From a virus: DNA of 53,429 bases. Position numbers and translations under genes: made by a program. The DNA lies in the IMG/VR virus record IMGVR_UViG_3300046524_000290, positions 1 through 53,429 of that record; one strand, given 5' to 3'. Below are positions 1 to 53,429 of the stretch, piece by piece. The stretch's first letter is position 1. Every line of letters begins with the position of its first letter. The notes beneath the pieces are model-generated. The model made no database searches. It saw only the letters and a program-made list of their open reading frames with translations, and had not been told where the DNA came from.

Positions 1-234
1 GATCTCGTCAATCCGCCAGATCTTGGACTTAAATACCTCGGGCGCCGAGCTAAGGGTAAGAGTCGCATTGACGAAACGATCACTCGTCTCGTTCGAGAGG
101 CGAAGCTCGCGTATCACAGGGATGGCGTTCTGGAAATCTGCAAGGTTCAGCTTCGCCACCAAGGTGGCAAGGATTTTTACTTCTTTAGGCTGGACTTCTT
201 CTTGGGGCGTGAGGGGCTGAACGATGTCGTCCAT
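1..234 (-). CDS. N-terminal part of a large host protein, possibly a DUF4011-type helicase (cut by window edge)
   Basis: The frame runs open from the ATG at 234 to the window edge, giving 78 residues. The visible part has an all-beta look (VAKLNLADFQNA, IPVIRELRLSNE, then RIDEI), which resembles the beginning of very large DUF4011/DUF3320-type helicase-nuclease proteins found in defence islands. That assignment is by recalled sequence style only. The gene lies in host DNA outside attL and points away from the prophage. It sits downstream of the tRNA-Pro integration hotspot, a usual place for island genes. Confidence 0.5.
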   Translation of the reverse strand, partial: MDDIVQPLTPQEEVQPKEVKILATLVAKLNLADFQNAIPVIRELRLSNETSDRFVNATLTLSSAPEVFKSKIWRIDEI

Positions 235-552
235 GCGCAACCATCCTTGTCGTTATGCCCAAGGGAGTGCCGGAATTGGCCGGCCAAAGGGCCCCTCTTG
301 AGCTGATGGCGGGATGATAGCTCTTCTAGTGAAAGCCGTAATGTGCCTTTGGTCGATACTGATTTCTCATCCCATCATCGAATGGCCGCTAGATAGACCG
401 AAGCAATCCGCCTGTCAAACGCCCCTAGGACAAAATCCTATTATTGGTAATACATCCGAAAAATCCACTCAGAGCCAGCCGTTTTGTGGGGGTAAAAACG
501 CGGACAAATAAAAAAGGGTCGCGAGAAAAAATCTCGCAACCCCTTGAAGAAT
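235..552. other. Host intergenic region between tRNA-Pro 3' end and left-flank gene
   Basis: No convincing gene is present. The short frame at 314-511 has no ribosome binding site or protein-like composition. The only clear element is the tRNA terminator at its right end. Confidence 0.6.
508..543 (-). terminator. Rho-independent terminator, original tRNA-Pro terminator
   Basis: On the - strand a GGGTTGCGAG/CTCGCGACCC hairpin with a T-rich loop is followed by TTTTTT. It lies just downstream of the tRNA 3' remnant at attL, so before integration it would have terminated the tRNA-Pro transcript. Integration has moved it about 52 kb away from the functional tRNA gene. Confidence 0.8.
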
Positions 553-601
553 ATGGTCGGGACGGAGTGATTCGAACACTCGACCCCTAGCACCCCATGC
601 T
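553..601. repeat. attL: 49-bp repeat of the tRNA-Pro 3' end
   Basis: It is identical to 53012-53060 and diverges at the base on either side. It carries the T-arm, acceptor 3' strand, CCA and part of the anticodon arm of tRNA-Pro on the - strand, but not the 5' half, so it is not a functional tRNA. Confidence 0.92.
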
Positions 602-715
602 GGGGACTGTAACGGCATAAACTATTGTTTTATATAAACAAGATGCTGTTTTAGCCATAGCAAAAAATCCGTTTTTTGTGCTTATGCAAACGGAAAGACG
701 CGGCCTGCGGAGGAG

Positions 716-724
716 GTTTTGCGC
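716..724. repeat. Single GTTTTGCGC motif near attL, possible integrase arm site
   Basis: The nonamer GTTTTGCGC here matches the unit repeated three times at 52923-52953 beside attR. Presence on both sides of the joined attP suggests arm-type sites for the integrase. The rest of 602-808 holds no recognisable gene. Confidence 0.45.
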
Positions 725-808
725 AAGCGCTGGACTGCCTCAGTCTCCAGGATTTCTAAGCAGTGTGGTAGGTTTGCAGGCCACATAAACCCGATCAAGG
801 AATGAACC

Positions 809-1054
809 ATGTTGAAGGACAAGGTAAAGCTCAACCCAGGCGAAGAGTTAAAATTCGAGAGCTCTCGTTCAAAGGGTTTCATGGCGGAAGAGGATATCAA
901 CGAGTACTCCGTCGTAAACGCTAACGGACAGGTTGTCGGACAGGTAACACACACCGATCACACGGCGGTGCGAGGCTTTAGAAGAACTCAGACGGTCCGC
1001 CAGACTGACGTTAATGGAAAGGTAATTGTCGACGTACACTGGGAAGGCGAATAG
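809..1054 (+). CDS. Small hypothetical phage protein (81 aa)
   Basis: The ATG is preceded by AAGGA at a spacing of 7. The protein is polar with beta-rich content (ELKFESSRSKGFM, VVGQVTHTDH) and has no signal peptide or membrane segment. It is the first gene inside attL, on the opposite strand to the late operon, in the usual position of prophage cargo. Function is not recognised. Confidence 0.6.
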   Translation: MLKDKVKLNPGEELKFESSRSKGFMAEEDINEYSVVNANGQVVGQVTHTDHTAVRGFRRTQTVRQTDVNGKVIVDVHWEGE

Positions 1055-1222
1055 CAACCTTCTATTGCGTGCCTAGCTTTCCCTTTAAGCCGGCACGCAA
1101 GCCCACCACCATGTCAAGGTGACTTCGGAATTAACGTAAGCTACTGATATACAACGAAAACACTGCCAAAATATCAGGGTGAGAAACCGCCATTACCCCC
1201 TATAAGAATCAACAACTTAGCG

Positions 1223-1238
1223 CTGTATTTTCCTACAG
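1223..1238 (+). promoter_or_regulatory. LexA-type SOS box upstream of the 69-aa gene
   Basis: CTGTATTTTCCTACAG has the CTG-N10-CAG form and matches 12 of 16 positions of the gammaproteobacterial LexA consensus CTGTATATATATACAG. It lies about 80 bp upstream of the ATG at 1319. Confidence 0.6.
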
Positions 1239-1318
1239 TGTTCCACCCTTCTCCGGCGTTCTGCCACCTGAAAAACCAATCCCCCTGCTACGCTGGTTTC
1301 GTCCACGGAGGAAACCAA

Positions 1319-1528
1319 ATGCCAAACTCTGACCTGCTCCCTTCCCTGCTCTTCAAGATCAACGAAAACCAGCTCGCCCTCGAAGCCGCCATCATGGAGC
1401 TGTCCAACTGGGTCGAGCAGCGTGGATCGGCAGATGTCGCCGAGAACGTGCGCGGCGCACTCTGGACGATCGACAAGAACGAGGAGTTCATCAAGATGAC
1501 ACTGGCGGTTTTGATGGCACCCGACTGA
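1319..1528 (+). CDS. Small hypothetical protein (69 aa), putatively SOS-controlled
   Basis: The start is the ATG directly after a GGAGGAAACC ribosome binding site; longer upstream frames lack one. The protein is helical and acidic (ENQLALEAAIMELSNW, then WTIDKNEEFIKM). It resembles the small conserved proteins found at the ends of Pseudomonas prophages, but I do not recognise a function. A LexA-type box lies upstream and another lies downstream before the next gene, suggesting co-induction during SOS. Confidence 0.7.
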   Translation: MPNSDLLPSLLFKINENQLALEAAIMELSNWVEQRGSADVAENVRGALWTIDKNEEFIKMTLAVLMAPD

Positions 1529-1571
1529 CAGCTCGTCGCCTTCCCCTCGCCCGCCCGGCGCACCTCGATTA

Positions 1572-1587
1572 CTGTATATCCAAACAG
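1572..1587 (+). promoter_or_regulatory. LexA-type SOS box upstream of the coiled-coil gene
   Basis: CTGTATATCCAAACAG is CTG-N10-CAG with a strong left half-site (CTGTATAT). It lies 20 bp before the GTG start at 1608, so bound LexA would overlap the promoter. Confidence 0.7.
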
Positions 1588-1607
1588 TAAATAGCAAGGC
1601 GCTCTCC

Positions 1608-1952
1608 GTGGATCCCTCCGATATCGAAAACACCGACGACTGGCTCGGCTGCCCGACACCGCTTGAAACCTGCCGGCAACAGCTCAGGCTCTACGAAAAT
1701 GAGTTCGAGGAACTGAACCGCCAGCTTCGCGAAGAGCGAGAGCGGATATTCAAGCTGGTCGAGATGCACTCTGAAGCCGTCCAACAGCGTGACTGGTACA
1801 TGGCGACACTGAGGGAAAAGGCGGCAGAAACTGCCAATCTACGCCGAGAAATTTCAAGTCTGCGCACATCGGCAAACGCACACAAGAAAGAGTCAGAAAC
1901 CCTGCGCGGCATGCTTGCTGGGCTGACGCCTCATTCGAAATCGATAAGCTAA
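1608..1952 (+). CDS. Coiled-coil hypothetical protein (114 aa), putatively LexA-regulated
   Basis: It has a GTG start just downstream of the SOS box. Residues about 20-105 are strongly helical with heptad character (YENEFEELNRQLREERERI and LREKAAETANLRREI), predicting a long coiled coil. No enzyme motif, signal peptide or membrane segment is seen. Damage-inducible control would place expression at prophage induction, yet the gene is on the opposite strand to the lysis operon. Confidence 0.65.
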   Translation: MDPSDIENTDDWLGCPTPLETCRQQLRLYENEFEELNRQLREERERIFKLVEMHSEAVQQRDWYMATLREKAAETANLRREISSLRTSANAHKKESETLRGMLAGLTPHSKSIS

Positions 1953-2150
1953 TGGGACTGGCCGCACGCCTTCGTAGCTTGTCGCCGAACGGTTAAAACT
2001 CGTGACGAAATCCGTGTAAAGTTGCATTCCTCAGGGATATCCAGAAACGACCTGTATGAATGCACACCGTTGCGTAACGATTCAGGCCGGTCTATACCCA
2101 TAAGCAAATACCTCCCATGAACCCGTTCGACTTGCGTTTGTCCAACGGAC

Positions 2151-2363
2151 ATGAACACCAGAAGCCCCGAGAGGGCCAAAATCGTGAAAGGCTTAGATTT
2201 CTCTACCCCACAGCACAATGCATCGCATGACGAAGTGACCTTTGATCAGCGCAAAATGGAAAAAGCGCTTGAAGGCCCTAACTTCGTAATGCCTGATGGA
2301 TTGTCCCGTGAGCAGTTCCGCGAATGGATGCGGGAGAACGCTCGTAAATGCCGTTCACGCTAG
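2151..2363 (+). CDS. Putative antitoxin partner of the RelE-like protein (70 aa)
   Basis: It is a small charged helical protein whose 3' end overlaps the next gene by 16 bp, the arrangement of type II antitoxin-toxin operons. The ATG at 2151 has a poor ribosome binding site. An in-frame GTG at 2184 preceded by GAGGG is a credible alternative, giving 59 aa. No DNA-binding fold is obvious from the sequence. Confidence 0.5.
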   Translation: MNTRSPERAKIVKGLDFSTPQHNASHDEVTFDQRKMEKALEGPNFVMPDGLSREQFREWMRENARKCRSR

Positions 2364-2737
2364 AATTAAGTCCGCACTTTACTGAACGTTACGAAGACCT
2401 TTCTGAGGTAGAAAAGAACCTCATTGATGATTTTGTCTTTTATTATCGAGCTAACGGGCTCAAGGGATTTGTTGGAAAAGTCGCCCCGACAGATAATGTC
2501 CCCCACATAGACCCGGATAGAATTGATAAAATTTGGTGGGCAAAACGACATCATCTTTATCACGTTCATATTGGCTATCCGGCTTGGAGTGCCTCCCGCA
2601 ATCCATGGGGAACCTATCGAACTTCTGATTTTCTTGTCCACTTTCAAAAATTCAATGAAAAGCACATAGCGCTTGTTGAATATGGTTCCCACAACCCTTT
2701 CCTGATTCCAGAGCGCAAAGCACTGTTTAAGTGCTGA
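2348..2737 (+). CDS. RelE/ParE-like putative toxin (129 aa)
   Basis: The ATG lies inside the upstream gene, implying translational coupling. Residues such as LSPHFTERYEDLSEVEKNLI (N-terminal strand-helix), IWWAKRHHLYHVHIGYP and HFQKFNEKHIALVEYG follow the strand order of RelE-superfamily toxins, although at 129 aa it is longer than most. The histidine-rich centre is unusual. Function is inferred from size, order and fold-like pattern; a non-toxin host-takeover protein remains possible. Confidence 0.5.
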   Translation: MPFTLELSPHFTERYEDLSEVEKNLIDDFVFYYRANGLKGFVGKVAPTDNVPHIDPDRIDKIWWAKRHHLYHVHIGYPAWSASRNPWGTYRTSDFLVHFQKFNEKHIALVEYGSHNPFLIPERKALFKC

Positions 2738-2751
2738 TAGGTCGAGCTGGA

Positions 2752-3258
2752 TCAACGATTAACACTCCTGATGTACGCCTGGCACGCCTGCAAGGCGATC
2801 AGTCCCCGGTCGCCGGTGTCGGTGATGGCGATAATTCTTTGAGCATGCGCTGGGTCAAGTCGGGCTCGTACGGCTGCATGATCCACGCCGCCGGCGCCGG
2901 CGGTGGCTGGCACCCCACAACCTTTGACAGCGTCGGTTGCGTCGAGGAGGACTGACAACCGCAGATCAGAAGTGGCAAGGCGATCGCGCATGCGATCCTG
3001 GTTCTTTTGAGCATCGGTCATTTTCTCGAAGTGGGTTTGTTCGCTGGCCGCTAGGCGCTGCTCGAGCGCCAGACGCTTGTCCTGCTCGGCCTGCTGCGCG
3101 GTCGCCGCGGCCTGAGTCAGTTGATTGAGGGTTTCCGCGTGCTGCTGGGCTTGCTCGGCCAACTGCTGACCGTAGCGCCAGTCCTGAAACTGCCAGGCGC
3201 TGCCGGCGCCGATCACCACCAACGCCACTGCGCCTACAACTTTCCACGGCACGACCAT
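2752..3258 (-). CDS. Rz: i-spanin Rz (DUF2514-like lysis protein)
   Basis: The start is the ATG overlapping the endolysin stop (TGATG); a GTG one codon earlier is possible. One N-terminal membrane anchor (VVGAVALVVIGAGSAW) is followed by a long periplasmic coiled coil (LAEQAQQHAETLNQLTQAAA). This is the inner-membrane spanin that bridges to Rz1 and fuses the inner and outer membranes at the last step of lysis. It lies immediately after the endolysin in the late operon and encloses Rz1 in another frame. Confidence 0.85.
   Translation of the reverse strand: MVVPWKVVGAVALVVIGAGSAWQFQDWRYGQQLAEQAQQHAETLNQLTQAAATAQQAEQDKRLALEQRLAASEQTHFEKMTDAQKNQDRMRDRLATSDLRLSVLLDATDAVKGCGVPATAGAGGVDHAAVRARLDPAHAQRIIAITDTGDRGLIALQACQAYIRSVNR
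2799..3014 (-). CDS. Rz1: o-spanin lipoprotein Rz1, nested within Rz
   Basis: This 71-aa frame lies entirely within Rz in a different reading frame. It begins MLKRTR, has a hydrophobic stretch and ends its signal at a lipobox (LLICGC, lipidated Cys20). The mature part is Pro-rich (QPPPAPAAW), as is typical of Rz1 outer-membrane lipoproteins. The nested layout is that of lambda Rz/Rz1. Confidence 0.85.
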   Translation of the reverse strand: MLKRTRIACAIALPLLICGCQSSSTQPTLSKVVGCQPPPAPAAWIMQPYEPDLTQRMLKELSPSPTPATGD

Positions 3259-3680
3259 CACGGCACATCCCTGAAGAAGACGTGGCCGCCCAAGTTGAGC
3301 GTCTGCTTTGCCTTCGCTGCCCAGGCCGGCGCCTTGATGCTGGTGGCGTAGTAGTGCGTGGCGCCGCCGGTAGGATCCTGTACCTTGCCGTCGATCACCT
3401 GGTCAGCAGCGATTCGGCATTGCGCCAGCTCGCGGAATGGGATTTCCTTCACGCCGATCAGGAACTGATAGTTCGGGTCGGTCTTGTTCCAGCAGCTGAA
3501 CTGATACGGCTTCTGGCAGACCCCGGCGTAGCCCTCGCCCCACCACGAATTGGTCTTGCCATCAAACACGCGGTTGCGGATCGTCCAGGCCACGGCGATC
3601 TGGCCGGCCGTCCCTTCGCCTCGAGCCTCGCCCCAGAGGGTGCGAGCGAGGATGTCGCGATCTTTTTCGGTTGCTGTCAT
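3258..3680 (-). CDS. Endolysin, SleB/CwlJ-type cell wall hydrolase (140 aa)
   Basis: The start is the ATG six bases after GGAG; upstream in-frame starts lack this spacing. The N-terminal motif LARTLWGEARGEGTAGQIAV carries the Glu-containing signature of the Hydrolase_2 (SleB) family, which cleaves peptidoglycan glycan strands. YQFSCWN, GGATHYYA and GGHVFF are further family landmarks. There is no signal peptide, so export depends on a holin, and no holin gene sits next to it here. Confidence 0.85.
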   Translation of the reverse strand: MTATEKDRDILARTLWGEARGEGTAGQIAVAWTIRNRVFDGKTNSWWGEGYAGVCQKPYQFSCWNKTDPNYQFLIGVKEIPFRELAQCRIAADQVIDGKVQDPTGGATHYYATSIKAPAWAAKAKQTLNLGGHVFFRDVP

Positions 3681-3696
3681 CACCATCTCCAGACAC

Positions 3697-3719
3697 AAAA
3701 AAACCGCCTCATGGGCGGC
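3697..3719 (-). terminator. Rho-independent terminator-like hairpin between tail genes and endolysin
   Basis: On the - strand CCGCC-CATGA-GGCGG is followed by seven T. It separates the tail-accessory gene at 3738-3980 from the lysis genes. Late transcription would have to be antiterminated to read through. Confidence 0.7.
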
Positions 3720-3737
3720 TGGGTGTTCTTGATTCGA

Positions 3738-3980
3738 TCAAGCCGGAATGGCTTGCGGCAGCGGGTACCGCGCTTTGATCGCCGCTACAGAGGCAACCCA
3801 CGGTGAAAAGTCAGGTTCCAGCCCTTGGCTGAGTGCGTCGTAGGCGATTTCCAGTCGCAGCGGATCCGACTCCGCCTGATACGCCGCGCGGCGCTGCGCA
3901 CGGGCTGTTTCGAGGTCGGCCTGAAACTGATCTGCCTTGCGCTGCTCGGCGGTGATCACCTTGCTGAAGTCGATATTCAT
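3738..3980 (-). CDS. Small phage tail-associated protein (80 aa)
   Basis: The start at ATG 3980 overlaps the preceding gene's stop. It is a helical, charged protein (ITAEQRKADQFQADLETARA) ending in a Pro-rich tail. Equivalent short genes follow the fibre genes in Pseudomonas siphoprophages and may assist fibre assembly. The role is inferred from position only. Confidence 0.6.
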   Translation of the reverse strand: MNIDFSKVITAEQRKADQFQADLETARAQRRAAYQAESDPLRLEIAYDALSQGLEPDFSPWVASVAAIKARYPLPQAIPA

Positions 3981-4267
3981 TGCGGCAGTCTCACTTCGCC
4001 GTCTGGCGGGTTGACGATATCCGCCGGGAAGCACGCGGTTTCACTGGCGTCGGTGGTGATCGGTAGCGACAGGGTGATGATCAGTTGGCCGCCGATGCGC
4101 TCGACAGGCGCAACGACACGTGGGCAGCCAACTGCATCGGCAGGCAATGTCGCCCCGTCCGGCAAAGCGGTGAAGTCGAAGGTCTCGCCATCAATGGTGA
4201 GCGCGTCCCCTGATTTGGAGAGCATCAGAGTGCCTTCCATGCGAATAGGTGAAAGTTTGATGATCAT
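3977..4267 (-). CDS. Hypothetical tail-region protein (96 aa)
   Basis: It overlaps the downstream gene by 4 bp (ATGA). Its beta-rich sequence (MLSKSGDALTIDGETFDF, then GGQLIITLSLPI) resembles a small structural or chaperone protein. It sits between the fibre gene and the 80-aa gene. Function is not recognised. Confidence 0.6.
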   Translation of the reverse strand: MIIKLSPIRMEGTLMLSKSGDALTIDGETFDFTALPDGATLPADAVGCPRVVAPVERIGGQLIITLSLPITTDASETACFPADIVNPPDGEVRLPQ

Positions 4268-4280
4268 CAGTTACTCCAGT

Positions 4281-5282
4281 TTAAAACCATCGACCAACGG
4301 CCATCAGGCGAGAAGCCCGCGTCGTTGCATCGCTGTAGAAAGAAACTCGAACCCAAGAGACGCTTGTGGGAGTGGGGGCCGAATTAAGACCGATAACTCC
4401 ATTCCCCGAGTTCGGCATGCCCGTCACGACCGGCTCTGAACCTGCAACGAAGGCAGCTGGGTAAGTCCAAGTCGCAGGAACACTGGTCCAGCTGTTTCCC
4501 ACAACAGTGCCCGCGCCGATGCCACCCGTTGTAATCCAGCAAAACTGAGTTCCGTCGGCGAATCGGACCCAGTTGCCGTTGGCATTGGAGCCGCTCTCGA
4601 CGACATTACGCCCGGCAAGCTGAAGCCCGACAGGCACGTTCAGTACGCCTGCATATGAGTAGGTCATGAACGGGCCGCCGGAGGTGTTGCCGGCATTCAC
4701 TGAACGCCAGCTAAAACCACCCGTACCGCCACCCTGATTGCAGGTGAAGGACACAGCGCCCGACATGCCACTGCCATTTCCAGTCTCGTTCCATCCAAGG
4801 AAGCCGCCGCCCGCCGACGGCACCGCGCCGGCGGTAACGCGCAGCGAGTTGAAAGCAGGCGCGTACGAGCCGCCCGCGGAGGGCATTGCGCCGATGCCCG
4901 TCAACAGTTCTGAATTGTTGTTTGCGGCGATCCCGGTTCCGCCCTTGCTCAACGGCAGAATGTCGTAGTTTCCGGTTGTGCCGAGGGCGGCCATTTTCGG
5001 GCCATAAGCGTTGACCCAGCTTCGCACCTCGTCACTCAAGGCTTTTTGGTAGCCCTGCACCGGAGCGACTGCATAGGTCGCATTCGACACGGTTGGCCCA
5101 AGGTAAGGCGGGCTGATTGAAATCACCGTATCGCTCGCGACGTTCGCGAGCTCATACAGACGCCCATCCGGGGCAATGAAGGCATCCCCAATCCGAGTAT
5201 TTGCCGCGAAGGCAGTGTTTACACCGGTCACGGTGCTTGAATTTTGGGTGACAGAAACCGTACCCAATCTGTGCCAGGGCAT
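4281..5282 (-). CDS. Tail fibre protein (333 aa)
   Basis: The start is the ATG after AAAGGA at 5282; the longer frame upstream reads through the previous gene's end. The N-terminus (TVSVTQNSSTVTG, FAANTRIGDAFIAPDGRLYE) resembles phage fibre N-terminal domains. The linker LPLSKGGTGIAANN is typical of tail fibre collagen-like or repeat boundaries. The C-terminal half is Gly/Ser/Thr-rich beta structure with a WVRFADGTQFCW motif common in receptor-binding fibre tips. It probably attaches to the J complex and contacts the cell surface. Confidence 0.75.
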   Translation of the reverse strand: MPWHRLGTVSVTQNSSTVTGVNTAFAANTRIGDAFIAPDGRLYELANVASDTVISISPPYLGPTVSNATYAVAPVQGYQKALSDEVRSWVNAYGPKMAALGTTGNYDILPLSKGGTGIAANNNSELLTGIGAMPSAGGSYAPAFNSLRVTAGAVPSAGGGFLGWNETGNGSGMSGAVSFTCNQGGGTGGFSWRSVNAGNTSGGPFMTYSYAGVLNVPVGLQLAGRNVVESGSNANGNWVRFADGTQFCWITTGGIGAGTVVGNSWTSVPATWTYPAAFVAGSEPVVTGMPNSGNGVIGLNSAPTPTSVSWVRVSFYSDATTRASRLMAVGRWF

Positions 5283-5302
5283 GGAAGCATCCTTTAAATT
5301 GA

Positions 5303-5983
5303 TTAAGCGGCTTGTTTTGCGAAGACTGCCGGGAGGAAAAAGGCGAATGGGTTTGAAGCTGCAACCGTGATGGCGTAGAGCTTGCTGTTGGGAAAATCCC
5401 ACCAGCAGTAGAGGTTTCGAGGAATCCCGCTGCCTGAAGTCATAGGCATGCCAAATGTATTCAGAAGCATGAATTCGTTCTGCGGAAAATCGAACGGCAC
5501 CGAGTAGTAGATTCGAGTGAGTCCCTGCGCATCCAGGTCGTACGTGACGTAATTCCAATTTTGGAACGCTCGAGTGAAGCTGGCATTTGGAGTGCCAGAA
5601 TCGAACAGAAGCTTCCCGCTACCATCCCACAAACGCATTCCGTACTGGGCGACAGCCTGCGCAGCGAAGGCTGCCACGAAATATCGACCGTTTGGCTGTG
5701 CGGTGAGCGCGTTGTAGGCCCGAACATAGAACCCGGTCCAGTTCCCGGCCGATCCGATCAGCCTCATCTGACACAAGCCCGCAACCGCATTGACGGTATC
5801 CGGACGCACAAACACCAGTGGAGGCTCCTGCGAGGTGACCGGTGTTGCGAAATACGTCGTCGAGCCGAGACCGCCCTCCTCAGTTGGGGAGAACCTTCCC
5901 GAGGAAATAACCATCAATCGAGCGAACTCGGAATCGAGGGTGACTACGTTGCTGTTGTTGGTAAATTGAAGGCCATAGTTCAT
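5303..5983 (-). CDS. Tail-tip/fibre-associated protein (226 aa)
   Basis: The ATG at 5983 overlaps the upstream TGA (TGATG) and has GAGG eight bases before it; an in-frame GTG lies nine bases upstream. The protein is beta-rich and aromatic (MNYGLQFTNNSNVVTLDSEF, YYSVPFDFPQNEF). Its place between J and the fibre gene suggests a receptor-binding or fibre-connecting component. No enzymatic motif is seen. Confidence 0.6.
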   Translation of the reverse strand: MNYGLQFTNNSNVVTLDSEFARLMVISSGRFSPTEEGGLGSTTYFATPVTSQEPPLVFVRPDTVNAVAGLCQMRLIGSAGNWTGFYVRAYNALTAQPNGRYFVAAFAAQAVAQYGMRLWDGSGKLLFDSGTPNASFTRAFQNWNYVTYDLDAQGLTRIYYSVPFDFPQNEFMLLNTFGMPMTSGSGIPRNLYCWWDFPNSKLYAITVAASNPFAFFLPAVFAKQAA

Positions 5984-6303
5984 CAGCCCCACCTCATCAC
6001 GATAAGGCGCATTGTTCCTGACGAAACGTTGCTGGCTGCATATGTGCGCGTGTGGTTGTAAACCCGAGCTACACCGTCGAGCATTTCCGTCTCAAACTGC
6101 ATTTGGTTGACGTTGTACGTCCCGTTCGGAATCACGATGGCTGTTCCGTTGCTGGGCCCAACACCAGGGACAGAGAAGTCCTGACTGCTTTTCGGCCCGA
6201 CTGGAAAAGTTACCAGCGTCGACAGCACAACTCGAATGGTGAAAGAGTTTTCGTCTAGCTGGAGCGCCCCATCGGCGCCCCATACCCTCATTCCATGTGC
6301 CAT
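5983..6303 (-). CDS. Tail-tip/fibre-associated small protein (106 aa)
   Basis: It starts four bases after the stop of J and overlaps the next gene. The N-terminus MAHGMRVWGADGALQLDENS reads like a short version of fibre-tip proteins that start with a Gly/Asp beta-hairpin. Role inferred from location in the fibre cluster. Confidence 0.6.
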   Translation of the reverse strand: MAHGMRVWGADGALQLDENSFTIRVVLSTLVTFPVGPKSSQDFSVPGVGPSNGTAIVIPNGTYNVNQMQFETEMLDGVARVYNHTRTYAASNVSSGTMRLIVMRWG

Positions 6304-6306
6304 TGA

Positions 6307-9300
6307 TTACCCCAGATAGCCGAGACGAACTCGCAACACGTTGTTGGCGTCGTAGACCGAGACGTTCAGTGAGTTGATCACCAGGCGCCCCTGTCCAGGG
6401 ACAATGCCGTTTATTTCAAGCGTGCCGTCTTTGTTCAGTATCCAGCCTTGCTGGCCGGCGATGTAGTTGGAAGAGCTGATGTAGTTGCCGATCTTCGCGT
6501 TGGTGATCGAGCCATCCATGATGAACGCCGAGTTCATGAACACCTGCCCGCCCTGCACTGCGAACGGCACCGCGATTGCACCGCCGGCAATGGTGTTGAC
6601 GATGGCGAAGCGATCGGCCGCGACGAGGAACTGGCTCTGCAGCCCAGCACCCGTATTCTCGATACCAAGCCCAATGCCGGCGGCGACGTATTGCCCGTTC
6701 GCCGTAACCTGCATTTTCACCGACCACATAGTCGTCAGTTTGCCGGCCGTGTCCGCGTAGGCGATGGACGTCTGCTGAATGGCTGCAGAGTTCTGATCAA
6801 CCGATACATTCAGCTGGTCAATTTTCGTGGCCGTTGCCGAAGCATTTGTGGCAACCACCTGCTCAAGCTGGGTGATGTTCGCCTCGTTCGCGGCGATCTT
6901 TGCATCGAACGTGGTGATCCGCTGGGCGGTTGCCTCATTTTCAGACGCCCTGACCTTGCTTTCCGTGGCAATCGACGCCGTGCTCGTCCAACCCTTCATT
7001 GCGTCGGCGAGATCGCCCTCCCCGTCGTCCTCTCGATACGCCGCGCGCAGAGTTTGCGTAGCCGCTGCCTGCGCGGTGACAACCCCATCGAGTTCAATGA
7101 TCTGGGCGGTGTTGGTCGTCACCTGCTGGGCAAGCCCGTTGGCAGTTTCCACGGTCTGGCCCACATCGAGCCAATAGAGCGGATTGGGTGGTGGCGTATC
7201 GACTGGTACCGGGCCGGTGGCCTGATAGATGCGCTTGCCCTGCACTACCAGGTCGTACTCTTCGTAAATGGCTTCTGGGTCGTAGCCCTTCAATCCGTCG
7301 AGCGCATCGATCTGAGCCTGTAAGCCTGAGATCTTCTCGATTTCTGCCAGCAGATCCTCGCCGAGTTCCGTCTCGGTGATTTGTCCGGCGATCATTTCCA
7401 GAATGGCAGCGGCGTCGGAACTCGATTGCCCCTGTACGCCAAGCCCGATCGGATACCAAGGCCCGATGTTGCCGATCTTGTCGATGATTCGGCCCCAGAA
7501 GTAGAAGGTCACACCGGCGCGTAGGCCAAGCATGGAAAAATCACTTTGCGGGTAGGCTAGGTCTGTCAGCTTGGTCGCCGCTTCTAAGGAGGTCGTTGGT
7601 CCGTACCAGATCTCCGTGCGCTGGCTGTCCTCGGCGCCAGCAGGGAAACCCCACTTCAGGTAGATGCCGAACAGCAGCGGTGTGGCCGTCAAGTACGACA
7701 GCGCCGGCGGCAACCCCTGCTTTCCGCTGAGATTGGTCAGGATCGAGTTGCGCCACGGCGACGTGATGTCGAAGGCGCTCACCGCGCGCACCCGGGCCAC
7801 GTAGGCGCCAGCGTAGATACCGACCACGTCCACATTGGTCATGCCGGTGCGCTGCAGCTTGATCCAGTTGCCGCTGTCCTTGCGCCATTCGACGTCGTAG
7901 CCGACCGCGCCATCCACGGCCGGCCAGCTGATGGTCATGGTGGCCACGGACAGCCCCTGCACAACCGATGAAGTAGACGATAGCGTTACGCTCGCCGGCG
8001 CCGGAACGACAGTGATCGGAATCACGCTGATCGGCCGCTCTTCCAAGCGCGCACCGGTGTCGATGTGCGCGAATTTGCTCGGCTCGAACTGCAGCGCACT
8101 GATTTCGAAGTCGCCCTCGGTGGTGCGCTTGGTGCGCAGCACGCGATACAGCGGGATTGCCAGATCATCGGCGTCGAGCGCCCATTGCAGTTGCGCGACT
8201 GGTGGCTCGCTGTAAGCGACAGTCACCGTAACCGCGCGGCCGTTGACGCTCTGCACGGTGCGCCCTTCGGCGCGGCCGCCCGGCAGGTTGATGATCAACC
8301 GATCACCGGCCTTGGCCTGGGTATCGCGATCGAGCGTGACCACGCGGCCAGCCGCTGACGAGATCCGCCCGCCGACTTCCCGCCCGGCCAGCAACGAATC
8401 CGCCACCGGGATGATGTGGCCCGGCAACGGAATCACGCCCTCCATGCCGGTCTTGAACGACACGGTGCGGTCTTGGTTGTTGCTCAAGATCGCCCACTTG
8501 CCGCGGCGCTGGGCCTCGGAGGCGCGGGTGCAGCCAATGGCACTCAGCTCGGTCGGCCGGTCGCCGTAACGACGCTGTAGATCCAGATCCGCGAACGGTA
8601 TGACGTCGGTGTCGTAGTTGTTCGCCGGGTTGTCGTAGCTGACCAGTGCCCGGGTGTACCGGGTTTTCGCCGAGGCGCTGCCGTACGAGAATTTCCCGTC
8701 GATGACGTTGGCCCGGGTGAAGACATAGTCGAAGTCCTGCGCGCGCGGCATGTCGGCCTGCATCACCAACTGGCCCTGCGCCCAGTACGTCATGCCCCGG
8801 TAAATCGCCGAAATGTCGCGCAGTAACGACCAGGCGTCAGCCTTGCCCTGCAGGTTCATGTCGCAGAGGAAACGCGGTTCCTGACCGCCAATGCCGTTCG
8901 GCACCATCTGGTCGCAATACTGGGCAATGCGGTACAGCTCCCACTTGTCGACCATGAACGGCTTGATGCGCTTACCCAGGCCGAACCGGTCTTCGGTGCA
9001 GATGCCGTAGGTGATCCACGCCGGGTTGTTGGTCCAGGCCGATTTCATCGAGCCGTCCCACGTCCCGGTGTAGGTGCGCTGAATCGGATCGTAGTTGCTC
9101 GGCACCATCCAGCGTCTGGCCTTGCACTTCACGGTGACGGCCGGGATGTTGGTGAACTGCTCGGCGTCGAATTCGATGTAGAGCAGCGCGGTGTTCGGGT
9201 AGCGCAGCTTGGCGTCGATGACTTCGGTATACCCGGCCACCAGCATAGTGTCGGCGACCTTGTTGCTGTTCTGGTTCGGTGTCAGGCGGCGCACGCGGAT

Positions 9301-9870
9301 CTGCCAGCCCGTGGTGGCGGTCGGCAGGTCGATACGGCGCGAACGCTCGTAGCGCGTGGTGGTTTTGCCGTCAACAGCGTCCACCAGCACCTGCTGATAC
9401 GCGCCGCCGTCGGTGGCCACGTCGATGGCGTACTCGATCCGGTAACCGCCAACGTTGCCTTCGTCGTCTGACCGTTGCAGCGCCGGCCAAGCCAGGCGCA
9501 TCCGTACCGCCGACAACTGGGTATTGCTGATCGAGCGCACCCACGGCGAATCGCTGCGCAGCTCAATGTTCAGCGAAGTCTCGTTCTCCACAGACGGGAT
9601 GCCCGGGATATAGGACTGATCCACCGAGCCCGGGCGCCAGTCCCACTTCACGTTCGGGAAGTTGTAGTTGCCGCTGGCATCGCGGATCGGTGTGTTGTCC
9701 AGGTAGATGTCGTAATCGGTCGGAATGCCGTCGAACTCCCCCTCGCCCACGGCGATCAGCAATTTCGCAAGGTTGGTCGAGCGCAGACTGTCGCTGGCTT
9801 CGACCGGCGACTTCGGCTTGCTGCTGCCGCCTTTCTCGCCGTGGATCTCGATCTGTTGCGCTGCGCCCAT
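6307..9870 (-). CDS. J: Host specificity protein J / central tail-tip protein (1187 aa)
   Basis: GGAGGAAAGC precedes the ATG. Its length matches lambda gpJ (1132 aa). The N-terminus has the family signature (DSLRSTNLAKLLIAVGEGEFDG, followed by IYLDNTPI). The middle carries fibronectin type III-like segments (VGYDVEWRKDSGNWIKLQ), and the C-terminus has a long coiled-coil part and the GQVFMNSAFIMDGSITNAKIG fibre-tip motif. J forms the distal tail spike and determines receptor choice. It follows the gpI homologue, separated by a terminator-like hairpin. Confidence 0.93.
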   Translation of the reverse strand: MGAAQQIEIHGEKGGSSKPKSPVEASDSLRSTNLAKLLIAVGEGEFDGIPTDYDIYLDNTPIRDASGNYNFPNVKWDWRPGSVDQSYIPGIPSVENETSLNIELRSDSPWVRSISNTQLSAVRMRLAWPALQRSDDEGNVGGYRIEYAIDVATDGGAYQQVLVDAVDGKTTTRYERSRRIDLPTATTGWQIRVRRLTPNQNSNKVADTMLVAGYTEVIDAKLRYPNTALLYIEFDAEQFTNIPAVTVKCKARRWMVPSNYDPIQRTYTGTWDGSMKSAWTNNPAWITYGICTEDRFGLGKRIKPFMVDKWELYRIAQYCDQMVPNGIGGQEPRFLCDMNLQGKADAWSLLRDISAIYRGMTYWAQGQLVMQADMPRAQDFDYVFTRANVIDGKFSYGSASAKTRYTRALVSYDNPANNYDTDVIPFADLDLQRRYGDRPTELSAIGCTRASEAQRRGKWAILSNNQDRTVSFKTGMEGVIPLPGHIIPVADSLLAGREVGGRISSAAGRVVTLDRDTQAKAGDRLIINLPGGRAEGRTVQSVNGRAVTVTVAYSEPPVAQLQWALDADDLAIPLYRVLRTKRTTEGDFEISALQFEPSKFAHIDTGARLEERPISVIPITVVPAPASVTLSSTSSVVQGLSVATMTISWPAVDGAVGYDVEWRKDSGNWIKLQRTGMTNVDVVGIYAGAYVARVRAVSAFDITSPWRNSILTNLSGKQGLPPALSYLTATPLLFGIYLKWGFPAGAEDSQRTEIWYGPTTSLEAATKLTDLAYPQSDFSMLGLRAGVTFYFWGRIIDKIGNIGPWYPIGLGVQGQSSSDAAAILEMIAGQITETELGEDLLAEIEKISGLQAQIDALDGLKGYDPEAIYEEYDLVVQGKRIYQATGPVPVDTPPPNPLYWLDVGQTVETANGLAQQVTTNTAQIIELDGVVTAQAAATQTLRAAYREDDGEGDLADAMKGWTSTASIATESKVRASENEATAQRITTFDAKIAANEANITQLEQVVATNASATATKIDQLNVSVDQNSAAIQQTSIAYADTAGKLTTMWSVKMQVTANGQYVAAGIGLGIENTGAGLQSQFLVAADRFAIVNTIAGGAIAVPFAVQGGQVFMNSAFIMDGSITNAKIGNYISSSNYIAGQQGWILNKDGTLEINGIVPGQGRLVINSLNVSVYDANNVLRVRLGYLG

Positions 9871-9886
9871 GCTTTCCTCCAGACAT

Positions 9887-9910
9887 AAAAAAACCGCCTC
9901 ACGGGCGGTT
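9887..9910 (-). terminator. Terminator-like hairpin before J
   Basis: On the - strand ACCGCC-CGTGA-GGCGGT is followed by seven T. It is nearly identical in form to the hairpins at 3697 and 10542, so these recur at module borders of the tail operon. Confidence 0.65.
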
Positions 9911-9928
9911 GGTGTGTTGCTGTCCTGC

Positions 9929-10522
9929 TTACACTTTGTCTTCAGCCAGGATCGAGGCCGAGATGATCATCCCGCCCCACCGGCGCTCGCCAATGCAGAT
10001 CGGTACCGGGTTGCCGCTTGCCGTGGTGTTCTTGGCGCTGCCGAAAGCGTAGGACGGGGAGTTTTCGGGGGATGCGCTTTGCTTCAATCCCGTCGCTTGC
10101 GGACTGAGAAGCTGCACAACACCACCGATCGTCAGACCAACGCCGGCTGAAAAGAGACTCGGCCCAGCACCGCCTGCAAAGAAAGAAGCAGCGATCAGCA
10201 CCACTCCAATAATCGTTTGGAGTACTCCGGCGCGTTTGCTTCCCGTAACTACCGGGACGATACGGATTTCCTGTGTGCCCCCCAAAGAGAAATCCTTTTC
10301 GCCGACGTTCTTTCTATTGCGGAAAATCGCGAAGCGCATGCCGCGCAGATCTAAATCTTTGATCGCCTGCTCAAATCCATCGAGCGTGCATTTCAAAGCT
10401 TTGAAGGCCTCGCCAACTGACTTGGTTTCGAGCTCTCGGTAATGAGTTCGCCCGAACAGTTTTGCCAGCGGCCCAGATAGTAGGATGGTTGTCATCAATG
10501 GATTGGAAGCTGTCGCCGACAT
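9929..10522 (-). CDS. I: Tail assembly protein I (197 aa)
   Basis: ATG at 10522; an adjacent upstream GTG (10525) is closer to AGGAG and may be used instead. The N-terminal ubiquitin-like part (GRTHYRELETKSVGEAFKAL) and the hydrophobic centre (VVLIAASFFAGGAGPSLF) are typical of lambda gpI homologues. The C-terminus NPVPICIGERRWGG is also characteristic. gpI acts in tail-tip initiator assembly and leaves the virion before maturation. It belongs with K and J, but cargo genes have been inserted between K and I here. Confidence 0.85.
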   Translation of the reverse strand: MSATASNPLMTTILLSGPLAKLFGRTHYRELETKSVGEAFKALKCTLDGFEQAIKDLDLRGMRFAIFRNRKNVGEKDFSLGGTQEIRIVPVVTGSKRAGVLQTIIGVVLIAASFFAGGAGPSLFSAGVGLTIGGVVQLLSPQATGLKQSASPENSPSYAFGSAKNTTASGNPVPICIGERRWGGMIISASILAEDKV

Positions 10523-10541
10523 CACGTATTTACTCCTGACG

Positions 10542-10566
10542 AAAAAAAACCGCCATTTGGCGGTTT
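10542..10566 (-). terminator. Rho-independent terminator after the lipoprotein gene
   Basis: On the - strand AACCGCC-AAAT-GGCGGTT is followed by eight T. It closes the lipoprotein transcription unit ahead of gene I. Confidence 0.75.
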
Positions 10567-10580
10567 GTTAATCTAATCGG

Positions 10581-10925
10581 TCACAAGCAGTCTCGGACTG
10601 CGTCCTCGATCGCTCCTCGTCCCACCATTTTTGCCCACGGCATTCTCTGATAGAGGGACACCTTGCTTCCCGAACCGACGCTGGTTACTTCAAGCACTTC
10701 ATCAGCCGAGATATCCGTTGCCACGATTAAGCGATAGCCGTTCTCGGTTTCAGACATAGTCGATGCTGAGCGGGACTCCTGCCATTTAGGAAGTACACAT
10801 AAAGCGTATTGTTTCGGCGACTTCTTCGAGCTCGCGCTAATGGACGGAGGATTCTTCTTCAAATCACTTGGGGTTGAGCACCCCGTCAACAGCGCTACAG
10901 CCAACGCTCCTACGATTAATTTCAT
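10581..10925 (-). CDS. Small lipoprotein (114 aa), probable lysogenic-conversion or exclusion cargo
   Basis: The start MKLIV gives a clean lipoprotein signal (ALAVALLTGC, lipidated Cys16); the upstream in-frame extension lacks a signal and is unlikely. The mature protein has a Ser/Lys-rich linker and then a compact domain with two cysteines (YALCVLP and RDCL). Lipoproteins carried between tail genes in lambda-like phages often mediate superinfection exclusion. That role is inferred from location only. Confidence 0.7.
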   Translation of the reverse strand: MKLIVGALAVALLTGCSTPSDLKKNPPSISASSKKSPKQYALCVLPKWQESRSASTMSETENGYRLIVATDISADEVLEVTSVGSGSKVSLYQRMPWAKMVGRGAIEDAVRDCL

Positions 10926-11074
10926 GCAGGTCACTCCTTTGGGAAAGGATGCACTGTAGCGCGGCACTGTCCGGGCATCCAGCGTGGATGAAATGCCAGT
11001 ACTCGTTTAACCGGGACAAGTAGTAGCGTTGCGCCTCTACAGGCCCGGTTGGCCCTACCCCGCGGAGCTGGAAA

Positions 11075-12157
11075 ATGGATTTCGTAGAACGCTTGAGCGC
11101 AATGTCGGCAAAGGTAAATCAGTTAGCTTCAACCATCCAAACCGAAGAGGCCACAAAGACCGCATTCGTAATGCCATTCATTCATACAGTTCTTGGCTAT
11201 GACGTCTTCGACCCATCCGAAGTCGTTCCTGAGTACATCTGTGATATAGGCACAAAAAAAGGGGAAAAAATTGATTACGCGATCCTTAAGGGCGGCCAGA
11301 TCCAGATATTGATCGAAACCAAGAAGATCGGCGAACCGCTGAACATCAATCACGCGAGTCAACTCTTCCGCTACTTCCACGTCACAACTGCAAGAATTTC
11401 GATCCTGACCAACGGACGATTTTACCGCTTCTACACCGATCTCGATGCACCCAATAAAATGGATGAAAAGCCGTTTTTGGAGATTGATCTACTCAACATT
11501 GATGAACACGTCATTCCAGAACTTCAGAAATTGACCAAGTCCGCCTTCGACGTGGACTCAATTATCAATGCCGCTGGTGAGCTGAAGTATGTGGGTAACA
11601 TCAAAAAAGAGCTAGCTAATCAGTTCGCTCAGCCAGATGACGACTTCGTTCGTTTTTTTGCATCTCGCGTCTATGAGGGAGTGATCACGCAAAAGGTACG
11701 AGAGCAGTTTGCGCAACTCACACGCAAAGCAGCGGCTCAGTTCCTAAACGACCAAATTAACGACCGGCTAAAGTCTGCAATGAGCAAGGCCACATACCCC
11801 ACAGTGGCCGAATCCGTCGTCGCAGAGAATCAAGCTGAATCGGTTGAATCAGCCGAAGATCGCATTTTGACGACCATGGAAGAGTTGGAAGGCTTCCACA
11901 TAGTTAAAGCGATCGTGCGGACAGTAGTAGACTCAAAACGCGTAGTTAGCAGAGACACCCAGAGCTACTTCGGCATATTGTTGGATGACAACAATCGAAA
12001 ACCAATTGCCAGACTCCACTTCAATCGCAGCCAAAAATACCTTGGTACTTTTGATAAGGACAAGGTTGAAACCCGCCACCCAATCAGCTCGCTAGATGAC
12101 ATCTACGAGTTCTCAAATTCTCTTAAAGAGACAATCGCATCTTACCAAGAAGCTTAA
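11075..12157 (+). CDS. Standalone HsdR_N-like PD-(D/E)XK nuclease-domain protein (360 aa)
   Basis: GGAG lies seven bases before the ATG. Residues about 20-130 resemble the N-terminal nuclease domain of type I restriction HsdR subunits: an early Glu (VVPEYICD), the catalytic Asp (KIDYAIL) and the ExK motif (ILIETKK). No helicase domain follows. The C-terminal part (from about residue 270) is a different domain with FGILLDDNNRKPIARLHF, which resembles a nucleic-acid-binding fold. The gene is transcribed against the tail operon, so it has its own promoter and is probably expressed in the lysogen, consistent with anti-phage defence. Confidence 0.75.
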   Translation: MDFVERLSAMSAKVNQLASTIQTEEATKTAFVMPFIHTVLGYDVFDPSEVVPEYICDIGTKKGEKIDYAILKGGQIQILIETKKIGEPLNINHASQLFRYFHVTTARISILTNGRFYRFYTDLDAPNKMDEKPFLEIDLLNIDEHVIPELQKLTKSAFDVDSIINAAGELKYVGNIKKELANQFAQPDDDFVRFFASRVYEGVITQKVREQFAQLTRKAAAQFLNDQINDRLKSAMSKATYPTVAESVVAENQAESVESAEDRILTTMEELEGFHIVKAIVRTVVDSKRVVSRDTQSYFGILLDDNNRKPIARLHFNRSQKYLGTFDKDKVETRHPISSLDDIYEFSNSLKETIASYQEA

Positions 12158-12167
12158 TGAAGGATTC

Positions 12168-12219
12168 CCCAGTCCTTTGCCTGCAAGCCCAAGGACTGGG
12201 ATTGCGCCAATTTCGGCGC
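12168..12219 (+). other. Two adjacent perfect hairpins between the nuclease gene and the next gene
   Basis: Hairpin 1 pairs CCCAGTCCTT (12168-12177) with AAGGACTGGG (12191-12200). Hairpin 2 pairs GCGCC (12204-12208) with GGCGC (12215-12219). Neither is followed by a T-tract, so they are not simple terminators. They may form a structured intergenic RNA controlling the downstream gene. Confidence 0.5.
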
Positions 12220-12240
12220 GGATAACGCAAGGAAAGAGAA

Positions 12241-12519
12241 ATGAGCAATGCTGAAGAGCCAATGACAAACGATACGCTGGACGGCTCGTATAACTACGGG
12301 ATGCTTTCTGTACTACAAGTGCTAAGCGGCTTCATTTATGAAAAGTCGACCCCTCAAGAGCGACAATATCTAAAAGAGCAGTTGGCTCGCGCAAAAGCGA
12401 ATCCGATCGCCAAATGGAACCGGAAGGAGGAAATCGATTTCTTCGAAACCCCTTTTGAAGCCGTCGAGTCAACTATGAAAGGGATTGATGATCACGTCGC
12501 GGCTCACGTGAAGGGCTAA
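12241..12519 (+). CDS. Small acidic hypothetical protein (92 aa)
   Basis: AAGGAAAGAGAA precedes the ATG. The protein is helical (YNYGMLSVLQVLSGFIYE, QERQYLKEQLARAKANP). It follows the nuclease gene on the same strand and is closed by its own terminator, so the two genes form a cassette. It could be a nuclease partner or an immunity protein. No recognised family. Confidence 0.6.
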   Translation: MSNAEEPMTNDTLDGSYNYGMLSVLQVLSGFIYEKSTPQERQYLKEQLARAKANPIAKWNRKEEIDFFETPFEAVESTMKGIDDHVAAHVKG

Positions 12520-12556
12520 CTGTTCTTTCACTTTGTACATAGCTGCAAGCTTTGAG

Positions 12557-12583
12557 AGCAGTTCATTTTGAACTGCTTTCTTC
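12557..12583 (+). terminator. Terminator of the nuclease cassette
   Basis: AGCAGTTC-ATTTT-GAACTGCT is a perfect 8-bp stem followed by TTCTTCT. It ends the + strand cassette before the - strand gene K. Confidence 0.75.
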
Positions 12584-12602
12584 TCCGATAATTTGTTCAT
12601 AG

Positions 12603-13391
12603 TCAAACTCCGAGCGGCTTCGCCGCATCATTCGGTGGTCGGTCGTCTCTGTGCCGAAGGATCAAGCGCGTGCGATCGAGCCAAGGCCCTCCGAAGACAA
12701 TGATCTCTGACGGCCTGCCGTACAGGTGATGCAGCAGGAACGGCCCGGGGCCGAACGTTGCAGAGTCCTCACCTGGCAGAGCAGGATCAGTGCCGAGGAA
12801 TATGCCGGCGTGATTTGGATAAACCGTGCGCCCCACTTCCATCACGATCATGTCGCCGCGCTGCGGTTGGTCGACTCGGTAGAAGCCGGCGGCTTCGTAG
12901 TTCGCTTCGTACAAACTGGTGTTGTCTTTGCTCTCCCACCAGCCATCTGCGCGTTTGAAGGCCTCGAACTCAAGCCCCCATTCGCGCTTGTACCAGTCTG
13001 CGCAGACCTGCCAGCAGTCCCAGGCACCGTGTACGAATGGCCGCTTGAGCAGCGGCACCTCGCCGGAAGGCATGACGGTGCGCAGATCGCCCTCGGGCCA
13101 GCTCAGGATGTGCCAAGGTAACGCAGTCGCTTCGCACATGGCCAAGTCGCGCGGTGACGGCCTGCTGATGGCGTCGGGATGCGAATGCACCACGCCGATC
13201 ACCTCACCGATGTCCTCGGCTGCTGCGTATTCCTCCGGGTCGATGCGGAATTCCTCATTTGGCTCGGTTGAAATATTGCGGCAGGGGTAGTACTGCTGCT
13301 TGCGGCCCACTGCCAGCAGCAGCCCGCAGCACTCTTTCGGGTACTCGGCCGCCGCGTGCGCCTGGATCGCATTCAAAATGTGTTTGCGCAT
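12603..13391 (-). CDS. K: Tail assembly protein K: JAMM peptidase plus NlpC/P60 (262 aa)
   Basis: The N-terminal MPN/JAMM domain shows the full zinc motif H69-x-H71-x7-S79-x2-D82 with Glu20 upstream (EYPKECCGLLL). The C-terminal NlpC/P60 peptidase domain shows Cys126 (GAWDCWQVC) and His194 (YPNHAGIFLG). Lambda gpK acts in tail-tip assembly, and the NlpC/P60 part is thought to process tail components or peptidoglycan. It lies directly downstream of L. Confidence 0.92.
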   Translation of the reverse strand: MRKHILNAIQAHAAAEYPKECCGLLLAVGRKQQYYPCRNISTEPNEEFRIDPEEYAAAEDIGEVIGVVHSHPDAISRPSPRDLAMCEATALPWHILSWPEGDLRTVMPSGEVPLLKRPFVHGAWDCWQVCADWYKREWGLEFEAFKRADGWWESKDNTSLYEANYEAAGFYRVDQPQRGDMIVMEVGRTVYPNHAGIFLGTDPALPGEDSATFGPGPFLLHHLYGRPSEIIVFGGPWLDRTRLILRHRDDRPPNDAAKPLGV

Positions 13392-13392
13392 G

Positions 13393-14142
13393 TCAGCTCC
13401 GTGCGATCAGCGAAACGGCCGGGAAGCCGCCGAACGGCAGCGGGTTGCCCTCGCCGAAGCGCGGTATGCAACCCTTGCCCAGCGTGGCGTCGCACTCGTC
13501 CAGTTCGGGGTTGTCAGTGACTACGCCGTCCTTGGTCACGTACGGGCCGGTGTAGCCGCAGTTCGGCCCACGGTAGCCCCCGGTGAGGCACCAGTGACAC
13601 AGCGTCGTGGCCTGCCGGCCAATGGACTCATTGCCGACGTCGCCAGGGCTGGCCAGCTCCCAACTGACGTTCTCCCCGTCCTCGTTCGTTTTCTGGTCGA
13701 TGTACCAGACCTCGATCGTCTCTTGGGTTGGATCAGCCGTCGGATTGCCGGCCGGGAAGTTCGCCGCGTCGAGGTAGGTGCCCAGCGTGTGACGCATGGT
13801 CAGCTTAAACTCGAGTAGATCCTCGAACGCGAGGCAGAGCGCGGTGATGCGCCCATTGACGTTGCCCACCGATAACGTGGGCCGGACGGCAGTTCCGTCG
13901 CCGTTCGCCTCAATGCCGTCGATCTGCATCGGCCAGGCGCTGTACTCGTTGCCCTGCCAGTAGATGGCCTTCGCCGGAAGCTGATCGGCATTATCGCCGG
14001 CAGCGATCAGCTCGGCCGAGGTGTGCGGGATCGCGTGCCCGTGAAAGCGCAGCACGTCCGCGCCGTAATCCGTTCCGTCCAATTCAAAGAGCAGCACTTC
14101 GCTGCCAGGTTCAAGCACCTGGATGTCACTGATCAGCGGCAT
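13393..14142 (-). CDS. L: Minor tail protein L (249 aa)
   Basis: The family signature is the set of cysteines near the C-terminus (CHWCLTGGYRGPNC, then DECDATLGKGCIPRFG), which in lambda gpL binds an iron-sulphur cluster. Length is close to lambda gpL (232 aa). It sits between M and K in the standard order and joins the tail tube to the tip. Confidence 0.9.
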   Translation of the reverse strand: MPLISDIQVLEPGSEVLLFELDGTDYGADVLRFHGHAIPHTSAELIAAGDNADQLPAKAIYWQGNEYSAWPMQIDGIEANGDGTAVRPTLSVGNVNGRITALCLAFEDLLEFKLTMRHTLGTYLDAANFPAGNPTADPTQETIEVWYIDQKTNEDGENVSWELASPGDVGNESIGRQATTLCHWCLTGGYRGPNCGYTGPYVTKDGVVTDNPELDECDATLGKGCIPRFGEGNPLPFGGFPAVSLIARS

Positions 14143-14151
14143 AGTTGCCCC

Positions 14152-14490
14152 TTATGGATGGAATGCACGCTCGAACGTGGCGGTGAGTTTGAAAACACCG
14201 CCGCCCACCGGAGTGGGCACGGGGTTCTTGCAGGTGAACAGGCCAAGCTGGCCCAATGGCGTGGTCCAAAGGAAGGCTTTCGCGCCGGCGTGCCGATCAA
14301 GGAACGCCATGATCTCCAGTACCTTGGCCTGCGGGCCGCTGTAGGTGATCGGATAGGCGTCTTCCTTGTTGTTCGGCCCGTCGCCAACTTCCTGCTTGTA
14401 GCCGTCTCCGAACTGCGCGGTACGGACCCGGTAGGTGATCTCTGGCGAGTCACCGTGCTGGGTCGGCCAGATGAATTTCTCGATGGCCAT
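14152..14490 (-). CDS. M: Minor tail protein M (112 aa)
   Basis: The start MAIEKF at 14490 overlaps the tape measure stop. The protein matches lambda gpM in length (109 aa). It has the typical start (IWPTQHGDSPEITYRV) and the FLWTTPLGQ motif. It is a component of the tail-tip disc. Confidence 0.88.
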   Translation of the reverse strand: MAIEKFIWPTQHGDSPEITYRVRTAQFGDGYKQEVGDGPNNKEDAYPITYSGPQAKVLEIMAFLDRHAGAKAFLWTTPLGQLGLFTCKNPVPTPVGGGVFKLTATFERAFHP

Positions 14491-17400
14491 CAGCCTCTCC
14501 CGTTTGTAAGGCGCCAAATCGAGCCGCCCGGCTGCAGGGCACGGGCAATTGCGGTCTCAGCTTCGGCTTTCGCAGCCTGCTGAATGCCCTTGCCCAGCTG
14601 CGTGGTGTCTTCCGTACTGGCCGCACCGCCACTTCCCTGGGTTTGCACCGATACAGCGACGGGGAAGTTGTAAACGTTGCCGCCACCACTCCCGCCGCCG
14701 CTGATTGCCCGAACGCCAAGTTGGCCGCCGGCGGTTCGGGTCAGCGGCATGATCGCCTCTGGCCCCGCCTCCCCCATGACTCCCGCCCGGCCGCCGGCCA
14801 TCCCGAAGGCGGTCGGCGTGCTGACGACGCTGTTGGTGAAGGCGCCGCCGTTGGCGAACATTTGCACGCCCGACGACCAGGCACCGCCGATCGCCTGCGG
14901 GAAGTAGTTGCTGGAATAACCAGCCGAGGACGCGCCGAGATTCGAAGACGTTGCGCCAGCAGATCCAGCCGCCAGCCCGTTACCGCCGCCTCCGCCAGTG
15001 AAGTAACTGGTGGCAGCACTGACAAGGCTGCTCAGCAACGCAGAACTGGCCTGACGGGTCGCGATCCGCGCCATATCCGCCAGAATGGACTTGGTGAAGT
15101 CGGCGAACGATAGCTTCCCGGTCATGGCGAAGTTGACGACCGCGTCCTCCATCGAGCTGAAGGCGTTGCCGAACAGGGTTTTCGTCTGGCCGGCAATGTT
15201 GCTCGCCGAGTCCAGGTAGTTGGCCCAGGCCGATGTCGCGCCTTTGGTCCAATCACCCTGCGCTGCCTCCACATCCGCGTAGTTCTGGCGGATTTGGTCG
15301 GTGGCCGCCTTGTTCGCGTCGGCGAGCGCCTGCGACTTACGGGCGAACTCCTCCTCCGACATATTCCGCGATGGATCTGACTTCTGATTCGCGAGTTCCA
15401 GCGCTTGTTGTGCGAACCGGTCTTGCTGGCTGTTCAGCTCGTTGTTGAGAGCGTTCTGACGATCGCCCTGGCCGACGCCGAGAACGGCGCGCTGCCCTGC
15501 CAATTCCAGAGCCCTCTGTTGCTGGGCCAAGGCTTGGACGTAGGTCGTGATCGACCGCTCTTGTCGGGCAAGGCGGCCAGTCTCGTTCGTGGCCAGGACA
15601 TCGAGCTGGCTATCCGCGTCCTTCTGCGCTTTGACCATGCCTGCGCGGGCGTCGGCGATCCTCTGGTCCAGTTGGATGCTTTGCGCGGCAGAGGTAGTCT
15701 TTTTAGCCTTCGCGGCTTCCAACGCGGCGATCTCAGCCTCGTAGGCTGCGGTCACTTCGTCGCGTTCATTGCCGATCAGGGCTTCGCGCTTCAGGGCATA
15801 GTCAGCCTGAGAAACAAGTCCTGCCTTCTGCGCTGCTTCCAGTTCCTTCTGGGCGTTTTTGTACTCTTCGCTGATAGCTGCCAGGTTGTTCTTGGCGTTG
15901 TTGAATCCAGTCAGATCGACCTGAGTGCCTGCCGCTTTCGAATCCTTGAACTGGTCGTTGATGTTCGCCAGGTTCTTGTCGATCGCGGCCTGATTCAGGC
16001 GCGGGTCGTTGGGTGCGACCTTGCGGATGTCTTCGAGCTGCCGCTTGTACTCCTTGATCGCCTCGGTGCGCTTCTGCTCATTCGTCCAAGCTGACTTTGT
16101 GAGTGCGTCGACCTTCGCCATCGAAGAGACGGCTTCCCCTTGGGCCTTTGCCTGCTCTCCCTGCCACTTGGCGATATCGGCTTCAGCAGCCTTCTGGTCC
16201 TCAAGCATGTTGAGTCGATTCTGGTAGAGATCGATCATCTCCTGCTTGTTCTGAAACAGGCCGACATCACCGGACTGAGCCCGGGATAGATCCCGACGAG
16301 ACTGCTCGATATCGGCGCCAATATCGCTACGCCCGATGTTCTTCAGCCCATCAGCGGCACGCGCTACAGCGTTGTAGCCCTTCTCCCAGAAACTCAGGTT
16401 CTCCAGAATTCGTGGGGTTCGCTCGTTGATCGCGTCGGCATACTGCTCGGTCGCCAGTTTCACGGCGCCGGCGTGGTCGCCCTGCTTCTCCAGCGCGGCG
16501 ATCTGCGAGTAAACCGACGCGGTCAGGTAGTGGTACTGTTCATTCAGCGCTGCAGACGCCTTGACCGGATCGTCGGCGAGCTTGGTGAACTCCGCCACCG
16601 TCTCGCTTACGGCCTTGCCAGTTGCCTCCTGCATCGAAACGGCGGCTTGAGTTATGCCGGTGAAACTCTCTCCCGCAATCTTGCCATTGCCCGCCAGCAG
16701 CGCCAGAACTTCAGCCGCTTGGCCGGTGGAGCCAACTGTGGCGCTAACCTGACGCGCCATGTCGCCAAGCTGGCCAGCGCTGACGCCGGCGTAGTTGCCG
16801 GTAAGAATCAGCGATTTGTTGTAGCTGTCCTGCTCCTCGCTGCCTTTGTAGAAAGCGTACGCCAGTCCACCCACAGCGGCGGTGGCCAGCGCAAGTGGCC
16901 CGAGGATCGCAAGCAAGCCTGCGGCACCCTCGCCCGCACCAGCACCCAACTGCGCAACCGCTCGTACACCGCTCCCCCAGTCGCCCGAGGAAAGCGCATT
17001 GCCCAGCTGAACGACGTTTTCCTGTGCCTGACGAGTGCCTAGGCGCAGCTTGTCGAAGCCAGTGGTGGTTCTGTTGAGTTTGTCGTAGTCCTTGTCGATC
17101 TTGCTCAGGGCGGTGTTGTACTCGTCCTGGCTGATCCGGCTGGCATCTAGATGTTTGCCCAGTTGCTCGACCTGGGTATCAAGCTTCGCCAGCGCAGCGC
17201 GAGCCGGGTCAATGGCGCCCAGCAGGCTGTTCAGTGCCTTCTGTTCATCCATTGCCGACTTGGCCAGCGCTACCTGCTGCTTGTCGAGCTGCGCCGAGAT
17301 CTTCGCGGCTTCAGCTTCGCCATAGGCGCCGGTCTTAGTCAGCTTCGCCAACGCATCACGCTGTTTGGCGAGGTCCTGTGTGGTCTTGGCGCTGGTAGAA

Positions 17401-17549
17401 AGCGATTTCTCCAGCGCCTGCATTTCGTTCATCAGCGAAACGGCGGACTGCTCGGCCCGGCCACCGGCCTTTGCCATTTCATCAAGGCTCGTTTTGGCCT
17501 CGATTGCATCGGCCGAGTCGATCTTGACGCCGAGTTCTGCAATGTTCAT
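14490..17549 (-). CDS. H: Tail tape measure protein (1019 aa)
   Basis: It is the longest helical protein of the operon, with extended coiled coils. A Gly/Ala-rich membrane-like stretch lies near residues 200-240 (GAAGLLAILGPLALATAAVG) and a lambda-H-type C-terminal domain (KLSFADFTKSILADMARIATRQ) near 840. It sets tail length and is thought to enter the cell envelope during DNA injection. The overlapping chaperone genes G/GT lie directly upstream, as expected. Confidence 0.93.
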   Translation of the reverse strand: MNIAELGVKIDSADAIEAKTSLDEMAKAGGRAEQSAVSLMNEMQALEKSLSTSAKTTQDLAKQRDALAKLTKTGAYGEAEAAKISAQLDKQQVALAKSAMDEQKALNSLLGAIDPARAALAKLDTQVEQLGKHLDASRISQDEYNTALSKIDKDYDKLNRTTTGFDKLRLGTRQAQENVVQLGNALSSGDWGSGVRAVAQLGAGAGEGAAGLLAILGPLALATAAVGGLAYAFYKGSEEQDSYNKSLILTGNYAGVSAGQLGDMARQVSATVGSTGQAAEVLALLAGNGKIAGESFTGITQAAVSMQEATGKAVSETVAEFTKLADDPVKASAALNEQYHYLTASVYSQIAALEKQGDHAGAVKLATEQYADAINERTPRILENLSFWEKGYNAVARAADGLKNIGRSDIGADIEQSRRDLSRAQSGDVGLFQNKQEMIDLYQNRLNMLEDQKAAEADIAKWQGEQAKAQGEAVSSMAKVDALTKSAWTNEQKRTEAIKEYKRQLEDIRKVAPNDPRLNQAAIDKNLANINDQFKDSKAAGTQVDLTGFNNAKNNLAAISEEYKNAQKELEAAQKAGLVSQADYALKREALIGNERDEVTAAYEAEIAALEAAKAKKTTSAAQSIQLDQRIADARAGMVKAQKDADSQLDVLATNETGRLARQERSITTYVQALAQQQRALELAGQRAVLGVGQGDRQNALNNELNSQQDRFAQQALELANQKSDPSRNMSEEEFARKSQALADANKAATDQIRQNYADVEAAQGDWTKGATSAWANYLDSASNIAGQTKTLFGNAFSSMEDAVVNFAMTGKLSFADFTKSILADMARIATRQASSALLSSLVSAATSYFTGGGGGNGLAAGSAGATSSNLGASSAGYSSNYFPQAIGGAWSSGVQMFANGGAFTNSVVSTPTAFGMAGGRAGVMGEAGPEAIMPLTRTAGGQLGVRAISGGGSGGGNVYNFPVAVSVQTQGSGGAASTEDTTQLGKGIQQAAKAEAETAIARALQPGGSIWRLTNGRG

Positions 17550-17576
17550 CGACTCACCTTGAATAAGTGCCCGTGA

Positions 17577-18277
17577 TTACGGGCTGTTTTCCCTTTCCTC
17601 CGCCATCACGCGCAGGGCTTCGCCTTCCAGCACCTGCAGGTCAGGAAAGATTTCAGCGAGTTTCTTTTTCTTGATGCCGAGGAAGCCGGCGACGTCGCGG
17701 ATGCAGTTGTAATCTAGGCCGATGGCGCCACCGGTGCCGACCCTCCACTGCGTGGACATTCGGTTGAACAACAGAAAGGCTGGCCAGTTACAGGGCCAGA
17801 CTTCCGTTTCCTCTTCCAGATCACCAGGCGCAAGGCCGAACATGCTCATCAACTCGACCGGCGCCGCTGGCGCATAAAGTGCGCGCGCGGCGTCCGTCAG
17901 TTTCCCAGGCGGGCCTGGTTGTAGGCGCCTTGGTAGGCTTCGACTACCGCCTCGGTTGCGCCTTGGCACGACCTCACCAGCGCGGTGATGCTCTTCTCAT
18001 CGAACTTGTCGTCGAAGGCCCAGCCAGCCACCAGATCCTTGATTTGCTGAACCTGCTGGGCTGCATCAGCAGCAACCACTTCAGAAAGCGATGGTTGATC
18101 CCCGAGCGCGGCCAAGGCTTCCTTGCGATTCTCGTTCCACTCATCGAAAAGCGCGGCCAGTTCCAGCCGGTCGCGATACTTGAACGTGAACTCGATCTTT
18201 TCAGGCGCGCTGCCAACGATCGGGATCAGCACCATTGCTTGGAACGTCGGATTCTGGGCGATTCTGATTTTTGCCAT
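17577..18277 (-). CDS. GT: Tail assembly chaperone fusion gpGT made by -1 ribosomal frameshift (about 233 aa)
   Basis: Reading starts with G at 18277. A slip of -1 at GGGAAAC (17900-17906) continues into the T frame (LTDAARALYAP), which has DUF1799 character and ends at 17577. The product would be 126 + 107 residues. In lambda, gpG coats the tape measure and the T part recruits tail tube subunits. The T frame has no good start of its own near the overlap, which supports frameshifting. Confidence 0.85.
17897..18277 (-). CDS. G: Tail assembly chaperone gpG (126 aa)
   Basis: It is the main product when no frameshift occurs. The beta-rich start (FKYRDRLELAALFDEWNE) and helical remainder match G-type chaperones, and it lies between the tail tube and tape measure genes. 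The last codons are CTG GGA AAC TGA, so the slippery heptamer directly abuts the stop codon. Confidence 0.88.
   Translation of the reverse strand: MAKIRIAQNPTFQAMVLIPIVGSAPEKIEFTFKYRDRLELAALFDEWNENRKEALAALGDQPSLSEVVAADAAQQVQQIKDLVAGWAFDDKFDEKSITALVRSCQGATEAVVEAYQGAYNQARLGN
17900..17906 (-). promoter_or_regulatory. Programmed -1 frameshift slippery heptamer GGGAAAC
   Basis: In the zero frame it reads G GGA AAC, the X-XXY-YYZ form. After slipping, the tRNAs re-pair on GGG AAA. The next base triplet in the zero frame is the stop TGA. Lambda uses GGGAAAG at the same place. Confidence 0.85.
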
Positions 18278-18280
18278 GGG

Positions 18281-18937
18281 TTACACCACCGCGGTCAGGT
18301 AGCGGGTCGGCTCGGCCTGAAGAGCCAGGTTCACAGTGCGAGTCAGCAGGTTGTTGCGGGAAACTGCTGGCTGCTTGGAGAACGATGTGTAAGCGCCGTA
18401 CAGCAGCGTGTCATTGCCCGGCAGGTTCAGGCGCGCAGCCTCAACCTGCTTGCCGGCATCAGCCTTCATCAGCACCTTGTTGAAGTCCTGAGCAGGGTCA
18501 TCCGCCAAGGTCAGCACCATGCTGGCTGCCGATTTGTCGGTCGGAATTTGCTTGCCCTGGTCATCCTCGAGGAAAACCACGTCGAGGTAGTTCTGTTCAC
18601 CTCCGGAGAAGGCAACGTCGGAGATTTGCGGAATCTGCACCCAGGTCAGAACCTTGCGCATGGTGCCCGCACCGCCACCGGCCGGGAAGATCTGGGTGTC
18701 GGTGGTGTCGATGCCTTCCAGCGTGATCGCCGTAGCAGTCGCCGCCTTCACTCGGACCACCTTGCTGTCGAGCTTGCTCCAGCCAGATGTCAGCAGAACG
18801 ATATCGCCAGCGACGAGAGTACCGCCCACAACCGTGGCCACCGCTTCTATGGCGTTAGTGATGGAAGCGAACGCCAATGCAGCGGCATAGGTAGCAGCGT
18901 GCTGGAAAGTGCCGCCGTTCGGAATTTTGTAGCCCAT
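18281..18937 (-). CDS. Major tail tube protein (218 aa)
   Basis: It is abundant-protein-like: Ala/Thr/Gly-rich, beta-sheet-rich and without cysteines (TVVGGTLVAGDIVLLTSGW, VRVKAATATAITLEGIDT). Its place between the tail terminator and the G chaperone matches the lambda V order, and its size is near gpV (246 aa). Hexameric rings would stack to form the tail tube. Confidence 0.85.
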   Translation of the reverse strand: MGYKIPNGGTFQHAATYAAALAFASITNAIEAVATVVGGTLVAGDIVLLTSGWSKLDSKVVRVKAATATAITLEGIDTTDTQIFPAGGGAGTMRKVLTWVQIPQISDVAFSGGEQNYLDVVFLEDDQGKQIPTDKSAASMVLTLADDPAQDFNKVLMKADAGKQVEAARLNLPGNDTLLYGAYTSFSKQPAVSRNNLLTRTVNLALQAEPTRYLTAVV

Positions 18938-18961
18938 GGGTGATTCTCCTTTTCAGAAATG

Positions 18962-18985
18962 ACAAAACCCGCTCGATGGCGGGTT
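18962..18985 (-). terminator. Terminator-like hairpin before the tail tube gene
   Basis: On the - strand AACCCGC-CATCGA-GCGGGTT is followed by TTG. The T-tract is short, so it may only attenuate. Confidence 0.5.
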
Positions 18986-19007
18986 CTGGGTTTGCCCAAT
19001 GGGCGAA

Positions 19008-19424
19008 TTAGTTGGTGTCGGCTCGATAGGTGAACGAGACCGGAACGGTGTACGCGGAATCGCCGGTGATGCCTGGGCCCGGATCAACTGGCGACATAGT
19101 CACCACAGTCACAGCCCCTTTCGTGTCCCGAGCGTACAGAGGGAACAGGCCTGTCAGCTCATCGACGATAGGATTCGTCTTTGCTTTCCCTGTACCGGCC
19201 GGCGCGATGATGCTGACTTGAAACACACCTGTGAACAGCCGGTGATCGCCGCCGATCGTGTTGCTCGTGGTATCACCCGGTATCGTAAACGCCCGCAGGT
19301 AAGTTTCATCCGCTGCTGGCGTGTAGACCGTGTTCTCGAAGACGATCTTCAGCTTCTGCGGCCTGGCATTGTTCCAAGTGATGAGCTTTGCCTCGTAGAT
19401 CGAGGCGATGATCGCGTGACTCAT
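19008..19424 (-). CDS. Tail terminator protein, gpU-like (138 aa)
   Basis: It overlaps the upstream gpZ-like gene by 4 bp. The length equals lambda gpU (131 aa), with pattern LITWNNARPQKLKIVFEN, YLRAFTIPGDTT and GVFQVSIIAP typical of DUF4128/tail terminators. It caps the tail tube and fixes its length. Confidence 0.8.
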   Translation of the reverse strand: MSHAIIASIYEAKLITWNNARPQKLKIVFENTVYTPAADETYLRAFTIPGDTTSNTIGGDHRLFTGVFQVSIIAPAGTGKAKTNPIVDELTGLFPLYARDTKGAVTVVTMSPVDPGPGITGDSAYTVPVSFTYRADTN

Positions 19425-20017
19425 ACCTGATTGTTCCTGATGGCCTCCTGCACGATCTGCTGGAAGCGAGCGACGGTGACCCGGACCATCCCGCTGGGGG
19501 CCTGTTTGGAATGGCCGAACTCTAGCGGGATCGCGTAGGGCAAGTTGTTGATGAGGTAGACCATTTGGCCGGCGGTGAAATCGCTGATGGCGGCGACCAA
19601 AGCCGCGATGGTCTCGGTGCCGCTCGGATCAACCTCGTCGAAGGTGACGTTCTCGACCACGCCGATGGAAAGGTGCCAGTTCGCCCGGAAGCGGCCGCCG
19701 ACATAGCCCTCCGGTGCGACGATGTCCATGCCGTCGTTGAGCTTGCGACCTTTCTTGAGCCTGCCGCCCTTGGTCAGGTTGGCAGGATCGCTGCGCAGCG
19801 CGGAGTTGTGGTCGTCAACGGCCTTGTTGTACTGGGCCGCGACAGCGTTCTGCGCCCATATCTCCGGGTTGCCCACGGGAGACATGCGGATCAGGCTACT
19901 GCCGACCTCGATGATGATCTCGCGCACGCTGGCGTCGATCGCTTCACTGGTTTGAGTCGCGAACTCGGCCAGGCTCAGGGCGAAGCTGCCGGCCTGCCCG
20001 GCGCCAGCCCTACTCAT
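19421..20017 (-). CDS. Minor tail protein Z / HK97 gp10-like neck protein (198 aa)
   Basis: Landmarks are ASVREIIIEVGSSLIRMSPVG, GRFRANWHLSIG and YAIPLEFGHSKQAPSGMVRVT, the last being a hallmark of gp10/gpZ-type connectors. Length matches lambda gpZ (192 aa). It sits between the head-closure protein and the tail terminator. Confidence 0.85.
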   Translation of the reverse strand: MSRAGAGQAGSFALSLAEFATQTSEAIDASVREIIIEVGSSLIRMSPVGNPEIWAQNAVAAQYNKAVDDHNSALRSDPANLTKGGRLKKGRKLNDGMDIVAPEGYVGGRFRANWHLSIGVVENVTFDEVDPSGTETIAALVAAISDFTAGQMVYLINNLPYAIPLEFGHSKQAPSGMVRVTVARFQQIVQEAIRNNQV

Positions 20018-20382
20018 GACCGCACCTGCAGCTCATAAAGGATCGGTGTCCCGGCGGGATTCACCTCTTTCAACGGCGGCACGATGGACCAGATGCGCCC
20101 CTGAATGATCACCTTGTTCAGCAGATCCGGCACCCACTCCAACCCCTGCGCGGCGATCTTCAGCTTCTTGTCGCCCTGCTTGATGAGGCTGTTGTTCTGG
20201 AATTCCTGACCGGTGAAGTCGAGCAGGATGCCTTGGGCGGTCTGTTCAACGGTGGCGCCCGGTGACTCCTCACCTGTTTCAGGATCGTACTCGCCCGGCT
20301 CAGTCTTGCTGATCGTCACGGGCTGGCCGAACTCTGTGATCATCTCCAGAGCCATCACGGCCATTTCGTCGTAGAAGGCCAT
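20014..20382 (-). CDS. Head-tail joining / head closure protein (122 aa)
   Basis: It is a beta-rich small protein with an EFGQPVTISKTEPGEYDPETG start and an LNKVIIQGRIWSIVPPL core, as in gpFII or head-closure proteins. Gene order, with 4-bp overlap with the gpZ-like gene, supports this. It probably docks the tail to the filled head. Confidence 0.75.
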   Translation of the reverse strand: MAFYDEMAVMALEMITEFGQPVTISKTEPGEYDPETGEESPGATVEQTAQGILLDFTGQEFQNNSLIKQGDKKLKIAAQGLEWVPDLLNKVIIQGRIWSIVPPLKEVNPAGTPILYELQVRS

Positions 20383-20405
20383 GGTGGCTCCAAGATGGCT
20401 AAAAG

Positions 20406-20594
20406 TTAACGCGATCTTTTTTTGCGCTGCTCAAACATATAGTCCGCAAGCGTCGCAGCTCTGCTCGCAATAGACATTGGAGTGCTATTCAAACTGTCTA
20501 ATGGAGATCCCGTCTTTTCCTGCGGTATTGATGCGACCGCGATGATTGCTGCTGCGTAGTACTGATCCCAAGCAGCTTTTTCTTCCTGTTGCAT
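20406..20594 (-). CDS. Small hypothetical connector-region protein (62 aa)
   Basis: The ATG follows AGGAGGTGAAT, an excellent ribosome binding site; the alternative GTG at 20600 lies inside it. The protein is helical (EEKAAWDQYYAAAIIAVAS) and ends in a basic tail (EQRKKRSR). A gene like this accompanies the connector genes in related Pseudomonas prophages. Function unknown. Confidence 0.65.
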   Translation of the reverse strand: MQQEEKAAWDQYYAAAIIAVASIPQEKTGSPLDSLNSTPMSIASRAATLADYMFEQRKKRSR

Positions 20595-20628
20595 ATTCAC
20601 CTCCTATTCATGGAGGTTTAAAAGTAGT

Positions 20629-21132
20629 TCAAGCCCTAACAGCGAACAAACCACGTCTCTGCAGGTAGTCAGCAAACTGTGTCGCGCTCGGGCGATCCGG
20701 CGCCGCCGGCAACAGTCGGCCGCTGGTGTTCGGGATCGTCGCGTACTCGCGAGTTACCGCGCCCTCGACACGCTCCAGCGTTACCGCGCCTTTGCGTTTC
20801 TCGATCGGGTCGACGTCGTCAGTGTGGATCTCGGCGGCCAAAGCCATCTGGCCGTACTGGATCCGCGCTGGCAGGTAGTTGTCGGGCTTGATCTCGTAAT
20901 CCAGCTCGACGCCGCGGCGTGGCCAGGATAGTGCCTGCTCGCTGTTGGACTTTCGCCCCTTCCACGTCATGCCGTCCATTGCCAGCGCGGCCCGGCGTAG
21001 CAACGCTTCCTGCGCTGGCACCTCCGCCGGGATGGTCACGCCGAACTTCACGGAGTACATGGCCAGGTCTTCGGCGGATGCGTAGCTTTCGGCGTCGGGC
21101 TTGCCGGTGCCGTCCTCAATGATGAGAGTCAT
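20629..21132 (-). CDS. Head-tail adaptor (often annotated DnaT-like), 167 aa
   Basis: The pattern SYASAEDLAMYSVKFG, RRAALAMDGMTWKGRKSNSE and LSWPRRGVEL is that of the phage family usually called DnaT-like ssDNA-binding protein. Its position after the capsid genes indicates a gp6-type head-tail adaptor, and replication is not implied. Confidence 0.8.
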   Translation of the reverse strand: MTLIIEDGTGKPDAESYASAEDLAMYSVKFGVTIPAEVPAQEALLRRAALAMDGMTWKGRKSNSEQALSWPRRGVELDYEIKPDNYLPARIQYGQMALAAEIHTDDVDPIEKRKGAVTLERVEGAVTREYATIPNTSGRLLPAAPDRPSATQFADYLQRRGLFAVRA

Positions 21133-21189
21133 GAATCAGCTCGCTGTGGTGTTCTGGATCGAGTGCCACGTTACCGGGCACCCGGGTTA

Positions 21190-21765
21190 TTACGCCTGCT
21201 GCAGGTCAGCAACTGCCTTTTCCAGCGATTCTACCGAGGCATTCGCCCGATACGTCACGTTGGCGGCGTCGAGTTGCGCTTTGAGGTTCGCGATCTTCTC
21301 AGCATTGTCGACCGGTTCCGCTGCCGCCTTCAGGCGTTCGACTTCAGCGCGGAGAGATTCAACCTCGCCAGCCAGGTTGTCACGTTCACCCGTAAGAGTT
21401 TCGAAACCCTCATGAATTGCTTTCAGCGCACCGAACAGGCGGATTGGCAGTTCGCCGGCGCCCGGGTGTTCCAGTTCGGTCAGACCTTCGGCGGCGTCGA
21501 TCAGCGGCACGATGCCGTCACGTTCCGCATTCAACTTGTCGATAAGCTCCTGCAGCGCAGCGTGATCAACACTATCGGCGATCAGCAGCACCGGTGCTGG
21601 TTCAACCTGCCGCACCGTCACCTCCGGCACGTCATCAGCCTCACCCTCGCGACTTTCGGTGATGCTCGCGTCGATGATGCGCAGGCCGTGTTCCTTCGCC
21701 AGCGCCTTCACGTCTTCCCGGTACTGGTGAAACGGTCCGGGCAGATACCAGATTTTATTGCTCAT
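21190..21765 (-). CDS. Hypothetical head-region protein with coiled coil (191 aa)
   Basis: The N-terminal half is a compact domain (MSNKIWYLPGPFHQYRED) and the C-terminal half a coiled coil (RDNLAGEVESLRAEVERLKA). It lies between capsid and adaptor genes. It may be a capsid accessory or decoration protein, but no family is recognised. Confidence 0.6.
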   Translation of the reverse strand: MSNKIWYLPGPFHQYREDVKALAKEHGLRIIDASITESREGEADDVPEVTVRQVEPAPVLLIADSVDHAALQELIDKLNAERDGIVPLIDAAEGLTELEHPGAGELPIRLFGALKAIHEGFETLTGERDNLAGEVESLRAEVERLKAAAEPVDNAEKIANLKAQLDAANVTYRANASVESLEKAVADLQQA

Positions 21766-21816
21766 GATTGCATCTCCGCCAAGCCGGGCACACGTCCCGG
21801 CTTGGACATCACGGGG

Positions 21817-22785
21817 TTACTTGGAGGCGTCACCGATCAGAGCCACACCGGCGGTGTGCTTGATGCTGGTAGCGGTCTTGTCCCAGTTGGTACCGGTCGC
21901 CAGCTCGGCGTCGGTCGGCGACTTGCCGCCGGTGGTGGTATCCCAGGTGTAGCCCTTCAGGCCCAGGCCGAAGGTGTAGTCGGTCTGAAGCGTGGTTTCG
22001 ATGCGCTCCTTGCCGTTGGTGGTCTGGACGTTGCTGATGATGTCGCGACCGTCGTGCACCAACGCAGCACCCTGCACCAGAGACAGGATGATTTCTTTGT
22101 TCGGAGTGCCGGCCTGCATCAGCGCCGGAGCATCCGTCACAACGGAGATCTTGCCGAGGATGTCCACCACGCGAACGTTGCCCGCCTGGAACAGCTGCTG
22201 CTGGTTCGCCAGGTTCTGGCCGACCAACTTGTGGTAACTGGTGCCCTGCATCACCTGGGTGACCAAGTTCTGACTGGCGTCGCCGAACTTCGCATGCGCG
22301 TTGTTCAAACCGGCGTAGCTGATACCTGCGATAGCCGACACATCGTTGACTGCTGCCGCCTGGGCGGTGATCGCTGCCACCAGCGCCGCGATCGCAGTGT
22401 TCAACTGATCCTTCAGCAGGATTTCAGCGAACGCGCGGCTAGCGACTTCGATACCTTGGGCGGTTGGGCGCTCCAGCCAGGTCATCTGCGATGGCTCATA
22501 GCGGATCGGGCCGAAGCCGCCGGCGACCTTCACCGAAGTGTTTTTCAGTTCGGTCAGGTCGGTTGCAGCAACGGCGGCGTTTGCGCTGTAGCGGTCCACG
22601 CGGCGCTGAGCAGCAGCCAGGGTCTGGAAAAACGACTCTTGGAGGAAGTCGCCAGTGAAGCCGTCCGGGGACAGCACGATAGCGCCGCGACTCGCAGCGT
22701 TGAAAGCGGCCAGGTACTGATCCAGCGTCTCGAGAGTCGCAGGCATGATGTACTGGTTGAAGACCTGCATTTGCGACAGGGACAT
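21817..22785 (-). CDS. Major capsid protein (322 aa)
   Basis: It lies directly after the scaffold, is Ala/Gly-rich and lacks cysteine. It has capsid-like blocks (SQMQVFNQYIMPATLETLDQ, EVASRAFAEILLKDQLNTAI, LGKISVVTDAPAL), of the HK97-fold family that goes with DUF4055 portals. About 400 copies would build the head. Confidence 0.85.
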   Translation of the reverse strand: MSLSQMQVFNQYIMPATLETLDQYLAAFNAASRGAIVLSPDGFTGDFLQESFFQTLAAAQRRVDRYSANAAVAATDLTELKNTSVKVAGGFGPIRYEPSQMTWLERPTAQGIEVASRAFAEILLKDQLNTAIAALVAAITAQAAAVNDVSAIAGISYAGLNNAHAKFGDASQNLVTQVMQGTSYHKLVGQNLANQQQLFQAGNVRVVDILGKISVVTDAPALMQAGTPNKEIILSLVQGAALVHDGRDIISNVQTTNGKERIETTLQTDYTFGLGLKGYTWDTTTGGKSPTDAELATGTNWDKTATSIKHTAGVALIGDASK

Positions 22786-22796
22786 GAGTTATTTCC

Positions 22797-23504
22797 TTAC
22801 GATTGAGGGAGATCTGGGAACCGGCTTGCGATCGCAGCCGTACGTTCCTCTTTGGTACCGCCGATTTTTCCTTTCGGGGCCCCGCCCCCACCACCTGCAC
22901 CGCCGGCCCCGCCGCCCGATGCTTTACTGCCCGCGATCAGCGGCGCGAACGCCGCGTCATTCGAGATTTCTGCTTTCAGCTCGTCCAGCGTTGCCGCCGA
23001 GAGCTTGCCCTGTGCGTCGAGGACGACCACAACAGGCTTCCCGTCGCGCTGCTCGACGCTCAGACGGCGTTCGATGTGCGGCAACAGGGCTTTTGCGCTG
23101 CCCTGCACTGCAAGTGCGGAGGCGATGTCAGTTGCGGTACGGCCGACAGTCAGATCCCGGATCTGCCCGCTCAGTGTTGCCCGCTCCTGTTCCAGCGTGC
23201 CGGTCAGCTCAGCTTCGCGGCGAGTGAATTTCTCAGTCCAGGAACGTTCGAGCTCTTCGACGTTGCCGGACTTGCGAGCGAGTTCTTCTCGCTCCAGGCG
23301 CGCAGCCTCTTCAGCTTCACGCGCCTTCTTCTCGGCGGCTTTCTTCTCGCCGAGCAGCTCATCAACCTTGGCCTTCAGGCCGGATACATCTTCTTGCTGC
23401 GGCAGACCTTCAATGCCGAGTACGAACTTGCCGTCCTTCTCGGTGTAAAGAGCGCGCACGGCTTCATCTACCCCTTCCAGGGTATCCAGTTGGAATTTCA
23501 GCAT
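22797..23504 (-). CDS. Capsid scaffolding protein (235 aa)
   Basis: A highly charged central coiled coil (EKKAAEKKAREAEEAARLER) is flanked by a short N-terminal domain. A Gly-rich spacer and a basic C-terminal stretch (GGTKEERTAAI) probably contact capsid subunits. Placement immediately before the major capsid gene is standard for scaffolds lost after head assembly. Confidence 0.82.
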   Translation of the reverse strand: MLKFQLDTLEGVDEAVRALYTEKDGKFVLGIEGLPQQEDVSGLKAKVDELLGEKKAAEKKAREAEEAARLEREELARKSGNVEELERSWTEKFTRREAELTGTLEQERATLSGQIRDLTVGRTATDIASALAVQGSAKALLPHIERRLSVEQRDGKPVVVVLDAQGKLSAATLDELKAEISNDAAFAPLIAGSKASGGGAGGAGGGGGAPKGKIGGTKEERTAAIASRFPDLPQS

Positions 23505-23644
23505 TGGTTGTCTCCCAGAGACGTAGGTGCAGGCCCTGCCTGCAAGTGATAGAGATGCTCGACGCCCGAACGGTCGCCGTAGTCAAATGGGCGCTTGCGC
23601 TATGGCAGCCGCCTTATTTGATGATTTGGGTTGAGGACGAAGTA

Positions 23645-24199
23645 ATGACAATCGGAGATTGGGCAAACGTAGCGGCAGCATTTGCTGGCGCCATGTCAGC
23701 TGGACTTGCTTTTTTGACTATTCGGAAAAGTGTCAATGAAAGGCGTGATGACCGCTTATTGCCCTTTGCAGTCAAGACACTTGAACGTGCGTACGAATCC
23801 CTTGTTGGCGATACTCGCGATATCCCACCCAAACCAAATCGACTTGCTTGGCTAACAGCAGCGAGGTTGATTGAGGATTACAAAAGAGCAAAGGTGCGCA
23901 TCCGTGACAAAGTGGCCCTTGAAGAACTTGAAGGCCATGAGGAGCACTGGAGGCACCAGTTTTATCTGGCGCTCGCGCCCCTTGAAAAGTGTCAGCCCGA
24001 GTTTTATTCGGGGTCCGACAAAACGACGTTTTTTGACCAAATCCCAAAAGTTACTGCAATTATCATCCATGCCTTCGCAAGCTGGCCGGAACATAAGGTT
24101 GACCCACTCGACACCTACAAAAATCCAAAAGATGCAGAAGAACGCCTCGGTGTTAACAAAATGTGGATAGGGCTTCGTCGCTATCTCGGGATCCTTTAA
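23645..24199 (+). CDS. Membrane-anchored cargo protein inside the head operon (184 aa)
   Basis: The start chosen is the ATG eight bases after GAGG; the open frame extends upstream to 23504 but overlaps the scaffold start and lacks a better site. One N-terminal membrane segment (WANVAAAFAGAMSAGLAFL) is followed by about 155 cytoplasmic, mostly helical residues. It is transcribed against the head operon, which marks it as cargo, possibly an exclusion or defence protein. Confidence 0.65.
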   Translation: MTIGDWANVAAAFAGAMSAGLAFLTIRKSVNERRDDRLLPFAVKTLERAYESLVGDTRDIPPKPNRLAWLTAARLIEDYKRAKVRIRDKVALEELEGHEEHWRHQFYLALAPLEKCQPEFYSGSDKTTFFDQIPKVTAIIIHAFASWPEHKVDPLDTYKNPKDAEERLGVNKMWIGLRRYLGIL

Positions 24200-24209
24200 T
24201 TTCGCACAC

Positions 24210-25298
24210 TCAACTCAGTCCAGCTCGCTCAAACGCCAGTGGCTCAAGAGCCTTCATCTGCACGAGAGTCAGAGGTGAAAAGTTGCGATCAAGCTGCAGC
24301 TCGGCGAAGCGCTCGACACTCAGCCCGCCTTCGCGGAACAGCTTCGCCCGCATCGGGCCAATGGCCTTGTCCTGAAACGCCGCCGGCTGCTGCTTGAGCC
24401 AGTCGTAGTAGCTGAGGTCCGCCCTTACCTGCTGCGCACCGCTGTCGCCGATGGATGCCCGAGTGGCGCCCTCGGCGAACAGCGCGCTAAAGCGAGTCAC
24501 AGCCACCACCGTCGACCGGCAGTTGATATGGATCGGCGGCCTCGGTCCTTCGGTCAACTTGAAGCGGCGTTTGTCGAGCGTCCGACACTGGCTGGTCGTC
24601 TTCGAATCCAGCGTGCTGACCCACTCCACCGACTGCACGACATCGGAGTTCGCTTTCAGCGTCTCCATACGCGCTTGGGTGGCGACGTGCTGCACCGCAG
24701 TCCGAACAATCGAACCGGCGTTGCGGTTGGTCGTGGCCAGGATCCCGTCGTTGTACTTCAGCGCCTTGGTGCCGCGAATGTTCTTGATGATCTGGAAGTT
24801 GGTCTGGCCTTCGAAGAAGCCCTGCCGGATCGCGCCAGTGAGGCGCTGCCTCTCGGTAGCAGTGAAGCCATCAATGAACGACTTGAGCAGCTTGCCGCCG
24901 TCGGCGCCGCGCACACTGAGCGGATTGGTGAGGATTGCTGCCCTGATTACGGCGGCACCTGGCACCGCTGCGTCGAAGGTGACGCCCACCGGTGCCGCCC
25001 GGGTCAGGCTGGTCGCCTCAAACTCGGCCTCGTAATTGGCTATATCCACCAGATCAAGTTTCAGCTTTTCGCTGTACCGGTCGAAGATGCCCAACAGCAG
25101 GCTGTCGACCTCGCTCAGCAGCCGCTCCAAGCGAGCGACGCTGTAATCCGTCAGATCCGCCCGGGTCAGCCGCTCGCGGATCGAGCGGTCGATCTCCTTT
25201 AGGAATGGCGCGAACTTCGCCACCTCACCCGACTTCAGTTGCTCGAGGAAGACGGCGTGTCGGATCGTGGCATCAAGGATTGCTTGGTTTGCCGCCAT
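24210..25298 (-). CDS. Minor head protein, Mu gpF/SPP1 gp7-type head morphogenesis (362 aa)
   Basis: The C-terminal half carries the family motif region: RNAGSIVRTAVQHVATQARM, WVSTLDSKTTSQCR and PPIHINCRSTVVAVTR. The N-terminal half is helical. Such proteins associate with the portal and are injected or remain in the head. It overlaps the portal gene by 26 bp, indicating tight coupling. Confidence 0.88.
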   Translation of the reverse strand: MAANQAILDATIRHAVFLEQLKSGEVAKFAPFLKEIDRSIRERLTRADLTDYSVARLERLLSEVDSLLLGIFDRYSEKLKLDLVDIANYEAEFEATSLTRAAPVGVTFDAAVPGAAVIRAAILTNPLSVRGADGGKLLKSFIDGFTATERQRLTGAIRQGFFEGQTNFQIIKNIRGTKALKYNDGILATTNRNAGSIVRTAVQHVATQARMETLKANSDVVQSVEWVSTLDSKTTSQCRTLDKRRFKLTEGPRPPIHINCRSTVVAVTRFSALFAEGATRASIGDSGAQQVRADLSYYDWLKQQPAAFQDKAIGPMRAKLFREGGLSVERFAELQLDRNFSPLTLVQMKALEPLAFERAGLS

Positions 25299-26733
25299 TC
25301 GGAATCACCTCGTCATCATCCAGGTCGATACCGGTTCCTTGCACCTCCAGTTCGTCCCGTATTTCATCGTCCGTTTTCTCCGGGTTGATCACGCCTCGAT
25401 CGCGCAGGTACTGCCAGAAGTCGCCTTCAGGCAGCTTGCCGCCCTGCACTGCGTTGAACAGCGCTGCCAGGATCGTCGCGTCCAGAGTGATCTGGCTGAA
25501 GTCTTGGTTGAGCTTGTAGACCACCTCACCGGAGGCGTTCACGAACTCAGCCATCCATTCAAGGCACTGGCTGTAGGCCTCGCTGACGTTACTGACCACC
25601 AGCGACAGGACGCTGTGTTCAGCGGCGCTGTCGTTGTCGGCCTGGGTGGCGGTCTTCACTGCGCTACCACGCTCAATGAGCCGGGCGCCGAGCGAAACCA
25701 TGTCCTGTTTCTTGGCGTCCATGGCTTCTTTGGCGAGTGCGTTCGGCTGAGCCTGCATCATTCCGCAGGCGCCGCCTTGAGGGAGCAACCAAGGCGCTCG
25801 GGAGCCGAGGTAGATGCCCTCTTCTTCCAAGTGGTCGCGCCATTGATCGCTCAAGCCGGACATCCACGGCTGCGGCTGCCCAACCAAGTAGGCCGCCTCC
25901 TCGTAGTCCGCACTGTTCCGGTAATGGCCGAGGTTGATCTCCGCCATGTCGTACAGCGGTGAATCGTCGATACTGGTGTCGTTGTTTTCGCTGCCAACAA
26001 ACTGAAACGGGATCAACTTCCACGGTCGACCCACGCCATTGAGCGGCGTGAACGGTGCGACAACCTGAGCGGTCTCGCTCGCCCCTTCCTTCCAGACTTC
26101 CTGCGTATACATCCCGGTAGAATCCAGGCGCAATACGCGGTACTGAACAACCTGCTCACTGCCAAAACCGTCATCCGTGTCGACATCTACCGTCTCACGC
26201 AGCACGACAAGGCTCAGCAGGTGCTGACCGCCGACCTGGCGAGTCTTCCAGTTGATGATCGACTCCGCGGTGTAGCTGGCGATGTTTGCCCGGGCCCGGC
26301 CGGCAAGCTCGTCTGCTCTGCTGACCGTTCCAGCCTCGACTGCGGCGTAATCCACCAGCAGCCCGTGACGGCCGACTTCGAGCAAGTGCCCAATCACCGA
26401 CTGGGATTGCTGGTACACGCTCACGCCTTGGCCGTCGATGTCCTTGGAAACGTAGTCGAGTGCACCAGGTACGGTGAGCGTTGGCCAAGTGCGGAATACC
26501 GCGCCGACGAGGCTGTGCTTCGTTCTCCCGGTGGCGTTGTAGAACACCGCCCGCTTCTTGTACGCCTCGTAGCGCTGCTTGTTGTCCTCGCTTGTGTCGG
26601 CCGCGTTCGGCCTTGGTAGGTAGCGGTCGCCAGCAGCCTTGATGGTTTCGGAGCCTTTGCAGACGTCGCGCACCAAGCGCCAGCGGTTTTTCGCCGCGTC
26701 GTACTCGGGGCGAGTGAAAGTGACGTCGCTCAT
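25273..26733 (-). CDS. Portal protein, DUF4055 family (486 aa)
   Basis: Its length and landmarks (TFTRPEYDAAKNRWRLVRD, RTKHSLVGAVFRTWP, LEVGRHGLLVDYA, AEINLGHYRNSADYEEAAYL) match DUF4055 portals. It lies directly downstream of terL, overlapping by one base (ATG and TGA share). It forms the dodecameric channel for DNA packaging. Confidence 0.9.
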   Translation of the reverse strand: MSDVTFTRPEYDAAKNRWRLVRDVCKGSETIKAAGDRYLPRPNAADTSEDNKQRYEAYKKRAVFYNATGRTKHSLVGAVFRTWPTLTVPGALDYVSKDIDGQGVSVYQQSQSVIGHLLEVGRHGLLVDYAAVEAGTVSRADELAGRARANIASYTAESIINWKTRQVGGQHLLSLVVLRETVDVDTDDGFGSEQVVQYRVLRLDSTGMYTQEVWKEGASETAQVVAPFTPLNGVGRPWKLIPFQFVGSENNDTSIDDSPLYDMAEINLGHYRNSADYEEAAYLVGQPQPWMSGLSDQWRDHLEEEGIYLGSRAPWLLPQGGACGMMQAQPNALAKEAMDAKKQDMVSLGARLIERGSAVKTATQADNDSAAEHSVLSLVVSNVSEAYSQCLEWMAEFVNASGEVVYKLNQDFSQITLDATILAALFNAVQGGKLPEGDFWQYLRDRGVINPEKTDDEIRDELEVQGTGIDLDDDEVIPNGGKPSNP

Positions 26734-28220
26734 CAGCGTGCAAATCCCATTCTGATTTTGGTGGCCGGCTTCCTGGCGCTCTTCGCGACAGCGAAGTACC
26801 GGAATCCGTCGGATCCGTGAGAGGTCCAGTCATGAAGCGGGTTGTTCTTCCAGCAGCCGCGCTTGTCGTCCCATTCTTTTTTGTAGTTTTCGAGGCAACC
26901 GATCCCCTCTTCGCACTTGGCCTCGTCGAACACGCACTTTGGCAGGATCTCGCGAACCTGTTCGATGCCGTCGTTGACGCCAATTTTTGGGACTATCTCG
27001 AAGGTCATGCTGTACTTCTCACCGTCGATCTCATAACCCTCGCGGGCCAGTTCTCGGCGGGTTTTGGCATCGCTGCCGAACTCTCGGTTATCGATGTCGT
27101 GCGGCCCCCAGTGCTCGGAGTAGGTGTAGCCCTTGTCCTTGAGCACCTTCATGTAGTGCCGCAGGCCCTCGCCTGAGTTCTCGTAGTAATCGATGACATG
27201 AAACTCTTCGCCAACTTGGCGCACGAACCAAATAGCCGTGGAGTCGCTGACGCCGATGTCCCAGAAGGTCATCACCGGTAGGTGGCTGTTGTTCGGTATT
27301 GCGCCGATGCGCTGAGCGGCATACAGCTTGGTGAACTGTTGGGCGTAGTAGGCGCCTTCGATCGACTGCTGGAAGGCCTCGGCAGGGATCGACGGGTACT
27401 CCCGCTTCATGTCGTCGCCGAGGGTCTTCTCCTTGGCTGCGTACCAGGCGCGCTGGCCCGGGTTCGTGACAATGCCGTACTTTGCAGCCAACTCGTTGAA
27501 GTAGTCGGTCAGACGCTGAGGGATGACCGCCTCGGCCGGGTCGAGCCAGTAAGCCTGATTCTTCCACCAGCTGAAGAAGAAGAACTTCCAATCCAGCTTG
27601 CCCAGCGGCGTGCCGGACAGAAGTTGCTTCTCGGCGCTCTGCGAGTAGTCGAAGAAGTAGCCGGCCCTACCCTCTGCCGTTGACTCGATGGTGACGAAAC
27701 AGTCGGTGGCCACCGCCTCGAAGGCACCGGTGACGATTTCGCGGGCCTTGTGCGGAAACTTGGCGCAGATCTTCCCGAACTCGGAGACGTGCAGATAACG
27801 CAGCGTGCCGCCTCGGAAGGACGTGCTGACGTAGAGCGAGCCGCCCTTGCTGAATACCAACTCACCGGCAGCGTCGTTGCTCGCGGGATTCGCGGCTCGA
27901 ATCTCTTTCGGCAGGTTGTCGTAGGCGTACTTCACCTTCTCCCGGAACAGGCGCTTGGCGTCGTTCAGGGTGTGGGCGATCAGTGCGCACTTCGCCGACT
28001 CGAACAGAGCAGCGTCGAGCTGGATGATGCAGCACTCAGTGGTAAAGCCGAGCTGACGAGCCTTCAGGATGATGTTCCGCGTGTGCATCCCGTCGAAGTA
28101 TTCGATCTGCTCGTCCGTCATCCGGAAGCGGACTTTCTTGCCCTGCTTGTCGGTGATGAAGTAGAGATTATTGAGCCTCCAACGCTTATCCCGGAGCAGC
28201 TTCATGTGCTCGGGCTTCAT
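26733..28220 (-). CDS. terL: Terminase large subunit (495 aa)
   Basis: The N-terminal ATPase has a deviant Walker A (KARQLGFTT, about residues 53-61) and Walker B (YLHVSEFG, about 142-149). The C-terminal RNase H-like nuclease has the Asp motif FWDIGVSDS. A final HDWTSHGSDGFRY block is typical of TerL. It packages DNA into the prohead and cuts the concatemer. Confidence 0.93.
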   Translation of the reverse strand: MKPEHMKLLRDKRWRLNNLYFITDKQGKKVRFRMTDEQIEYFDGMHTRNIILKARQLGFTTECCIIQLDAALFESAKCALIAHTLNDAKRLFREKVKYAYDNLPKEIRAANPASNDAAGELVFSKGGSLYVSTSFRGGTLRYLHVSEFGKICAKFPHKAREIVTGAFEAVATDCFVTIESTAEGRAGYFFDYSQSAEKQLLSGTPLGKLDWKFFFFSWWKNQAYWLDPAEAVIPQRLTDYFNELAAKYGIVTNPGQRAWYAAKEKTLGDDMKREYPSIPAEAFQQSIEGAYYAQQFTKLYAAQRIGAIPNNSHLPVMTFWDIGVSDSTAIWFVRQVGEEFHVIDYYENSGEGLRHYMKVLKDKGYTYSEHWGPHDIDNREFGSDAKTRRELAREGYEIDGEKYSMTFEIVPKIGVNDGIEQVREILPKCVFDEAKCEEGIGCLENYKKEWDDKRGCWKNNPLHDWTSHGSDGFRYFAVAKSARKPATKIRMGFAR

Positions 28221-28221
28221 G

Positions 28222-28743
28222 TCAGGCGTCCTTCGATAGTTCGTCCATCATCGCGGCCAGGGTGTCGACTGTCTTGTCACCCTCTTCCGTGTCGAGATTG
28301 AATGCTTGGCGCTCGCCCTTGATCACTTTGAGCTGAGCATCGACGCCCGCGTTGAGTGACCGAGCGAAGTCGCCGTGGTTTTCTTCAGTGACCGTTACGC
28401 TGGAGAGGAACGTACTGAGCTTGCTTGCAATGCCTCGCCACTGGGCTAAGCCGGATCGGTGGGCAAGCACGACAGCCGCAGCTTGATCGGATGCTTCCTC
28501 GATAATTTCGGCCTCAGTGACCAGTTTCTTCTGGTCACCATCCGTGGTCACCGCTCTGGTCACCTTGTCCTTTACGGCGGATCTGACCTTGCTCGTCAAG
28601 TCACGCTGCCAGCCTTCCTTCTCCGCGCGCTTCATGATTGTGTTGTGCGCCACTCCATGCTCTGAGGCTATGGCGCGCAGGGAAAGCAGACCAGCCCGGT
28701 AGGCTCGTTCTATCGCCTCCCAGTCGGGCTGCTTGATTGACAT
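28222..28743 (-). CDS. terS: Terminase small subunit (173 aa)
   Basis: The start is MSIKQPDW at 28743 with GGAG six bases upstream; the longer frame has none. The N-terminal helix-turn-helix (YRAGLLSLRAIASEHGVAHN) binds the packaging site, followed by an oligomerisation region. It is the first gene of the packaging module, with a terminator just upstream. Confidence 0.88.
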   Translation of the reverse strand: MSIKQPDWEAIERAYRAGLLSLRAIASEHGVAHNTIMKRAEKEGWQRDLTSKVRSAVKDKVTRAVTTDGDQKKLVTEAEIIEEASDQAAAVVLAHRSGLAQWRGIASKLSTFLSSVTVTEENHGDFARSLNAGVDAQLKVIKGERQAFNLDTEEGDKTVDTLAAMMDELSKDA

Positions 28744-28759
28744 GCAATGCTCCAGAAAC

Positions 28760-28783
28760 AAAAAACCCCGCACTTGGCGGGGC
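28760..28783 (-). terminator. Terminator between early/nin region and terS
   Basis: On the - strand CCCCGCC-AAGT-GCGGGG is followed by six T. This lies at the early-late border and would need antitermination for late expression. Confidence 0.78.
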
Positions 28784-28801
28784 TTCAACACAACGCGTCT
28801 A

Positions 28802-28993
28802 CTACTGACTTACTTCAATCACCTGAAGTGTTTCAACGTCAAAAAAGTCTTCCTTCTTTTTGTCGTTTTCAAACCAGACGCACTTGGCCCCGTTAGTAAT
28901 TCCATACCCTGTATAAGAGCCGACTTCCTGTACCGTCATGGCGGGCCCGCCACTCTTGAGCGATACGATAGAGCCTTTCGCGATATCCGACAT
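28802..28993 (-). CDS. YodC-like small protein (DUF2158), 63 aa
   Basis: The start is MSDIAKGS at 28993. The sequence KGSIVSLKSGGPAMTVQEVG followed by a CVWF strand is the signature of the YodC/DUF2158 family, small beta-barrel proteins of unknown role common near phage packaging genes. Confidence 0.8.
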   Translation of the reverse strand: MSDIAKGSIVSLKSGGPAMTVQEVGSYTGYGITNGAKCVWFENDKKKEDFFDVETLQVIEVSQ

Positions 28994-29059
28994 CTCACAG
29001 CTCCTTGCATGAATGAGGTTCAAACATAAGCGTCATGCGCCATAGGTTCAATAGCTCAC

Positions 29060-29314
29060 TCACCCTTCCCCGCCATCCAGCAGTACATCAATCAGCTTCT
29101 GCTCACCAAGCCGCATAGCGCCCAAACATTGCAGGTCGTCGCACTTGGGCCCCAGCCCGAACACCGTCACCTCGCCTTTCGGCCCCATTAGGGTCAACGC
29201 GCCTACAGTGCATTCCGGATGAACACCCGCATCAAGATCATCAGCGATCTTGCGCAGCGTCTTGGCAGCATCGCGCCAGCCCTCACGCTTAAACTCAACG
29301 AGCTTTGCAGTCAT
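29060..29314 (-). CDS. Hypothetical early-region protein (84 aa)
   Basis: The ATG at 29314 overlaps the preceding stop by 4 bp. The protein has an N-terminal helix (EGWRDAAKTLRKIADDLDAG) followed by a beta sheet with two cysteines (PKCDDLQCLG). Unknown function; conserved type among Pseudomonas phages. Confidence 0.65.
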   Translation of the reverse strand: MTAKLVEFKREGWRDAAKTLRKIADDLDAGVHPECTVGALTLMGPKGEVTVFGLGPKCDDLQCLGAMRLGEQKLIDVLLDGGEG

Positions 29315-29499
29315 GCCGTCACCTTCTGGAACCACTCTTCAATAATCCGGCGTAGAACCGGCTCGGTCAGGATGGCTGATGGGTTGTCGCCGGCAATCAC
29401 TGAGCGCACCAGGTCACACGGCAGTACGTGGACACCGTCACCAGCCGCTACCGTCAGGTGTGGGCGTTGATCAGCGATGTCATGTATTTGTGCTGTCAT
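29311..29499 (-). CDS. Hypothetical early-region protein (62 aa)
   Basis: The start is MTAQIHD with GGAG five bases upstream; the palindrome GTGTCGCGACAC (29509-29520) is just before this site. Helical C-terminus (EPVLRRIIEEWFQKV). Overlaps the next gene by 4 bp. No function recognised. Confidence 0.65.
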   Translation of the reverse strand: MTAQIHDIADQRPHLTVAAGDGVHVLPCDLVRSVIAGDNPSAILTEPVLRRIIEEWFQKVTA

Positions 29500-29508
29500 G
29501 CTCACTCC

Positions 29509-29550
29509 GTGTCGCGACACAATTTGCTGATTCGCTAAACGTGTCGCGAC
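29509..29550. promoter_or_regulatory. Pair of GTGTCGCGAC motifs in a short intergenic gap, candidate operators
   Basis: A perfect palindrome GTGTCGCGACAC (29509-29520) and a second AAACGTGTCGCGAC (29537-29550) lie between 29499 and 29551. The same motif recurs at 35578-35617 in the antirepressor gene. The binding factor is unknown. Confidence 0.5.
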
Positions 29551-29868
29551 TTACTGGCTTACCCGATCGACTGCTTCGAGCGCCTTGTCCGCCGCCTGCG
29601 TGGCAGTCGTTGCAGCCTTCGAAGCCTTCTCTGCGGCAGTACCAGTCTTCCGGGTCAATTCGTCCAAGCGCTGGTCACGCTCATTCATGGCGGTGGCGTA
29701 CGCGCTGCGGATCTCCTCGACCTGCTTCGCCTGCTTCTCGGCAAGCGACCAGTAGCAGGCCTGATAGCCCAGTACCGTGCCGCCGGCGACCAGCACAATG
29801 GCGATCGCCCATACTTCTGCCCGGCGCCACCAGCGGCGAGCAATGAATTCCATCGCGCATCTGTCCAT
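29551..29868 (-). CDS. Single-TM coiled-coil protein (105 aa), possible lysis-related membrane protein
   Basis: The ATG overlaps the preceding TGA (TGATG) and follows GGAGG. A basic N-terminus precedes one TM segment (VWAIAIVLVAGGTVLGYQ), then an Ala-rich helical domain (ATTATQAADKALEAVDRV). It pairs with the next gene, another single-TM coiled-coil protein. Because no holin lies by the endolysin, these two are the candidates. Confidence 0.55.
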   Translation of the reverse strand: MDRCAMEFIARRWWRRAEVWAIAIVLVAGGTVLGYQACYWSLAEKQAKQVEEIRSAYATAMNERDQRLDELTRKTGTAAEKASKAATTATQAADKALEAVDRVSQ

Positions 29869-30239
29869 CACACAGCACCTCCGAGCTTGTTCCGCAGGCG
29901 GGTGATCTCGTCGCTCTGCAGGGTCACTCGCTCCGTGAGCTGGGCGACCTGACTGGTCAGCGCTTCAATTTTTCCTTCCATGCGGCCAACCGAAGCGGCC
30001 AGGTCGTTGCGCTCTTTCGCGAACTGATCGGCACGGGCCTCCGCTTCCTTCCGGGCGGTGCGCTCCGAATCGAGCAGTTCATTGAGGCGGCGGACGGTGC
30101 CGATATCGGCGTTGTCCATTGCCCGGTCAGCGGCATCCTTCGATAGGAATTTCCGCAACCACAGCAACCCGCCGAGTATCACCGTGGCACTACCGCCCAG
30201 CCAGGTAGCTGTGCCTGGGCCGAGGTCAGTAGGATCCAT
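29868..30239 (-). CDS. Single-TM coiled-coil protein (123 aa), holin candidate
   Basis: The start MDPTDLGPG at 30239 is chosen because the upstream extension is low-quality. One short TM segment (WLGGSATVILGGLLWL) is followed by a charged coiled coil (RMEGKIEALTSQVAQLTER). This shape occurs in small phage membrane proteins placed just before terminase. A holin or antiholin role is inference. Confidence 0.55.
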   Translation of the reverse strand: MDPTDLGPGTATWLGGSATVILGGLLWLRKFLSKDAADRAMDNADIGTVRRLNELLDSERTARKEAEARADQFAKERNDLAASVGRMEGKIEALTSQVAQLTERVTLQSDEITRLRNKLGGAV

Positions 30240-30310
30240 CGTCGCTCCATGAATAATTGGCCCCGCTGCACTCCCAGCTCGGAGCAATGGGTGTGGGGAG
30301 CCGAAAACGA

Positions 30311-30336
30311 AAAAGCCCCGCAAAATGCGAGGCTTT
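30311..30336 (-). terminator. Terminator after the 151-aa gene
   Basis: On the - strand AAGCCTCGCA-TTT-TGCGGGGCTT (one mismatch) runs into TTTTTC. It separates 30351-30806 from the membrane-protein pair. Confidence 0.7.
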
Positions 30337-30350
30337 GTGTAGGTTGCGAT

Positions 30351-30806
30351 TTATTTGGGAGGATTTATTCGGTCCATTACTGCCGCGATTATGGTTTCCG
30401 CGAAATTATCGCAATCACGAGCGCCACCCAATATAGTTTTCCCAGACGCAACCATGAGCAGCTTATAGGTGCCACCCTCTCGATGCAGTCTCATCTGAAT
30501 ATAGAAATTGTTTTTCTGATTTGGAGCTGAGAGCACTACTAGAGAAACAGCGAATTCAAGCGCTTCGCCGACGCGAGGCAGATCCTTGACATCGGTCTGA
30601 ACAAACGATTCGCCGACTTTTTTCCCTAGCTTGACGAAATATTCTTGTCTCCCTAATTCATTTTGGAACGTCGGCGCTGGAAGCTCCAGCATCTCGGTGA
30701 ACGAGTTACATATACCGTTGACGATGCTGTGCAGGTCAGCCCAGTACTGATCAGTCTCGGTAATGCGTTTTTGCAGACTCGCCTGCAACTCTTGATAACG
30801 CGACAT
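30351..30806 (-). CDS. Hypothetical protein (151 aa), self-contained cargo-like unit
   Basis: It is flanked by terminators on both sides, so it is probably an independent transcription unit. The sequence has an N-terminal helical part and a beta-rich C-terminal part (NFYIQMRLHREGGTYKLLMV). No family recognised. Confidence 0.65.
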   Translation of the reverse strand: MSRYQELQASLQKRITETDQYWADLHSIVNGICNSFTEMLELPAPTFQNELGRQEYFVKLGKKVGESFVQTDVKDLPRVGEALEFAVSLVVLSAPNQKNNFYIQMRLHREGGTYKLLMVASGKTILGGARDCDNFAETIIAAVMDRINPPK

Positions 30807-30859
30807 CTAAGCCCTCCATTAGCTGAGTGGGCAGATTGCCATATCTTGAGCGCAGGTCC

Positions 30860-30887
30860 AAAAAAACCCGGCGCGATGTCCGGGTTT
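30860..30887 (-). terminator. Strong terminator at the end of the early operon
   Basis: On the - strand AAACCCGG-ACATCGCG-CCGGGTTT is followed by TTTTT. It lies downstream of the gene at 30963-31640, where a late antiterminator would act. Confidence 0.8.
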
Positions 30888-30962
30888 CGATGTTGTCGTG
30901 CGCTGGAGGTGAGTTGCGCAGTCTGGGAAAAGTACATCAAATTCCCCACCATAGCAACATCT

Positions 30963-31640
30963 TTATGCCGCATCCTCTGAATTTTCTGCATGAATAACCT
31001 GCCACACAGGTTGTTGAGCCTGAATATCCACTTCCTCGATGGCCTTTCGCAGGAAATTCCAGATGTCGAGCCAGTCGCGATCCCAGTGCTTGGGCTGGAT
31101 AGCGATCCCGTACAGCTTCATCATGGCGTCAGACACTCGAGCCGGGCCCCACGCATCACCCCCGTTCGCCTCGGCTTTGTAGGACTGCAGGGCGCAGGTG
31201 ATCAGGCAGTGCACCTTCGCAGCCTTGGCATCAGTGAGAGCGCTAAAGTCAGTATCCGACCATATCAGCTTCTCGGCGTTAAGCATGTGCACGACGGTCA
31301 TGCACGGGTGGTAGAGGTAGTGCCCCAACTGTTGGACCTGGAACGGCAGCGACTCGATCGCCTTCTGCACCTTCCCCATGGTCACGAGGTGAGCGGCTCG
31401 ATGTGTCGAACGGCCAATAGGCGTGCGGCGCGTCTCGGCGATGTGGATCCTCTGTCGCACAGCCATGATGCGCTCTTCCTTGTCCTCGCCCTGGGCGGCA
31501 AAGATGACCTCTCGAAGCGCGGCCTTTTCCTTCCGGACGACAGTCGCGGACTTTGCCCGATCAGCCGCTGCAGCACTGATTGACGCGTTCGACTCATGCT
31601 GTGCGTCTGTCCACGCTTGACGTGCGTTGATTAATTTCAT
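30963..31640 (-). CDS. Hypothetical protein in the late-regulator position (225 aa)
   Basis: It is the last gene before a strong terminator and directly after ninG, the position of lambda Q. It has basic N-terminal segments (RKEKAALREVIFAA, RQRIHIAETRRTP) and a C-terminal helical domain with HWDRDWLDIWNFLRKAIEE. I cannot identify a known antiterminator family from sequence alone. Confidence 0.6.
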   Translation of the reverse strand: MKLINARQAWTDAQHESNASISAAAADRAKSATVVRKEKAALREVIFAAQGEDKEERIMAVRQRIHIAETRRTPIGRSTHRAAHLVTMGKVQKAIESLPFQVQQLGHYLYHPCMTVVHMLNAEKLIWSDTDFSALTDAKAAKVHCLITCALQSYKAEANGGDAWGPARVSDAMMKLYGIAIQPKHWDRDWLDIWNFLRKAIEEVDIQAQQPVWQVIHAENSEDAA

Positions 31641-32251
31641 GCTGCCTGCCCCTTTTTCAGTTCTCGGGTCTTGGCCCGGTATTCGGCCTTGATGGTTTTG
31701 ATTTCTTCGACGGTGTACTTGCGGGGCTCATGAGGCCCCTCCAGCCAGGCCACGGTTTCGGCGCCGATGCGCTGCACCAACCGGATGCGGTACTCGACGG
31801 CATTACCGGACAGGTTGCGGTTGCACTTCACGCACTGGCGGTGGATGTTCAGCGGCTCGAAGCGCAGCTCCGGACAGGCGCCGACAGATCGGTAGTGCCC
31901 GGCGTCCCAGCGGCTGCCGGTGATCAGGTCGTTGTCGTTCGGCATCGAGTCGCAGCTGATGCACGGCAGGTGCGCGTCACGCAGGCGGACATATTCGTTC
32001 ACGGCGGCCTGGGCTTCGCGCAGGTGATCCGCCCTGCTCTTCAGCTTTTCCTTGCGGACCTTGATCTCGCGGCGGTCGCGCTGGGCGATGGCCTTGCGGG
32101 CTCTCTCGGTGTTCGCCGGCGCAATGGCCAGCGCACACTTCGGACTGCATACCGCCTGCCCTAAGCGCTGCGGCGGGAAGCTGATGCCGCACGCTGGGTT
32201 CTTGCACTTCTTCAGCTTCGGGGCCTTCTGTTCCTTGAGGGCTACGCGCAT
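31637..32251 (-). CDS. ninG: NinG (Rap) recombination protein (204 aa)
   Basis: The start MRVALKEQK at 32251 is used because the upstream extension overlaps the previous gene heavily. A zinc-finger-like Cys set (KKCKNPACGISF, AVCSPKCA) opens the protein. The NinG domain follows: PCISCDS, the GSRWDAGHYRSVGACP block and LNIHRQCVKCNRNLSG. NinG/Rap is a Holliday-junction-type structure-specific endonuclease used in Red-style recombination. Confidence 0.92.
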   Translation of the reverse strand: MRVALKEQKAPKLKKCKNPACGISFPPQRLGQAVCSPKCALAIAPANTERARKAIAQRDRREIKVRKEKLKSRADHLREAQAAVNEYVRLRDAHLPCISCDSMPNDNDLITGSRWDAGHYRSVGACPELRFEPLNIHRQCVKCNRNLSGNAVEYRIRLVQRIGAETVAWLEGPHEPRKYTVEEIKTIKAEYRAKTRELKKGQAA

Positions 32252-32472
32252 GGCTCGGCCTCCTTGGGAACAATCGTCGCGCAAGCAGATCGATAGCTGT
32301 AATCGCCGCACACCGCGACCACTGTGTAGTCCTTGAAGCCGAGGCGGAACGTGTCACCGCATTCAGGCGGGGTGTCCTCGGCAGTTTTTATGATCGCGGT
32401 GCCCTGCAGATACCAGGCGGTGATGCACTTGGCGGTAGCGTCGGCAATGGTGAAGGTTTTGGCCTCTCGCAT
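32242..32472 (-). CDS. Hypothetical nin-region protein (76 aa)
   Basis: The start MREAKTF at 32472 overlaps the ninB stop by one base. Small beta-rich protein with Cys residues (AKCITAWYLQG, CGDYSYRSACATIV). It lies between ninB and ninG. Function unknown. Confidence 0.65.
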   Translation of the reverse strand: MREAKTFTIADATAKCITAWYLQGTAIIKTAEDTPPECGDTFRLGFKDYTVVAVCGDYSYRSACATIVPKEAEPCA

Positions 32473-32870
32473 CAGTACCGCCCTCCCCACTTGTCCTGCT
32501 CAGTCCAGCGGACGCCATGCTCGGCGCCGAAGGCGTGCATCAGCTCGAACAGATCACTGAACCACTTCTGCGACTGCTTCCGGGTCGATACGGCCATCAC
32601 CACGAAGCCACCGTCGAGGCCAGGCTCCGCGCGCTGCTTCTCCAGCGAGGCACTGAAAAGACACTTCCAGTCTTCACTGGTCAGTTTCTTGCCATGCCAA
32701 ACCACCTGCTCGGATACGTCCTTGAGCATTGCCCACATCTTCCGATTGCAGACGTCAGGGCGCTTCTCGTCCTTGATGACGACGATCTTGGGTTTGGTGA
32801 AGTCGGTGGCGTGCAGGACACCCATGAGGCGGCTGATGTCGCGCTGGCTACGGATTGCGAACTCGGTCAT
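32472..32870 (-). CDS. ninB: NinB recombination mediator (132 aa)
   Basis: The start MTEFAIRSQRD at 32870. Landmarks are RKMWAMLKDVSEQVVWHGKK, SEDWKCLFSASL and FGAEHGVRW, the NinB signature. In lambda NinB (Orf) binds ssDNA and SSB and substitutes for RecFOR. Length fits the family (about 146 aa). Confidence 0.92.
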   Translation of the reverse strand: MTEFAIRSQRDISRLMGVLHATDFTKPKIVVIKDEKRPDVCNRKMWAMLKDVSEQVVWHGKKLTSEDWKCLFSASLEKQRAEPGLDGGFVVMAVSTRKQSQKWFSDLFELMHAFGAEHGVRWTEQDKWGGRY

Positions 32871-33274
32871 TGCCCGAACTCCTTGAGCAATTGGCGCGCG
32901 CCAATGACGGCACCTTTGTCGCCAGATGTCCGGCTGATGTCCTTGAGCCATTCCAGCATTCGGGTGTTCTGCGCTTTCAGGTCGATGACCGTGCCGAGCA
33001 ACTCATCCCCGTCAGCATCCATGTCGGACTTGAGCGCTTCGCCAATCGCGCCAAGGTCGCAAACGGCCGCCAGAAGCATGCGTTTGTGTGATTCGAGATC
33101 CTTGCGAAGCACCTCATTCTCGGCCAGCAGCTCCAATGCAACCTCCTCCACGGTCTTCTCCCCGAGGAATTCCTGCAAGGCCTCGGCGCTTCGCTTCCAC
33201 TCGGCACAGTCAGCCTTCCAGGAAGCGACCTCGCTCCACAGCAGGGACTGGAGTTTCTGTTTGTCGATGGTCAT
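32867..33274 (-). CDS. Hypothetical helical protein (135 aa)
   Basis: It overlaps ninB by 4 bp and follows the dnaC-like gene by one base. It is acidic and helical with coiled-coil potential (VEEVALELLAENEVLRKDLE). Similar small proteins lie between replication and nin genes of many siphophages; function unknown. Confidence 0.65.
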   Translation of the reverse strand: MTIDKQKLQSLLWSEVASWKADCAEWKRSAEALQEFLGEKTVEEVALELLAENEVLRKDLESHKRMLLAAVCDLGAIGEALKSDMDADGDELLGTVIDLKAQNTRMLEWLKDISRTSGDKGAVIGARQLLKEFGQ

Positions 33275-33275
33275 G

Positions 33276-34082
33276 TCAGAAGCCCTCCTTGCCGCGCTGA
33301 GATTCCCATTCGAACGGAACCACGATCATTCCGCCCTCGCGCAGACGGTCGACGCAGCGCTCGCCCATTGCGCCCGGCAACTGGTGCGCGTCGAGGTTGG
33401 AGATCACCACTGTCGGGCGCTCCTGCTCGTACCGGCCATTGATGATTGCGAACAGGGTTGTCAGCTCGAAGTCGCTCGGTTGCTCCTTGCTCACGCCGAC
33501 CTCGTCCAGCACCAGCAGGTCGGGGTCGATCAGGCTTGACAGTATCTCCGCCTCACTGCGTTCGCTGTGCTTATCGTAGGTGGAGCGGATCGCCTGCAGG
33601 ATCGCCCCGACAGTCCGGTACACCGCCGTGCGCGACGTGTTGTGCAGCAGCTCGTTGGCCATGGCCGCCCCGAGGTGAGTTTTCCCGGTACCCGGCTTGC
33701 CGATCAGCACCATGCAGCGACCGGTCTTCAGGATCTCGTCGAAGATCCGCACGTAGTGCTTGCAGTACCTGAGAGCCTCGCGCTGGCCTTCGTTCTCGAC
33801 CTGGTAGTTACCCAGGGTGCGAGTGGTGAAGCGCTTCGGGATCAGTGCATCGCCCAGCTTGCGAGCAAGCGCCATGCGGAGCTCCATCGCCTTGTTGGCC
33901 TGCTCGGCGGCCTCGGACTTCTCGCGGGCGATGCGGCTGCACTCCGGGCAATTGCTTCTCAGCTCCCGGCCCAGCACCACGTAGACCTTCTGGTCGTAGG
34001 CGCCGTGGGTTTCGCATTCAGCAGGCTGGATGCGGGTGCCCGGCGGCAGTTCCGGCGTGGCTTGGACTGGCTCAGAGCGCAT
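33276..34082 (-). CDS. DnaC-like helicase loader ATPase (268 aa)
   Basis: Its AAA+ domain shows Walker A GKPGTGKT (residues 128-135) and Walker B LLVLDEVG (near 190). A later Arg-containing DRLREGG is a possible arginine finger. The N-terminus has a Cys4-like zinc site (AECETHG and NCPECSR). It would load host DnaB at the phage origin together with the O-like protein, whose gene it overlaps by 11 bp. Confidence 0.88.
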   Translation of the reverse strand: MRSEPVQATPELPPGTRIQPAECETHGAYDQKVYVVLGRELRSNCPECSRIAREKSEAAEQANKAMELRMALARKLGDALIPKRFTTRTLGNYQVENEGQREALRYCKHYVRIFDEILKTGRCMVLIGKPGTGKTHLGAAMANELLHNTSRTAVYRTVGAILQAIRSTYDKHSERSEAEILSSLIDPDLLVLDEVGVSKEQPSDFELTTLFAIINGRYEQERPTVVISNLDAHQLPGAMGERCVDRLREGGMIVVPFEWESQRGKEGF

Positions 34083-34854
34083 AGCTGCCGTCCTCCCGCA
34101 TCTTCAGGCCGGACGTGTAATCGCGATCAGCGAAGCCAGTGTGCCGGGATTGCGGGAACGGGTGCACATTGCTGGCGACCTTGTCCGGGAAGATGCCGGT
34201 CCAGCCGTTGGAGATCGAGGTGGCAAGCACCTGATCCGGCGCGGCATGCCCCAGCAAAGCCTTGGCCTGTTGCTCACAGCTCTTGGCGGTCAGCGGCTTG
34301 CGGATTTCCTTGCGGTGCTGGCACCAATCGGCCCAAGCCTTTTCCGAGACGTTTTCCGGCTTGGCAGTGAGGGGATCGAATTTGCCAGACTTCGACGGTG
34401 CGCCAGCACCATGCTTTTGATCTTGCTCTTTCTTCTCTTCTCTTCTCTTCTCTTCTCTGGTCCGCAATTTGTCCGCATCGCTTGCGGACACATTGCGGAC
34501 ACGGTTGTTTTTGCGGTCGTTGCGCTTGCGCTCGCTGTCGTTGGCGCGACGCTTGGCACTGGCACCGTTGTGCTCGTCAAAGCGAGGCATTACAAGGCTT
34601 CCGTCGTCCTGCACGGACGCCCATTCCACCTCGATCATGGCTTGGGTAAAGCCCGGCCAGCCCACCACGGCATCCATGGCGTCGACGCTGTAACCGTGCA
34701 GTACTCCGTCATCTGAATGGGTGTCGAAGATGCTCCATGCAATGTGCAGTCCGCCAATAATCCGAAGTCTGTCCGCTTTCAATGCGGACACCATGCGGAA
34801 AACTTTCGGATGTGTCTGAAGGTCGATTCGCATTTTGATCCAGTCCCCGGCCAT
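34072..34854 (-). CDS. Replication initiator, lambda O-like (260 aa)
   Basis: The start MAGDWIKMRIDLQTH at 34854 is coupled to the upstream stop (TAATG). The N-terminal winged-helix part (PKVFRMVSALKADRLRIIGG) recognises DNA. The central linker is encoded by a purine repeat (REEKRREEKKEQDQ). The C-terminus (EKAWADWCQHRKEIRKPL) resembles the DnaB/DnaC-contact domain of O-type proteins. Iterons lie in its coding sequence, as in lambda O. Confidence 0.82.
   Translation of the reverse strand: MAGDWIKMRIDLQTHPKVFRMVSALKADRLRIIGGLHIAWSIFDTHSDDGVLHGYSVDAMDAVVGWPGFTQAMIEVEWASVQDDGSLVMPRFDEHNGASAKRRANDSERKRNDRKNNRVRNVSASDADKLRTREEKRREEKKEQDQKHGAGAPSKSGKFDPLTAKPENVSEKAWADWCQHRKEIRKPLTAKSCEQQAKALLGHAAPDQVLATSISNGWTGIFPDKVASNVHPFPQSRHTGFADRDYTSGLKMREDGSYAL
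34432..34501. repeat. Candidate replication origin: TGCGGAC iterons plus polypurine tract
   Basis: A tract of TCTTC repeats (34432-34458; polypurine on the - strand) adjoins four copies of the TGCGGAC core: GTCCGCA at 34460 and 34471, and TTGCGGACA at 34482 and 34493. The two direct copies are 11 bp apart. Lambda's origin likewise lies in the O gene, with iterons beside a biased-composition stretch. Confidence 0.6.
34749..34801. repeat. Second GCGGAC iteron cluster in the 5' part of the O-like gene
   Basis: GTCCGC occurs at 34749 and 34771 (22 bp apart, with a degenerate ATCCGA at 34760 between). ATGCGGACA at 34782 and ATGCGGAAA at 34793 are 11 bp apart. The 11-bp phasing matches cluster one. 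Confidence 0.45.
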
Positions 34855-35654
34855 TACGCGGCCCTCAGTGCTTTGTCGTGGGTGAACAGTCCGTCCCACG
34901 TCTTCTTCATTGGCAGCTCGCCGGCCAGGTACAGGTCGTAGAGGCGCACGGCGCCCTTCTTGAGCAGGACTGGCGTGAAGGAAACGAACGGCTCTTTGCC
35001 GTGGGGAGTGACTTCGTGCTGATGCTCGGTCATGTACTTGTCGCGGGCATAGGACGCCACACGGAAGCGCAGGCCGGATTTGCTCTCGTTGTAGAGCCAG
35101 CTTCGGCCCTCGAGGAATTTGCCCACCTGCATGACGTTGACCCCATTGAGGCCCTTGCAGAATTGGGTGTGGGTCATCCCTTCCTTGAACAGGTTCTCCA
35201 TGGAGTGGATTTTCGAGGCCTGGGCTTCGACCTGGATCGTCAGTTGCAGGCGCTGCTGCTCAGCCTCGAAGGCGATCTGAATCAGATCCATGCGGGTGAG
35301 TTCGCGCGGCTGAGACAGGGAATTGATCTTGGCGACGACCGAGCGACGCACGGCTTTCGACTCGCGCATCGAAATCAGTAGGCACTGATCCTTGGTCAGC
35401 ATCAATGCCTCAGAGGCTGGGCCGCGCTGATTCCTTACTACGAAAGTTTCGTAGTATTCGCCGTCCAGTTCGTCCCGGCACCTCGCGGTGAAGTCGTTGC
35501 GACGAACTTCGCTTTCGCCAAGCTCCTTCCGCGCGGCGTTGACCAGGTCGAGCAAGTCAAAGCTGCTCATTTTTTCACGCGACACGTTTTCAGAGTTCGA
35601 AAAACGTGTCGCGACACTGTTGGGGGTATTGCTTGAGATGGGTTGGCTATGCAT
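34854..35654 (-). CDS. Rha-type phage regulator with C-terminal KilAC-like domain (266 aa)
   Basis: The start MHSQPISS at 35654 has GAGG six bases upstream. An internal MSSFDLL at 35570 is possible but has no good site. The N-terminal part has the Rha/antirepressor pattern (RRNDFTARCRDEL, MLTKDQCLLISMRESKAVR). The C-terminal part (EGMTHTQFCKGLNGVNVMQV, then RFRVASYARDKYM) resembles KilAC/antirepressor domains. Such proteins counter repressors or interfere with host functions. Codons 13-26 are formed by a perfect inverted repeat. Confidence 0.8.
   Translation of the reverse strand: MHSQPISSNTPNSVATRFSNSENVSREKMSSFDLLDLVNAARKELGESEVRRNDFTARCRDELDGEYYETFVVRNQRGPASEALMLTKDQCLLISMRESKAVRRSVVAKINSLSQPRELTRMDLIQIAFEAEQQRLQLTIQVEAQASKIHSMENLFKEGMTHTQFCKGLNGVNVMQVGKFLEGRSWLYNESKSGLRFRVASYARDKYMTEHQHEVTPHGKEPFVSFTPVLLKKGAVRLYDLYLAGELPMKKTWDGLFTHDKALRAA
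35578..35617. repeat. Perfect 13-bp inverted repeat inside the rha coding start
   Basis: CGCGACACGTTTT (35578-35590) pairs with AAAACGTGTCGCG (35601-35613) around a 10-base loop. The right arm extends to the palindrome GTGTCGCGACAC (35606-35617), the motif also found at 29509 and 29541. It could be a protein-binding operator or an mRNA hairpin. Confidence 0.6.
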
Positions 35655-35682
35655 AATCGGCCTCATCAAGTGGTAATGAATT

Positions 35683-35708
35683 AGCCGGGGCGCAATCCCG
35701 GCTTTTTT
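35683..35708 (+). terminator. Rho-independent terminator on the + strand between two - strand genes
   Basis: AGCCGGG-GCGCAAT-CCCGGCT is followed by TTTTT. No + strand gene precedes it, so it should end a short antisense RNA. A possible promoter TTGCTT-17 bp-CATAAT lies at 35629-35657, giving a transcript of roughly 45 nt. Confidence 0.6.
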
Positions 35709-35719
35709 GTGCCCGGGAT

Positions 35720-36337
35720 TCAGGCAAGCTTCAAATTCGGTCGGTGTTTTGCGATCAGTACTTCAGCCTTCCGGCCAAGCTCCCCTGCCCGCGCTTCAAC
35801 CTGACGGCACTGCTCGGCGAACGCCGGAAGATGCGGCAGGTCCTCTTCGCACATCACCTGGTCATCAAAGACTTCGCTACCGGTGTCGATCACGTCGCCC
35901 AGTGCGCGGATCAGCGCACCAAAGCTTTTGTTGGCACATTGGTCGCTCTGCATCTGGCGAGCGCCGGTGAGTCCGTGGCGACCGGCCAGTTCGTTGATGC
36001 AATGGTCGCGATACTCGGGCTCCAGAGCATTCACCCAAGATTCCTCCAGCCACGACGGCATTTCCTGATCGCCGGACAGCCAGCGCTGCACACGCTTCAG
36101 CCAGCGGCCTGTAGCCTTCACGAATTCACCAACGTCGTTCAGGCGCGCCAACTCATCAAAATCCGGGACCTTTGCCTGGACGACTTTCGCTGCTGGAACT
36201 CGGAGGCAGATCTCCCGGCTCAGCGCTTGGGCGAAATCGTCCTGGCTCAAGGCGGTGCGTGCGATCTGGTTTTGAGCGTGCGCGATCAGAACCTGATCAC
36301 GGGTTTGTGCGGTGTGTCTTGGACTGGACGTTTCCAT
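35720..36337 (-). CDS. Hypothetical phage regulator in the cII position (205 aa)
   Basis: It is the second gene of the cro operon, where lambda has cII. The helical sequence (LVPAAKVV-like segment, GEFVKATGRWLKRVQRWLSG, WVNALEPEYRDHCINELAGR) resembles YmfL/CII-like regulatory proteins of lambdoid and Rac-type phages. No strong HTH is visible by eye, so a regulatory role is suggested mainly by position. Confidence 0.55.
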   Translation of the reverse strand: METSSPRHTAQTRDQVLIAHAQNQIARTALSQDDFAQALSREICLRVPAAKVVQAKVPDFDELARLNDVGEFVKATGRWLKRVQRWLSGDQEMPSWLEESWVNALEPEYRDHCINELAGRHGLTGARQMQSDQCANKSFGALIRALGDVIDTGSEVFDDQVMCEEDLPHLPAFAEQCRQVEARAGELGRKAEVLIAKHRPNLKLA

Positions 36338-36391
36338 GGGGACTGCTCTCTTCTATTCTGGCTTCAACGGATTGGCGGACAGGGATGTCGC

Positions 36392-36607
36392 TTAGGCGGC
36401 CATCTCGGCCCAAGGGAACGACGGGCACAGGTTTTCTTTTTTGAAAGCACCTTCGGTCAGCGCCTCCGCTCGTTTAGCAATAACCGGAGACATGCCGTGC
36501 TTCCCCCGAACCCAGCCGGAAACGGTGCTTTGATCAACCTTGAGCTTTTCGGCGGTGGCCTCCTGGGTGCCGAAGTAGTCAACGAGGCCCTTGTAGATTG
36601 CGTTCAT
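36392..36607 (-). CDS. cro: Cro/YdaS-like HTH repressor (71 aa)
   Basis: The start MNAIYKGLVDYF at 36607 follows GGAGGGG; the upstream in-frame start lies in the operator. The helix-turn-helix (TQEATAEKLKVDQSTVSGWV) is of the YdaS/Cro type. It is the first gene of the leftward early operon, divergent from cI, and is expected to bind the three operators at 36620-36683 and shut off cI. Confidence 0.88.
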   Translation of the reverse strand: MNAIYKGLVDYFGTQEATAEKLKVDQSTVSGWVRGKHGMSPVIAKRAEALTEGAFKKENLCPSFPWAEMAA

Positions 36608-36619
36608 GATGCCCCTCCA

Positions 36620-36694
36620 TACGGGAATACCCATATATTAGATTATGGGAATACCGATTTGCAAGGGTATGGGAGCGCCCGTAATACTTCGCGG
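36620..36694. promoter_or_regulatory. Immunity switch: three operators and divergent promoters sharing one -35
   Basis: Operators: TACGGGAATACCCATA (36620-36635), TATGGGAATACCGATT (36644-36659) and TATGGGAGCGCCCGTA (36668-36683), each 24 bp from the next. The palindromic hexamer TTGCAA (36659-36664) can serve as -35 in both directions. Leftward, it pairs with TAATAT (36635-36640) after 18 bp for cro. Rightward, it pairs with TAATAC (36682-36687) after 17 bp for cI, placing the cI start within a base or two of its ATG. Confidence 0.75.
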
Positions 36695-37426
36695 ATGGAA
36701 TTTAAAGACCGACTCAAAACCGCCCGCCGCCACGCCAAGCTCAATCAGACTGAGCTTGCTGAGCGTGCCGGACTCACGCAAACCTCGATCTCCGATTTGG
36801 AGAGGGGGAAATCGAAGGCTACCGCCTTCGCAGCTCAGATCGCCTCTGTATGTGGCGTATCCCCGATGTGGCTGGCTGAAGGTGTCGGTGACATGCTCAA
36901 GGGTGTGCCTAATCATCAGGCTGAACGCATCCAGCCCAGCGTGAAACTTGGCACCATCGAAACCTGGGATGACGAAACTCCACTCGATGATGACGAGGTC
37001 TACGTCCCTTTCCTCCATGAAGTGGAGCTGGCAGCCGGATCCGGAAAGTTTGCGATCGAGGAATGCGATAGCTCGCGGCTGCGCTTCTTCAAGAAAGACC
37101 TGCGCCACAATGGCGTCCAGTTCAGCAACGCGAAGTGCGTCAAGGTTGGCGGCAACAGCATGATGCCCGTGCTTCGCGACGGCGCCACCGTCGGCGTAAA
37201 CGTGGGGAAAAACTCACTGAGCGATATCGTCGACGGCGAGATGTACGCCATAAACCACAACGGGCAGCTTCGCGTGAAGCAGGTCTACCGCATACCGATC
37301 GGGATTCGCCTGCGCAGCTTCAACCGTGATGAGCATCCGGATGAGGACTACACGTTCCAACAGATCCAGGAACAGCAGATTTCGATCCTGGGGCATGTGT
37401 TCTGGTGGGCGATGTATTCGCGGTGA
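36695..37426 (+). CDS. cI: CI-type repressor with S24 self-cleavage domain (243 aa)
   Basis: The ATG at 36695 has no ribosome binding site and lies about 8 bases after the -10, so the mRNA is probably leaderless. The N-terminal HTH (NQTELAERAGLTQTSISDLE) is followed by a LexA/CI peptidase domain: Ala114-Gly115 cleavage site (ELAAGSG), Ser155 (GNSMMP) and Lys195 (LRVKQ). RecA-stimulated autocleavage should make the prophage SOS-inducible. Length is close to lambda CI (237 aa). Confidence 0.93.
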   Translation: MEFKDRLKTARRHAKLNQTELAERAGLTQTSISDLERGKSKATAFAAQIASVCGVSPMWLAEGVGDMLKGVPNHQAERIQPSVKLGTIETWDDETPLDDDEVYVPFLHEVELAAGSGKFAIEECDSSRLRFFKKDLRHNGVQFSNAKCVKVGGNSMMPVLRDGATVGVNVGKNSLSDIVDGEMYAINHNGQLRVKQVYRIPIGIRLRSFNRDEHPDEDYTFQQIQEQQISILGHVFWWAMYSR

Positions 37427-37523
37427 AGCAAAAAAGGTAATGTTTGCTTGCTGTCAAGACAAGGAAGCGTCTGCACGAAGCCAGACCTTCTAATTTGGTT
37501 TCGTGATTTTTGGGGAGATTTTC

Positions 37524-38657
37524 ATGCAGCAGGTTCCTCCACTTGCTCCACCGCCGCCTTTGAATACCCACGAGGTAGCAAGTGGGATAGCTAGGTGGGC
37601 CATATCCCGCGGCCTCATCGAGCCTTTACCTCAGGGTGTTGACGACCAATATCTGGCCAATGTACCTCCGATTCCTTTTTCAAATGACGCCGAGCAAATA
37701 CTCAGGCAAAAAGAAATCCAATCGATTTCCTATAATCATACGAACCGTATGATTTATATCTACACGAAACGGAAAGTCACTAAAGGTGACCTTCAAACGC
37801 TTCCAAGCAATCTCCAACGGCAAGGTTTCTCATACCCACAGGGTCATATGGACACCGTTGGTAAGAACCTTTCTTCCGCGCAAGGCGCAGTCTTTTCATT
37901 GCGAATGATCCCTGGCCTAGGCGCTACATACGCTTGCGGCTCTTCGATCTCACCTGGAAATGACGCCTCCGCGGGCACGCTCGGCGCTCTCGTACGACTG
38001 CCGGACGGTCTCATCTACGGGCTAACAAACAATCACGTAAGCGCACTATGTAGCCACGTTGCCCCGGAAACGCCAATTTTGGCTCCTGGTGTAGTCGATG
38101 TAGGTCCGGGCGGAATCGCACCGTTTACACTAGGCTTTCACACACGTGCACTAGAGATGAGGGTAGGATCACTCGGCAACGTTGATATCGCCAGCAACCT
38201 TGATGCTGCAGTTTTTCGGATAAACAATCCGATACAGGTCAGCTCAATGCAGGGTGAAGCATTCGACACGCCGCTGGCGGTTCTCGACCCTGTAGAAGGA
38301 ATGCGGGTTGAAAAGGTTGGCAGAACGACTCGCCACACCAAAGGTCTGATAGTAGGTAGAGAGCTGAGACCTCTGAATGTTGCGTACCAGGCACAAAGCT
38401 ACGGCTTCAACGGAGTGATACGGTTCGCGAACGTTTTTACCATCCATGGTCATAATTCGGAATTTTCGATGTCTGGCGACTCCGGATCACTTGTAGTGGC
38501 TGTTGATGACATGGGTAGACCGCTGGGTGCAGTAGGCCTAATCTTTGCTGGCGGACCAGACTCATCCGCTCCGGGAGGAGCTAAATCTTCAATGTTGCCA
38601 CTGAGGCCGATACTCGAGGCCTTAAACGCAACATTGGTTGGAGGGCACAATGTCTAA
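37524..38657 (+). CDS. Cytoplasmic trypsin-like serine protease (377 aa), rexAB-position cargo
   Basis: GGAG lies six bases before the ATG. The C-terminal two thirds form a chymotrypsin-fold protease with the likely triad His171 (TNNHVSA), Asp227 (SNLDAAV) and Ser320 (MSGDSGSLVV). Residues 1-120 are a separate N-terminal region starting with a Pro-rich stretch. There is no signal peptide, unlike secreted bacterial trypsins, so it should act inside the cell. It lies downstream of cI, probably expressed in the lysogen, and is coupled to the next gene. An anti-phage or abortive role is plausible but unproven. Confidence 0.82.
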   Translation: MQQVPPLAPPPPLNTHEVASGIARWAISRGLIEPLPQGVDDQYLANVPPIPFSNDAEQILRQKEIQSISYNHTNRMIYIYTKRKVTKGDLQTLPSNLQRQGFSYPQGHMDTVGKNLSSAQGAVFSLRMIPGLGATYACGSSISPGNDASAGTLGALVRLPDGLIYGLTNNHVSALCSHVAPETPILAPGVVDVGPGGIAPFTLGFHTRALEMRVGSLGNVDIASNLDAAVFRINNPIQVSSMQGEAFDTPLAVLDPVEGMRVEKVGRTTRHTKGLIVGRELRPLNVAYQAQSYGFNGVIRFANVFTIHGHNSEFSMSGDSGSLVVAVDDMGRPLGAVGLIFAGGPDSSAPGGAKSSMLPLRPILEALNATLVGGHNV

Positions 38658-38880
38658 CGATAGGAACGATCCACTTGTTGTCGCGGAGCGCTTGGCGGCA
38701 GCCATTCAGCCGCCGACGGATCGTGCTCTGTCCATTTCCACTTATTTTCGACCAGGTAAACCTCTAGCGCTCAAGGTCTTCATTTCACCAGATTTTAAGT
38801 ACCTTGAAGCTCGAATTCCTGATCATATGGGCGGATTCGAAATTTTTCACGAAGTGGCGGCGAGCGTCAGAGCTGGCTGA
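38650..38880 (+). CDS. Small partner protein coupled to the protease (76 aa)
   Basis: Its ATG lies inside the protease gene (8-bp overlap) after GGAGG, so translation is coupled. The N-terminal helix (DPLVVAERLAAAIQPP) is followed by a small beta domain (LALKVFISPDFKYLEARIPD). It is closed by its own terminator. The tight pairing suggests a regulator, inhibitor or substrate of the protease. Confidence 0.72.
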   Translation: MSNDRNDPLVVAERLAAAIQPPTDRALSISTYFRPGKPLALKVFISPDFKYLEARIPDHMGGFEIFHEVAASVRAG

Positions 38881-38886
38881 AAAGAA

Positions 38887-38913
38887 GAGCCCGGCCCAGC
38901 GCCGGGCTTTTTC
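38887..38913 (+). terminator. Terminator of the cI-protease operon
   Basis: GCCCGGC-CCAGC-GCCGGGC is followed by TTTTTC, ending the immunity-region transcript. Confidence 0.82.
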
Positions 38914-38992
38914 ATTCCCCTCCCCCCCACCAGCCAATGGTGGCGCAGCGCCACGAATGGTAAAATCTCGCCTCAATTGATGGAGGGATTCG

Positions 38993-39472
38993 ATGAGCAA
39001 GAGAACTATCTTCTTTGCATGGGCTCTGCTTTTTTCGAGCGTTTCAGGCGCAGGGGCATTCAAAGATGAAGTTGATCGGTTCACTGATAACCGATCTGTT
39101 TCTTGGATGGCTATGCCGTCTCAACCCAAAGATTTTTCTTTTTCGGTCTTTGCCTTTTATCCAAAGGGCTACACGACTCCCTACTTGTATCGCATCCAGC
39201 TTTTGACACGTTCCGATCAGTGGCAATACCTAGATTGCCACCACACAGACTGGTTGGTCGACGGTAAGCGTGATCCATATCTTGAGATGAAATACGAAAA
39301 CTCTATGGCGGGATCTTCGACGCTGGAGAGCTTTAGCAAACGAGTAGATCGCGCGAACATTGAGCGCCTGGCCTCATCCAAGCTCATTGAATTCAAGGTC
39401 TGTGGCACAGAGGGACGGGTTTCCGAGCAAGACATGGCGGGACTGAGAAGGGTCGTAGACGCCACCAAATAG
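38993..39472 (+). CDS. Secreted/periplasmic hypothetical protein (159 aa)
   Basis: GGAGG precedes the ATG. A classical signal peptide (TIFFAWALLFSSVSGAGA, cleavage near residue 22) leads a beta-rich mature domain with two cysteines (YLDCHH and FKVCG). It is a separate unit between two terminators and looks like a lysogenic-conversion gene acting in the periplasm. Family not recognised. Confidence 0.7.
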   Translation: MSKRTIFFAWALLFSSVSGAGAFKDEVDRFTDNRSVSWMAMPSQPKDFSFSVFAFYPKGYTTPYLYRIQLLTRSDQWQYLDCHHTDWLVDGKRDPYLEMKYENSMAGSSTLESFSKRVDRANIERLASSKLIEFKVCGTEGRVSEQDMAGLRRVVDATK

Positions 39473-39487
39473 AATTCCATTCCATTG

Positions 39488-39513
39488 AAGCCCGCTCAGT
39501 GCGGGCTTTTTTC
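39488..39513 (+). terminator. Terminator of the secreted-protein gene
   Basis: AAGCCCGC-TCAGT-GCGGGCTT is followed by TTTT, a strong terminator isolating the downstream promoter. Confidence 0.85.
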
Positions 39514-39540
39514 CGACCAAAATACGGGAGAACTAAATTT

Positions 39541-39583
39541 TATGGGAATACCCGTTGACACCAAATATGGGTTTGCCTATATT
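39541..39583 (+). promoter_or_regulatory. Early rightward promoter with two CI/Cro operators
   Basis: TTGACA (39555-39560), a 17-bp spacer and TATATT (39578-39583) form a near-consensus sigma70 promoter. TATGGGAATACCCGTT (39541-39556) overlaps the -35 and TATGGGTTTGCCTATA (39566-39581) fills the spacer and -10. Both match the operators at 36620-36683, so CI should repress this operon. Confidence 0.85.
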
Positions 39584-39711
39584 TCACCCATCGCAGCGAC
39601 ACACAGCCACTGCGAAGGGCCTCAAGAGACCCGCCGCTCTTTAACAGTCAGGAATCTTCGCGGATCGATCCCCGGAAACGGGCATAGCGCGAAACACAAA
39701 CTTCGATCCCC

Positions 39712-39804
39712 ATGCAGGCTCTGGAACCTGCCGGACTCCCCATATGGGAGGACGCCAAACCATGCAAGCCAGCCGGCGAAGAACACCGAACACGAAATGT
39801 GTGA
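39712..39804 (+). CDS. Very short ORF in the leader (30 aa), perhaps frameshifted
   Basis: The ATG opens a 30-residue frame beginning MQALEPAGLPIW and ending EEHRTRNV before TGA. Directly downstream, another frame continues with TPARWGNRGAAHG, which resembles the usual continuation of such Pseudomonas phage leader peptides (recalled, not searched). A two-base insertion may have split it. Confidence 0.3.
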   Translation: MQALEPAGLPIWEDAKPCKPAGEEHRTRNV

Positions 39805-39870
39805 CGCCGGCCAGGTGGGGAAACCGCGGCGCCGCGCATGGGGCGGATAGCAACACGGAATTTTTCACTG

Positions 39871-39892
39871 ATGCACCTGGCGACGGGTGCAT
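39871..39892 (+). other. Leader hairpin with TGGCGAC loop upstream of the 84-aa gene
   Basis: ATGCACC-TGGCGACG-GGTGCAT forms a 7-bp stem. It is followed by GGGAAAA and an ACCGGAG element before the ATG at 39917, an arrangement repeated at 40184-40205. Confidence 0.5.
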
Positions 39893-39916
39893 TGGGAAAA
39901 CAACCGGAGAGACGAC

Positions 39917-40171
39917 ATGCCGAAATTCATCCTCGACTACATCTGGCTTTGCCGGGAATGCAGCCTTGATCGCCGCACCGTCGGAAACATGCGTTCCATC
40001 GTTATCCCGGCTCTTCAAAATCGCACCGCCGAGATTCGCCGCGCGGTCGGCCTTGTTCCAGAGGGTTGTGTAGAACTGGAGCAAGACGCGGAGTTGCTGG
40101 AGTCGGCGGTGAGAGCAGGCCTCGAGCGCTGCGCTGTGCAGCCCACCCAGCAAGAGCTATTCGCAGCATGA
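39917..40171 (+). CDS. First gene of the rightward operon, hypothetical (84 aa)
   Basis: ATG after CCGGAGAGACGAC. The protein has a CRECSLDRRTV segment and a helical remainder (EIRRAVGLVPEGCVELEQDA). A longer frame at 39744-40073 overlaps it but is Ser/Arg-rich and lacks a site. Function unknown; probably an early host-takeover gene. Confidence 0.65.
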   Translation: MPKFILDYIWLCRECSLDRRTVGNMRSIVIPALQNRTAEIRRAVGLVPEGCVELEQDAELLESAVRAGLERCAVQPTQQELFAA

Positions 40172-40183
40172 CGATTTCACTGG

Positions 40184-40205
40184 CTGGCCTTGGCGACAGG
40201 GCCAG
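40184..40205 (+). other. Leader hairpin with TGGCGACA loop upstream of the 65-aa gene
   Basis: CTGGCC-TTGGCGACAG-GGCCAG is followed by ACGGGAAA and GCCGGAGGA before the ATG at 40233. Loop and following bases match the hairpin at 39871-39892 although the stems differ, implying a conserved RNA element. Confidence 0.5.
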
Positions 40206-40232
40206 ACGGGAAATCAGCCGGAGGAACACAGC

Positions 40233-40430
40233 ATGACCACGATCATCAAGGACACCTTCACCAGCGGTGCACAGGTGAGCATGGAAATGGATAAGGACGA
40301 AGGCGAGCTGTTTGTCTTTCATTGCCCAGCCGGCCAAGGCTGCAAGGTCAGCAAATGGCCGCTGGACAGCTACCACATGCCGATCGCAATGGCGCATTAC
40401 ACAGAGCGCTGCGCGGCTGAGACTGCTTGA
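40233..40430 (+). CDS. Small hypothetical protein (65 aa)
   Basis: GGAGGAACACAGC precedes the ATG. Acidic beta-strand-rich protein (AQVSMEMDKDEGELFVFHCP) with two Cys in a CPAGQGC cluster. Unknown early protein. Confidence 0.65.
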   Translation: MTTIIKDTFTSGAQVSMEMDKDEGELFVFHCPAGQGCKVSKWPLDSYHMPIAMAHYTERCAAETA

Positions 40431-40442
40431 ACAACCAGCGCC

Positions 40443-40945
40443 ACGACAGCCTGTCGTTAACTGCCCGATCCTCTCTATGAGAGCGCATCGGACTGCTCTC
40501 CACCTTTCACGGCAGGCTTGAGATCGTTCAAGAACCTCCACCGGAAGCCTGAGAGCAGTCCGATGCGGACGCCAACCCAGCAGACGCTGGACACCTGCAC
40601 TCAGCAACATCAGAGACTGGCGAGCGCCCGCCAAGATGCCAACGGCGCGCACTGGAGGATGACCATCATGAAATAGCTGACCTGACCCACCTCGCGCGGC
40701 GCGGCAAGCCTGAAGACCGGCGCCCATCACTCATACAGGCAGCGGACAGTAGGCCATCGATGTCACCGCGCATCGGCCCTTTGAGGTAGGCCACCCCTAC
40801 GCACGTCGACAATTTGATGCTGCAAACCCGGTCTGTCGCCAGTAGCGAGACCGGGCCACCCTCCCCTACAAAAGCCGAATGCACTCCCCTCCGCGCCCAA
40901 CGGCAACCAGCGGAGCGAACGAGTGCATCCGAGTTTTGTTGGATC
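40443..40945 (+). ncRNA. Hairpin-rich non-coding stretch, candidate structured RNA
   Basis: No credible gene lies between 40431 and 40971. Perfect pairings seen: ACGACA/TGTCGT (40443-40457). A 17-bp stem CGCATCGGACTGCTCTC (40484-40500) with 40551-40567, containing a nested AGGCTT/AAGCCT (40514-40519 with 40545-40550). CCCGGTCT/AGACCGGG (40827-40855). ATGCACTC/GAGTGCAT (40879-40928) enclosing CTCCGC/GCGGAG. Such density suggests RNA structure that is kept; function unknown. Confidence 0.5.
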
Positions 40946-40971
40946 AACACCCCGCCACTCTGGAGACGACC

Positions 40972-41376
40972 ATGTCAGCTCTACGCAAGCCCATCCCGGA
41001 AGAGGACTTTCTCGACACGGAGGCAGGTCAGGAATGGCTGACCGAGTCGGTCGACGATCTGCTTTATCGACGCCACGTCGAGGCGCCAAATCCGGTAAGT
41101 CGAAGCAAGGTCCTGGTCAACGCTGACCACCTACCGGAGGCGCTGGCCGATCACATGGCCGCGAACCCTGATCCCGATCGGTACATCGAGAAGATCCTGA
41201 TCGAACTGATCTGTCGCGGGAATGGCGGTGTACTGCACAAGTGGGCCATCGAAGCCGTCGGCGGTGATCCGCAGATCGTTCGGTCGCTCGCCAACGACCT
41301 GGTCGCGGTGCACGCGAACGAATACCGAGATGCCAAGCAAGAAAGCGACCGCGTAGAGCGGGAGTGTGGGTTTTGA
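40972..41376 (+). CDS. Hypothetical early protein (134 aa)
   Basis: TGGAGACGACC precedes the ATG; the longer frame from 40879 runs through a hairpin and is unlikely. Acidic, helical (EAGQEWLTESVDDLLYRRHV; HKWAIEAVGGDPQIVRSLAN). No motif recognised. Starts a chain of genes that overlap by a few bases. Confidence 0.68.
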   Translation: MSALRKPIPEEDFLDTEAGQEWLTESVDDLLYRRHVEAPNPVSRSKVLVNADHLPEALADHMAANPDPDRYIEKILIELICRGNGGVLHKWAIEAVGGDPQIVRSLANDLVAVHANEYRDAKQESDRVERECGF

Positions 41377-41564
41377 GCCCCCACATCCTGATCGACCAAG
41401 CCCTTGATGGTGTGTCGGCGCCAGCCGGTGAAGAAGACATCAGCCTGCTGGTGCAGGCGCTGATCACCCGACTCTTCACCGACGGCGCGATCACCACCGA
41501 CGAGTTCAACCACTATTGCAAACGCCTGCGTGACACCTGTCAGCGGCGCAAGGAGGAAGCATGA
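41373..41564 (+). CDS. Small hypothetical protein (63 aa), TTG start
   Basis: The TTG at 41373 lies eight bases after GGAG and overlaps the upstream TGA. A GTG at 41364 would add three residues but sits inside that GGAG site. The protein is helical (DISLLVQALITRLFTDGA, FNHYCKRLRDTCQRRKE). Overlaps the next gene by 4 bp. Confidence 0.55.
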   Translation: MSPHILIDQALDGVSAPAGEEDISLLVQALITRLFTDGAITTDEFNHYCKRLRDTCQRRKEEA

Positions 41565-41755
41565 GTACGGCACCGGTTAAATCGCTCATCGACGAGCAAC
41601 TCGAGGACATCGAAAACAAGATCGCCCTGCTCGGCTTCGGCCTTCCCTTCAATGAGGTGATCGGCCGCAAGCGCGAGGATCTGGTCGCCAATCTCCCGCA
41701 GCGCCTGGCGCCTTCGATGAAGGGCAAGCAAATTGCGGTGAGAGTTAGGCCGTGA
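41561..41755 (+). CDS. Small hypothetical protein (64 aa)
   Basis: ATGA overlap with the previous gene. Sequence begins MSTAPVKSLIDEQLEDIENK with a helical first half and basic tail. Unknown early protein of the same operon. Confidence 0.6.
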   Translation: MSTAPVKSLIDEQLEDIENKIALLGFGLPFNEVIGRKREDLVANLPQRLAPSMKGKQIAVRVRP

Positions 41756-41868
41756 CCGGTCGCCAATGGGCGCGCCGCCTGATCATCTGGCGTGGCGCGC
41801 TCTCCTCTCTCGTCGTTTTCACCTTTCTGATGCTGCTCAGCGCTCTCGCCGATCGCATCACTCAATAA
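41752..41868 (+). CDS. Very small membrane protein (38 aa)
   Basis: GTG start overlapping the previous stop by 4 bp, as in the rest of this operon. A basic N-terminus (RQWARRLIIWRG) is followed by one TM helix (LSSLVVFTFLMLLSALA). Predicted orientation is N-in. It could modulate the host membrane during early infection. Inferred from coupling and composition. Confidence 0.5.
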   Translation: MTGRQWARRLIIWRGALSSLVVFTFLMLLSALADRITQ

Positions 41869-41911
41869 ACCAAGCATTCAATCGCTGCGCATCGCGCGGC
41901 AAGGATTCCTC

Positions 41912-42649
41912 ATGTCCACGAATACGCGGATCTGGGATCAGGTCAACACGACTGATCCGAGTGCCACCAAAAACTTCACAGGGATGGGCGGCTTCAAGGG
42001 TACGGCCATCAAACCGACCTACCTGATGCGCAAAGCCACCGAAGTGTTCGGCCCATGCGGTGAAGGTTGGGGCTGGACCATCCTTGAAGAACGATTCGAC
42101 GAAGGTGGCCCGCTGCAAGCGCCGACCAAAGAATGGCCGACCGCGCCACTGATCAACGCGAAAGTCCACACCGTGAGAATTGAGCTTTGGTACCAGGGCG
42201 AAGGCGGACAGAAATGCACGGTGACGCACTACGGGCACACGCCATTCGTTCTACTGCAACAAGGCAAGATCATCACCGACTGGGAGGCGGCAAAGAAGTC
42301 GCTCACAGATGCCATCGGTAAATGCCTCCAGCCGCTCGGATTCGCAGCGGACATCCACATGGGGCTGTTCGATGACGCCGCGTATGTCGAGACGGTGCGC
42401 GATGAGGTGGCGTTGAACAAGGCCGAAGATCGGGTGGCGGAAGAAGATCGTCAGAAACAGGAACGGCTGGATTACATCAAGTCGGTCATCGACACCATGG
42501 CTGGCGCACAGTCCGCCCAGGAACTGAAGAAGATCCACGACGTCGCCGTCCGCAAGCTGACTATTCGAAAGGACACCAGAGGTGCCGAGCGCATTTCACT
42601 GGAGTGGAAGCGCATCACCGAAGCTACTGAGCGGGAGAACGCAGCATGA
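41912..42649 (+). CDS. Rad52/Sak-like single-strand annealing protein (245 aa)
   Basis: The motif set TKNFTGMGGFKGTAIKP, TYLMRKATEVFGPCGEGWGW, TDWEAAKKSLTDAIGKCLQP and LGFAADIHMGLFDD is typical of phage Rad52-superfamily annealing proteins (Sak/Erf-like). It would promote recombination and concatemer formation with NinB and NinG. Its C-terminal third is a charged helix. It is followed by a Gp157-type gene. Confidence 0.8.
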   Translation: MSTNTRIWDQVNTTDPSATKNFTGMGGFKGTAIKPTYLMRKATEVFGPCGEGWGWTILEERFDEGGPLQAPTKEWPTAPLINAKVHTVRIELWYQGEGGQKCTVTHYGHTPFVLLQQGKIITDWEAAKKSLTDAIGKCLQPLGFAADIHMGLFDDAAYVETVRDEVALNKAEDRVAEEDRQKQERLDYIKSVIDTMAGAQSAQELKKIHDVAVRKLTIRKDTRGAERISLEWKRITEATERENAA

Positions 42650-43209
42650 CTCAACTTTACGCACTGACCGGCAAGCTCGCCGAACTTCAGGGAATGGCCG
42701 ACACCGATGATGAGGGCCTGAAAGAGGCCCTGCAGCACGCCATGGACGAGATTCAAGGCGAGTTCGAAGTGAAGGCCGACAACATTGTCATGCTGCGTCG
42801 GAACATCGAGAGCGATATCGACGCCATCGACAAAGAGGTTGAGCGCCTCAACGAACTGAAACGCGTGAAGAAAAACAGCGTTTCCCAGATCAGTGATTAC
42901 CTGCGCCGGAACATGGAAGCCGCGGCGATCAAGTCAATCAAGCGACCGCTGTTCACAATCACGCTGGCGCTGGCGCCTGAAAAGGTGATCGTCGACAAGG
43001 AAGACGAGATTCCTGATGACTTCATCGAAACGAAGACTGTGTTCGCCCCTGACAAAAAGTCGATTGCTGCGAAGCTCAAGGAAATCCGTGATCACAACGA
43101 CGCGGTGCGCAAGCGCATCGAAGCCGGCGAAGACGCGGAACATGAGCTGCTACCGGAGCCGGTCTGGGCTCATCTTGAGCGCGGCGAAAGCTCGATCCGG
43201 ATCAAGTGA
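42646..43209 (+). CDS. Siphovirus Gp157-family protein (187 aa)
   Basis: Overlaps the annealing protein by 4 bp. The long coiled coil (DIDAIDKEVERLNELKRVKK) followed by YLRRNMEAAAIKSIK and KVIVDKEDEIPDDFI is the Gp157 signature. The family commonly neighbours phage recombinases; its biochemical role is not established. Confidence 0.88.
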   Translation: MTQLYALTGKLAELQGMADTDDEGLKEALQHAMDEIQGEFEVKADNIVMLRRNIESDIDAIDKEVERLNELKRVKKNSVSQISDYLRRNMEAAAIKSIKRPLFTITLALAPEKVIVDKEDEIPDDFIETKTVFAPDKKSIAAKLKEIRDHNDAVRKRIEAGEDAEHELLPEPVWAHLERGESSIRIK

Positions 43210-43216
43210 GGCCAGC

Positions 43217-43459
43217 ATGTTCAGCAACCACCTCAACCTGATCGAGCAGCAGCGGCAGCACGCGGAATCCATCAATGACCAGGTCGCCCAGTACCTGGCC
43301 ACCGGCGGGCGGATCGAACAACTGAAAAGCCCGCCGCGCAAACCGCCGCCGCCGCCCCGCTCCAACAAAATAGACCCTGAAACGGTCCTCAAGCGGCGCC
43401 GGAAGCCGATATCGGCCGCCGACCGCAAAGCTCTTCGCAAAATGGCGGACTCGCTATGA
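43217..43459 (+). CDS. Small hypothetical protein with proline-rich linker (80 aa)
   Basis: ATG after GAGGCCAGC. N-terminal helix (LNLIEQQRQHAESINDQVAQ), then PPRKPPPPPR and a basic helical tail (LKRRRKPISAADRKALRKMA). Overlaps the next gene by 4 bp. A nucleic-acid-binding or adaptor role is possible but unproven. Confidence 0.62.
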   Translation: MFSNHLNLIEQQRQHAESINDQVAQYLATGGRIEQLKSPPRKPPPPPRSNKIDPETVLKRRRKPISAADRKALRKMADSL

Positions 43460-43920
43460 AATCGAAACGCAAACCCAACAACGGTTTCGCCCGGGCTGAA
43501 CGCAGCTGCCGGTCGCTGCTCAGCACCAATCACGTCGCGGTGGTGAACATCGACCCAAGCGGCAGCCAGATCATGGTGAACTGGAAGAACTGCCGGCAGA
43601 TCCGGAGCCTGGCGATCGCCAATGCTCTGTTCGACTTCTCCTATCACTGGACGATCTACATCGCCGCCATGTGCCGCGATGAACTGGGTACCGAGTACCT
43701 GAAGTCCACGGAGATCTCGCCGCAGGGCATGTACAAGGTCGAGCGTCTGACGGACGCAATCGAGCATTACTACCTGGAGCTGCGCAACAGCGCGAACCCT
43801 AACCATCTGGTTGCGTCAGGCTGGATCGCCATTCCGGACGAGATATCGATGGATGAAGCCCAAGCCGCGAAGCTGTTCTACGCCGCCGGCGCCTGGCATC
43901 AGGTGAAGGTTGCAGCGTGA
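43456..43920 (+). CDS. Hypothetical protein (154 aa)
   Basis: Coupled start (ATGA). It has a basic N-terminus and a mostly helical body with many aromatics (LFDFSYHWTIYIAAMCRDEL, IEHYYLELRNSANP). Conserved type in Pseudomonas phage recombination operons; role unknown. Confidence 0.68.
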   Translation: MKSKRKPNNGFARAERSCRSLLSTNHVAVVNIDPSGSQIMVNWKNCRQIRSLAIANALFDFSYHWTIYIAAMCRDELGTEYLKSTEISPQGMYKVERLTDAIEHYYLELRNSANPNHLVASGWIAIPDEISMDEAQAAKLFYAAGAWHQVKVAA

Positions 43921-44114
43921 GACGAAACATCAACCGGGCGGCCACGCGCCGCCGACAGACCTGGCTGGACTTGCCGGCCAGCGGAATTGAAGAGGTAGGC
44001 CATGGCCAAGAGCAACGCGGAACGGTTAGAGAAAGCCGCGGCGAAGAGGAAGAGCCGCGGCGAAGTCGAAGTACGGTTCCACACCCTGCCCGCTACGCGC
44101 CAAGCCCTTGCTGA
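43917..44114 (+). CDS. Doubtful short ORF (65 aa) overlapping the next gene
   Basis: A GTG overlaps the previous stop by 4 bp like its neighbours, and the first 28 residues (MRRNINRAATRRRQTWLDLP) fill an otherwise empty 80-bp gap. The remainder lies inside the 44002 gene and is Arg/Glu-rich like a shadow frame. Confidence 0.3.
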   Translation: MRRNINRAATRRRQTWLDLPASGIEEVGHGQEQRGTVRESRGEEEEPRRSRSTVPHPARYAPSPC

Positions 44115-44322
44115 ACTGATGGCCTGGAGCGGCATCGAGGAACAGGGCGAGGCGATCACGCTGATGATTCACCACCTGCACGGCCTTGGCCCGGGCGGCG
44201 CCCTTCCCCTACTGACACCTCCGCGACACGAAATCACAATTTCGCCGTCTGTGGCGCGGAAGCTTGAAAACTTCAGGGTACGCGAGGCGCTACGAATTGG
44301 ATCTAGCTGCCTACTGGAATAG
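44002..44322 (+). CDS. Hypothetical regulator-like protein (106 aa)
   Basis: Starts MAKSNAERLEKAAAKRKSRG, a basic N-terminus, followed by VRFHTLPATRQALAELMAWS and a helical part, reminiscent of ribbon-helix-helix-type small phage proteins. Its 3' end overlaps a convergent gene by 20 bp, so its last residues may be altered relative to relatives. Confidence 0.6.
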   Translation: MAKSNAERLEKAAAKRKSRGEVEVRFHTLPATRQALAELMAWSGIEEQGEAITLMIHHLHGLGPGGALPLLTPPRHEITISPSVARKLENFRVREALRIGSSCLLE

Positions 44323-44740
44323 TTTGTTCCAGCACTTTTTTCAGAATGCCCATGAATGTTTTAACGCTCATCAGGCTATCGAAATCGCCCCCGGCAATCT
44401 CGTAGTTATCAGCTAAATCACCATTACGATCAACATTGAATCGAGATATCTCGCTCGCTTTGCCCTCGAGATTGGGAGTAGTGACCACCACCTCAAGTCG
44501 TCCCTTGCTGTCGATTACAAGGGGGCTCACGAGCAACGAGAAAGGCTTACCCAATACCGAGCCAATGAAGCCTCGTTGCTCGGGTAGATGCTCAATAGTT
44601 ACCAACTGGCCGTATTTACGTTCCGCGAGAACCTTCCAATGATCTAGCCGATCAAGGAAGTTAGTTCTCGCGTGAGTTATATCTCTGGCGACTTGCCCGA
44701 GGTAGCTGCCGAAATTATCGGGGTCTTGCTGAAAGTCCAT
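44303..44740 (-). CDS. Hypothetical cargo protein on the opposite strand (145 aa)
   Basis: The ATG at 44740 follows GGGAG by seven bases. Beta-rich soluble protein (GKPFSLLVSPLVIDSKGRLE; EVVVTTPNLEGKASEIS). It is transcribed against the surrounding operon and overlaps its neighbour's end. Probably an inserted lysogen-expressed gene. No family recognised. Confidence 0.62.
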   Translation of the reverse strand: MDFQQDPDNFGSYLGQVARDITHARTNFLDRLDHWKVLAERKYGQLVTIEHLPEQRGFIGSVLGKPFSLLVSPLVIDSKGRLEVVVTTPNLEGKASEISRFNVDRNGDLADNYEIAGGDFDSLMSVKTFMGILKKVLEQTIPVGS

Positions 44741-44852
44741 TTGATATCTCCCATTCAAGTGTCTCGCTCAACTGAGCAAGAACGTAATACCCCAACCTAA
44801 ACCAAATTGCCACCACCGGTCACGGAGGGCGGCGCCTGCATTGGAGAACACC

Positions 44853-45461
44853 ATGGACAGCAAGCCAACTCAGGCACAGATCGACCTGTTATGGCACACG
44901 CTGGGACTGCGGCCAGATTGCCGTGACAGTCGCCACGTGTACCGGAATCGCTTCCTTGCCGGCCCTGGACACGAAGACATGCCTGATCTGGAGGCTCTGG
45001 TAGCGCTGGGTCTGATGAACCAACGGAAGCCTCCAGCCTTCTGCGATCAAAGCGAAATCCTTTTCTACGCCACCGAGGCGGGCGAAAAATTCGCAATCGA
45101 TGCAATGCCACCTGCACCTCCACCGCCCAAGCGCACCAGGTTCGATGCCTACCTCGACGAATGCGAGTGCTACGACAGCTTCGCTCACTTCCTTGGCATC
45201 AACATGCCGCAGTATCAGCAGCGTGGCGGCTGGCCGAATTGGGAGTATCGGATGGTCCGCTATCCGCGTGGAAGCGCTTACCGGCAACATCGTCGTCACT
45301 ACAGTTTCACGCAGTGGTCACCCTATGAGAGCCTTGAAGTTGCCGGCGATTGGGCTTCGACCATGAAAGAAGCGAAGGCGAGCTACAAAGCCGCGCTCAA
45401 GCAGCACCGGGCCCAACCGAAGTATCCCCTGAATGACTTCGATAGAGCCTACTCAGCCTGA
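44853..45461 (+). CDS. Hypothetical protein (202 aa)
   Basis: The ATG lies six bases after GGAG. N-terminal winged-helix-like segment (PTQAQIDLLWHTLGLRP, then LEALVALGLMNQRKPP, ILFYATEAGEKFAIDAM) resembles a MarR-like phage module. The C-terminal part is aromatic-rich (WEYRMVRYPRGSAYRQH). Regulatory DNA binding is possible; unproven. Confidence 0.62.
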   Translation: MDSKPTQAQIDLLWHTLGLRPDCRDSRHVYRNRFLAGPGHEDMPDLEALVALGLMNQRKPPAFCDQSEILFYATEAGEKFAIDAMPPAPPPPKRTRFDAYLDECECYDSFAHFLGINMPQYQQRGGWPNWEYRMVRYPRGSAYRQHRRHYSFTQWSPYESLEVAGDWASTMKEAKASYKAALKQHRAQPKYPLNDFDRAYSA

Positions 45462-45641
45462 CCTATAGCGATATGGCCTCGGAACAGGCGCGGCAAGCAG
45501 TTCGCGCCACCGAGCAAGGTCGGCAATCAGTCGAAGCCCTTCTTCTGCCTCGGCATCCAGCTTTTCATCAGGAAGGCTGAGCAGGCGAACAACCTCGTCG
45601 CCGATCAGCCGCAAGGCCTGAACATCGGTTTTCGCGCTCAT
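45453..45641 (-). CDS. Small hypothetical protein (62 aa)
   Basis: Starts MSAKTDVQALRLIGDEVVRL, an acidic helical protein with Pro/Arg tail. Its end overlaps the convergent neighbour by 9 bp. The stretch 45642-45781 beside it holds nothing recognisable. Confidence 0.5.
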   Translation of the reverse strand: MSAKTDVQALRLIGDEVVRLLSLPDEKLDAEAEEGLRLIADLARWRELLAAPVPRPYRYRSG

Positions 45642-45781
45642 CGCAGTCACCGCTCAGTGTCACCGAGCTTCAACAAATACCCCACTTCTACGAATCACGC
45701 CAGCCGGCGAGGCAATGGATCATTTGCATGCTCAGTCCGATCCTTTGCAATGCCAAAACGAAATCGCAAAAGTGAAATGAT

Positions 45782-46474
45782 TTATCTCAGCAGTTTGGAT
45801 TTTATATAATCATAGGCCTGCTTCGATAGCTCATCCGCCTTCGCCAAAATCCTGCCCTCTTGCCACCCATCAAGCTCAAACTTGTCGCCTAACTCTATGA
45901 TCCTGGTTTTGAATAAATCTACTCTTTCAAATTCTACATCTGGTTCAATTGCCGCCGAAAAAAGACGCACACACCCATAAAACTCATCACAAATATTTAT
46001 TATTCCACCGAATGAGTTTGATAGCTCATCCCCCCACAAAGCACGTGCCTCAATGAGAAGCACTTGCAAGTCAGCCCTCTGAGTTTTAGCCTTCTCCATT
46101 CTAACTATAAAACTATTTGTCACGCTTCTAAGCAAGTCTGGCGGAAGCCCCTCAAAACCGACAATGCAGTTATTCCTACAGAACTGCATATCTTCATAAG
46201 CTGACTGAATAGTTTCCTTAAGATTTATCAGCGAGACAGCCAATTTGCGGGCTAGCTCGTGATCTGACTCTGCTTTTATTTGGCTTCGCCATGCATTAAT
46301 ACTGAAAGCTGCAAGGATCACAGCCACAACCGTCGCAGCGGAAGAAAGTATTTCAAACAGGTCGTGAATATTGTCAACGGTATAGAAATCCGTTTTCAGC
46401 CTAATACTGCCCCACGTAACACCTGCAAGAAATATCAATACGCAGGTCAGCCAAATAATCCAGTCCTTCTTCAA
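45782..46474 (-). CDS. Two-TM membrane protein with cytoplasmic helical domain (230 aa)
   Basis: The TTG at 46474 lies six bases after AAGGAG; an ATG 14 codons upstream has no site. Two TM helices (WIIWLTCVLIFLAGVTWG and LSSAATVVAVILAAFSI) precede about 165 helical cytosolic residues. The gene is AT-rich compared with its neighbours, indicating separate acquisition. The shape fits 2TM effectors of defence systems, but no specific family was recognised. Confidence 0.68.
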   Translation of the reverse strand: MKKDWIIWLTCVLIFLAGVTWGSIRLKTDFYTVDNIHDLFEILSSAATVVAVILAAFSINAWRSQIKAESDHELARKLAVSLINLKETIQSAYEDMQFCRNNCIVGFEGLPPDLLRSVTNSFIVRMEKAKTQRADLQVLLIEARALWGDELSNSFGGIINICDEFYGCVRLFSAAIEPDVEFERVDLFKTRIIELGDKFELDGWQEGRILAKADELSKQAYDYIKSKLLR

Positions 46475-46539
46475 GACGTTCTCCTTTTTGCTAATTAACT
46501 GATTATGCCGGAGCAAACTGCTATCGGCGAGGATCCCCT

Positions 46540-48609
46540 ATGTCCGCACAACAGAAGAACCACCCCTTCGATTTCAAAACTCAATACGGACTTGGCTTCA
46601 GCACTCAGGACGATGAGATCGTTGTCGACTTCTTCTGCGGTGGCGGCGGCGCCGGTACCGGGCTGGAGATGGGCTTGGGTCGCGCGGTGAATGTCGCGAA
46701 GAACCACAGCGCAGCGGCGATCAGCATGCACACCGTGAATCACCCTGGCGCGGTGCATTACACCACCGACGTGTTCGATGGTGATCCAGACACCGAGTGT
46801 GGCGGCAAGGCCGTGGGCTGGTTCCACATGTCGCCGGATTGCACCCATCACAGCCAGGCGGCCGGCGGGCAGCCGCGCAAGCGCGAGATCCGCAACCTGT
46901 CATGGATCGGCCTGAAGTGGGCCGGCAAGAAGAAGCCACGGGTGATCAGCTTGGAGAACGTGAAACAGATACTCCAGTGGGGGCCGCTGATCGCCAAGCG
47001 CTGCAAGACCACCGGCCGCGTCGTGAAGCTGGGCGGCGGTGTCGCCGCACCTGGCGAAGTGGTTCCGGTCAACCAGCAGTTTCTGGTACCGGACCCGGCG
47101 CGTCGCGGGCGGACCTGGGCCGTGTTCGTCGCCGAGCTGCAGCGTTTGGGTTATGCCGTTGAATGGCGAGTGATCAAGGCCTGCGACTTCGGCGCACCAA
47201 CCAGCCGTGAGCGGCTGTTCATGATCGCCCGTTGCGACGGCCGGCCGATTGTCTAGCCCGAGCCGACCCACGCAAAGAACCCGGCCAAGGGACAGCAGAA
47301 ATGGCGCACCGCCGCCGAGTGCATCGACTGGACCATCCCAAGCAAAAGCATCTTCGACCGGGCGAAGCCGCTGGCACCGGCCACCCTGCGCCGAATCGCC
47401 AAGGGCATGAAGAAGTTCGTTATCGATGCCGCCGACCCATTCATTGTGCCGATCGCGAACTGGTCCGGCGAAAGCGTGCAGTCAGCTCATGAGCCGCTGC
47501 GTACCGTGACGTCTTGGCCGCGTGGCGGATCATTCGCCATGGCCAGCCCGATCATTGCGCCAGCAACTCACCAAGGCAGCGACCGGGTCAACGATCCCCA
47601 CGACCCGCTGCCGACGGTCACCTGTGCTAATCGCGGCGAGCTGACGCTAATCAGTCCGGTGATGGTCACCGCTGCGCATGGCGAAGGAAAACCGGGCGGT
47701 GTTCAACGCTGGGGCGACGGCAGCAAGTTTGCCGGCGATCCGCTGGGCACAGTTACTGCGAGCAGCGGGCATTCAGTCGCCGCCGCGCACCTGGTCAAGT
47801 TCCGGTTTGCCGACGAAGGCAAGGTGCTCGACGAGCCGCTGCCGACCATCACCAGCGGGGGCAACTACCAGCGCCCGGCCGGCGCCGCACACGCCATGGG
47901 CATCTCAACGGTGTTCATGGCCCAGATGAATGGTGGGTTCAACACTACGGACGCCAAAAGCATCGAGGACCCGATGACCACGGTGACCAACACCGGCAGC
48001 CAGCAGCAGCTGGTGACCGCGAACCTGGTGCACCTGCGCGGCAACTGCGATGCGCGGGACGCCCGCGACCCGCTGCACACCATCAGCGCAGGCGGCACTC
48101 ACCACGGACTGGTGACCGCCTTCATGGAACGTCAGTTCGGCGCCAGCGTCGGCCAGGGCGTGGACGAACCGGCGCCGACCATCACCGCCGGCGGTGGCGG
48201 CAAAAGCTCGCTGGTCGAGCTGCAACTCTCGCCGGAAGTTGAAGCCGGTGCGCTGCGGGTTGCCGCATTCCTGATCAGCTACTACGGCACGGAGAACATG
48301 AGCGCCGCCGACGCGCCGGCGCCAACCACCACCACCAAGGATCGGTTGGGCCTGGTCACCGTCACCATCAAGGGCGCGCCGTACGTGATCGTCGACATCT
48401 GTCTGCGGATGCTGCAACCAGCCGAGCTGTACAAGGCTCAGGGCTTCCCCGCCGACTACATCATCAGCCACGGCGCCGACGGCAAGCCGTTCACCAAGAC
48501 CCAGCAGGTGCACATGTGCGGCAACAGCGTCAGCCCGCCGCCGATGGCTGCACTGGCACGGGCCAACGATCCGTGGCAAATAAAAGATTCGGTAGGCGTT
48601 GCAGCTTAA
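46540..48609 (+). pseudogene. C5 cytosine DNA methyltransferase interrupted by an in-frame TAG
   Basis: GAGG lies seven bases before the ATG. The full frame encodes 689 residues apart from TAG at codon 239 (47254-47256), where relatives would likely have Trp (TGG) in an IVWPEP context. Motifs present: I (VVDFFCGGGGAGTGLEMG), IV (MSPDCTHHS), VI (ISLENV), VIII (SRERLFMIA) and X (HMCGNSVSPPPM near the C-terminus). Reading continues in frame on both sides, so a single nonsense change explains it. Amber suppression would restore it. Confidence 0.88.
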
Positions 48610-49400
48610 CTCATGACTTTTGGCTCTTCTTCGTCAGTGAACCTATTTTCATATAGCGACCACTGATGAAGTAGATATGCGATCTTGGGATGAGATGCCT
48701 TAGAGGACTTTAGGATATCCTCTTCAACCCTTTTGAATTGATCACTTATTTTCGAGCGTTCTCCCCTAAATCCACGCATATCAACAAAGCAAGAGACGAG
48801 ATCAAAGTAAGGAACTCCATCAAACCCCCGTTTTATGAAGGGTTCCTCAGGAGCGGGTGCTGCGAGTATCAAAGTCTTATTATAGAAATCAAACACCTGA
48901 TCAGAAACAACAACGCGAGGATAAATGGCAGCTTTACTCTCAATCGCGTACGCCTCGTTCATAGCGGGCCCGAATAGAGCACCACCCCGCTTATGAACGA
49001 GCTTTCCGACCGAAACTCCGCCTCGCATCAACATCCCAAGCCCAAAGAAAAATTGAACATTTATAAGCCTTAGGGCGCGAAACAACAAATTGCATGATGC
49101 AGGATTATTGGCTGGTGCAGATATCACAAAGGAGTCTGAAAACTGAGTAACAACTAAGTCGAAATGCTTATCCATGACGTCGACAATCTGATCTCCATGA
49201 TGGTCAGCAGCGCTAATCAAGCCGTTCTCTGATAGGTAAGGCACCGTTCCGTAAACAACCCTCTCTAATTCCGCACCTCTGAATTGCTCAAATAACTCAA
49301 ATAGTGACTCGGCAATCTTCGGCTCTTCAAGAGATTGATCGATTGCGCTTTTGAACCCTAAAAGATCGATAAAGCAAGTAAGCCGATTCTGGTATTCCAT
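48606..49400 (-). CDS. Class III nucleotide cyclase-like protein (264 aa)
   Basis: ATG after AAGGGAAATGT. Motifs in order fit a divergent cyclase homology domain: metal-binding Asp12 (CFIDLLGFKS), a second Asp (QFSDSFVIS, near 89), RGGVSVG (126-132) like RIGIHxG, and ALFGPAMNEAYAIESKAAIY followed by VVVS. The last resembles the GxxVNxAxRLE block. It lacks TM or known sensor domains. It is AT-rich and on the opposite strand to the operon. Pycsar-type cyclases belong to this superfamily; activity is unproven. Confidence 0.6.
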   Translation of the reverse strand: MEYQNRLTCFIDLLGFKSAIDQSLEEPKIAESLFELFEQFRGAELERVVYGTVPYLSENGLISAADHHGDQIVDVMDKHFDLVVTQFSDSFVISAPANNPASCNLLFRALRLINVQFFFGLGMLMRGGVSVGKLVHKRGGALFGPAMNEAYAIESKAAIYPRVVVSDQVFDFYNKTLILAAPAPEEPFIKRGFDGVPYFDLVSCFVDMRGFRGERSKISDQFKRVEEDILKSSKASHPKIAYLLHQWSLYENRFTDEEEPKVMS

Positions 49401-49481
49401 ACATTTCCCTTGAAAAAACTGCACTACGCAGCCTATCTCAACGTCAAGTCAGCCGCTATAGCGGCAAGGACGAGCTCGCCC

Positions 49482-49805
49482 ATGGAAACGATAAAACTGA
49501 TACAGCCGGCCCCGGTAGTTCGCGATGAAAACGGGATGTTCCAGCACCCCGACCTGCCCGACTTCGATGAGGGTGACGGCGACAAGTGCAAGGCCTGGAT
49601 CGCTGAGCAGGGCCTGACTGTGAAGATGGTAAGCCTGGAGTTCGCTGATCCAGCAATTGCCGACCGCTACTTCGAATCACACGATCCGGATTGCAGCTAC
49701 TGGGATCCGGACAAACCAGACGGCGAAGGTTGGTTCTGCCTCGCCATTCACGACACAGATGACGGCCCGGTCTGCTGGTGGGCTCGCCGCGAGGTGACAC
49801 CATGA
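49482..49805 (+). CDS. Hypothetical acidic protein (107 aa)
   Basis: The start METIKLIQP at 49482; a perfect palindrome GCCGCTATAGCGGC (49452-49465) lies just upstream. Very acidic with Trp/Cys pairs (HDPDCSYWDPDKPDGEGWFC; DDGPVCWWARREV). It could mimic DNA or bind metal, but no family is recognised. Overlaps the next short ORF by 4 bp. Confidence 0.62.
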   Translation: METIKLIQPAPVVRDENGMFQHPDLPDFDEGDGDKCKAWIAEQGLTVKMVSLEFADPAIADRYFESHDPDCSYWDPDKPDGEGWFCLAIHDTDDGPVCWWARREVTP

Positions 49806-49858
49806 TCTTCGCCCCGCTCTACATGGCCTACCTGATCTACAGGGGGCCGTGGCGATGA
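49802..49858 (+). CDS. Tiny hydrophobic peptide (18 aa)
   Basis: ATG overlaps the previous stop by 4 bp and its stop overlaps the next ATG by 4 bp. The peptide is MIFAPLYMAYLIYRGPWR. Double coupling suggests at least a translation-linking role. Confidence 0.4.
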   Translation: MIFAPLYMAYLIYRGPWR

Positions 49859-51006
49859 ACAACTACCAGATTCTGGTCGGTGATTGCCTGGAGCTTCTGC
49901 GGCGGATGCCTGACAGCAGCGTCGACAGCGTCGTAACTGACCCGCCGTACGGCCTGTCCTTCATGGGAAAGAAATGGGACTACGACGTGCCGACAACCGA
50001 AGTGTGGGCAGAGTGCTTGCGCGTGCTGAAGCCCGGCGGGCACTTACTCTCCTTCGCCGGTACTCGCACCCAGCACCGCATGGCTGTCCGCATCGAGGAC
50101 GCCGGGTTCGAGATCCGCGACATGATTGCGTGGGTGTATGGCTCCGGCTTCCCGAAGTCGCGCAATCTCAGCGGTTCACACGAGGGCTGGGGCACAGCAT
50201 TGAAGCCGGCGCTTGAGCCAATCACTGTGGCTCGCAAACCATTTTCCAGCTCGGTCGCTGCCAATGTCATAGCGCATGGAACCGGCGCCCTGAATATCGA
50301 TCGATGCCGGGTAACAACTGGAGACGATACGGCTCGGATCAGCAACGGAGCAATCAAGGGAGGTAACTTCGCAGCGGGCGGATCTGCGCCCGGCCCGATC
50401 GCCGGCGGACATTCAGATGGACGCTGGCCCGCCAATCTAATCCACGACGGCAGCGCCGAGGTAGTCGCGCTGTTCCCCGCTCAGGCGGGCGCAGCGGCAC
50501 CGGTGACAGGCAACGAACCGACAGCCAACGGCTTCAGCGGCCAGGTCAAGTACAGCGGGATGCGCGAACGGGTGCCCGGCGCTTTCCACTTTGACAGTGG
50601 GAGCGCTGCCCGCTTTTTCTACTGCGCCAAGACCAGCCGCAAAGATCGAAACGAGGGCCTGCTCAGCTCGGACACTCCCGCTGTCGCCAAGGAAGCAACC
50701 ATGCGCGACTGCGAGACAGCCGAATGGAGTACTCGAAACGGCAACAGCCATCCCACGGTGAAGCCGACTGAACTGATGGCCTACCTGCTGCGCCTGGTGA
50801 CACCGGCCGGCGGCATTGCGCTTGACCCATTCATGGGGAGCGGAAGCACCGGCAAGGCCGCAATGCGCGAAGGCTTTCAGTTCATCGGCTGCGAGATCGA
50901 CGAGCAGTACGCGTCGATCGCACGAGCGCGAATCGAAGACGAAATCACCCGCCAGCAAGAGCAGCAAGCCGAATCCGATCAGCTCGATCTGTTCGGCACC
51001 GCCTAA
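49855..51006 (+). CDS. DNA methyltransferase, N6-adenine/N4-cytosine type (383 aa)
   Basis: Motif IV DPPYG (residues 29-33) comes first and the SAM-binding motif (LDPFMGSGSTGKAA) near residue 325, the beta-class order, with a large target-recognition region between. It is an orphan with no restriction partner nearby. It probably modifies phage DNA against host restriction. Confidence 0.88.
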   Translation: MNNYQILVGDCLELLRRMPDSSVDSVVTDPPYGLSFMGKKWDYDVPTTEVWAECLRVLKPGGHLLSFAGTRTQHRMAVRIEDAGFEIRDMIAWVYGSGFPKSRNLSGSHEGWGTALKPALEPITVARKPFSSSVAANVIAHGTGALNIDRCRVTTGDDTARISNGAIKGGNFAAGGSAPGPIAGGHSDGRWPANLIHDGSAEVVALFPAQAGAAAPVTGNEPTANGFSGQVKYSGMRERVPGAFHFDSGSAARFFYCAKTSRKDRNEGLLSSDTPAVAKEATMRDCETAEWSTRNGNSHPTVKPTELMAYLLRLVTPAGGIALDPFMGSGSTGKAAMREGFQFIGCEIDEQYASIARARIEDEITRQQEQQAESDQLDLFGTA

Positions 51007-51057
51007 CCCCTACCCCAACTCAACAGCCTGCCGGTGTATGGCGGGCGAGGTATTTCC

Positions 51058-51555
51058 ATGTCTGATCAAAAATATCCGCTGCGCGAAGCGGCGATTGACG
51101 CCATTTCCGATATCGCCCAGCACCTGCCGCTCGACTGCCAGATGTTCCTCATTGTCTGCCGGCCCGGCAAGGCAGACTTCGACCTGGTGCTGCCATCGCC
51201 GGAGGCGAATTTGAACAACGCCCTCGACGCGCTGCGCCGCAATGGCCTGAGCATCGACGGCGACAACGCATACAAGCGCGATGTGCTCGACTGTGTGGTC
51301 GGATCACTGGCCCTCGGCGCGCAGAACAACAACCCGCCACCGGCCAGTCATTGGGGGCAGCGCTTCTGGGATATCGGCCGGGAGGAACGCGCGCTGCACG
51401 AAGAGCTGGTCGCGGCGCTGAAGCTCACACGCGAGAACCTGCGTGCCTGCCAGGCAACGATTCACCTTGCAGGTGGATTTGATCCGGCCTACGTCGATGA
51501 CGCCCAGGCCGCAATGGCAGTTGCTGACGCCGCTCTGGCCAAGGCAAACGTATAA
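51058..51555 (+). CDS. Hypothetical protein (165 aa)
   Basis: GAGG lies eight bases before the ATG. N-terminal compact alpha/beta part (AISDIAQHLPLDCQMFLIVC) and helical C-terminus. Lies between the methyltransferase and excisionase. Function unknown. Confidence 0.65.
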   Translation: MSDQKYPLREAAIDAISDIAQHLPLDCQMFLIVCRPGKADFDLVLPSPEANLNNALDALRRNGLSIDGDNAYKRDVLDCVVGSLALGAQNNNPPPASHWGQRFWDIGREERALHEELVAALKLTRENLRACQATIHLAGGFDPAYVDDAQAAMAVADAALAKANV

Positions 51556-51598
51556 CAATCACCACCTTCTGCCGCCAAGCGCGGCATGGAGCCCCCCA

Positions 51599-51811
51599 AT
51601 GAAAAGAGAGTTGATCAAGATCAGTGAGTTCCAGCGCCGGCGCTGGGGCGAGAACGGCACGCCTCCGTGCTCACAGGCAATTCGCAACTACATCCGAAAC
51701 GGCCAGGTGCCCGGCGAGCAGATCGGGAAACTCTGGTACGTTGATTGGACGGCGTTCAGCAGGTCAGGCGGCAATGACCTGGTCGCGATGGTATTGAAAG
51801 GAGCTGCATGA
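51599..51811 (+). CDS. xis: Excisionase, winged-helix Xis-like (70 aa)
   Basis: ATG closely follows GGAGCCCCCCA. The sequence ISEFQRRRWGENGTPPCSQA followed by IRNYIRNGQVPGEQIGKLWY is the phage excisionase pattern. Overlaps the integrase start by 4 bp, so both are made together. It directs the integrase to excise the prophage. Confidence 0.9.
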   Translation: MKRELIKISEFQRRRWGENGTPPCSQAIRNYIRNGQVPGEQIGKLWYVDWTAFSRSGGNDLVAMVLKGAA

Positions 51812-52923
51812 TGGTCCCACGGCCGCGCAATAAGGCGAACAAGAGCCTACCGCAGAACCTGTACTTCGATTCGCGGCGTTCGAGCTATCGCTACCGCCGG
51901 CCCACCGACGGAAAGTGGTTCCAGTTTGGTACCGACCGGATCAAGGCGATTGATGCGGCGAAACAGCTGAATCTGGAGTTTATGCGCGGCGCTGATCTGA
52001 TCGGCGCCGTGATGGGTAGCACATCCGAATTGTTCGCCAGCTTCCTGGACACATACGAGCGCGACGTGCTCCCGCCGCGCGAACTGGCAAAAGGGACCTT
52101 GGGTCTGTATGCCGTGCACTTCCGCCGATTCCGGAAGCAGTTCGAAGGCAAAGCGGTCGACCAGATCACGATCCGCATGATCGCGGAGATGCTGGACGCT
52201 CTCACGCCTCGCACTGCAAACCAGTGTCGCGCCCTGCTGATCGACATTTTCAACCATGCAGCGGCCAAAGGCCTGTGTCCGGACAACCCGGCGGCCAGCA
52301 CCATCAACCGTATCGAGAAGAAGCAGCGCAAGCGCCACACCGTCGAGGGCTTGAAGGCGATACGCGAAAAGGCGCCGGCCTGGCTGCAGAACGCAATCGA
52401 CTTGGCACTCATCACGGCGCAGCGCCGCACCGACATCCTGAATATGCGATTCGATGGCGTTCGGGAAGGTTTTCTTTATGTTGTACAGCAGAAGACGGCC
52501 AAGGCCAGCGACGCAGCGTGGATTCGGTTCAAAGTGACCGAGGAACTCCAGGCAGTGATCAGCCGGTGCCGGGATGACATCGTCTCACCTTACCTGATCC
52601 ACCGCCGGCCCGACCGCAAAAAGCAGAAACAGGCGCAGACGAAGGACCACTGGACGCAGGTCGAAGAACGATATTTGACGCGAGCCTTCAAGGAGGCCCG
52701 GGAAGCGGCGGGTTGTTACAAGGGGTGGAAGGAAGAGGAAATGCCAGGCTTCCACGAAGTGCGGGCACTGTCGCTTCACCTGTACCAGAAAGCCGGCAAA
52801 GACGGGCAGAAGATCGCCGGCCATGCCAGCGAGACCATGACCAAAAACTACCAAAAGGACCACGCCGACATCGTCTGGTCAGAGGCGATACCGGACCTGA
52901 ATATCAGTGAAATCACCGGGTAG
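51808..52923 (+). CDS. int: Tyrosine integrase (371 aa)
   Basis: The N-terminal arm-binding domain (SLPQNLYFDSRRSSYRYRRP) is followed by a core-binding domain. The catalytic domain has Arg206 (TAQRRTDIL), His316-x-x-Arg319 (FHEVRAL), His339 (GHAS) and nucleophile Tyr348 (TKNYQKDH). It sits beside attR and recombines attP with the tRNA-Pro 3' end. Length is near lambda Int (356 aa). Confidence 0.94.
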   Translation: MMVPRPRNKANKSLPQNLYFDSRRSSYRYRRPTDGKWFQFGTDRIKAIDAAKQLNLEFMRGADLIGAVMGSTSELFASFLDTYERDVLPPRELAKGTLGLYAVHFRRFRKQFEGKAVDQITIRMIAEMLDALTPRTANQCRALLIDIFNHAAAKGLCPDNPAASTINRIEKKQRKRHTVEGLKAIREKAPAWLQNAIDLALITAQRRTDILNMRFDGVREGFLYVVQQKTAKASDAAWIRFKVTEELQAVISRCRDDIVSPYLIHRRPDRKKQKQAQTKDHWTQVEERYLTRAFKEAREAAGCYKGWKEEEMPGFHEVRALSLHLYQKAGKDGQKIAGHASETMTKNYQKDHADIVWSEAIPDLNISEITG

Positions 52924-52953
52924 TTTTGCGCCAGTTTTGCGCGGGTTTTGCGC
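52923..52953. repeat. Three GTTTTGCGC direct repeats, candidate integrase arm sites
   Basis: Copies at 52923-52931, 52934-52942 and 52945-52953 are spaced 11 bp, one helical turn. They overlap the int stop codon. A fourth copy lies near attL (716-724), on the other arm of attP. Confidence 0.6.
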
Positions 52954-52959
52954 AGGCAC

Positions 52960-52985
52960 AAAAAAGCCGATCCATCTGATCGGCT
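52960..52985 (-). terminator. Phage-borne terminator now serving tRNA-Pro
   Basis: On the - strand AGCCGATC-AGATG-GATCGGCT is followed by TTTTT. It lies 28 bp beyond the tRNA 3' end and replaces the host terminator displaced to 508-543. In the + direction it could also stop int transcripts, though the T-tract there is weak. Confidence 0.75.
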
Positions 52986-53011
52986 AAAGTGTCTGATTTT
53001 ACTCAGGAATA

Positions 53012-53060
53012 ATGGTCGGGACGGAGTGATTCGAACACTCGACCCCTAGCACCCCATGCT
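53012..53060. repeat. attR: 49-bp repeat within the intact tRNA-Pro
   Basis: Identical to 553-601. The phage carries this 3' part of the tRNA, so insertion restores a whole gene. Confidence 0.92.
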
Positions 53061-53089
53061 AGTGCGCTACCGGACTGCGCTACGCCCCG
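53013..53089 (-). tRNA. tRNA-Pro (anticodon GGG)
   Basis: 77 nt with encoded CCA. Acceptor CGGGGCG pairs with CGTCCCG (one G-T). D-arm TAGCGCAG, anticodon stem CTAGC/GCTAG with loop ATGGGGT (anticodon GGG), and T-loop GTTCGAATC are all intact. The 5' 29 bases are host, the rest phage-derived. Confidence 0.96.
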
Positions 53090-53178
53090 ACTGGTCTTGC
53101 AACTCGTTCTTCATCTCGAAGAACGCTCAAGAATATAGCGCAAGCGTTTGAAAACTGGAAGTATTCAAACGCTGCTTT

Positions 53179-53429
53179 TTATTTCTTGAGAACCACCAGT
53201 ACATCTTCCAATTCGGCAATCATTTGCCGAATCATCTGCTTGTATTGGGTCGTGTCGTCTTTGGCTTCATCGCCGGACAAACGCAGGCGTGCGCCGCCGA
53301 TGGTGAAACCCTGATCGTAAAGGAGCGCGCGGATCTGCCGGATCATCAGCACGTCCTGGCGCTGATAATACCGGCGGTTTCCGCGGCGTTTGACGGGGTT
53401 GAGTTGAGGAAACTCCTGCTCCCAGTAGC
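53179..53429 (-). CDS. MerR-family regulator, C-terminal part (cut by window edge)
   Basis: 82 residues read from the edge: YWEQEFPQLNPVKRRGNRRY, then the dimer helix region ending VLVVLKK. The motif Rxx-RRYY is the wing of a MerR HTH, missing its first helices beyond the window. In pseudomonads this gene lies next to ihfA and upstream of tRNA-Pro, so it is host sequence. Confidence 0.88.
   Translation of the reverse strand, partial: YWEQEFPQLNPVKRRGNRRYYQRQDVLMIRQIRALLYDQGFTIGGARLRLSGDEAKDDTTQYKQMIRQMIAELEDVLVVLKK

Follow-up and report, generated by a model that had tools for sequence, protein, structure and literature searches.

Introduction

RexB of phage lambda is described as an ion channel. 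Lambda uses the position downstream of its repressor for rexAB, and BstA, a demonstrated abortive-infection protein, is likewise typically encoded downstream of the prophage repressor (PMC8585504). In recently described bacterial defense systems, the protease carries a fused sensor and switches on an MBL nuclease (PMC12799240). In plants, the protease NAL1 degrades TOPLESS-type corepressors (PMC12915138).

Here, we describe a two-gene cassette, composed of a NAL1-like protease gene and a small partner gene, in the repressor-downstream position of an IMG/VR virus record whose structural genes are like those of Pseudomonas siphophages. The stretch analyzed (53,429 bases) is referred to as the window. 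As in lambda RexAB, two genes lie downstream of cI, in the position that lambda expresses in lysogens; unlike RexAB, with which there is no homology, one of the partners is a protease. With the BstA cassette (Salmonella BTP1 and others), the pair shares the slot directly after the prophage repressor, with boundaries as in Pseudomonas phage PseuP_222. It differs in bearing no sequence relation to BstA and in consisting of a protease and a small partner, and no aba self-immunity element was identified.

The trypsin-MBL nuclease modules of Hachiman, AVAST, Lamassu, and DRT resemble the pair in that a bacterial trypsin-fold protease is joined by a co-evolving partner gene (PMC12799240). Unlike in these modules, the protease of the window is free-standing, and its partner is a 76-aa protein resembling the protease’s N-domain. 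An MBL-fold nuclease gene is absent beside the pair; the neighbors of the protease gene are cI, the 76-aa gene, and a gene for a signal-peptide protein. Free-standing pro-domain-like inhibitors are known from the subtilisin propeptide family I9, e.g., POIA1, and the pro-region of alpha-lytic protease is a cis analogue. The small protein of the window is comparable to I9-type inhibitors in its small alpha/beta form and in its probable kinship with a cis domain before the catalytic domain, but the protease or inhibitor family is different, and inhibition is in this case predicted.

Organization of the Locus

An earlier note, prepared by reading this DNA, had proposed an intracellular chymotrypsin-fold protease and a coupled small partner downstream of cI as a candidate anti-phage or abortive-infection system. 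The features on which the present analysis draws are listed below.

36392..36634, minus strand: Cro/YdaS-type gene, divergent from cI (Pfam YdaS_toxin, E 1.6e-7; P22_Cro, E 3e-6; PHROG 35, transcriptional repressor)
36695..37426, plus strand: cI-type repressor with HTH_3 and Peptidase_S24, 243 aa (Pfam S24, E 1.1e-17; HTH_3, E 2.5e-11; PHROG 4, transcriptional repressor, E 5.5e-53)
37464..37490, plus strand: leader hairpin GAAG-bulge-GTCTG / CAGAC-CTTC in the cI-protease interval, kept in one subclade
37524..38657, plus strand: NAL1-like trypsin-fold protease gene, ATG start, 377 aa (Pfam Nal1_C, PHROG 25502, NAL1 fold match)
38641..38649, plus strand: Shine-Dalgarno GGAGG of the small gene, within the last protease codons, TTGGAGGGCACAATG
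38650..38880, plus strand: small partner gene, ATG start, 76 aa, translationally coupled, conserved 3' of the protease gene in 32/32 complete relatives
38882..38912, plus strand: terminator bounding the cassette, stem and T-run

Both open reading frames are as the earlier note had drawn them, including the 8-nt overlap of the protease stop with the small-gene start (ATGTCTAA). The assigned position downstream of cI is likewise correct, as the gene in front encodes an HTH and S24 repressor on the same strand, 97 nt before the protease gene. The terminator that had been read after the pair corresponds to a G+C-rich hairpin with a T-run at 38888-38908, 3' of the small gene.

A NAL1-Like Protease with an Intact Triad

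The 377-aa protein matches Pfam Nal1_C with 33.6 bits (E 3.1e-8), above the curated cut-off of 26.1, and PHROG 25502, a family whose function is not annotated, over nearly its full length (E 3e-66). In PDB sequence searches, chains of rice NARROW LEAF 1 (NAL1) were the only matches, and the profile search of the PDB likewise returned NAL1 alone, with E 1.4e-14. When an AF2 model of the protease (mean pLDDT 71) was submitted to Foldseek, NAL1 ranked first (E 3e-11), followed by alpha-lytic-type proteases. With Nal1_C above its cut-off and NAL1 as the nearest solved structure, the chymotrypsin fold claimed from inspection is upheld, and the protein belongs, by sequence and predicted fold, to the NAL1-like trypsin-fold family. 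The numbering of the proposed triad was also right: none of the 24 aligned protease relatives deviates at H171, D227, or S320 (in MSGDSGS).

In addition to the Nal1_C match and the best PDB matches by sequence and fold, the protease shares with plant NAL1 the order of His, Asp, and Ser and an N-terminal region (here an N-domain at about residues 13-112) that precedes the catalytic domain (about 123-377). It differs in being phage-borne, in its low identity to plant NAL1 (about 20%), and in having a small gene coupled to it; the plant substrates are absent. Neither a signal peptide nor a membrane segment was seen by eye in the two proteins, and 19-residue hydropathy peaks at 1.41 in the protease and 0.66 in the small protein, in keeping with the earlier reading that a signal peptide is lacking. 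Because no hydrophobic segment suggests export, the protease is, as judged from its sequence, a cytoplasmic trypsin-fold enzyme with an intact triad and predicted catalytic activity.

Obligate Pairing with the Small Gene

Scans of viral contigs recovered protease relatives whose identity ranges between 82% and about 30%, and genome searches recovered prophage copies in Pseudomonas fuscovaginae and one more Pseudomonas genome. The earlier note would have given up its reading if the small gene were not conserved with the protease; a gene of 67-85 aa was found directly 3' of the protease gene in 32/32 complete phage or prophage loci, i.e., those with a complete protease end, with the window, L003, and L008 counted in, as well as L067. 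Across relatives, the small gene usually overlaps the end of the protease gene by 8 or 4 nt, and GGAGG inside the last protease codons is kept at every Pseudomonas-clade junction.

Searches that started from the small gene led to the same loci. All 11 hits in viral contigs lie on contigs already known to carry the protease, and the two Pseudomonas genomes (of 399) that have the small gene are the two that have the protease; no copy of the small gene without a protease was found in the viral contigs or the 399 genomes. Between the relatives compared, codon positions 1, 2, and 3 of the small gene differ at 35, 26, and 66%, respectively, and its product is therefore under protein-level purifying selection. 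Protease and small-protein identities correlate at 0.79 across 12 Pseudomonas-clade loci. Comparative sequence evidence thus confirms that the small gene is real and conserved beyond chance, and that the pairing is obligate in phage-type loci.

In the chromosomal relatives L010-L013, the small gene is absent. In two of these, L010 and L013 from Gammaproteobacteria (about 35% identity in the catalytic part), the protease gene overlaps a gene for a SixA-like histidine phosphatase. Given these four relatives without the small gene, two of them beside a SixA-like gene, the wider NAL1-like family need not be defensive.

An Exchangeable Slot Downstream of cI

The nearest named phage, Pseudomonas phage PseuP_222, has a cI 82% identical to that of the window. 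The DNA of the two is similar (83%) up to a point 12 nt short of the cI stop, and similarity returns at the terminator, where 31 bp are 93.5% identical and lie just after bstA in PseuP_222. The interval from the end of cI to the terminator is filled by the protease pair in the window and by a lipoprotein gene plus BstA in PseuP_222. Copies of BstA in this slot were located as follows.

PseuP_222 (OP626800.1), L050:6949-7863, minus strand: BstA in the cI-downstream slot (PADLOC E 6e-120)
L080:3766-4665, plus strand: BstA in the cI-downstream slot (PADLOC E 2e-118)

In these Pseudomonas phages, BstA is annotated just as a hypothetical protein. In vB_PaeS-D14H, BstA follows cI, and in MD8 the slot holds annotated HigB/HigA-like genes. 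Since relatives have BstA or annotated HigBA-like genes there, the slot can be regarded as an exchangeable defense or accessory slot. The presence of BstA in the nearest named relative, together with annotated HigBA in another, also makes the case for exclusion stronger than it was when the earlier note was written.

That note had further suggested a survey of prophage cI-downstream neighborhoods for the same pair. In every Pseudomonas-clade locus the pair directly follows the repressor, with the same orientation, and in several more distant loci it also lies close to an S24 repressor; S24 was present in 10/10 upstream repressors tested. Some relatives have no repressor neighbor, as L053 has an integrase and no S24 gene was seen adjoining the protease in L063 and L068. 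In the 12 Pseudomonas-clade loci, protease identity spans 59-96% and the median repressor identity is 28%, with a protease-repressor correlation of 0.20. By these comparisons, the pair is an exchangeable cassette that travels with unrelated repressors.

Two other functions can be weighed against this arrangement. If the protease cleaved the neighboring S24 protein or another phage regulator, with the small protein as cofactor, the pair would tune prophage induction, and its same-strand proximity to S24 repressors in the Pseudomonas clade and in several distant loci would be accounted for. However, the pair is conserved even where repressor identity drops to 21%, close relatives with near-identical cI have BstA in its place, and a repressor is not nearby in some loci, which makes such a regulatory role unlikely. 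The pair could instead serve lysogenic conversion, with the protease trimming a host regulator and the small protein acting as substrate adaptor. Plant NAL1 relatives degrade transcriptional corepressors (PMC12915138), and chromosomal relatives of the protease occur outside prophages; nevertheless, the slot cargo of relatives consists of defense or toxin-antitoxin genes, and the sequence suggests no host target, so that we consider lysogenic conversion unlikely.

The Small Protein as a Probable Relative of the Protease N-Domain

An AF2 model of the small protein (mean pLDDT 87.5) has the order helix-strand-strand-helix-strand. The same order of elements is found in the model of the protease N-domain (helix 54-63, strands 65-71 and 76-81, helix 87-92), the last part of which is of low confidence. 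With profiles from 24 diverse pairs, hhalign matched the small protein to protease residues of about 41-111 with a score of 27.9 (E 9.4e-5), a value reached by 0/200 column-shuffled controls (maximum 17.6). When protease segments were slid along the small-protein profile, 41-111 and 61-131 scored 26-27, 81-151, which overlaps the N-domain, scored 17, and the others scored about 15 or less. The comparison was negative with close relatives only and became positive first with the 24 diverse pairs; the match is seen neither with Pseudomonas-clade small proteins alone nor with the window pair. Its signal stems mostly from divergent clades, and small-protein clades C and D are tied to the Pseudomonas clade mainly through position. 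The small protein is probably a free-standing relative of the protease’s own N-terminal domain, and since the profile match is specific to that domain, a function as a pro-domain-like regulator is predicted as probable.

No family match was obtained for the small protein in Pfam, PHROGs, PADLOC, or NCBIfam, and nothing significant in the PDB, by profile or by Foldseek. The comparison with profile databases that the earlier note had proposed therefore succeeded for the protease, through Nal1_C, and failed for the small protein, which gave no hit to a trypsin co-occurring (Trypco) model. Both the NAL1-like nature of the protease and the N-domain resemblance of its partner had been missed in that first reading.

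A small protein resembling the protease’s own N-domain would also suit a protease-inhibitor addiction module, in which a toxic protease is set free once a labile small inhibitor is lost, and which would serve prophage maintenance instead of phage exclusion. Like type II toxin-antitoxin systems, the cassette consists of two coupled genes that always occur together; the genes overlap with the small partner second, and an annotated HigBA-like pair occupies the same slot in MD8. On the other hand, the small protein has neither a family match nor a DNA-binding domain (predicted a-b-b-a-b), although such an antitoxin domain is not universal among toxin-antitoxin systems. A 377-aa protease is larger than usual for a type II system, and maintenance of the resident prophage is already served by its integrase and repressor control. 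We therefore regard an addiction module as doubtful.

Leader Structures and Expression

The leader hairpin at 37464-37490 is paired in 54/54 cells in six relatives, compared with at most 61% for slid versions. A covarying RNA was rejected, as the hairpin is conserved, yet compensatory change is no greater than in shuffles; for that reason, it counts as weak evidence. A search of Rfam gave no match. Also within the cI-protease interval, 37474-37505 can form a terminator-like hairpin, which is apparently window-specific; the two hairpins overlap and are mutually exclusive. As the terminator-like hairpin could separate the pair from cI, it is uncertain whether the cI promoter drives the pair.

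In a second subclade, that of L003, L044-L046, and L008, folding predictions place nearly all of the protease Shine-Dalgarno in paired positions (P unpaired 0.00-0.02); in the window, the predicted value is 0.47. Speculatively, the modeled leaders of this subclade would restrain translation, which would fit a dangerous enzyme. A universal leader switch was rejected, since the Shine-Dalgarno is sequestered in part of the relatives only.

A Candidate Exclusion Cassette

We favor, with a probability of about 0.5, a lysogeny-linked exclusion or abortive-infection cassette in the cI-downstream slot, in which the protease would be held back or matured by its small partner. Computation showed the family, the intact triad, the coupling of the two genes, their obligate pairing, the N-domain profile resemblance, and the cargo exchange with known defense genes. 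From these we infer catalysis, expression, inhibition, trigger, target, and protection, in the following manner. In the lysogen, the cassette would be transcribed with, or just after, cI. The small protein would dock at the site of the cis N-domain as a trans-acting pro-domain, i.e., as an inhibitor and/or a folding or assembly partner, and would thereby keep the protease latent or mature it. Infection by another phage would disturb the complex and free the protease, which would then cleave a host or phage protein, with abortion of the infection or exclusion of the incoming phage as the outcome.

More tentatively, the cassette may represent a new prophage immunity class in which a latent NAL1-like protease, checked by a free-standing copy of its N-domain, is unleashed by a second phage; the pair would be mobile between unrelated repressors and accompanied in one subclade by a hairpin that sequesters the Shine-Dalgarno. 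If true, temperate phages would deploy, for immunity, a trypsin-fold protease whose N-domain partner acts in trans, and this effector would occupy a slot already known for RexAB and BstA. A free-standing protease would also be added to the bacterial antiviral effectors, among which trypsin-like proteases were recently reported to activate partner nucleases (PMC12799240). The protease family has otherwise been studied mainly in crop plants, and the pair provides bacterial and phage model proteins for the regulation of NAL1-type enzymes.

Distribution and Flanking Sequences

Three protease queries against 50,697 named phage records found no relative at E 1e-5 and, up to E 10, unrelated short matches only. 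Among plasmids, query P0001 had no match and the L053 protease gave three distant ones. PADLOC assigned no defense family at E <= 1 to the protease or the small protein. In the open-access literature, no paper was found on phage NAL1-like proteases or on a protease-small pair beside cI, and none that links NAL1 with phages, four co-mentions being unrelated; the earlier note’s statement that it knew of no described prophage system with this exact pair agrees with this outcome. The protease extends a known family by one member, and its cassette with the small gene is a novel version of the prophage accessory systems linked to cI.

The next gene past the terminator, at 38993-39472 on the plus strand, has a product of 159 aa that apparently carries a Sec signal peptide. 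It matches PHROG 36853 (E 8e-47), whose function is not annotated, and its product is possibly a separate periplasmic accessory protein. Farther downstream, 39710-39906 and 40173-40220 of the window both match a single stretch of L001 (6974-7162) at 81-98% identity, in surroundings that are otherwise dissimilar. Judging from this similarity, these segments may be a small repeated element common to the prophages of the window and L001.
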